38,505 bases of DNA, taken from contig JAQVYA010000011.1 in NCBI GenBank assembly GCA_028708865.1, positions 1-38,505 of the forward strand, given 5' to 3'. Below are positions 1-38,505 of the stretch, one piece after another (position 1 is the stretch's first letter; each line of letters begins with the position of its first letter). The DNA comes from Desulfovibrio sp. (GTDB lineage Bacteria; Desulfobacterota; Desulfovibrionia; Desulfovibrionales; Desulfovibrionaceae). The notes under the pieces were generated by a model. The model was not told the DNA's origin. It made no database searches and saw only the letters and a list, made by a program, of their open reading frames with translations. A program made the position numbers and the translations under genes.

Positions 1-459
1 TATGCTCCGGCCCGAACCCTGACCCGAATCACCCGGGACATCCACTACACCCCGGGGAAAATCGGCATTATCACGGCCGGGACATCAGACCTTGGCGTGG
101 CCGAAGAGGCCCGGATCACCTGCGAAATGTTCGGCAGCCATGCCGCCATCATCGCGGACGTGGGCGTGGCCGGAATCCACCGATTGTTGGACCGTCTGGA
201 CGAAATCCGCTCCTTTGCCGTGCTCATCGTCATTGCCGGCATGGAAGGAGCCCTTTCCAGCGTGGTGGGGGGGCTGGTGGAGCATCCCATTATCGCGGTG
301 CCCACTTCCGTAGGATATGGTGCCAGTTTTTCAGGCCTTTCCGCCCTGCTCGGCATGCTCACCTCCTGCGCCGCCGGGGTTACCGTGGTCAACATTGATA
401 ACGGATTTGGCGCGGCCTGCGCGGCCTGCAAAATCACCCGCCTGAACGCCGCCCGGTAA
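1..459 (+). CDS. larB: Nickel pincer cofactor biosynthesis protein LarB (AIR carboxylase-like), 5' truncated by window edge
   Basis: Frame 1 is open from base 1; [22 protein letters not shown]...GVAGIHRL...[31 protein letters not shown]...[12 protein letters not shown] is typical of LarB/PurE-like proteins. Confidence 0.88.
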
Positions 460-562
460 CGGCCGGGCTGGAACCCTGCTTTGAAACAAAAGACGCAACG
501 CCGCCCGGGAGCTGTCCCCGGGCGCGACGCTGCGCCACGCCTGCATACCCCCCTCGGGGGCG

Positions 563-970
563 TTAGTCCGGCCTGCGGGGTATGACCTGATCCATGACCT
601 CCAAAAGCTCTTCCAGCTCCACGGGCTTGGAAAGATATCCGCTCATGCCTTCGGCCAGGAATGTTTCCCGGTCTCCAAGCATGGCGTGGGCCGTCAGGGC
701 GATGATGGGTATTTCCGCCTGGTTCCGGAATTCCTCATCGCTGCGGATATGCCGGGTGGTTTCCAGCCCGTCCATGCGCGGCATGCGAATATCCATGAGC
801 ACCACGTCATAGGTGTTGCTCCGCAGCATTTCCAGGGCCTGGGCTCCGTCCATAACCGCATCCACCTCATGCCCGTAATGCTGCAACAGTTTGCGGATGG
901 TCAGACTGTTCACGTCGTCGTCTTCCGCCAGAAGCACCTTGAATTTCCTGTCGTCCATCATCTTCTCCAT
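563..970 (-). CDS. Stand-alone CheY-like response regulator receiver protein
   Basis: Canonical receiver: LLAEDDD, VVLMDIRMPRMDG (phospho-Asp), ALTAH, LSKP; starts about 6 bp after the kinase stop. Confidence 0.9.
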   Translation of the reverse strand: MEKMMDDRKFKVLLAEDDDVNSLTIRKLLQHYGHEVDAVMDGAQALEMLRSNTYDVVLMDIRMPRMDGLETTRHIRSDEEFRNQAEIPIIALTAHAMLGDRETFLAEGMSGYLSKPVELEELLEVMDQVIPRRPD

Positions 971-976
971 TACGGG

Positions 977-3121
977 CTATGTATTTTCGAACAGCAGGGA
1001 GCAGAACACTTCCGTGCCCTGATCCTCCTGGCTGGCGATGCACAGGCTCCCGCCCAGCAGGCGAACCAGCCGCACCACGATGGCCAGCCCGAGCCCGGCC
1101 CCTTCGTAATGCCGTCGGTAAGCCACCTCGCCGGGCACAAACGTGTCCAGCAGGTTGCGAATCGCCTCGGAGGACATGCCCTGGCCGCTGTCTCCAACAA
1201 TCAACAACACACGGGTCCGCCCTGGCGGGGCGTACGGCAATGCGTGCGCGGCCAGGCGCACGGAACCGCCCGGCGGCGTGAACTTCACGGCGTTGCCCGC
1301 CAAGTTGGTGAGCAGTTGCCGGACCCGCGCCCCATCGCCCCTGAGCCGCGGCGGAAGGTTGGAATCCGTCTGCACGATGAAATCCAGCTCCGAATCCGTG
1401 GCCGTGGGCTCAAACAACTCCTGCACCGAACGGAGCACTCCCTGGGGAGAGAATTCACCGTCCTCCAGCCGCACGCGGCCCGACTCCAAAAGGGTCAGGT
1501 GTAGAATATCGCCCAAAAGCCGGGAAAGTCGTCGAGTGGCCCCCAGGGCCTTGTCCACATATTCCTCCTGAGGCGCGTCCAATCCCGTGGTCTGCAATAG
1601 CTGAAGTATGCCCTGGATGCCGTTGAGAGGCGTGCGGATTTCGTGGCTCATGTTGGCCAGGAACTCACTTTTGGCGGCACTGGCCGCCTCAGCCGCCTCC
1701 TTGGCCCGAATCAACTCCTGCTCCGCCCGTTTGCCTTCCGTGATGTTTTCCACCAAGGAAAGCACGGAAACCAAGGCGCCGTCAGCGTCCCGCAGGGCGG
1801 AATTGTACCAGCGGCAAAACAGCACCTCCCCGGTTTTGGCATAATTACGGTTCTCACTCACGGTCTGGTTCCGAGCGCCGCGTTGCAGGTCCAAAGCGCC
1901 CCGCTGCACCAAATCCCGGTCCGCCTCAGGCACAAAGCTCCATTCTTCGGAGCGTTTGCCCAGGACCTCGGATTCGCTCCAGCCAAAAATCTCCTCTGCC
2001 CGGGGCGACCACCCCCGTACCTGGCCGTGGCTGTCCCATTCCACCACGGCCAGCGGGGTATTGTGCACGTGGAATGTGAGGCGCTCCAATGCGCCGCGCA
2101 ATTGTTCGCCCTGTTCCCGCAGGCTTTGCTCCGCTTCCTTAAGCCGTTCATAGTCCCGCCGGATGGTCACGGTCTGCCGGCGAACCGTGCCCCGCAGGGA
2201 GCGCAACAACAGCCAAAAAACAACCCCGCCAACCAGCACAAAAAGAAACGCGGCCCAAAGCAGGGTCACGCCCCGTTCCGTCAGATGCACGTAGCCCGAC
2301 CCCTGGTAGACCCACTCCCGAAACAACTCCTTGTGCCGGGCCCGGGGGATGTGTGCCACGGCCTTGGAAACAATGTTGAAGAGCATGTCGTCGGAACGGG
2401 ACGTGGCCGCGGAAAGATAGTTCATGTATCCGCTTTCCCCGGCAATATGCAGATTGGCCAACCCCTGGCTTTCAATGAGGTACGAGGCATAGGCCTGATT
2501 CACGATCATGGCGTCGCACTGGCCCGTGGAAACCGCGCGCAGGCCTTCAAGGTTGTCCTTGGTTGGAGCGATATCGATATTGGGATAGCGATCCTGCAAA
2601 TACTCATTGACCGCATATCCCCGAACCGTGCACACGGTCCTGCCGCCCAGGTCGTCCATGCTGCCCACGGAAGAGGAATCCCGAGTCACAATGACATAGG
2701 GCACTTTGATGAATGGTTCGGTGAACCGCAAAAACTTGCGGCGTTCCGCGGTCTCGGCAATGCCGACGATCAAAAAGCCGCCGTTGTCGCGGGAATAGGA
2801 CATGAGCAAATCCCACGAATCGAACATGTGGAACCGCACGTCCAGCCCCATATTGCGTTCGATCTCCCGGAAATAATCAACCAAAAGCCCCACGTACTGA
2901 CCGTTGGAATCAGTATAGGCGTTGGGCGGAGCCTGGTATCCAAACAGGACTTCCACGTTGCGGCCATGGCGGCGCAGCCAGTCCCGCTCCTCGGCGCTGA
3001 ACTCCGGATGCGTGTCCTGCAACCCTAAAAAGAGTACCAGCAAAAGCCCCGCCGTCAGCAGCGAGATCAGAAGAACAAACAGTTTGAGGCGGTTCATGGT
3101 ACCGGACAAAACGCGCTCCAC
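977..3121 (-). CDS. Sensor histidine kinase: periplasmic SBP_bac_3 domain, TM, PAS, HisKA, HATPase_c (BvgS/EvgS-like)
   Basis: N-terminal TM then an SBP-like domain ([10 protein letters not shown]...[26 protein letters not shown]), second TM, PAS, H-box [17 protein letters not shown]-box [28 protein letters not shown]. Confidence 0.92.
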
Positions 3122-3269
3122 AGGACCGGACCCCTGAACACGGATCCGGAAAAGGGTTTTGCCTATACCGTTAACACAGAACGTGAACCGCGTTCAACAG
3201 AAACAAAATTTCATCAAACCGACTCGGACACCGGAAGATGGACTCATGTCCCCTGAAGCAGAGGCCCGG

Positions 3270-4064
3270 TTACGAATTCAGCTTAGCCGCCCGGACCAGG
3301 GCCCGGAAAAGTTCCTGCTGCCGCCACTTGTGCGGCAAAAACTCCGGGTGCCACTGTACGCCCACCAGCCAACGTCCGCCCACGTGTTCCAAAGCCTGGA
3401 CCACGCCCCCGTATTCCCGGGCCGTAACCCGCAGGTCCTGCCCCAGGCGGTCCACGGCCTGATGATGCAACGCGTTGACGCGCACCCGGCCGACCCCGAA
3501 CAGCGAGTGTAGGATGGAGCCGGGCTCCACCAGCACGGGCTTGCGCGGCAGCAGGGTGCGCAGGTCGGGCCGTTCTTCCTGAAGAGAGGCCAGGTCCTGA
3601 TGCAGACTCCCGCCCAGGCACACATTGATGAACTGCATGCCCCGGCAGATGCCCAAAACCGGCAGTCCCTGCTCCAGGGCATGGCCCAGCAACCGCTCTT
3701 CCAGGGCGTCCCGGGCCGGGTCCGGGCCGGGCGAAGCGCCCAGGCTAAAGAGCTTGCGCAGGATGTGGATGAAAGGAAACAGCAACAGGCCCAGCAGGTA
3801 GTGCCCGGGCCAATGTTTTTCTGGTTGCAGCTCCCGCCTGAGCTCCGCCACGGACTGGCCGTACCGGCCCGGGTCCACGTCGGCCCCGCCCCCGAGCACC
3901 AGCGCCTGGACCGCGGGCAACTGCCCGCCCTTGCCCCTGGGGCTGCGGGGCCGGATGCGCAGGGGACGCCCTCCGGCACGCCAAACCGCCAAGGCCGCAA
4001 AAACCCAGGAAACCCAACCGCCCCGATCCGGACCGCTGACGCCCACCACAGGGCGCCTACTCAT
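3270..4064 (-). CDS. Class I glutamine amidotransferase-like / gamma-glutamyl hydrolase (peptidase C26, PuuD-like)
   Basis: VLGGGADVDPGRYG, LGICRGMQFINVCLGGSLHQDL (nucleophile Cys), HHQAVD, GVQWHPEF; start MSRRPVVGVSGPDRGG overlaps the upstream stop. Confidence 0.85.
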   Translation of the reverse strand: MSRRPVVGVSGPDRGGWVSWVFAALAVWRAGGRPLRIRPRSPRGKGGQLPAVQALVLGGGADVDPGRYGQSVAELRRELQPEKHWPGHYLLGLLLFPFIHILRKLFSLGASPGPDPARDALEERLLGHALEQGLPVLGICRGMQFINVCLGGSLHQDLASLQEERPDLRTLLPRKPVLVEPGSILHSLFGVGRVRVNALHHQAVDRLGQDLRVTAREYGGVVQALEHVGGRWLVGVQWHPEFLPHKWRQQELFRALVRAAKLNS

Positions 4065-5058
4065 GGGCAACCCCCCGGATCCACTGCTCGGAAATGGCCA
4101 CCCAGGATTCCTCCAACCGACGCAGCGGCGAAGACACATAGTCCAGATATTCCATTCCCATGGATGCCCGCGCCTCATGGTCCGCGGCCATGGCCTCCAC
4201 GCGCAGCCACTGCTCCCATTCATGCCCCACGCGCCAGTCCGGCTCGTCCACGAGGCAGTTGGGCAACCTGTAGTGAAAGGCCGGGCGCGGCTTGAGCAGC
4301 TCTTGCTCCACCCCTCCGGCCAGCACCCGCTCCCGGTCCAGATGGGCCAGCAGCGGCAACATATCCAGGGACCGGTTGCGCGTGGCATTGTGGGCCAGGT
4401 AGTCGTGAATCCATTCCGCGTGATCCCGGGGCGCATACCCGGGGTCGGCCACAAGCCTTACGTATGCCTGGGGGAACCCATTGATGTACGGGGAAAGCAC
4501 CCGACTGATGTCCACCTGCCCCTGACGGCGCAGCCAGTCCTCCATGAGCACAAAAGCCTGCATGTAGGCTGTGAGCGTATCCACATCCAAGGCCGGCGGC
4601 TCCACATTGATGTGCAGGCCAAAGGCATGCAGCAGGGAAGTGCGCGTTCCCTTGGCCTTGGCCTGCTGCAATGCGGCCCGCAGCCGCTCCACCGGCTCCA
4701 TGCGGGTCATTTCCAGGGGCGGCAGCACGATTTCGCAGGGCACCAGCCCGGCCGAAGCGCGGGCCAGAAATTCGTCAACGTCCCGCACCAGGCGGGGGGA
4801 GGCTTCCAGGCCGATGGCCTGAAGGTACTTCAAATACGAACGCTCTTTGAGGGCTATGGCGTCATACTCAATGTTGATTGTTCCGACTTCAGAATCTTTG
4901 ATAATATACGCGAACCTGTTGACTTCATGTATTGCTCCGCCAAGGGTTGCCTGAACCACGTCACAGGCTTCCCGAATGCCAAGCCCGGCGAATTCCAGTT
5001 CATAGCCTACCTTACGCACGGCATTGTCCGCATTGGTTCGCTGTTTCGGCAAGCGCAC
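4057..5058 (-). CDS. Putative amidoligase (GS-like COOH-NH2 ligase, Amidoligase_2 family)
   Basis: VGYELEFAGLGI...INIEYDAI...LHAFGLHINVEPPALDVDTLTAYMQAFVLMEDWLRR; GTG start at 5058 preceded by ggggagg SD; a longer ORF with GTG start at 5145 is possible; 8-bp overlap (ATGAGTAG) with the amidotransferase gene. Confidence 0.72.
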   Translation of the reverse strand: MRLPKQRTNADNAVRKVGYELEFAGLGIREACDVVQATLGGAIHEVNRFAYIIKDSEVGTINIEYDAIALKERSYLKYLQAIGLEASPRLVRDVDEFLARASAGLVPCEIVLPPLEMTRMEPVERLRAALQQAKAKGTRTSLLHAFGLHINVEPPALDVDTLTAYMQAFVLMEDWLRRQGQVDISRVLSPYINGFPQAYVRLVADPGYAPRDHAEWIHDYLAHNATRNRSLDMLPLLAHLDRERVLAGGVEQELLKPRPAFHYRLPNCLVDEPDWRVGHEWEQWLRVEAMAADHEARASMGMEYLDYVSSPLRRLEESWVAISEQWIRGVAHE

Positions 5059-5195
5059 GACGTTTTTTCCTCCCCTGGCCTGTCCGGCCCAAGGGCCGCG
5101 ACCAAACCGCGCGAAAACGGCTTCAAAAAAACAAGACAGCGGCACCGGGACCCATGCCCCGTGCGCCGCCGTCCAACAAAAACATAGCCTGCAAT

Positions 5196-5747
5196 CTACT
5201 TAAAGGATCGGGCAAACAGGTCCTCAATGGCCTTTTTGCCGTTCGCCTCCAGGAACCGGGTGCCCATGCCCGAAAAATGGGCATGACTGATTACCGGATT
5301 TTCCACCTCGGCCCATTGATCCTTATCCCAGCGGAACCACTGGTCCCGGGCCTGGCCGAACACGAACAGCGGCTTATTGCAGATTTTGGCGTATTCCGCG
5401 CCCCAGCCGGTGCCGCCCTTGACCGTGCCGTCCTCCTGGATGGTGCCTACCACAAACACCTCGTGCCCGGCTTCCACCTGGTACATGATGGTCTGCAACA
5501 CCTTGCGCATGAGCTTGGCATTGGTGAACTTGCGGTGCAGCAGCCGGGAAACGTAGGAAAGGCTCACGTCCTTACGCACCAACTCTTCCTGGGTGAGCAC
5601 GCGCAACCCGCGCGAACGCTCGATCTTATGGCCTTCGAACGTGAAATTCACTTCCTCGACGCCGTATTTTTCGGCCAGCCGGCCGAACTCGGCTTCCGCG
5701 CCCTGGGCGCCGCCGCTGAAAAGCGTGCTGGTCATGGCTTGGGTCAT
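5196..5747 (-). CDS. Conserved hypothetical protein, probable SLOG/YpsA-like Rossmann nucleotide-binding protein
   Basis: SGGAQGAEAEFGRLAEKYG and GGTGWGAEYAKICNKPLFVFGQ glycine-rich motifs; start at 5747 preceded by aaggag SD. Confidence 0.6.
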   Translation of the reverse strand: MTQAMTSTLFSGGAQGAEAEFGRLAEKYGVEEVNFTFEGHKIERSRGLRVLTQEELVRKDVSLSYVSRLLHRKFTNAKLMRKVLQTIMYQVEAGHEVFVVGTIQEDGTVKGGTGWGAEYAKICNKPLFVFGQARDQWFRWDKDQWAEVENPVISHAHFSGMGTRFLEANGKKAIEDLFARSFK

Positions 5748-6106
5748 GCCGTCTCCTTGCAATGGTTCTCGGGTTGCGTGGGGCGGCCCGTCCACCCCGG
5801 CCGGACACGGGCACCCGCCCGCACACGGCTGAAATTCGCACCTGGCCGCTCCGGATAGAACAGCCGTTTCCACATCATGCCCTGCCCCGCGCCGCATGGC
5901 AATGCCGAAGCCGTGCGGCCAGGCAGCAGCACAATGCTCCTGAACAATGTCACAATGCGCATCCGGCGCGCATCCGTCAACCGCCCGGCAATCAAAAACA
6001 ACATTGCCCCGGGCCGAACGCAGCCCCAAAACCGCTCCAGGCATTAATTCGGTGCGAGTCCTGTGCCGCCAATGCCGCGGCCTTGAACCGCACCGCGCCC
6101 TAAGGC

Positions 6107-6415
6107 CTATTCCCGGTCCGAACGGTTCCTGGCCCGGCCCTCGGCAAAAAGCCGCTCCCAGTCCAGCGGCACCAGGCTGCGGCGGTTGCGCTCCTGCAAC
6201 ACGGCCCAGGCCATGTCCGGGATGACCCGCACCAGGATGCTGTTCACATACTGCTTGCCCCGCGCCTCCGGGTCCATGCCGCAACATTTACAGGAAAATC
6301 CGCAAATATCGCAAGTACATCCTCCGGTCTTGACCATCTCCTTGAGGATGCCCGCCTTGTCGCAACAGGCGTCGCACAGCCGCAATCGCGCGCTTGGCGT
6401 GGATTTCATGCTCAT
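6107..6415 (-). CDS. Cysteine-rich hypothetical protein (possible metal/Fe-S binding)
   Basis: MSMKSTPSARLRLCDACCDKAGILKEMVKTGGCTCDICGFSCKCCGMDPEARGKQYVNSILVRVIPDMAW; 9 Cys in about 35 residues; start uncertain (ORF extends to 6511). Confidence 0.6.
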   Translation of the reverse strand: MSMKSTPSARLRLCDACCDKAGILKEMVKTGGCTCDICGFSCKCCGMDPEARGKQYVNSILVRVIPDMAWAVLQERNRRSLVPLDWERLFAEGRARNRSDRE

Positions 6416-6523
6416 ACCATGAATCATGCCCGGCTCGGCCACGCGGGTCAAGAATCCCCGCGCGAACCGCCCTTCCCTTTCCAGAATCCTGCAAATCCTG
6501 TATGTCGGCAAAGGGTGCCCCTT

Positions 6524-7039
6524 ATGAACCGATCACCAGAGCAACGCCGGGCCATGGCCCAACATCAAGACCTGCCGACTCTTGACGGTTTCAGGCTCCC
6601 GTCTCCGTCGGCAATGGCGGACAAGGTCCGGCTCCGTTCCCCCGGCAGCAGGGTTCCCCCGTCCCTGGACCCGGGGCCGCATCAAGAGGACGGCTCCCAA
6701 AACGCCCAACAAAGACGGCCCGGCAAGGTGCTGGTCTGCGCGGCATGCGGCCGGCACGTGACCCGGCCCGAAGCCCGTACCGTCATCAACGGCAACCATG
6801 TGCATGTCTTCTGCAATCCGCACGGCGTGGTCTTTGAAGTGGGCTGCTTCAGCCTGGCCGCAGGGCTGCGCCCCCAGGGAGGCGTGTACGAGGAGTTCAG
6901 CTGGTTTCCCGGCCATGCCTGGCAGATCATGCACTGCGGACGCTGCAACGACCACCTGGGGTGGCGCTTTACGACCCGGTCCGGAACGGGCTTTTACGGC
7001 CTGCTCCCCGCAAAACTGCGCGAGCAGACCGAAGAGTAG
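6524..7039 (+). CDS. CULT-domain (cereblon family) protein
   Basis: VCAACGRH...VHVFCNPHGVVFEVGCFSLA...FSWFPGHAWQIMHCGRCNDHLGWRF matches the remembered human CRBN CULT motif (CNPHG-like segment, [25 protein letters not shown]), including zinc CxxC pairs and three cage Trp. Confidence 0.88.
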   Translation: MNRSPEQRRAMAQHQDLPTLDGFRLPSPSAMADKVRLRSPGSRVPPSLDPGPHQEDGSQNAQQRRPGKVLVCAACGRHVTRPEARTVINGNHVHVFCNPHGVVFEVGCFSLAAGLRPQGGVYEEFSWFPGHAWQIMHCGRCNDHLGWRFTTRSGTGFYGLLPAKLREQTEE

Positions 7040-7278
7040 CCATCCGTCAGCCTGCTATTCCCTGTCGCCCCTCCCCGTCCTCCACAATCCGCCCCTTTGA
7101 CACGATCCACGAACAGGAATCCTTGGCAGGGCCTTTTACTGTAGTCCTCTGACCTGGCCTTTGACATGGTCCACGCACATGCCCCTCCAATATGCCGCGG
7201 CCGTCCTGCCCCCGTTCATCCTCCCTCTGACAAACCGGGCCGGTTGACCCGGCAAAGGGGCACGGTTACACCCCGGAC

Positions 7279-7911
7279 ATGAGCCGCTACCCCATCCCCG
7301 CCCGCACCTGTCGCGTCGAGCAGACCATCCGGCGCAGCCGTTTTCTGGCCACGGCCGCCCACGCGCCAGACCCAGAACACGCCCGCCGGTTCATCGCCTC
7401 CATCCGGGCCGAACATCCAGACGCCACGCACAACTGCTGGGCCTTTGTGGCCGGGCCTCCAGGGAGCACCGCCCACATCGGCCAAAGCGACGACGGCGAG
7501 CCCCACGGCACGGCAGGACGGCCCATGCTCAATGTGCTCCTGCACGCGCCCGTAGGCGAAGTCGCCGTGGTGGTCACGCGGTATTTCGGCGGCGTAAAGC
7601 TCGGCACCGGCGGGCTGGTACGCGCCTATTCTGACATGACCCGATTGGCGCTGGACCAATTGCCCCAACGGGAAAAAGTGGATCTGGTCCAGCTACGGCT
7701 CATCTTGGCCTACGAACATGCGGACGCGCTCCAGCGCCTGCTGCCCCCATTCGAAGCGCAAATCACAAACGAAACCTACGGCGCTGACGCGGAGTTCCTC
7801 ATTGCCCTGCCAAGCGAACACCAAGCCGGACTCCAGCGCGCCGTGCTTGACCTCACTTCCGGGCTGGCCCTTATGGAGCCCCTCTCCCCCTCCAAGCCGG
7901 ATTCCCATTGA
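7279..7911 (+). CDS. yigZ: YigZ/IMPACT family protein (UPF0029)
   Basis: RRSRFLATAAHA...HNCWAFVAG...SDDGEPHGTAGRPMLNVL...VVVTRYFGGVKLGTGGLVRAYSD. Confidence 0.93.
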   Translation: MSRYPIPARTCRVEQTIRRSRFLATAAHAPDPEHARRFIASIRAEHPDATHNCWAFVAGPPGSTAHIGQSDDGEPHGTAGRPMLNVLLHAPVGEVAVVVTRYFGGVKLGTGGLVRAYSDMTRLALDQLPQREKVDLVQLRLILAYEHADALQRLLPPFEAQITNETYGADAEFLIALPSEHQAGLQRAVLDLTSGLALMEPLSPSKPDSH

Positions 7912-7983
7912 TCGTATACTTATTGTAGACTTATCGTAAATTGAAAGTAGAAATAAAAATAGAGAGATAATTTTTTTTAAAAC

Positions 7984-8151
7984 GGGGGAAAACCTTTCTG
8001 AAGAAAGGTTCTTCCCCCGGACCCCCTTTCCAAAGACTTTCATCGCTCGCGGCTGTCGCCGCTCGGGCTTATCGCCATGTCTCCGGGCGCGCATGAGCGC
8101 GTCCGGTAAATGGGGTTCCAAGGGGCCGCGGGCCCTTTGGCCGCCGGAGGC
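7984..8151 (+). repeat. 168-bp modular four-hairpin intergenic repeat, copy A
   Basis: gggggaaaacctttctgaagaaaggttcttccccc ... cgctcgcggctgtcgccgctcggg ... ccgggcgcgcatgagcgcgtccgg ... ccaaggggccgcgggccctttggccgccggaggc. Confidence 0.9.
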
Positions 8152-8190
8152 ATTGCTTTTGCCTTGATTTTACAGGAACGTTTGCTTTCC

Positions 8191-8358
8191 GGGGGAAAAC
8201 CTTTCTGAAGAAAGGTTCTTCCCCCGGACCCCCTTTCCAAAGACTTTTATCGCTCGCGGCTTGCGCCGCTCGGGATTATCACCATGTCTCCGGGCGCGCG
8301 GGTGCGCGTCCGGTAAATGGGGTTCCAAGGGGCCGCGGGCCCTTTGGCCGCCGGAGGC
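8191..8358 (+). repeat. 168-bp modular repeat, copy B (tandem to A)
   Basis: Same module order and length as A, with substitutions mainly in loops and linkers. Confidence 0.9.
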
Positions 8359-8378
8359 AACTCTTTCTTACGATTCAA

Positions 8379-8416
8379 CAAAAAAGAACGCCGGGGGCCG
8401 CGAACGACCTCCGGCG
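8379..8416 (-). terminator. Rho-independent terminator downstream of hcp
   Basis: Minus strand: CGCCGGAGG-loop-CCCCCGGCG followed by TTCTTTTTT. Confidence 0.7.
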
Positions 8417-8447
8417 CTGAAGAGTGTACTCTAAAGGAGTAGTTGAA

Positions 8448-10073
8448 TTAGGCTCCGAGAATTGCGGCCAGGTCCTCGTCGGCCGAGGAAATGGGCTTGA
8501 TATCGTAATTCTGAACCAGATAATCCAACACGTTGGGTGAGAGGAACGCGGGCAGGCTGGGTCCGAGACGGATATCGCGAATTCCCAGGGCCAGCAGGGA
8601 AAGCAGAATAACAACGGCCTTTTGCTCATACCAGGAGAGCACCAGGGAGAGCGGCAGATCGTTGACACCGCATTCAAAGGCGTCCGCCAGGGCCAGGGCG
8701 ATTTTAACGGCGGAGAAGGCGTCGTTGCACTGTCCCACGTCCAGCAGCCGGGGAATGCCACCGATTTCGCCAAGTTGCTTGTCAAAGAAGCGGAACTTGC
8801 CGCAGGCCAGGGTCAAGACCACAGTATCCGCCGGTGTTTTTTCCACGAATTCGGTATAATAGTTGCGGCCCGGCTTGGCCCCGTCGCAACCGCCCACCAG
8901 GAAGAAATGACGGATGGCCCCGGCCTTGACCGCATCCACCACCTTGTCGGCCACGCCCAGGACCGCATTGCGGCCAAAGCCCACGAGCACGGCCCCCTTG
9001 TCCTCATCCTTGGCGTATCCGTCCATGGCCAGGGCTTTTTCGATTACCGGGGTAAAGTCATCGTTGCCCACATGGACCACACCAGGCCAGCCCACCAGCC
9101 CGGTGGTAAAGATGTTTTCCTGGTACGCGCCGGGCTTTTGGATGCAGTTGGTGGTCATGAGGATGGCCCCGGGGAATTCCGCGAATTCCTTTTGTTGATT
9201 CTGCCAGGCCGTGCCGTAATGCCCGTGAAAGTGCGGGTATTTTTTCAGCTCGGGATATCCATGGCAGGGCAGCATTTCCCCGTGGGTGTAGATGTTGATG
9301 CCCTTGCCTTCGGTCTGGCGCAACAGGGTGTGCAGGTCCTTGAGGTCATGGCCGGACACCAGGATGGCCTTGCCCGCCTTGGCTCCCAGGGGCACGGAAG
9401 TGGGAACCGGATGGCCGTAGGTGCCGGTGTTGCCTGCGTCGAGCAATTCCATGGCGCGGATGTTCACCCGGCCGCACTCCAAAGCCATCTCCACCCAATA
9501 GCCCAAATCCTTGTCCAAAGTGGTGGTGGCGGCCAGCGCCCGGTGCACGTATTCATAGACCGCGTCGTCCCACTGCCCGAGGATGCGGGCATGGTCCGCA
9601 TAGGCGCACAGCCCCTTGATGCCGTAAATAACGGTCTGCTTCAGGGATTTGATGTCCGGGTCGGGCTCGGGATCATTGGGAATGCCCGCCAGTTCGCCCT
9701 GACGCACCAGCCCGGCCCGGTCCGAGGCAGGCTCGAAGTCCACAACCTCGCCCACGGGCACAGCGCCTCCGGCAGCCAGCAACCGGGCCTTGAGGGATTC
9801 GCGCAGTTGCACGGCCCGCCGGACCATGGGCTCAAAGCGGTCTGGGTCGAAATTCACATTGGTCAGCGTGGAGAACACCGCTTCCGCCGTAAAGGTGTTC
9901 ACATCGTCATCCACGATGCCGTGGGCCCGCGCCTCGTGCGCCACCAGGGACAGCCCCTTGAGAGCATGCACAAGCGCATCCTGCAAAGCCGCCACATCCG
10001 GTTTCTTGCCGCACACGCCCATCTTTTCGCACGCGGTTCCCTTGGCCGTCTGTTCACACTGGTAACAAAACAT
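8448..10073 (-). CDS. hcp: Hydroxylamine reductase / hybrid cluster protein (Hcp)
   Basis: MFCYQCEQTAKGTACEKMGVCGK (Cx2Cx8Cx5C), HGEMLPCHGYPELKKYPHFHGHYG, TTNCIQKPG, LTLACGKFRF, FLVGGCDGAKPGRNYYTEF. Confidence 0.97.
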   Translation of the reverse strand: MFCYQCEQTAKGTACEKMGVCGKKPDVAALQDALVHALKGLSLVAHEARAHGIVDDDVNTFTAEAVFSTLTNVNFDPDRFEPMVRRAVQLRESLKARLLAAGGAVPVGEVVDFEPASDRAGLVRQGELAGIPNDPEPDPDIKSLKQTVIYGIKGLCAYADHARILGQWDDAVYEYVHRALAATTTLDKDLGYWVEMALECGRVNIRAMELLDAGNTGTYGHPVPTSVPLGAKAGKAILVSGHDLKDLHTLLRQTEGKGINIYTHGEMLPCHGYPELKKYPHFHGHYGTAWQNQQKEFAEFPGAILMTTNCIQKPGAYQENIFTTGLVGWPGVVHVGNDDFTPVIEKALAMDGYAKDEDKGAVLVGFGRNAVLGVADKVVDAVKAGAIRHFFLVGGCDGAKPGRNYYTEFVEKTPADTVVLTLACGKFRFFDKQLGEIGGIPRLLDVGQCNDAFSAVKIALALADAFECGVNDLPLSLVLSWYEQKAVVILLSLLALGIRDIRLGPSLPAFLSPNVLDYLVQNYDIKPISSADEDLAAILGA

Positions 10074-10136
10074 GACTGCACTCCTTGGTTGGTTTCAGCT
10101 TGGCCTGCATCCTGCCTGCTTCTGCCAGCCAGGAGT

Positions 10137-10150
10137 ATGATCCAAGTCAA
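10137..10150 (-). promoter_or_regulatory. Candidate FNR/CRP-family-like operator upstream of hcp
   Basis: Minus strand TTGAC-ttgg-ATCAT, a near dyad resembling TTGAT-N4-ATCAA, about 65 bp upstream of the hcp start. Confidence 0.4.
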
Positions 10151-10160
10151 ATACCTCCAC

Positions 10161-10189
10161 AAAAAAAATAGGGAGGCGGAGATGCCTCC
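10161..10189 (-). terminator. Rho-independent terminator for the MCP gene, fused to a diverged repeat copy
   Basis: Minus strand GGAGGC-atctcc-GCCTCC-CTATTTTTTTT. Confidence 0.75.
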
Positions 10190-10322
10190 GGCGGCCAAGG
10201 GGCCCGCGGCCCCTTGGATCCCCTTTTTCCGGCCGCGCTTTCACGCGGCCGGAAAATCGTTGGGAGGGTTGCTTTTGGCGGCTTCGTGGAGCCGTATTAA
10301 GGGGCCGCGCTTTCACGCGGCC
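10184..10322 (-). repeat. Diverged/partial copy (E) of the modular repeat
   Basis: Keeps the terminal module ccaaggggccgcgggccccttggccgccggaggc and a preceding ccggccgcg..cgcggccgg hairpin; the hairpin ggccgcgctttcacgcggcc occurs twice (10231-10250 and 10303-10322). Confidence 0.65.
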
Positions 10323-10330
10323 GGGAGGTT

Positions 10331-12742
10331 TTACCAGGCCGCGAAGTCATCGCTGTTTTGAGGCTGGCGCGGGCCAGGCTCCTGAGCTTCACGTTCCTGG
10401 TAGTCGGCCTCGTATTCCTCTTCCATTGCGCCGCCAGGAAGTTGCGGACGCATTCCGCCCTGTTCCATACCGGATTCACGCAGGCGGAACCTGCCGAGCA
10501 GATGGCGCAGCTCCGTGGCCTGCGCCATCAGTTCTTCGGAAGCGGACGCGGTCTCCTCAGCGCTGGACGTATTGGCCTGCGTAACTTGATCCAGCTGGTT
10601 CAGGGCATTGCTGATCTGGTTGACCTGGGAAGCCTGCTGGGTGGATTGTTCCGCGATTTCATCCACCAGGGTGCGCAGCTTGCCCACGTGCTCCCCAATC
10701 CGGCCCAGGGCCTCGGAAGTTTCGTTGGCAATGCGGCTGCCCGCCTCCACCTTGGCACCGGAGGATTCGATGATCCCGGCGGTTTCCTGGGCTGCCTTGG
10801 CGCTGCGGGAGGCTAGGTTGCGGACTTCTTCGGCCACCACGGCAAAACCCTTGCCGTGCCGCCCGGCCCGGGCCGCTTCCACGGCCGCGTTCAGGGCCAG
10901 CAGGTTGGTCTGGAAGGCGATTTCATCGATCACCTTGATGATTTTCGCGATGTTCTGGCTTGAATCGTTGATTTCCGTCATGGCGGAAACCATGGATTCC
11001 ATATGGTTCCGTCCCCCTTCCGCCACCTTGAAGAGCTCGTCCGCGGCCTGGCTGGCCTGGGACGCGCCATCGGCATTGAGCTTGACGCCGTTGCTCACTT
11101 CGGCGGACGAACTGCTGATCTCCTGCAACGAGGCGGCCTGCTGGGTGGCTCCCTGGGAAAGGGCCTGGCTGGCCGAGGAGACCTGATCCGAACCGCTGTT
11201 GACCATCACGGCCGCGCTGTTCACCTGGGCCATGACCTCGTTGAGATTTTCGCTCATGCTTTCCAGGGCCCGGCCCAGCTTGTCCTTGTCCGAGGCCGGG
11301 TGCACTTCCATCCGCAAGTCACCTCCGGCAATGGCCGTGGCCACGTCCGCCATTTTCTTCAGGCTGACGGTCATGCGTTGCAGGGAGCCGTAGACTCCGA
11401 TGGGCTGCTGTCCGAAGTCCATATCCTGATCGCCCAGGGCCACGCGGTCCGCCACTTCGGAAAGCTGCGCCGGGTCCGCCCCCAGCTTGCGCAAGACGCC
11501 CCGGCTCACGAACCAGGCCAACCCGCCCACGGCCAGGGCCGCCAGCAGTCCGGCAACCGTCACGGCCAGGCGGAAGCTCCGCACCGGAGCCATGATTTCC
11601 GCCTCGTCCACCTCGGCGATCAAGGCCCAATGCAGCCCGAACACGTCCATCGGCGCATAGGCGGAGAGTACCGGGTTCCCATTGTAGTCATCGATGATGC
11701 CGACGCCGGACTTGCCGGACAGGGCCGCGCGGGTGGCCTCGGTATCCACCTTGCCCCGTACCGGGTCGGCAAAGGAGGCCAGCACGGAATGTCCTTCCGG
11801 ATCAAGGTAAGAATCCGAGCGCATCAGCATGTTGGGGCCGATGAGGTACGATTCGCCGGTCTCCCCCAGCCCTTCCCGTTGGTTCATAATTCGGTTGACG
11901 CGGTCGATGGGCATCTGAAAAATCAGCACGCCCTGCAAGTACTCCCCGTCATAAACTGGTGAGGCCACAAACCCGGCCGGAGCCTCGTAGGAGGGGGTGT
12001 AGGGTTCGAAATCCTCAAAAACCACGTCATCCTTGCCCGCATCCACGGCCGCACGGAACACCTTGCCCAGTCCACTCTGGGCATAGGGTCCGTTTTTCAG
12101 AGAAGTGGCGTAGTCCAGCTCCTTAAACACGGAATACACGACCCGGCCATGCTCTGGCTCCACGAGAAAAATGTCGTAATATCCAAATTCCTGAAGGTAT
12201 TTTCGAAGCTTGGGGTGGATGCGCGCATGCAGCATGGAATACCGGGTATTGTCCCCGGCATCGTCCAAAATGTGCTTGCTGCCTAGAGAGTGGCTGCTGG
12301 AGGCGATAAAGGCATGTTGCAGGGCCACGGCCGTATCGTCCAAGCCGGAGAGCAACCGGGCCGCTCCCGCGTCCTTGTCCGTGCGCTGCCGGTATTCCCC
12401 GGCAAACGCACCGGAATAGTAGCCGCCCAGCTCCCTTCGCATGGCTTCGATGTCGGCAGGCTCCAGCCGTCGTTCGGAAAGATAGGTGTTCACTCCGCGA
12501 TTGGCAGCGCGCATGCCGTCCACGATCATCTGGTTTTCCGAAAGGGTCAGTACCTGATCATGAATCTGCTCCAGATATGCCGTGACCGAAGCCCGTTTGA
12601 TTTCCCGAACGGAAACAAGCTGGTTGTAGGCCTGAGTCATCAAGGCGTCCGTGGAGGCCCATTCGCTGATGATGGCCACGGTGCTGAGCGGCAACAGCCC
12701 GGCAAGAAGGAAAAAGAGAATCAACTGTCGGCGTAAGGTCAT
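10331..12742 (-). CDS. Methyl-accepting chemotaxis protein (periplasmic Cache-type sensor, HAMP-like region, MA domain)
   Basis: [26 protein letters not shown]-terminal TM; second TM; signalling hairpin [57 protein letters not shown] extends to 12859. Confidence 0.94.
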
Positions 12743-13037
12743 GCGCGTGCTCCCCCGGCAGGCCGTGCTTGCCCTGCGGCGCGCCGGAAAAGGCGCATCC
12801 CCTCCGCAGGAAGGACCTGTCCACGTTTCAGAAATTATTCCATGTGCTGGACCGCCCAAAAGGGCAGTCCAATATGGTTATGAAATAAAAAGGAGGATTT
12901 CTTCAACAGATATCGTGTTATTATTCGGTGACGGCAAACATCGGGCCAGGCCCGGCTACCACCGAAAACACTTTCTCGCTCTGGGCAGGCAGGGATCCGG
13001 AGTGAAAAGCAAGGAGGTAGATGCGGGGAAAAGCGAC

Positions 13038-14918
13038 TCAGGAGCGCAGGGCGCGGCGCAGAATCTTGCCGCTACCGGTCCGGGGCAGGCTTTCCCGGAA
13101 CGTGATGCCGCTGATGACGGCGATGGGGCCCAGCTCCTCGCGCACATGGCGGAGCAGCTGTTCGCGCAGCTCGTCCTCGGGGTCGTAGTCCGGGGCAAGA
13201 ACCACAAAAGCCCGAGCGGTTTCGCCCTTGATGGGATCGGGCACGCCCACCACCGCCACCTCGGCCACGGCCGGGTGGGAAATAAAGGCTTCTTCAAAAT
13301 CAGCGGTGCCGATGCGGTGGCCGGCAATGAGCAGCACTTCGTCGGAGCGGCCCTTGACCCAAATATACCCGTCCTCATCCAGCCGGGCCAGGTCCCCGGC
13401 AAAATACACGCCGGGCACCCGGTTGAAGCAGGCGCGGAAGGCGTCGTCGTGGCCGAGGATGCCGGTCATCATGGCGGGCCAGGGAGTGCGGATCACGAGA
13501 AAGCCGCCCTCCCCTCGCTCCACCGGGCCGCCGTCCAGGTCCACTACGTCGGCCTGGACTCCGGGCAAGGCGCGGGCCACGGACCCGGGCTTGACCACGC
13601 TCACGGGCAGGGGCGAGACCATGAACATGCCGGTTTCCGTCTGCCACCAGACATCCAGCACGGGGCAGCGTTCGTTGCCGATATGCTTATGCAGCCAGGT
13701 CCAGGTTTCCGGATCCAGGGGCTCCCCGGCCGAGGCCAGCAGCCGCAGACTGGAAAGGTCGGCCCGCGCCGGATGCTCGTGACCGAAGCGCATCAAGGTG
13801 CGGATGGTGGTGGGCGTGGAATAGAAAAGGCTGACCCCGTAACGCTCCACAATATTCCAGAGCCGATCCGGCCGGGGGTAATTGGGGTGCCCCTCGTAGA
13901 GCACGGTGGTGGTTCCGGCCAGCAGCGGCCCATAGATCGTGGCCGTGTGTCCCATGATCCAGCCCGGATCCGCCGTGCACCAGAAAATATCCGTGGGTTT
14001 GACGTCAAAGACCTGATGAAAGGTACGGTGCACGCCCACCATGTAGCCGCCATGGCAGTGCACCACGCCGTGCGGACGGCTGGATGCACCCGAAGTGTAG
14101 AGGTAGAAGAGCGGGTCGCCCGCTTCCAGGACCTCCACGGGGCATTCCTTGCGCTCCTCGCGCACCAGGGCCTCGTACCAATGGTCCAGGCCGGACCGCA
14201 TGCTCACGTCCGCGCCGGTGCGGCGCACCACCACCATGGGCAGCCCGGCAAGGGGGGCGTCGGCGTCCGGCCCCGGCTCCACGGCCCGGTCCGCCACGTC
14301 CTTGTGCCGCAATACCCGGCCGTCGCGGTAGGAACCGTCCGCCGTGACCAGCACCCGGGGGCGGCAGTCCTCCAGCCGCTGGCGTAGCGCCTTGGCTGAG
14401 TACCCCGCAAAGACAAAGGCGTGCACCGCGCCAATGCGCGCGCAGGCCAGCATGGTGACCACGGCCTCGGGCAAAGCCGGGAGATACACGCCCACGCAGT
14501 CGCCCTTGCGCACGCCCAGACGCCGCAGGGCATTGGCAAAGCGGTTCACTTCCCGATGCAGTTCGAAATAAGTGTATTTGCGCGTGTCCCCGGGTTCCCC
14601 TTCCCAAATCAAAGCCAGCTTGTTTTTGTTCGGGGTCTGGATATGCCGGTCCAGGGCGTTGTAGGCGATGTTGCACCGAGCCCCGGGGAACCAGCGCCTC
14701 TCGGGCAGAGGGCCGTCCGTGAGCACGCGATCCCAGGTCCGGAACCATTCCAGTTCCTCGGCGGCCTCCTCCCAATAGCCCAGGGGGTCGGCCTCGGCCC
14801 GCTCGCGCAGGCCCAGGAGGGACAAAGGCTTGAGGTTGGCCTCGGCCGTAAATTGCGGCAGGGGCCGGATCACGCGCTCTTCGCGCAGCAGGGTATCCAG
14901 AGTCGGGCGTTCATCCAT
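13038..14918 (-). CDS. acs: Acetyl-CoA synthetase / acyl-CoA synthetase, AMP-forming
   Basis: YTSGASSRPHGVVH, DIFWCTADPGWIMGHTATIYGPLLAG, DVWWQTETGMFMVSPLP, GRSDEVLLIAGHRIGTADFEEAF, RTGSGKILRR; ORF extends to 14960. Confidence 0.88.
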   Translation of the reverse strand: MDERPTLDTLLREERVIRPLPQFTAEANLKPLSLLGLRERAEADPLGYWEEAAEELEWFRTWDRVLTDGPLPERRWFPGARCNIAYNALDRHIQTPNKNKLALIWEGEPGDTRKYTYFELHREVNRFANALRRLGVRKGDCVGVYLPALPEAVVTMLACARIGAVHAFVFAGYSAKALRQRLEDCRPRVLVTADGSYRDGRVLRHKDVADRAVEPGPDADAPLAGLPMVVVRRTGADVSMRSGLDHWYEALVREERKECPVEVLEAGDPLFYLYTSGASSRPHGVVHCHGGYMVGVHRTFHQVFDVKPTDIFWCTADPGWIMGHTATIYGPLLAGTTTVLYEGHPNYPRPDRLWNIVERYGVSLFYSTPTTIRTLMRFGHEHPARADLSSLRLLASAGEPLDPETWTWLHKHIGNERCPVLDVWWQTETGMFMVSPLPVSVVKPGSVARALPGVQADVVDLDGGPVERGEGGFLVIRTPWPAMMTGILGHDDAFRACFNRVPGVYFAGDLARLDEDGYIWVKGRSDEVLLIAGHRIGTADFEEAFISHPAVAEVAVVGVPDPIKGETARAFVVLAPDYDPEDELREQLLRHVREELGPIAVISGITFRESLPRTGSGKILRRALRS

Positions 14919-15036
14919 TGCACTTGTTCTCCCGCATCGATCCGCAACAGCGGTCTGCATGCGATCATTGCCTTGGTCCGGTTCCGGGTCCAGCCCAATT
15001 CGGCCAAAGGTTCGGGCCGGACGGTGAACGGCGCGG

Positions 15037-15903
15037 TCAAAATCCCAGCATCTGCTTGAGACGGGCGATGCGCCGCCGGGAAATGGGCAGTTCGATGCGC
15101 GTTTTTCCGGCCGTGCGCAACATGAAGTTGCTGCCCGGCAGGCTGGCGATTTCCGTGACCATGTCCATATTCACCAGATATTTGCGGTGCACCCGGAAAA
15201 AGCGGTGCGGCTCGAGCCGGTCTTCCAGATGCTTGAGCCGGTGCGAGGTCAAAAATTTCTGCCCGCTGGTGTGCACGTAGGAGTAGTCTTCAAAGGCCTC
15301 CACAAAAATAATCTGGGTGTAGGGGATAAGAATGGTCTTGCCGTCCTGGGTCACGGCCAGTTTCTCGATCTCCGGGCTGGCCTTGTGGGACGTCTCCCAG
15401 GCCTGCTTCAGCGCGGCCAGGAAGGTATCCTGCTCATCCTCGTTCAGGGCCAGCCGCAGAGTTTGCTCGTCCGTGGCCTCGCCCGCGTCCGCGTCCCGCC
15501 AGTCCGACGGCTCGGGGATTTCACGGTAGCGGGTCTTGAAGTCCCGGAGTTTTTCCAACGTGGTTTCCAACCGTTTTTCATCCGGCGGCCAGACGATGTA
15601 ATCCAAAGCGCCCAGTTCAAAGGCGGCGTAGGCCCGGGTCTCGTCCGAGGAGAGCAGCACCAGGGCCGGGCACTCCCGGCGGCCGCGCAAAGTCCGCGCC
15701 AGCTCGATGCCGTCCGCCCCGCCCGCCAGGTCCAGCCCCAAAAAAATAACACCGTAGCCCACATGGTCCAGCAGTTCCAGGCCTTCCCCGGCAGAGACCG
15801 CTTCCCCGAGCACCTGCAAAAATGATACAGGCGAAAGCATGCTCCGCAACTGCGTTCGCAGGTACGGATCCGGGTGCAGCAGCAGGGTCTTGAGCTTGGA
15901 CAT
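15037..15903 (-). CDS. LytTR-family transcriptional regulator with degenerate receiver domain
   Basis: C-terminal ILIPYTQIIFVEAFEDYSYVHTSGQKFLTSHRLKHLEDRLEPHRFFRVHRKYLVNMDMVTEI...ISRRRIARLKQML is LytTR; N-terminal REC-like fold. Confidence 0.88.
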   Translation of the reverse strand: MSKLKTLLLHPDPYLRTQLRSMLSPVSFLQVLGEAVSAGEGLELLDHVGYGVIFLGLDLAGGADGIELARTLRGRRECPALVLLSSDETRAYAAFELGALDYIVWPPDEKRLETTLEKLRDFKTRYREIPEPSDWRDADAGEATDEQTLRLALNEDEQDTFLAALKQAWETSHKASPEIEKLAVTQDGKTILIPYTQIIFVEAFEDYSYVHTSGQKFLTSHRLKHLEDRLEPHRFFRVHRKYLVNMDMVTEIASLPGSNFMLRTAGKTRIELPISRRRIARLKQMLGF

Positions 15904-16034
15904 GGGCGCAAATCCTCACGGTTCTCCGCCCTTCTAGCCTGAAACCCACGGCCTGCGCAAGGCGTGCACGGGCCTCCAAGCGCCTTGACAGGACGAGGCA
16001 CAAACTATAAACACTATATTTAGATATACAGATG

Positions 16035-16197
16035 TAAGGAGAGGAAAACGGAAGGCGGTGAAAATCCGCCGCGGACGCGCCGCTGTGAACGGAGGAAGGC
16101 GGGCGCGGTCACTGACCCCTACGGGTTGGGAAGGCCGCACCCCACATGCCGCGGGCAAAGGCCCGGCCCCGCAAGCCAGAAGACGTTCCCCTCCCGA
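16035..16197 (+). ncRNA. Cobalamin (B12) riboswitch upstream of metE
   Basis: aaaacggaaggcggtgaaaatccgccgcggacgcgccgctgtgaacg, ggtcactg, gggttgggaaggc, and B12 box gcaagccagaagacg, in the expected order; candidate P1 ggagagg/cccctcc. Confidence 0.9.
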
Positions 16198-16224
16198 GGG
16201 TGCAGACCTCGCGACCAGGACTGT

Positions 16225-16278
16225 GATGCGGACGGCGAATCCGCATCAAAACCCGGCCCGCCAAGCGGGCCACAGGAG
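16225..16278 (+). promoter_or_regulatory. Putative expression platform of the riboswitch: two hairpins abutting the metE Shine-Dalgarno
   Basis: gatgcgga-cggcgaa-tccgcatc (8-bp stem) and ggcccgc-caa-gcgggcc (7-bp stem) directly followed by acaggag; ATG at 16285; no U-tract. Confidence 0.55.
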
Positions 16279-16284
16279 ACGACC

Positions 16285-18621
16285 ATGTCCGTCATGGTGC
16301 ATACGCTGGGCTTTCCCCGCATGGGATTGCACAGGGAATTGAAAAAGGCAGTGGAAACCTACTGGCGCGGCGAACTGGACCAGCAAAGACTCCAGCGCAC
16401 CGCCCAAGAAGTGCGGGAAGAGGCCGCACAGATGCAGCGCCGGGCCGGGGTGGACCTGTTGCCCGTGGGCGACTTTTCCTTTTACGATCACATGCTGGAC
16501 CTTTGCCTGGCCCTGGGGGCCGTGCCCGCACGGTTTACTGCTTCAAAGCAGGCGGTCCGGGCCGACGACACGGATTTGCTCTTTGCCATGGCCCGGGGGC
16601 AGGACCAGGCCAAGGCCATGGAAATGACCAAATGGTTCGACACCAACTATCATTACATTGTTCCGGAGCTGGACGCCAAGACCCGCTTTCGCGCCGACGC
16701 CTCCCGGCTGCGTGCGCTGCTGCGGGAGCATCCGGACCCGGAAGGCGTCAAGCTGGTCCTGCCCGGCCCCTTCACCTTTCTGGCGTTGTCCCGCTGGATG
16801 GAGCCAGAGGTTTCGGAAACTGACGACCAGGCCACTCCTGATGCACCCGCATTCCAACGGCTGGACGACCTGATCCAGGCCTATGCCCAATTGCTTGGCG
16901 AACTCAGCCCCTATGCGGCCTGGGTGCAGCTGGACGAACCCATACTGGCCACGGACGCCTCTGGCGTGCCCCTGCACCGGCTGCCCGAGGCCTATTCCCT
17001 TTTGCGCCGCTCCTGCTCCGGAGCCCGGCTGTTGCTGGCCACCTACTTTGGCCCCGTGGACCATCATCTGGACTTGCTCTGCCCGTTGCCGGGCCAGGAA
17101 TATTGCGACGCCCTGCACCTGGACCTGGTGCGCGGACCGGACCAGCTGGACGCGTTTCTCCAGGCCCTGCCCACGGGCATGTCCCTGTCTCTGGGACTGG
17201 TGGATGGACGCAACATCTGGCGCACGGACCTGGACCAGGCCCTGGGCAAAGCCCGCAAGGCCGCCCAGGCGCTCGGGGCGGACAGGCTGATGCTTGCCCC
17301 GTCCTGCTCCCTGCTGCACTGCCCTCTGGACCTAGCCCTGGAAACCGGTCTGGATCCGCAAATCCGTTCCTGGATGGCCTTTGCCCGTCAAAAATGCCGA
17401 GAACTGGACGTGTTGCGCCGCCTGCTGCAAGGGGAGGACGACCAGGGGGCCCTGGAGGAATGCCGCGCCGCCTGGGCCGACCGTCGCAGCGGACGCCGCA
17501 CCGCAGACCCCGCAGTGCAACAGCGTGAACAGGCCGTGACCCCGGACATGGCCCAACGCAGCCGCCCCTATGCGGAACGCTCGGCGCTCCAGCGCCGGGA
17601 GCTTGCCTTGCCGCTCCTGCCCACCACCACCATCGGATCCTTTCCACAGACCCGGGAAATCCGCCAGGCCCGGGCCGGGTTCCGCCAGGGTCGGCTGGAC
17701 AAAGGCGAATACCGCCGGTACATGCGTCAGGCCGTGGCGCACTGCGTGGCCGAACAGGAACGCCTGGGCCTGGACGTGCTGGTGCACGGCGAACCCGAAC
17801 GCAACGACATGGTGGAATACTTTGGCCAGCAGCTGAATGGATTTTGCTTCACCGCCCACGGCTGGGTTCAAAGCTATGGCTCGCGCTGCGTCAAGCCGCC
17901 GGTCATTTACGGAGACGTATCCCGCCCCGGCCCCATGACCGTGGAGTGGACGGGCTTTGCCCAAAGTCTGACTGCAAAACCGGTCAAAGGCATGCTCACC
18001 GGCCCGGTGACCATTCTCTGCTGGAGCTTTGTACGCGACGACCAGGCCCGCTCTCGCACCTGCCGTCAGGTCGCCCTGGCCCTGCGGGACGAAGTCCTGG
18101 ATCTGGAGGCCGCGGGACAGCGCGTCATCCAGGTGGACGAGCCTGCCTTGCGCGAGGGGCTGCCCCTGCGCCGGGCAGACCAGCGCGCCTACCTGGACTG
18201 GGCCGGCCAATGCTTCCGCCTGGCCGTGTGCGGTGTGCAGGACCAAACCCAGGTCCACACCCACATGTGCTACGCGGACTTCAACGACATCATCACGGAC
18301 ATCGCCGGGCTGGATGCGGACGTGATCTCCATCGAAGCCAGCCGGAGCGACATGGTCCTACTGCGAGCCTTTGCCCGGTTCCAGTACCCCAACGAAATCG
18401 GTCCCGGCGTCTGGGACATCCACAGCCCACGGGTTCCCTCCAGCCAAGAAATGGCCGGGCTGCTGCGCCAGGCCCTGCAATACACCCCTGCCGAACGGCT
18501 CTGGGTCAACCCGGACTGCGGGCTCAAGACCCGGGACTGGCCCGAAACCCTGGCCAGCCTGGAAAACATGGTCCAGGCCGCCCAGACCCTGCGCCAGGAG
18601 CTGCAACCACCCCGGAACTGA
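16285..18621 (+). CDS. metE: Cobalamin-independent methionine synthase (5-methyltetrahydropteroyltriglutamate-homocysteine methyltransferase)
   Basis: HTLGFPRMGLHRELKKAVETYW...TKWFDTNYHYIVPE...LLPTTTIGSFPQTREIRQARAGF...HGEPERNDMVEYFGQQLNGF...THMCYADFNDII. Confidence 0.98.
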   Translation: MSVMVHTLGFPRMGLHRELKKAVETYWRGELDQQRLQRTAQEVREEAAQMQRRAGVDLLPVGDFSFYDHMLDLCLALGAVPARFTASKQAVRADDTDLLFAMARGQDQAKAMEMTKWFDTNYHYIVPELDAKTRFRADASRLRALLREHPDPEGVKLVLPGPFTFLALSRWMEPEVSETDDQATPDAPAFQRLDDLIQAYAQLLGELSPYAAWVQLDEPILATDASGVPLHRLPEAYSLLRRSCSGARLLLATYFGPVDHHLDLLCPLPGQEYCDALHLDLVRGPDQLDAFLQALPTGMSLSLGLVDGRNIWRTDLDQALGKARKAAQALGADRLMLAPSCSLLHCPLDLALETGLDPQIRSWMAFARQKCRELDVLRRLLQGEDDQGALEECRAAWADRRSGRRTADPAVQQREQAVTPDMAQRSRPYAERSALQRRELALPLLPTTTIGSFPQTREIRQARAGFRQGRLDKGEYRRYMRQAVAHCVAEQERLGLDVLVHGEPERNDMVEYFGQQLNGFCFTAHGWVQSYGSRCVKPPVIYGDVSRPGPMTVEWTGFAQSLTAKPVKGMLTGPVTILCWSFVRDDQARSRTCRQVALALRDEVLDLEAAGQRVIQVDEPALREGLPLRRADQRAYLDWAGQCFRLAVCGVQDQTQVHTHMCYADFNDIITDIAGLDADVISIEASRSDMVLLRAFARFQYPNEIGPGVWDIHSPRVPSSQEMAGLLRQALQYTPAERLWVNPDCGLKTRDWPETLASLENMVQAAQTLRQELQPPRN

Positions 18622-18698
18622 TCCCCTCGCATGCGGTTGACGCGTCCTTAAAAGGCGCGTACACCATTATATCACAATAACCGAATATAAAAATACAA

Positions 18699-18721
18699 GG
18701 CCGGACCTACGTGGTCCGGCC
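18699..18721 (+). other. Perfect 9-bp-stem hairpin between metE and metF
   Basis: ggccggacc-tacgt-ggtccggcc; T-rich flank only on the minus-strand side. Confidence 0.6.
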
Positions 18722-18761
18722 GCAACAAATCAAGCCTAAGCACTGACCGAGGAGTGCCCCC

Positions 18762-19640
18762 ATGCAAGAGCGCATCCCTGATCTGATTCGACCGAACCAG
18801 CCTTTCGTGTCCTTTGAATTCTTCCCGCCTCGGGATGAAGAGGCCCGCGTCCGCATGCTGCGCGTGGGCCGGGAACTTCAGGTCTTGCGGCCCCTGTTCG
18901 TGTCCGTTACGTGCGGAGCGGGCGGCGGTGGAGGTCGCGGCACCCTGGAGGCCGCCACCATGCTTCACGACGCCCTGGGGTACACGGTCATGCCGCACCT
19001 GACCTGCTGCGGCCTGGACGGGGCAGGGGTGAGCGCGGCTGTAGACCAGTTCCGGGCCAGCGGCATCCGCAACGTGCTGGCCCTGCGCGGGGACGGTGCC
19101 GACGGCACGGGGCCTGGGCCGGATGCGCCGTTTCAGCACGCTTCGGACCTGGTGGAGTACATTCGACGGGACCACAGGGACATGGCCCTGGGCGTGGCCG
19201 CCTACCCCGAACCGCACCCGGAATCGCCCAGCGTGCAGGCGGATATCGACATGCTCCGCCACAAGCTGGACGCGGGAGCGGACTTCAGCGTGACCCAACT
19301 GTTCTTCGACAACCGCCGCTATTTCGACATGGTGGACCGGCTGGCCCAACAAGGCTGCCGCAAACCCGTCATCCCCGGAGTCATGCCGTTGCGGACCATG
19401 GCTTCGGCCCGGCGCATCCTCTCCCTTTGCGGGGCGGCCATTCCCGGAAATCTCTATGCGGCCTTGGAAGCAGCCCACGCCCAAGGCGGGGACGACGCCG
19501 TGCAGAAAGTGGGCACGGCCCACGCCGTGCAGCAGGTGCAGGGGCTGTTGAACGGCGGAGCCCCGGGCGTACATCTCTATCCCCTGAACCAGTCGGCCCA
19601 GTGCCTGGAAGTGGCCCGCCGGTCCGGCTTGCTGGACTAA
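18762..19640 (+). CDS. metF: 5,10-methylenetetrahydrofolate reductase
   Basis: FVSFEFFPPRDEEA, FVSVTCGAGGG, PHLTCCG, NVLALRGD, ADFSVTQLFFDNRRYFDMVDR, IPGVMPL. Confidence 0.95.
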   Translation: MQERIPDLIRPNQPFVSFEFFPPRDEEARVRMLRVGRELQVLRPLFVSVTCGAGGGGGRGTLEAATMLHDALGYTVMPHLTCCGLDGAGVSAAVDQFRASGIRNVLALRGDGADGTGPGPDAPFQHASDLVEYIRRDHRDMALGVAAYPEPHPESPSVQADIDMLRHKLDAGADFSVTQLFFDNRRYFDMVDRLAQQGCRKPVIPGVMPLRTMASARRILSLCGAAIPGNLYAALEAAHAQGGDDAVQKVGTAHAVQQVQGLLNGGAPGVHLYPLNQSAQCLEVARRSGLLD

Positions 19641-19791
19641 GCCCGCAGAACATCTCCCGCCGCCCTCAGACGAAATTCGGCCCGCTCCTTCCGGCTCCCT
19701 GGTTCCGCCCCGGGCGGCATTCCTCCTCATCTCCGGCAACGGCCGGGCGCACCCCTTGCATCTGCGCCCGGCCGTCGCTACAAGGGGGCCC

Positions 19792-20544
19792 ATGAGCAAT
19801 GCCACTTTTCAACACTCCGGCGCGCTGGCCGTGATCTCCGACGCGCACGGCAACATCGAGGCACTGGACCGTGTGCTGGAGGACATCCAGCAGCACGGCA
19901 TTACGGATATCATCTGCCTGGGCGACGCCATCGGCTACGGCCCGGACCCGGAAGGCTGCGTAAACCGCATCCGTGAACGCGGCATCCCCATGATCCTGGG
20001 CAACCATGAGCAGGGCTTGCAGGGGCAGGAATATATGGACTGGTTCGTGCCGCCGGTGCGCAAAGTATTGCAGAAAACGCGCACCATGCTCTCGGACGCC
20101 ACCATGCAATGGATTCAGACCCTGCCCCCCACCATGGAGCGCGGCGACCTGCTCTTTGTGCACGGCTGCCCGCCCGATTCCGTGAACAAATACCTCTATA
20201 CCTTGGACGAGGACGACCTGGCCGAGGTGTTCGGCTCCTACCCGCACAGGATCGCCTTTGCCGGGCATACCCATGAGCTGTATCTCTTTGTCTGGGACGG
20301 CGCCAAGGCCTGGCGCGAGGACCTGGACCACCACCCCGTCAGACTGGACCCGGACCGCCGATACCTGGTCAACGCCGGCTCCGTGGGTCAGCCCCGGGAT
20401 GCGGACAAACGCGCCAAGTACGTAATCCTGAACCAGGAACGCGATACGTTGCAGGCTGTTTTTGTGGAGTATGACGCCCGCAAGACCGTGGAGGCCATGC
20501 GGCGCGTGGGCATGCCCGAAGCCTACGCCAAGCGGCTGCTCTAG
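19792..20544 (+). CDS. Calcineurin-like metallophosphoesterase family protein
   Basis: AVISDAHGNIEAL, CLGDAIGYGPDP, ILGNHEQG, FVHGCPPD, FAGHTHELYLF, LVNAGSVGQPRD. Confidence 0.92.
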   Translation: MSNATFQHSGALAVISDAHGNIEALDRVLEDIQQHGITDIICLGDAIGYGPDPEGCVNRIRERGIPMILGNHEQGLQGQEYMDWFVPPVRKVLQKTRTMLSDATMQWIQTLPPTMERGDLLFVHGCPPDSVNKYLYTLDEDDLAEVFGSYPHRIAFAGHTHELYLFVWDGAKAWREDLDHHPVRLDPDRRYLVNAGSVGQPRDADKRAKYVILNQERDTLQAVFVEYDARKTVEAMRRVGMPEAYAKRLL

Positions 20545-20574
20545 GAGGTCAAGGCTTCACCGAGTTGCGACGGT

Positions 20575-21758
20575 TCAGGCGGCCATTTCCGGCAGGCTAT
20601 TTCCCTGCCGGGCCGCGACCACCTGATTGCGGCCCTTGGTCTTGGCCGCGTACAGAGCGGTATCCGCCCGCTGAAGCATCCGGGGCAGGTCCGCGGGAGT
20701 ACCTGCACTCCACGTACACACGCCGATGCTGACTCGGTACGGGACCGGGACACGGTCCGGGGTGAGCAATACGCGGGCCTCGGCAGCGGCGCGCAGCCGC
20801 TCGGCCACGGCGATCGCTTCGTCCTGCCCGGCATGCGGCAAGAAAAGCACAAACTCCTCGCCTCCAAAACGGCCGAATACATCGGAACAGCGAAGCGTTT
20901 GCCCCACCAGTTTGCAAAAATCCCGCAAGACCATATCCCCCACGGCATGGCCGTACGTGTCGTTGACCCGCTTAAAACGGTCCAAATCCATGAGCAGCAG
21001 AGACACAGGCTGTCGCTCCCGCTGGCAAAGGTCAAGCATCTTGTCTGCCTGCTCCAAAAAAGCACGGCGGTTCCAAATGCCTGTGAGGGGGTCCCGCATG
21101 GCCGAACGGCGCAACCGGCGGTCGTCCCGCTCCTTGGCCAATAGAAGAAAGCCCAGGTTGCCCACCAGCATGACCAGGAAGATGGTCATGAAGGAAACGC
21201 TCTGGACCGTGTTGGTCGTCAACAGGGTGATGCGATGGCCCAGAGTCCACGAGGAATAGGCCCGGTAGCCCATGGACAGGGCAAAGAGAAAATACAGCCC
21301 CCCCATGACCCGGGTCAGCAAGGAGCCGCCCCGCTTGGACAGCAGGCCCCCGGCCGGAACCAGCAGAATACAGCAGATGGCAAGGGAAATCAGAAAAACG
21401 CGCCAATGGGGGTTGAAATGCTGGATCACGCAGTACGTCACGGAAATGAAGATGCCCACGCCCAAGGTCCGGCGCAGCACGGTGCGATATTCGCTTTCCT
21501 GCAAATTAACCAGAGCGGCCGCCTCCAGTACGAATCCGATCAATGCTGCGGAATTGCCCAGATGATTGGAAAGCACGAGCGGCACGTGCCCCCGCAGGCC
21601 CAAAAGCAGCGCAGCGCACGCCTGGAGCGCCTTGCCCGCCAAAAACCAGGAAAGCACGGAGGAAGGCTTTGCCGGTGGCCGTAAGACCAGACCAGCAAAA
21701 AGGAAATCGCGTTGCCAAACCAGATGGCAATGAGGATCGTGCGAACTTCGATGGTCAA
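20575..21758 (-). pseudogene. Diguanylate cyclase (membrane N-terminus + GGDEF) with apparent frame disruption near the N-terminus
   Basis: GGDEF domain intact (LTGIWNRRAFLEQAD, FGRFGGEEFVLF, I-site RCSD); N-terminal TM IEVRTILIAIWFGNAISFLLVWSYGHRQ lies in another frame (ORF 21540..21878), switching to PSSVLSWFLAGKALQACAALLLGLRG near 21660-21695. Confidence 0.7.
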
Positions 21759-21921
21759 AAGAAAAATCCCGGACAAAGGGTTTACTTTCCGTCGAGGACG
21801 CCAATTGGCGCAGGCTACCCCGGTCCCGGGACCAGGGTAAAGATGAAAAACGTTGTTCGCATTGCTTGCTGGGCACAAACCGGCCCGGAATCACAAAAAA
21901 TAGGGAGTGAAAACAGGAAGA

Positions 21922-22656
21922 TCAGGACCGAATCCAGACAATACCCGCCTGCCGGCCGGTAGTCTTGTCCCGGCGATAAGAAAAGAACTCCCGCTCCCGG
22001 GTCCGGGTGCACAGTTCCAGGCCGTGGACCCGGTCGGGCCGCAGTCCGGCCTGCACCAGTTGGTGCCGGGTCAGGGCCCAGAGGTCCACGGTACGGGTCT
22101 CTGGCCGGTACCAGGGTTCAAAACCCGGGCCGAAATCCTGCGCAAAATTCACGAACTCGGCCTGTTCCGGCCCCAGACTGGGGCCGCGCACCGCAAACAG
22201 CTCCTCGGGACGCAGCCCGTAATGTTCGCAAAAAACACGCACCCCGCCGGCAGGAAAATTTATTTTATTGCCTCTCCAACCCACATGCAGGCCCGCCACA
22301 AACCGCCCGGACTCATGGGCCAGCAGCACGGGCTGACAGTCCGCGGTCTTGACCATCAGTCCCACACCGGGGCGCGCCGTGGTCAGGCCGTCGGCCTCGC
22401 AAGGCTGCCCGGGCTCGGCATCCAGCCGCACCTGGTCGCCGTGCACCTGGGTGCAATCCACCAGGCAAGCCAGTCCCAGCCGTTGGCGCAGGGCTTCGCG
22501 GTTGCGAGTCACGTTTTCAGGGTCGTCGCCCACGTCATATGAAAGATTGGCGGTATCAAACGGCGAATCGGAAGCACCGCCCCGGCGGGAAGTGAAGACA
22601 AATCCCACATTAGGCAAATCAGCAATGCCGAAAGGGATAAACGCTATCTGTACCAT
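21922..22656 (-). CDS. pgeF: Polyphenol oxidase/laccase-domain (YfiH/PgeF) family protein
   Basis: VFTSRRGGASDSPFDTANLSYDVGDDPENVTRNREAL...QVHGDQV...KTADCQPVLLA...AGLHVGWRGNKINF. Confidence 0.92.
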   Translation of the reverse strand: MVQIAFIPFGIADLPNVGFVFTSRRGGASDSPFDTANLSYDVGDDPENVTRNREALRQRLGLACLVDCTQVHGDQVRLDAEPGQPCEADGLTTARPGVGLMVKTADCQPVLLAHESGRFVAGLHVGWRGNKINFPAGGVRVFCEHYGLRPEELFAVRGPSLGPEQAEFVNFAQDFGPGFEPWYRPETRTVDLWALTRHQLVQAGLRPDRVHGLELCTRTREREFFSYRRDKTTGRQAGIVWIRS

Positions 22657-23228
22657 AGCTCCTCCTCGGTGCAGACCGCGTTCACAGGGCGGTCCCAGTC
22701 GTCCAGGGGCAGTTTGGAACAGACCTGAAAACCGTAGCAAAGTCCAAATTTGAGGGCCCGACCCATTTGGATGCCGCCCAGAAGCCGGTCATAATATCCA
22801 CCGCCAAACCCCAGGCGAAAACCGCAGCGGTCAAATCCCACGCCCGGAATAAAGGCCAGATCCGGTGCAAAGGAGTCAGCGTACAGGTCCACCACCCGGC
22901 AGGAGGGGTCCGGCTCCATAATCCGAAACGCTCCGGGAGCCAGGTCCGCCTCGCCGGTGACGCAGGCCACATCCATGACTCCGGGCTGGCCGGGCCGACA
23001 CCGCGGCAGCAGGACCTCGGCCCCGCGCTGCCACAGCTCCGCAATGAGCGGCCGTGTGTCCACCTCGTTCTGGGTGGGCCAATACACCAGGATCTGGCGG
23101 GCGTTCTTCCAGGCAAGGGTTTCCCGAATGCGCTCCACAATGCGGGCGCTCTTTGCCGCCGCCTGCTCCGGAAGCATGGCGCGGCGCTGTTCAATGAGCC
23201 TTCGTCGAACCTTGTCCTTTTTGGTCAT
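22644..23228 (-). CDS. 5-formyltetrahydrofolate cyclo-ligase
   Basis: MTKKDKVRRRLIEQRRAML...LVYWPTQNEVDTRPLIAELWQRG...DLAFIPGVGFDRCGFRLGFGGGYYDRLL. Confidence 0.93.
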   Translation of the reverse strand: MTKKDKVRRRLIEQRRAMLPEQAAAKSARIVERIRETLAWKNARQILVYWPTQNEVDTRPLIAELWQRGAEVLLPRCRPGQPGVMDVACVTGEADLAPGAFRIMEPDPSCRVVDLYADSFAPDLAFIPGVGFDRCGFRLGFGGGYYDRLLGGIQMGRALKFGLCYGFQVCSKLPLDDWDRPVNAVCTEEELWYR

Positions 23229-23627
23229 CCCGTCCTCATGGCTGTGTTCCCAGGGCCCTGTTCTCAGAGCGTTGCGTGCCGGATGCATCCCGTTTATGCT
23301 AACTCGCGCCGGACAACAAGCCCCGGGCCCGGCCCGGATTTCTGGGACAGACCCGGACCGGATTTGGGGAAGGCCCTCGCCGGGATTGTGCAACGAATGG
23401 CAAGGGCCAAGCCCCGGAGCCAGCAACGGGCGCTTGTGGAAGCCGCTGCAAAACAGAAAGTTTTCGGAAAGTTGACGAAGTGAAAAATACTTCCATTCTA
23501 TGAATTAATTTTGAGATGCGCGCCGACGATTGATTTTACGGTTGGAGTGAAGGCTCTGGTCCGGTGTCGGCCCGCATCTTTGCGACCCCAAACCCACGCG
23601 GCCCCCAGCCGCGGCAAAGGAGCCGTC

Positions 23628-24299
23628 ATGTACTGGATCGCGTTTGGCGATGTGCACGAAAGCACGGAGATGCTTGATCGGATTCCCGGCCTGGAGCAGG
23701 CCCTGGGGGTGATCATCAGCGGCGATTTGACCAACCGGGGCGGCCGTGAGCAGGCCCGCCGCGTTTACAAGGCCGTGACGCGCCGGGCCCGGCGCGTATT
23801 GGCCCAGGTGGGCAACATGGACACCCGTGCAGTGCACGCCTTTTTGCAAGAGCAGAACGCCAACCTTCACCTGGAAGTGGTGAATCTTTTTCCTGACCTG
23901 CCGGACCGCCGCATTGGCGCCTTTGGCGTAGGGTTTTCCACGCCCACACCCTTTGGCACGCCCGGCGAGGTTTCCGACGCCCAGCTCGACGCCTGGATTC
24001 GGGCAACCCATGCCAAAGCCGCGGATTTCGACGAACTCGTGGTGGTGGTGCATACCCCGCCGGTGGACACCCGCACCGACCGCGTTTCCTCCGGAGCGCA
24101 CGTGGGAAGCGCCAGCGTGCGGACCTTTCTGGAAGAGGTCCAGCCCGCCCTGTGCATCACCGGCCACATTCATGAATCCGTGGCCGAGGACGTTGTGGGC
24201 GGCACCAAGGTCATCAACCCGGGCATGCTGGCCCAAGGCGGATACGTGCGCATCGAACCGGGAAGCAACGGCGTGTCGGGCACGCTGCACCAGGTGTAA
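23628..24299 (+). CDS. Metallophosphoesterase family protein
   Basis: IAFGDVHEST, ISGDLTNRGG, QVGNMDTRAV, VVVHTPPVDTRTD, ITGHIHESV, VINPGMLAQGGYVRIE. Confidence 0.9.
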   Translation: MYWIAFGDVHESTEMLDRIPGLEQALGVIISGDLTNRGGREQARRVYKAVTRRARRVLAQVGNMDTRAVHAFLQEQNANLHLEVVNLFPDLPDRRIGAFGVGFSTPTPFGTPGEVSDAQLDAWIRATHAKAADFDELVVVVHTPPVDTRTDRVSSGAHVGSASVRTFLEEVQPALCITGHIHESVAEDVVGGTKVINPGMLAQGGYVRIEPGSNGVSGTLHQV

Positions 24300-24301
24300 G
24301 C

Positions 24302-24769
24302 GTGCGCGTCCGTTGTCTGTTCATCGGCAAGCTCAAGGAACCGTTCTTTCGTGAAGCCGCTGCTCATTACATAAAAAAACTGGGCCGCTTCCATAAACTG
24401 GACATGGTGGAACTCAAAGACGCGCCCGGCAAGCTGCCTGCGGCGGAGAAACGCGAACGCGAAGGACGCGCCCTTTTGGACGCGCTCGACTCCAAGGATT
24501 TTGCCGTGGTGCTGGACGAACGCGGGCAGGAACTTGCCTCGCGGCGGCTTGCGGCCCGGCTGCAACGCTGGACCGAGGACCCGGGCCGGACCCCCTGCTT
24601 TGTCATTGGCGGGCCCTTCGGCCTTTCGGACGCCGTACGCCAGCGGGCGGATCTGCTGTTTTCCCTGGGCAAGGCCACCTGGCCCCACGAGCTCTGCCGG
24701 GTCATGCTGTTGGAGCAGATCTACCGCGCCGCCAGCATCAACAAAGGGCTGCCCTACCATCACGATTAA
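24302..24769 (+). CDS. rlmH: 23S rRNA (pseudouridine1915-N3)-methyltransferase RlmH (SPOUT)
   Basis: MRVRCLFIGKLKE...VVLDERGQELASRRLAARLQRW...FVIGGPFGLSDAVRQRADLLFSLGKATWPHELCRVMLLEQIYRAASINKGLPYHHD. Confidence 0.97.
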   Translation: MRVRCLFIGKLKEPFFREAAAHYIKKLGRFHKLDMVELKDAPGKLPAAEKREREGRALLDALDSKDFAVVLDERGQELASRRLAARLQRWTEDPGRTPCFVIGGPFGLSDAVRQRADLLFSLGKATWPHELCRVMLLEQIYRAASINKGLPYHHD

Positions 24770-24812
24770 GCGCAACCTACAACCACGGCCGCGCGGCCGG
24801 AAGAGAGGCACA

Positions 24813-25034
24813 ATGGTTTTTTCCGAATATCTCGAAAAAATAGAGGGCTATATCCGCAGCGGCGACCTGGCCTTTGAATTCGACAATGGCGAGGACGACC
24901 AGCGCGGCCAGATTCTGGACTTTCTGGAGCGGATCATGGACCTGGCCGAGGAATGCGACGAACTGGCCACCAAGCTGATCTTCAAGGAATCCTACCTGGA
25001 AGCGGCCAAGGACACGGCCGCCCCCGAAAAGTAG
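24813..25034 (+). CDS. Small acidic hypothetical protein
   Basis: MVFSEYLEKIEGYIRSGDLAFEFDNGEDDQRGQILDFLERIMDLAEECDELATKLIFKESYLEAAKDTAAPEK; start preceded by agaggca, directly after rlmH. Confidence 0.75.
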   Translation: MVFSEYLEKIEGYIRSGDLAFEFDNGEDDQRGQILDFLERIMDLAEECDELATKLIFKESYLEAAKDTAAPEK

Positions 25035-25038
25035 CCCC

Positions 25039-25776
25039 CTACCCGGCCTGGGGGCCGGCCTGCTTCATGCGGGACCCGTGGGTCCAGGAAGCAATGGGCG
25101 TGAGCGGGGTCTGGCTCTTGAAGTCCACCCGGGCCGCGGTAAAGGCTCCGAACCAGGGTGGAATGCAGCGGGAATTAAGCAGCCGGAAGGGCAGGTGCCG
25201 CCGCCAGGTGCTCACCGGACCGGGCAGTACGGAAAAGGCGTGGGTTGCCGGGCGGCCCACGTTCACCTTGATGAGCCGCCGCATTTCCTGCCAACTGAAC
25301 CAGCGGGCCCGGCCCAGGCTGCGTTCCGGGTCACGCCCGTTGGAAAGATAGTAAAAGGACCAACGGTTCAGAAAACCGATCAGAACCCCCTGATCCGCCA
25401 CACGGGCCGCTTCGCGGAGCATGGCGGCCGGGTCCTGGCTGAACTCCAGCACGGTCCAGAGAATCACGAAGTCAAACTCCCCGGCGCGAAAGGGCAGGCA
25501 CTCCCCGTTGCCGGTCTCGATTTCCGCGCGTCGCCCCATGCGCCTACGGGCCGCTTCCACCATGGGCAGGGAGCGGTCCACCCCGCGCACGTCAAAGCCC
25601 TTTTGCCAGAGAGATTCCAAAAAAAGCCCGGTTCCGCAGCCCACTTCCAGCAGCCGGGTGCCACGCCTGGGCCAGCCCGCCACCATAAAATCCAGCAACC
25701 GCCGCTCGCAATCCAGGGCAACGGATCCGGCGTCCGTGGCGAACCACTTTTCATACTGAACAGGATCCCAGCTCAT
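25039..25776 (-). CDS. Class I SAM-dependent methyltransferase
   Basis: RRGTRLLEVGCGTGLFLESLWQKGFDVRGVDRSLPMVEAARRRM...FRAGEFDFVILWTVLEFSQDPAAMLREAARV; ORF extends to 25797. Confidence 0.93.
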   Translation of the reverse strand: MSWDPVQYEKWFATDAGSVALDCERRLLDFMVAGWPRRGTRLLEVGCGTGLFLESLWQKGFDVRGVDRSLPMVEAARRRMGRRAEIETGNGECLPFRAGEFDFVILWTVLEFSQDPAAMLREAARVADQGVLIGFLNRWSFYYLSNGRDPERSLGRARWFSWQEMRRLIKVNVGRPATHAFSVLPGPVSTWRRHLPFRLLNSRCIPPWFGAFTAARVDFKSQTPLTPIASWTHGSRMKQAGPQAG

Positions 25777-25839
25777 TCCTTCTCCAGGGGCTTGCATGCC
25801 GGACCGGGCCGCGTTACGGTCAACGGTCCGGCCAAGGTG

Positions 25840-26472
25840 TTACTCATTCAGAGATTCGTAAACACGGCCCACAAGATCCTTGCCGGGGGTAAGGGTCTTT
25901 TTACCCGGCGACCATCGGGCAGGGCAGGCTTCGCCAGGATGTTCACGCACATGTTTGCAGGCGGCGAGTTTGCGCACCAGTTCGTCGGCGTTGCGGCCCA
26001 CATTGTAAAAATTGACCTCGGAAGAGACGAGCACGCCGTCCGGGTCGATGATGTAGGTGCCGCGCAGGGCCAACCCGGTATCAGGATCCCAGATGTCGAA
26101 ATAACGTGAAAGCTCCCCGGAAGGGTCCGCCGCCATTTTGAAGCGGACGTCCCGGAGCAGGCGTTCGGCATTTTTCCAGGCCATGTGCACGAACTGGGTA
26201 TCCGTGGAAACCGAAACGACCTCGGCCCCGAGTTCCTCCAGCCGGGCGTGCTTTTCGGCCAGATCGGCCAGCTCCGTGGGGCAGACAAAGGTGAAGTCTG
26301 CCGGGTAGAAAAAGAGCACGGTCCACCGGTCTTGCCGTTGCGGTTCGCTGAGGCTCATCGGGTGAAACGCGCCCTCGGCCGCATCATATACGTCGAAGGT
26401 AAAGTCTTTGACCTGCACGCCTATTTGGGCGGTCTGAAGCAGATCCTCGAAATGATCGTGTTCGCAGTTCAT
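25840..26472 (-). CDS. 2-Cys peroxiredoxin (AhpC/TSA)
   Basis: FFYPADFTFVCPTELADLAEKH (peroxidatic Cys), VSVDTQF-like VSTDTQF, GEACPARWSPGKKTL (resolving Cys). Confidence 0.96.
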   Translation of the reverse strand: MNCEHDHFEDLLQTAQIGVQVKDFTFDVYDAAEGAFHPMSLSEPQRQDRWTVLFFYPADFTFVCPTELADLAEKHARLEELGAEVVSVSTDTQFVHMAWKNAERLLRDVRFKMAADPSGELSRYFDIWDPDTGLALRGTYIIDPDGVLVSSEVNFYNVGRNADELVRKLAACKHVREHPGEACPARWSPGKKTLTPGKDLVGRVYESLNE

Positions 26473-26618
26473 CGGGCTTTCTCCTTCATTCTGCGCGCCG
26501 CGCCCTTAACACGGCGGGCGCAATGATTATACAGAGGTAGGACGCGTTGCATGTGGCGTCAAGCCGCGGCGTCTGCTATTTTGCAATATCGGAAATCTCC
26601 AACCTTCGGGAACGAATA

Positions 26619-29516
26619 ATGGGTAAAAAACACGGATTCACGCTGATCGCGGAACGGGAGGTTCCGGAAATGTCCTCCCGCGCGCTGTTGTACGAGCACG
26701 ACCGCACCGGCGGTCAGGTGCTCTCTGTGATCAACTCGGACGAAAACAAGGTCTTCGGCATCAGCTTTCGCACCACTCCGGCCGACTCCACCGGCCTGCC
26801 GCACATTCTGGAACACTCCGTGCTCTGCGGCTCGCGCAAGTACCCCACCAAGGAACCGTTCGTGGAGCTGCTCAAAGGCTCGCTCCAGACCTTCCTCAAT
26901 GCCATGACCTTTCCGGACAAGACCTGCTACCCCGTGGCCAGCGCCAACACCCAGGACTTCTACAATCTTGTGGACGTGTACCTGGATGCGGTGTTTTACC
27001 CGCGGCTGACGCGCAACGTCCTGCGCCAGGAAGGCTGGCACTATGAACAAAAGGACGCGGGCGAACCCCTGACCTGCAAGGGCGTGGTCTTCAACGAAAT
27101 GAAGGGTGCGTACTCCTCGCCGGACAGCCTGCTCCACGAATACTCCCAGCACGCCGTGTTCCCGGACACGGCCTACGGCCTGGACTCGGGCGGCGACCCG
27201 GAAGTGATCCCCCAGCTCAGCTTTGAGCGGTTCATGGCCTTTCATCGTGAGCACTACCACCCTTCCAATGCCTTTGCCTTTTTCTGGGGCAATGACGACC
27301 CGGAAAAGCGGCTGGCTGTTCTGGACGAATACTTTGACGCCTTTGACCGGACCGAACCCGGCCGCATGGTGCGCTTGCAGCAACGCTTTGACCAGCCCCA
27401 GACCCTGACGCGCCAATATCCGTCCAGTGGAGACGGCAAAGCCATGGTTACCGTGAACTTCGGCCTGCCCGAGACCTCGGACCCGGACCTGAACCTGGCC
27501 CTGTGCGTCCTGGAGCACATGCTCATCGGCCTGTCCTCCTCCCCCTTGCGCAAGGCCCTGCTGGATTCCGGCCTGGGCGAGGACCTCGCGGGCGTGGGCC
27601 TGGAAAACGACATCCGGCAGATGTACTTCTCCACAGGACTGAAAGGCGTGCGGTTTGAGGACGTGGACCGGGTCGAGGGCCTCGTGCTGGACACCCTGCG
27701 CCAGATCGTGGAGCAGGGAGCGCATCCGCACGACGTGGAAGCCGCCCTGAACAGCGAGGAATTCGCCCTGCGCGAAAACAACACCGGCAACTATCCCAGC
27801 GGACTGTTCGCCATGTTCCGGGCCCTTTCCACCTGGATTTACGGCGGGGATCCCGTGGACCTGATCGCCTTTGAGGGCCCGCTGCTGCGGCTCAAGGAGC
27901 GCGTGGCCGCCGGAGAGCCCGTGTTCGAACGCCTCATCCAGGAACACTTTCTTGAAAATCCGCACCGCGCCACCCTGAAGCTGCTGCCCGATCCCGACCT
28001 GGCCGAAAAAGTCCGCCAGCGGGAAAAGGCCCGGCTGGAAGATGTGCGCCAAAGCATGACCGATGAGGAGCAGGCCCGGCTGCGGGACATTGCCGACCAC
28101 CTGCGCGAAGAGCAAAGCCGCCCCGACGATCCGGAAAAGCTGGCGCTCATCCCCCGCCTCTCCCTGGCCGACCTGCCCAAGCGCAACCAGATCATCCCCA
28201 TCGAATCCTACGTGCGCGACGAGTCCTGCACCCTGCTTCACGATCTGGACACCTCCGGCCTGGTCTACCTGGACCTGGGATTTGACCTGGGCCGCGTTCC
28301 CGAACGGCTGCTGCCGTACGTACCCCTCTTTGGCCGGGCCCTGTTGGAAATGGGCACCCAAAGCAGCGATTACGTGACCCTGACCAAGCGCATCGCCCGC
28401 AAGACCGGCGGCATCGAACCCATGACCTATGCCGCCACCAGCCTCAAGGCGGACACGCCCTGCGTGTCCAAGCTGTTCCTGCGCTGCAAGGCCACAGTGG
28501 AGCGCTGCGAGGACCTCTTCGGCATTTTGATGGAAATCCTGACCCAATGCCGCCTGGACAACAAGGACCGCTTTTACCAGATGGTGCTGGAGGCCAAGGC
28601 CCGGGCCGAACAGCGTCTGATTCCCGCCGGCCACAACGCCGTGGCCGCCCGGCTCCGCGCCGGCATGCACGAGGCCGGGCTGACCAACGAGCTCATGCAC
28701 GGCGTCACCAACCTGTTCTACCTGCGCGAGCTGGCCGCCCGCGTGGAAACCGACTTCCCCGGCGTATTGCGGGACCTGGAAGAAATGCGGGACCTGATGT
28801 TCTCCCGCAACAACCTGATCATCAACGTCACGGCCAGTGAGGACGATTTCGCGGACATCATGCCCGGCATCACCTCCCTGACCCGGGCCCTGCCTGACAC
28901 CCTGAACCCCCGGCTCGGGCGCACTCCTTGCAGCTATCCCGAACGGGAAGCCCTGCTCTTGCCCGCCCAGGTCAACTACGTGGGCAAGGGTGCCAACCTG
29001 CGGGAACTGGGCATGGAGTTCAATGGCGCGGCCAACGCGGTGAGCAAGTTCCTGCGCGCCGGATACCTCTGGGAACAGGTCCGCGTGCTGGGCGGCGCCT
29101 ATGGCGCGTTCTGCATGTTCGACCTCTTTGCCGGAACGCTCTGCTTTGTCTCCTACCGCGACCCCAACCTGGACAACACCCTGCGCGTGTTCGACCACGT
29201 GGGCCAGCATTTGCGTGATACCGCCCTCAGCCACGACGACATCGAAAAAAGCGTCATCGGCGCCATCGGCGAAATGGACAGCCACATGCTGCCCGATGCC
29301 AAGGGCTTCACCTCCATGATCCGCTACCTCTCCGGCGTCACCGATGCCTGGCGGCAGGAAATCCGCAACAACATCCTGGAGACCACCAGCGGCGACTTCC
29401 GCCATTTTGCCGAAGCCGCCCGCCAGGTGGCCGAACACGGGCGCGCCGTGGTGCTCGGCTCCCCAGAGGCCGTGGACGCCAGCAAGCTGGAATTCACCCG
29501 CACCACCCTGCTCTAA
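26619..29516 (+). CDS. M16C zinc metalloprotease, PreP/falcilysin-like
   Basis: ISFRTTPADSTGLPHILEHSVLCGSRKYPTKEPFVELLKGSLQTFLNAMTFPDKTCYPVAS (HxxEH); about 965 aa; ORF extends to 26547. Confidence 0.95.
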   Translation: MGKKHGFTLIAEREVPEMSSRALLYEHDRTGGQVLSVINSDENKVFGISFRTTPADSTGLPHILEHSVLCGSRKYPTKEPFVELLKGSLQTFLNAMTFPDKTCYPVASANTQDFYNLVDVYLDAVFYPRLTRNVLRQEGWHYEQKDAGEPLTCKGVVFNEMKGAYSSPDSLLHEYSQHAVFPDTAYGLDSGGDPEVIPQLSFERFMAFHREHYHPSNAFAFFWGNDDPEKRLAVLDEYFDAFDRTEPGRMVRLQQRFDQPQTLTRQYPSSGDGKAMVTVNFGLPETSDPDLNLALCVLEHMLIGLSSSPLRKALLDSGLGEDLAGVGLENDIRQMYFSTGLKGVRFEDVDRVEGLVLDTLRQIVEQGAHPHDVEAALNSEEFALRENNTGNYPSGLFAMFRALSTWIYGGDPVDLIAFEGPLLRLKERVAAGEPVFERLIQEHFLENPHRATLKLLPDPDLAEKVRQREKARLEDVRQSMTDEEQARLRDIADHLREEQSRPDDPEKLALIPRLSLADLPKRNQIIPIESYVRDESCTLLHDLDTSGLVYLDLGFDLGRVPERLLPYVPLFGRALLEMGTQSSDYVTLTKRIARKTGGIEPMTYAATSLKADTPCVSKLFLRCKATVERCEDLFGILMEILTQCRLDNKDRFYQMVLEAKARAEQRLIPAGHNAVAARLRAGMHEAGLTNELMHGVTNLFYLRELAARVETDFPGVLRDLEEMRDLMFSRNNLIINVTASEDDFADIMPGITSLTRALPDTLNPRLGRTPCSYPEREALLLPAQVNYVGKGANLRELGMEFNGAANAVSKFLRAGYLWEQVRVLGGAYGAFCMFDLFAGTLCFVSYRDPNLDNTLRVFDHVGQHLRDTALSHDDIEKSVIGAIGEMDSHMLPDAKGFTSMIRYLSGVTDAWRQEIRNNILETTSGDFRHFAEAARQVAEHGRAVVLGSPEAVDASKLEFTRTTLL

Positions 29517-29545
29517 ACCGACGCAACGCGCCGTATACAAACAAT

Positions 29546-29582
29546 CAGGCCGGGCACCTCAGCGGTACCCGGCCTGTTTTTT
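29546..29582 (+). terminator. Rho-independent terminator of the M16C protease gene
   Basis: caggccggg...cccggcctgtttttt. Confidence 0.85.
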
Positions 29583-29600
29583 CCCAAGGATCAGCAACGC

Positions 29601-31265
29601 CTACTTCAAAACGCCGCCCGTGGCCGCGGAAGTGACCCGGTCCGCATAGCGACGCAGGAACGGAGACGAGATTTCCTTACGGGTGGGGGTCCAGTCCTGG
29701 CCGCGCCGTTGCAGCTCGGCCTCGTCCACCAGCAGCTCAATGCGCCGCTCCGGAATGTCGATGCGGATTCGGTCCCCTTCCCGGACCAGTCCGATCAGCC
29801 CGCCTTCGGCCGCCTCCGGGGAAACGTGGCCAATGGCCGCTCCCCGCGTTCCACCGGAAAAACGTCCGTCCGTGATCAGGGCCACGCTTTCGCCCAGCCC
29901 CATGCCCGCAATGGCCGAGGTGGGGGTCAGCATTTCCCGCATGCCCGGGCCGCCCTTGGGCCCTTCGTAGCGGATGACCACCACGTCGCCGGGCTGGATT
30001 TTCCCGCCGAGAATGGCGCTCACCGAGTCTTCCTCGGACTCGAACACCCGGGCCGAGCCTGTGCGCTGCATCATTTCCGGGGCCACGGCCGACTGCTTGA
30101 CCACGCAGCCCTGCTCCGCCAGATTGCCGCGCAAAATGGCGATGCCGCCCTGGGTTGAATAGGCCTTGTCCAAGGGACGAATCACGTCCGCGTCCAGGAT
30201 CCGGGCGTTCAGATCGTCCAGATTCTGGCCCACGCTGCGGCCGGTCACGGTAAGACAGTCCAGGTCCAGAGCGCCGGTTTCGGCCACGCGCCGCATGACC
30301 GCGGGAATGCCACCCGCCTGGTCCAGATCCTCGATGTGATGATGTCCGGCCGGAGAAAGCTTGCACACATTGGGCACCTGTCGGCTGATTTCGTCGAACA
30401 ATTCCAGTCCCAAATCCAACCCGGCCTCGTGGAACACGGCGGGCAAATGCAGCACCGTGTTGGTGGACCCGCCCAGGGCCATATCCATGGACACGGCGTT
30501 GCGCACGGACTGCGCCGTCACAATGCGCCGAGGGGTGATGCCCTGCTCCAGCAGGTTCATTACGGCCATGCCCGCCTGCTTGGCCAGCCGCACCCGGCCC
30601 GACGAAACCGCCGGAATGGTGCCGTTGCCCGGCAGAGCCAGGCCAATGGCCTCGGAAAGACAGTTCATGGTGTTGGCCGTGAACATGCCCGAACAGGAAC
30701 CGCACGTGGGGCAGGCGCACTCTTCCAACTCGGCCAATTCCGCGTCGGTCATGTCCCCCCGCTTGACGCGGCCCACGCCCTCAAACACGGTAATCAGGTC
30801 CGACACCTCGCCCTGACGCCGTCCGGCCAGCATGGGCCCGCCCGAAACGATCACGGCCGGGATATCCAGCCGCAGCATGGCCATGAGCATGCCCGGCACG
30901 ATTTTGTCGCAGTTGGTTACGCAGACCAACGCGTCAAAAGGATGGGCCGTGGCCATGATCTCAATGGAATCCGCAATGATCTCCCGGCTGGGCAGGGAAA
31001 AACGCATGCCTTCGTGGTTCATGGCCAGTCCATCGCACACGCCGATGGCCGGGAACTCCATGGGGGTTCCGCCCTGCATGCGCACTCCGGCCTTGACCGC
31101 GTCCGTAATGCTCCGCAGATGGACATGCCCGGGAATGACTTCGTTAAAACCGTTGCAGACCCCCACCAAAGGGCGGTCCATTTCCTCACGGGTCAAGCCC
31201 AGGGCGTGCATCAGGGAACGATGCGGCGCTTTCTCCAATCCACCGGTCATCTTCTTGCTTCGCAT
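29601..31265 (-). CDS. ilvD: Dihydroxy-acid dehydratase
   Basis: [50 protein letters not shown]...[14 protein letters not shown]...[20 protein letters not shown]...[12 protein letters not shown]. Confidence 0.98.
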
Positions 31266-31374
31266 GGCGATTTCCTTTGTACATACGGTTGGTGCGTCCC
31301 TTGGGACGCCATGGCCCGCCGCCGCAGGCCGTGTCATGAAACATCCATCAACGAACGGTCGGTCGGCCGCTCCG

Positions 31375-33039
31375 TCACTCGCCGCCCTGGAGCCGCTGCT
31401 CGCTTTCCAAATCCTGGGCCGCCTGCTGCGTATTCCCCAGTTTGCCGTGGATGGCGGCCCGGGTGCGGTACCCCTCGGCCGCGTTGGGGCTCATGAGCAG
31501 GAACTTGTCCGCGTCTTCCAGGGCTGCTTCGTATTCGCCCTGCTGGTAGCGCGCAATGGCCCGGTGCAGCCGGTAGACGGGCGTGTTGGGGTCAGCCTCG
31601 ATGCAGGCCGTAAAATCGGCCTCGGCTTGGTCGAACTGCTTGCGCAGCAGGTGCAGCTTGCCCCGCTCGTTGCGCATGGGGGCCCGGTCCGGAGAACGTT
31701 CCACGCCACGGTCAAAGACCTCCAGCGCGGCCTGAGGGTCGCTGCGGGCCAGCAGCACCCCCAGATTGTTGTACCCGCAGGACTCATCCGGATCTGCATC
31801 AATGGCCTTTTGCGCGGCCTCCTGCGCCATGTCCAGCTCATTCAGGGCCGCCAAGGTGCGCGATTGCAGGCAATAATCCCCTGCCAGGGGCTCGGCCGAA
31901 TCGAAATGTTTGGAAATCAAGGCCAGGGCCAAGGCTGGTTTTCCGCCTTGCAGGGCTTCCCGGGCTTCGGCCATGAGGTCCCGCTCGGGCCGGGATTCCA
32001 CGGGCTGCGCCTCGGGGGCCGCCTGGGCCTGCTCTTGCTGCTCCAGGCTCTGGGGCAGGAAGGCCGGGCGAACTTCCGGTTCCACCTCTTCCACCTCGGC
32101 GGGTTCGTCATCTTCCCCGCTCGGGCTCTTTGGTTCCGGCGTGCTCACGATCAGCGGGCTGCGATAGGGGCGGTTCAACAGCGCTGCCTTACGACGCGCC
32201 ATGGCGTCATATTCCAAGGCCTGTTCCGGCTCGCCGTCGGCCGCCTCCACCAAGGCCAGGCTCATGAAAATAAAATGATCCCCGGGCTTGATCTGTGCGG
32301 CGCGGCAAAGCAATTCACGGGCCGCGCCGTACTCGGCCGCCTCCCAGCAGGCCTGGGCCGCCTGTTGCAACAACGAGGCATCCCCAGGCTTCAGCGCCGC
32401 AGCCTCTCTGTAGCTCTCCGCCGCTTCTTCCCAGCGGCCCAATTGCGTATACACCCTGGCCGACTCCACATGCGCCATGACCAGATCCCCGTCCAGGTCC
32501 AATGCGGTCCGGAGCGACTCCAACGCCGCTTCCGGCTCACCGGCCAACCGCGCCGCCTTGCCCAGGTAGGCATAGGCCCGCGCACTTTCCGGAGCCAGGT
32601 CCAAGGCGTGTTTCAGATCCTTTCGGGCCAGTTCAATATCCTTGGCCGTAACCTTGCCATCCATACTCGGTCCGGAAGGCGTGGCCTGCACCGGTCCCAC
32701 GGGCTGGGTAAACAGGGCCACCGCCGCCCGGGTGACCCAGGCCTGGGCCAGATCCGGATCCAGCTTCAGCGCCTGTTCCACGTCCCGCCAAGCCTGATCC
32801 GGCGCGCCCAGCTCCAGGTAGACCCGGGCCCGGCCGGCATACAGCGTGGCATTCTCCGGCTCACGGCGCAGGAGGCTGTCAAAATGCAGCACAGCCTCTC
32901 GCCGCGCCGCACCGTCCTGCTGCCAAAACGGCTTTTCCAGGGAGGTCCGCTCTTCGGCAGAACCACCACTGGTCGCACATCCAGCCATAAAAATAGGGAA
33001 AATCAGCAGAGCGGCAAGCGCTCGCACAGAAAAAGACAT
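31375..33039 (-). CDS. TPR-repeat lipoprotein
   Basis: [25 protein letters not shown] lipobox; repeated TPR helices ([36 protein letters not shown] etc.). Confidence 0.9.
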
Positions 33040-33513
33040 GTTTGGAAAACCTCCGGTTGCGCCGGGGCGCTCAACGTTCGTAGCGGCAAAATAGCGCAGA
33101 CCACCTAGAAGGTAAATGCCCGCTTTTCCACCTTGGTCAGCCACGCTCCCTTCCCTTGCAACGGCCTCCCTCTGCACCCTGATACTCTCTGCATTTTTCA
33201 TATTGACTTGCAGCAAAGTTAACGTTGTTTTTTGTAACATTTTACAAAATACTTTTTCTATGAAATATAATTCGTACAACGAAAAGCAGATCCTGTTGCA
33301 CGTGGCAACATGTGTATCTGCACACCGCGCCCCTTCGCCGCATACAGTGAATACGTTGCATTGTCACAGCAACGTTTGCAGGTCCGCTTTTCCTAAGAAC
33401 AACTTACGGAAGCGATGCTTTCGCGTGCGTCCGTTCTTTTTTACCAGCGCACAGCAAGGCGAAATCAACATTTTACGGGCGCGGCTCCATCCACTTCAAC
33501 CAGGAGTCACCCT

Positions 33514-34455
33514 ATGCTTCGCTCCATCCATCGCGTCTGGAAATGGCCCATTTTTCTTCTTCTCATCACCCTTTATACCGCTGCTCCAGCCAATGCCCGC
33601 GACGCCATCCGGTTCGCTGTTCCGCCCTGGCCGGGAGTCACCGTAAAAACCATGGTGGTCACCGACCTGCTTGACGCCCTTGGATACGAAACCAAGCAGG
33701 AAGAAGTGGGACTCGTGCTCGCCTACAAGGGCATGGGTCTTGACGATGTGGACGCTTCCCTGGCCGGATGGACCCCCCAACAAAATCCCACGCTCCTGCC
33801 CCTGCGCGACAAGGGCGAACTGGAACTGCTACGCGAAAACGTGGACGGAGCCCTCATCGGCCTGTGCGTGCCCGATTACGTCTATGACGCCGGAGTGCGC
33901 AGCGTGGCCGATCTGGACCCCAACGCCGAACGGTTTGGCCGCACCATCTACAACCTTGAGGCCGGAAGCGGCATGAACACCTCCCTGGGCCAAGTACTCG
34001 AAGCAGACGTGGCCGGACTGGGCGATTGGGATCAACTCGGCATCACTGCACCCATGATGTTGGCTCAGGTTTCCGACATGATTAAGGAAAAAGAGTGGGT
34101 TGTCTTCGGGTGCTGGAGTCCGCACTGGATGCACGTGGCCATGGACGTCAAATATCTGGACGCTGTGCCCGGCTCCGAACCCTTCGTGACCCGCTCCCGA
34201 GTCTACACCGTAGTTCGCACGGGACTGGACAAAGATTTCCCTGAAATCTATGAATTTCTCAGCCGCTTTCAAGTGCCCGCCGCTACCCAGGACCAGTGGA
34301 TCTACGACTACAGCCATCGGCGGCTTAACGTAAAAAAAGTGGCCCGCAGCTGGATCGAAAACAATATGGACATGGTCCTTCCCTGGTTTGAAGGACTCCA
34401 CACCGTAGACGGAAAGCCCGCCCAGGAAGCCCTCCAGGCTGCCTTTGCCAAATAA
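33514..34455 (+). CDS. Glycine betaine/proline-type ABC transporter substrate-binding protein (OpuAC/ProX family)
   Basis: Signal peptide; RDAIRFAVPPWPGVTVKTMVVTDLLDALGYE, SLAGWTPQQNP, YNLEAGSGMN, VVFGCWSPHWMHVAMDVKYL. Confidence 0.92.
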   Translation: MLRSIHRVWKWPIFLLLITLYTAAPANARDAIRFAVPPWPGVTVKTMVVTDLLDALGYETKQEEVGLVLAYKGMGLDDVDASLAGWTPQQNPTLLPLRDKGELELLRENVDGALIGLCVPDYVYDAGVRSVADLDPNAERFGRTIYNLEAGSGMNTSLGQVLEADVAGLGDWDQLGITAPMMLAQVSDMIKEKEWVVFGCWSPHWMHVAMDVKYLDAVPGSEPFVTRSRVYTVVRTGLDKDFPEIYEFLSRFQVPAATQDQWIYDYSHRRLNVKKVARSWIENNMDMVLPWFEGLHTVDGKPAQEALQAAFAK

Positions 34456-34466
34456 CCCCAAACACA

Positions 34467-34506
34467 ACAACCGGCCCAAGGCATTGCTTTGAGCCGGTTG
34501 CTTTTA
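34467..34506 (+). terminator. Rho-independent terminator after the OpuAC-like gene
   Basis: caaccggcccaaggcattgctttgagccggttgctttt. Confidence 0.75.
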
Positions 34507-34522
34507 AACACTCCCCTGGAAA

Positions 34523-34690
34523 GCCTCCGGCGGCCAAAGGGCCCGCGGCCCTTTGGAATCCCATTTACCGGACGCGCTCACGCGCGCCCGGAGACATGAC
34601 GATAAGTCCGAGCGGCGACAGCCGCGAGCTGTGAAAGTCTTTGGAAAGGGGGACCGGGGGAAGAACCTTTCTACAGAAAGGGTTGCCCCC
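34523..34690 (-). repeat. 168-bp modular repeat, copy C
   Basis: Reverse complement of the A/B element; ccaaagggcccgcggccctttgg, ccggacgcgctcacgcgcgcccgg, gagcggcgacagccgcgag and gggggaag...ttgccccc modules. Confidence 0.9.
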
Positions 34691-34718
34691 GGGAAATAAA
34701 AAGCAAGACAAAAGCAAT

Positions 34719-34886
34719 GCCTCCGGCGGCCAAAGGGCCCGCGGCCCTTTGGAATCCCGTTTACCGGACGCGCTCACGCGCGCCCGGAAGCATGGCGATA
34801 AGCCCGAGCGGCGACAGCCGCGAGCAATGAAAGTCTTTGGAAAGGGGGCCCGGGGGAAGGGCCTTTCTTCAGAAAGGTTTGCCCCC
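34719..34886 (-). repeat. 168-bp modular repeat, copy D (tandem to C)
   Basis: Same module order and length as C; lies 20 bp downstream of the adjacent SBP stop codon. Confidence 0.9.
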
Positions 34887-34905
34887 GGAAAATAAAAAAC
34901 AAATA

Positions 34906-35718
34906 TTACTGAACAAGATATCTTCGCTGAATCTCGCGATAGGTACCATCGGCGAGCATTTCCGCGAGCACCAGCTCCATAAGCCGTGCCAGGGCTTCGG
35001 GCTTATTCACTCCGGCATTGCGGGCAACGGCCAGATAACTGGTATCCCGGGCAATGGTCGTTCCTGCGGCAATGATCGTACTGGTCATGCCCATTTTTCC
35101 AAGCAGGTTGAAGGTGGCCTCAGCTTGCCCAACAAAGGCGTCCACCTGACGCATGAGCAGCAGCCGTATGCAATCCGCCTCGGTCGGGGCGCGCAGGACC
35201 TTGAACTGTTCTTCGGATGCGGACCGCTGCAACTCTTCCGGCAGGGGCACCCCCTGAGGCAGGGCAATGGTTTTACCGGTCAGGGAGAGCGGGCTCTGAT
35301 AATTGAGCCGGTCCGCTCCATGTGAAAAAAGGTCGTATTGATTCACCCGCAGGGGCTGCTTGCGGGCATAGGCCAGCAGGGGCGAAAGTTCGGGGATGTA
35401 CCCCAATGCCACCACGCCTTGGGCGCGGCCCTGGCGCAACTCGTCCAGCATGCGCGCCCGGGGCAAAAACTTGAAGTTCACGTCCAGATCCAACCGCCGG
35501 GCCAATTCCTGCACGATTTCACAATCAATGCCACGCGGCTGTTCGCCATTGGCAAAAGAATACGGCGCGTATCCGGCCTCGGCGAGAAAAAGCAAGGGCT
35601 CGGCCGAAACGGCCCACGGCTGGAAAAACAACGCGGCCAGCACAATCAGCGTGGGGAAAAAGACGCGCCCTCGGGCAGCGGCGCGCATCGGCATGGCAAA
35701 AAGCAACGGACGGATCAT
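34906..35718 (-). CDS. Amino-acid-type solute-binding protein (SBP_bac_3)
   Basis: Signal peptide; EPLLFLAEAGYAPYSFANGEQPRGIDCEIVQELARRLDLDVNFKFLPRARMLDELRQGRAQGVVAL. Confidence 0.9.
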   Translation of the reverse strand: MIRPLLFAMPMRAAARGRVFFPTLIVLAALFFQPWAVSAEPLLFLAEAGYAPYSFANGEQPRGIDCEIVQELARRLDLDVNFKFLPRARMLDELRQGRAQGVVALGYIPELSPLLAYARKQPLRVNQYDLFSHGADRLNYQSPLSLTGKTIALPQGVPLPEELQRSASEEQFKVLRAPTEADCIRLLLMRQVDAFVGQAEATFNLLGKMGMTSTIIAAGTTIARDTSYLAVARNAGVNKPEALARLMELVLAEMLADGTYREIQRRYLVQ

Positions 35719-36119
35719 GCAACCTCCGTGGTGGCGGATACGGTTCGGGATATTCGCTGATTCGTACCGCTTCAAGCCGATAATCACAAGGGATGCGTTC
35801 CGGTACGTGTCTGCCTTTTGGAACGGGCCTGATCGGGCGGGCCAGACGCAAATCAAGCCTTTCTCCTCGGGATGCGGCTGCTCAGGGCAGAGAAGAAAGA
35901 CAGTTATCGAAAAGTTACGGTGAGCATATTAATTTTGTTTTAAGAGAGATAAATGGTGTCGATGCGTGGTTATTGTAGAGGATAAAATTTATCTGATCCC
36001 TGCCGTGGGCACTGTCCAGGCCAAAGGAACCGCCGCGGTCCGGTCGGAACCACAAGATCCGACCCGGAAAGCCCGACACCGGGCCGCGACGGAATGCGAG
36101 CCGTTGTCCGGCCCGAAAG

Positions 36120-36359
36120 CTACACTTGAGAGATCTCCAAGGCGTCCTCAAAGGCCGCCGTCATTTTGATAGTCTTGCCTCCGGCCTCGTGCGTGAAGTC
36201 ATTGGCCGGAAACAGCGTCACGGCCGGGGCAAAGGAATCGTTGATCATGATGTCCTTGGCTTCGCCGTTGCTCTCAAAGCGGATGGTGGTGCCATCGTCC
36301 AGGGTCAGGGTTTCCCCGTGCTTCAAGGTCAACGGGAGATCACTTTGCTTGTAATTCAT
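36120..36359 (-). CDS. Small hypothetical protein
   Basis: MNYKQSDLPLTLKHGETLTLDDGTTIRFESNGEAKDIMINDSFAPAVTLFPANDFTHEAGGKTIKMTAAFEDALEISQV; coherent beta-rich composition; SD-like ggggtgag. Confidence 0.7.
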   Translation of the reverse strand: MNYKQSDLPLTLKHGETLTLDDGTTIRFESNGEAKDIMINDSFAPAVTLFPANDFTHEAGGKTIKMTAAFEDALEISQV

Positions 36360-36546
36360 ACGCTCACCCCTGGTTGCGGTTGTCCGGACCGGATTACTGA
36401 TTTTCATGTACTCCCTTTTTTGCTTTTTGTGAATGCTAACCATACGAAACCCCGCTCATTTCCCCCCATTCAGGTTTGATTCGTCCAAAACGGGGAATGC
36501 GCGGCAGGCCCTGGTTATTTTGCGCAGCCCGGGCTATATTCCAACC

Positions 36547-38076
36547 ATGGAAAAACGTGCCTGTTCTCTTTCTCCGTCCTGGTCCGGGTCAAAGCGCTCT
36601 TGTGGCCCTGCCATCCGCATATTGGCCGTGGCCCTGGTGCTCTTGCTGGCCTCGGGTTGCGCCTCGCGCCCTTTACGCGGGCACGTGGCGGAATTGACCA
36701 CGCTGCCCCAGGACCTGACCGCATACCTGGATTCTACAGGGGCGCAACGGCGGCTGGTGGAGCCTCAACGTCAAGACCGCATGGCTCGTGATTTTCTGGC
36801 GGCGTTCTTTTCTCCCTGGTCCCGCTCCGGCCCGAGCTTTGCGGCCACGGAATTTTCGCCTTACCTGCGGCAGGCCGCGTCCGGCCGAATTTTCGGGGAA
36901 AACACCTTGCCCCGCCCATCAGACTGGGGCAGGGAGCTTCAGGACAACGCCGCCCTGGACCAGTTCCCCAACCTGGGAGCCCGAGCCCTGGCCGTGAACC
37001 ATTCCTCGCTGCGCCTGCTGCCTTCCATGGCCCCCATGTTCAAGGACTTCCAACTGCCGGGCCAGGGATATCCCTTTGACCTGGCCCAGAACAGCGCGGT
37101 GTGGGCGGGTACGCCTTTGCTTGTCTCTCACATGACCCGGGACAATGCCTGGGCCTTGGTGGAAACATGGTATGCCAAGGGCTGGATGCCTGTGGATGAT
37201 CTGGGATTCGTGAACCCGGACCAGGTGCAGCGGTACCGGAACGGAGTCTTTGTCTCCGTAGTGCAGGACCGGATTCCTATTCGGGGCTGTCTTTCTCTTG
37301 TGCCCGATTCTGCCCGGCCTGATTCCCCTTTGTTTTTGCAATACGCCCGCATCGGCATGATCCTGCCTGCGTGGCCGGGGGCGGCTGTCCCGGGCTCCCC
37401 GGATGCGCCGCAGGGAATGCCTCAGGACGCGCCTCAAAGTACGCCTTCGAATGCGCCTTGGAATTCCCGCCTCGATCCGGTTCCCTCCTCCCCCTGGACG
37501 CTGATGGTTCCAAGGCGATTGCCGGACGGCCGCGCCGTGTTCCTGCCCGGTACGCTGCCCGCGGCGTCGGCAGCGCTTTTTCCGCTGGAACTGAGCACGT
37601 GGAATCTGGCCGTCGTGGGCAACCAGATGATGGGCCAACCGTATGGTTGGGGTGGACTATTCCGGAATCGGGACTGTTCCTCCACGCTCCAGGACCTGTT
37701 TGCCGCGTTCGGCCTGGCCCTGCCGCGCAACTCCCGAGCCCAGGCCGAGGCTGGCCGATTCGTGAATCTTGACGGCCTGCGCCCGGCGGAAAAGCTGGCT
37801 AGGCTCCGCACGGCTCCCCCGCTGACCACCCTGGTATACAAGCCGGGCCACATCATGCTCCTGGCCGGGACATGGCAGGGAAGCCCCCTGATTTTTCATA
37901 ATATGTGGGGCCTGCGCAGCACGGCCATGAGCGGGCCCACGCCCGGACGCATCGTGCTGGGGCGCACCGTGGTCACCAGCTTGCTCCCGGGCCGGGAACA
38001 TCCGGATCTTGATCCCCGAACCGGGCCGCTGATCAACGGCGTCACCGGCATGACGCTGCTGTTGGAATCCAATTGA
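36547..38076 (+). CDS. SH3-domain NlpC/P60 family lipoprotein (cell wall hydrolase)
   Basis: LAVALVLLLASGCASRP lipobox; SH3-like region; GQPYGWGGLFRNRDCSSTLQDLFAAFGLALPRNSRAQ (catalytic Cys) and KPGHIMLLAG (His). Confidence 0.92.
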   Translation: MEKRACSLSPSWSGSKRSCGPAIRILAVALVLLLASGCASRPLRGHVAELTTLPQDLTAYLDSTGAQRRLVEPQRQDRMARDFLAAFFSPWSRSGPSFAATEFSPYLRQAASGRIFGENTLPRPSDWGRELQDNAALDQFPNLGARALAVNHSSLRLLPSMAPMFKDFQLPGQGYPFDLAQNSAVWAGTPLLVSHMTRDNAWALVETWYAKGWMPVDDLGFVNPDQVQRYRNGVFVSVVQDRIPIRGCLSLVPDSARPDSPLFLQYARIGMILPAWPGAAVPGSPDAPQGMPQDAPQSTPSNAPWNSRLDPVPSSPWTLMVPRRLPDGRAVFLPGTLPAASAALFPLELSTWNLAVVGNQMMGQPYGWGGLFRNRDCSSTLQDLFAAFGLALPRNSRAQAEAGRFVNLDGLRPAEKLARLRTAPPLTTLVYKPGHIMLLAGTWQGSPLIFHNMWGLRSTAMSGPTPGRIVLGRTVVTSLLPGREHPDLDPRTGPLINGVTGMTLLLESN

Positions 38077-38129
38077 CGCTGGCAATCGACGGGGCGTGCT
38101 GCTATCTTTGCCCCGGAGGAACGCTGGGA

Positions 38130-38505
38130 GTGCATATCGTGAAGCAACGGGTCTGGAACACCACCGTACCCAACCGCATGTCCGAGCTGGCCCGCCTGGC
38201 CCGGGAGGCGGAGCGCTTCATGCTGGGCTGCATGCTGTCCGAACGCAGCCGGTTCACTGTGCACATGGTCATTGAGGAGCTGGTCACCAACTGCATCAAA
38301 TATTCCTTTCCCGATGCGGAAGAACATTTCATCCGCCTGACCCTGGAACTGGATGGACGCTGCCTGCGCCTGACCCTGGCGGACGACGGCCACGAATTCG
38401 ACCCGCGCCACGCCCCCCGCGCCTGCCTGGACTGCGCCCTGTGCGAAGCCCCGGTGGGCGGCCTGGGCCTGAGCATGGTCCGCTCCGTGGCTCGGGAGTT
38501 CGCTT
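38130..38505 (+). CDS. ATP-binding anti-sigma factor / serine-protein kinase RsbW-like (HATPase_c), truncated at window edge
   Basis: GTG start (38130 or 38139) after ggagga/gggag; IEELVTNCIKYSFPDAEEHFIRLTLELDGRCLRLTLADDGHEFDP...VGGLGLSMVRSVAREFA; absent from supplied ORF track. Confidence 0.85.
   Translation, partial: MHIVKQRVWNTTVPNRMSELARLAREAERFMLGCMLSERSRFTVHMVIEELVTNCIKYSFPDAEEHFIRLTLELDGRCLRLTLADDGHEFDPRHAPRACLDCALCEAPVGGLGLSMVRSVAREFA

Follow-up and report, generated by a model that had tools for sequence, protein, structure and literature searches.

An amidoligase gene and a C26-family gene form a two-gene module in Desulfovibrio sp. and other bacteria, with a proposed role in making and breaking an amide at the membrane

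The window (the whole stretch of DNA that was analysed, 38,505 nucleotides of contig JAQVYA010000011.1 from Desulfovibrio sp., assembly GCA_028708865.1) includes three minus-strand ORFs that an earlier note had read as one operon, encoding a SLOG-like nucleotide-binding protein, a glutamine synthetase (GS)-fold amidoligase and a PuuD/C26-type amidotransferase or hydrolase. All three ORFs are present, with the boundaries that the note had assigned to them. The features considered here are the following:

563-970, minus strand (as the pair): response regulator, downstream of the pair
977-3121, minus strand (as the pair): long sensor-kinase-like ORF with an N-terminal solute-binding-like region, downstream of the pair
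3270..4064, minus strand: C26 / class I glutamine amidotransferase (GAT)-fold protein, 264 aa, ATG at 4064, stop at 3270
3717..3857, minus strand: insert of the C26 protein, residues 70-116, a ~35-residue basic-flanked hydrophobic element proposed to bind membrane
C26 residues 87-107, minus strand: hydrophobic helix in the insert, GHYLLGLLLFPFIHILRKLFS, modelled as one helix
4057..4064, minus strand: overlap of the amidoligase stop with the C26 start, 8 bases, ATGAGTAG
4057..5058, minus strand: Amidoligase_2 (PF12224) protein, 333 aa, GTG at 5058, stop at 4057
5196..5747, minus strand: plausible SLOG/DprA-like protein, ORF 5747..5196, 183 aa, ATG start

The 8-bp overlap between the amidoligase and C26 genes was confirmed by the sequence itself (ATGAGTAG, 4064..4057), and both family calls made for these genes held in Pfam searches. 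The 4057..5058 product matches Amidoligase_2 over residues 15-285 (E=1.9e-55; 188.9 bits, cut-off 22) and the 3270..4064 product matches Peptidase_C26 (E=4.1e-45; 154.7 bits, cut-off 20.5). After a gap of 148 bases downstream of the C26 gene, two signalling ORFs follow on the same strand (563-3121); by neighbourhood clustering, the kinases that adjoin the pair are not one conserved family. Upstream of the SLOG gene, a Cys-rich ORF of ~100 aa (6107-6412) contains the motifs CDACCDK and CTCDICGFSCKCCG, and Pfam and NCBIfam scans of this ORF gave no match. A reading of the locus as a defence system was dropped upon obtaining zero matches with PADLOC.

The amidoligase and C26 genes constitute a genuine two-gene module. 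In 75 of 79 loci the C26 gene directly follows the amidoligase gene in the same orientation, and two of the four remaining loci run off the end of the available sequence. The two genes overlap in 58 of 75 related loci, the commonest overlaps being of 4 or 14 bases. We also searched separately with the C26 protein (close relatives, E<1e-30) in 101 Desulfovibrionales genomes. Co-occurrence was perfect: 17 genomes carry both genes and 84 carry neither (Fisher p=1.3e-19, with genomes taken as independent and kinship uncorrected). Since one genome (G034) keeps both genes although they are ~242 kb apart, the link is functional and not a matter of synteny alone. The tight coupling of the pair that had been proposed, and the association of this amidoligase class with class I GAT-like proteins, are thus borne out by these counts.

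The pair is patchily distributed across phyla, including Pseudomonadota, Balneolota, Thermodesulfobacteriota, Bdellovibrionota, Myxococcota, Bacteroidota and others. In an even gammaproteobacterial sample, the partner was found at every locus of the window subfamily with enough sequence, the exception being a second, divergent copy in genome G662. Some alphaproteobacterial plasmids carry the amidoligase alone, without a C26 partner, so the pairing rule is not universal in the wider family. One such lone amidoligase, on Azospirillum plasmid p2 (locus L258, 5049-9559), overlaps a response regulator and a histidine kinase, and a DedA gene is located ~3 kb downstream of it. A further conserved partner within the Desulfovibrionales was sought by clustering 13-kb neighbourhoods, which yielded the amidoligase-C26 pair alone; the remaining clusters that genomes had in common were accounted for by antisense shadows of the pair, by synteny within one genus (e.g., alpha-amylase-type genes) or by generic histidine kinases. 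The best 80 named loci with the pair come mostly from bacteria of marine, saline or soda-lake settings (Thioalkalivibrio, Balneolales, Salinisphaera and Wenzhouxiangella among them), a tally made without a control set that we take as a lead towards a role in salt adaptation. A literature search for a link between amidoligases and osmolytes found nothing relevant.

The SLOG gene had been proposed as a member of the operon, a claim that failed the adjacency check. It was found in 74 of the 101 Desulfovibrionales genomes, 58 of which lack the amidoligase. In the 16 genomes carrying both genes, these are adjacent in two (G000 and G002, of a single genus); in a third member of that genus (G001) they are on separate contigs, and in the complete genomes G054 and G069 they lie far apart. 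No SLOG relative was found in 79 amidoligase loci of more distant lineages. In the window, the SLOG stop and the amidoligase start are separated by 137 bases, which differs from the overlapping amidoligase/C26 junction. The low adjacency, together with the zero count in the distant loci, led us to reject a three-gene SLOG operon, and we judge the gene to be a bystander neighbour outside the module. A three-gene system that draws a nucleotide-derived cofactor or signal from the SLOG protein is, with these counts and the intergenic gap against it, extremely improbable, even if the window and one congener have the gene adjacent and co-directional and its family call is plausible. This call comes from a match of residues 5-133 to PHROG 768 (DprA-like; E=3.5e-7); the Pfam match, to YAcAr (E 0.033), is below the cut-off of that family. 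In most of the 74 genomes the protein is 61-90% identical, and inspection of 30 loci did not reveal a conserved neighbour. It is a conserved orphan gene.

The amidoligase was then considered at the level of its residues and predicted fold. In an alignment of 59 relatives, R15, G18, E20, E22, D66, P107, E109, N151, R186, RNR 227-229, D232, RP 258-259 and HYRLP 262-266 are invariant, and E64 and E153 nearly so. E20, E22, D66, N151, R186, R258 and R264 are candidate active-site residues. The AlphaFold2 model (pLDDT 93.7) has YbdK, a GCS2-type glutamate-cysteine ligase, and glutamine synthetases as its best PDB fold matches, followed by plant glutamate-cysteine ligase (GCL). These matches agree with the GS-like fold that had been suggested at borderline strength, being weak (E ~0.025 or weaker, TM 0.34), and identity to YbdK is ~10%. 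A search by sequence found no solved (PDB) relative. A phage origin was also considered and dropped, the amidoligase being without a phage match. From the family match and the model, the protein is predicted to be a GS-fold, ATP-dependent amide ligase.

A different Amidoligase_2 subfamily, whose amidoligase barely matches the profile of the window subfamily, occurs in a conserved cassette at five loci (L191, L209, L210, L211 and L218, ~2-7 kb each). The cassette comprises the amidoligase, a ~173-aa protein (with a DUF5049 domain in the single one scanned), a class II glutamine amidotransferase (GATase_6), an AIG2-like gamma-glutamyl cyclotransferase and an AAA ATPase; some of these cassettes are close to genes for a serine recombinase or HsdM.

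The C26 protein retains an invariant Cys-His-Glu triad (C140, H239, E241). In profile searches against solved proteins it matches lin1909 (1.7e-46), SpuA (5.7e-33) and PuuD (1e-31), the match to a GMP synthase subunit (6.6e-12) being far below these hydrolases. By fold, too, its model (pLDDT 87.7) is nearest to lin1909, PuuD and SpuA, with every amidotransferase domain ranking behind them. A score of 75.4 bits against the NCBIfam PuuD equivalog PRK11366, below the cut-off of 266, shows that the protein is not PuuD proper. As its closest relatives are lin1909, SpuA and PuuD and not amidotransferase domains, the evidence favours a hydrolase over an ammonia-supplying subunit, and we predict an amide hydrolase of the PuuD/SpuA/lin1909 branch.

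The C26 protein of the window has 47 residues between its Y68-G69 and R118-D119 motifs, compared with 11-13 in the short form of the family. Of 113 homologous loci, 83 have the long version of this segment and the other 30 the short one (11-13 residues); the insert is missing from an unrelated C26 protein of genome G007. Its core consensus is RRLLxLLFPLxWLLRRL, basic-flanked, with the F/Y-P and R-R positions conserved. With a median of ~13 residues, the uninterrupted apolar run of the helix would hardly suffice for a full span, which makes a transmembrane helix less likely than a monotopic anchor or an interface; the element could also mediate protein-protein contacts instead of membrane binding. 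We propose that most C26 partners are membrane-associated through this predicted helix.

A gene for a VTT-domain (YqaA/DedA-like) protein is found near the pair in 16 of the 30 short-form loci versus 1 of the 83 long-form loci. In most of these loci it lies directly after the C26 gene, an arrangement often seen in gammaproteobacteria with the short form, and it frequently overlaps the C26 stop or starts within a few bases of it. When 36 immediate downstream neighbours were scanned with Pfam, VTT_dom was the sole widely recurrent family (11 of 36), the next being GlnE with three, all from one genus. The window genome has no VTT gene next to the pair, and in one long-form locus (L207) a larger DedA-type protein is encoded directly upstream. 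The idea that insert and VTT protein are interchangeable was set aside in spite of Fisher p values down to 2e-10: the long and short forms split on a single branch of the amidoligase tree (one gain or loss), with ~8 changes of VTT state, and since the insert changed once, the exclusion amounts to one evolutionary event and its p-value is not evidence.

Taking these data together, we propose a membrane-associated two-gene module that makes and breaks an amide, probably gamma-glutamyl, on an amine, a reading to which we assign a probability of about 0.45. We infer its activity, substrates and location as follows. The GS-fold amidoligase would spend ATP in coupling an amine to a carboxyl group, the likeliest being the gamma-carboxyl of glutamate. 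By means of its Cys-His-Glu triad, the C26 partner would later cleave this amide or a product derived from it. The C26 helix, or in other lineages the DedA/VTT protein of the same operon, would place the reaction at the membrane, for which reason the amine may be a lipid or a compound that is lipid-linked or transported. In favour of the make-and-break reading we count the adjacency in 75 of 79 loci, the co-occurrence (17 of 17 versus 0 of 84), the invariant residues and the hydrolase-like relatives, and also the YbdK, GS and plant GCL folds, the hydrophobic insert and the VTT neighbours. Against it stands the weak fold match of the amidoligase model (E 0.025, TM 0.34). Against the membrane part stand the ~13-residue apolar run, which falls short of a normal transmembrane span, and the inverse relation of insert and VTT gene, which is one event and not repeated independent evidence. 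A more specific version, in which the ligase glutamylates or acylates a lipid or lipid-linked amine, a bilayer-dipping C26 protein removes the group and a DedA/VTT protein of some lineages carries the lipid across the membrane, is unlikely.

The C26-type protein could also be a glutaminase that feeds ammonia to the ligase, the amidoligase then making a primary amide on a carboxylate. We regard this pairing with a true glutamine amidotransferase as rather unlikely: the class I GAT fold, the intact triad, the translational coupling and the perfect co-occurrence would suit subunits of one enzyme, but the nearest C26 relatives are stand-alone gamma-glutamyl hydrolases, GMP and CTP synthase domains score far lower, and the two genes are unlinked in G034. 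GS-fold enzymes, moreover, normally work without a GAT subunit, using amines or free ammonia. A role in tagging, in which proteins receive an amino acid or peptide from the amidoligase and lose it again to the C26 protein as a de-tagging peptidase, would agree with a class-level prediction reportedly made by Iyer et al. in 2009 for some GS-like and ATP-grasp ligases. Neither a small tag gene nor a proteasome-like or other peptidase recurs beside the pair, and we consider tagging very unlikely. Distinctly unlikely, too, is the detoxification of environmental amines through gamma-glutamylanilide-like products, with a hydrolase that prevents their build-up. The patchy spread of the pair would fit, and ligase-plus-hydrolase systems are reported to handle aniline and related amines by gamma-glutamylation (PMC11335346, PMC4539516); however, no oxygenase or catabolic gene recurs near the pair, many carriers are strict anaerobes, and the amidoligase belongs to a different GS-fold family.

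The preferred reading, an amide made and broken by the two proteins, has a parallel in E. coli, in which the GS-fold ligase PuuA and the C26 hydrolase PuuD make and cleave gamma-glutamyl-putrescine. The likeness extends to the combination of enzymes and to PuuD, which ranks among the three solved proteins most closely related to the C26 protein. PuuA, in contrast to the window amidoligase, is a GS relative of the canonical GlnA type; the pair has no Puu oxidase or dehydrogenase alongside it, and PuuD lacks the hydrophobic insert when aligned with the other C26 proteins. SpuA of Pseudomonas aeruginosa shares the C26 fold and triad but belongs to spermidine/polyamine catabolism, and we know of no amidoligase partner for it.

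The earlier note had presented the locus as its candidate for an undescribed system, which does not hold for the pair as such. The Pfam entry for Amidoligase_2 is reported to note a conserved neighbourhood with a GAT-like thiol peptidase, and Iyer et al. (2009, Mol BioSyst 5:1636) are said to have predicted Amidoligase_2 (PF12224) proteins with such a neighbour, that is, the same ligase family and partner class as described here. That work is not known to include the hydrophobic insert, a VTT/DedA partner or a co-occurrence test. It is cited in later papers, PMC12096838 among them. RefSeq-derived annotation also identifies the two adjacent genes by name, as in Dinoroseobacter shibae (DSHI_RS19780/19775). 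Our literature search found no paper characterising the pair, and a search of open-access literature found no Amidoligase_2 protein with an experimentally assigned substrate. The exact co-occurrence, the insert and the VTT operon look new.

Amidoligase_2 proteins are annotated in many genomes. The C26 partnership, the hydrophobic helix and the DedA/VTT neighbour narrow the search for their substrates to membrane or lipid-linked amines. A lipid amide cycle, if true, would add a new type of membrane modification and might hint at the substrates of DedA-type proteins.
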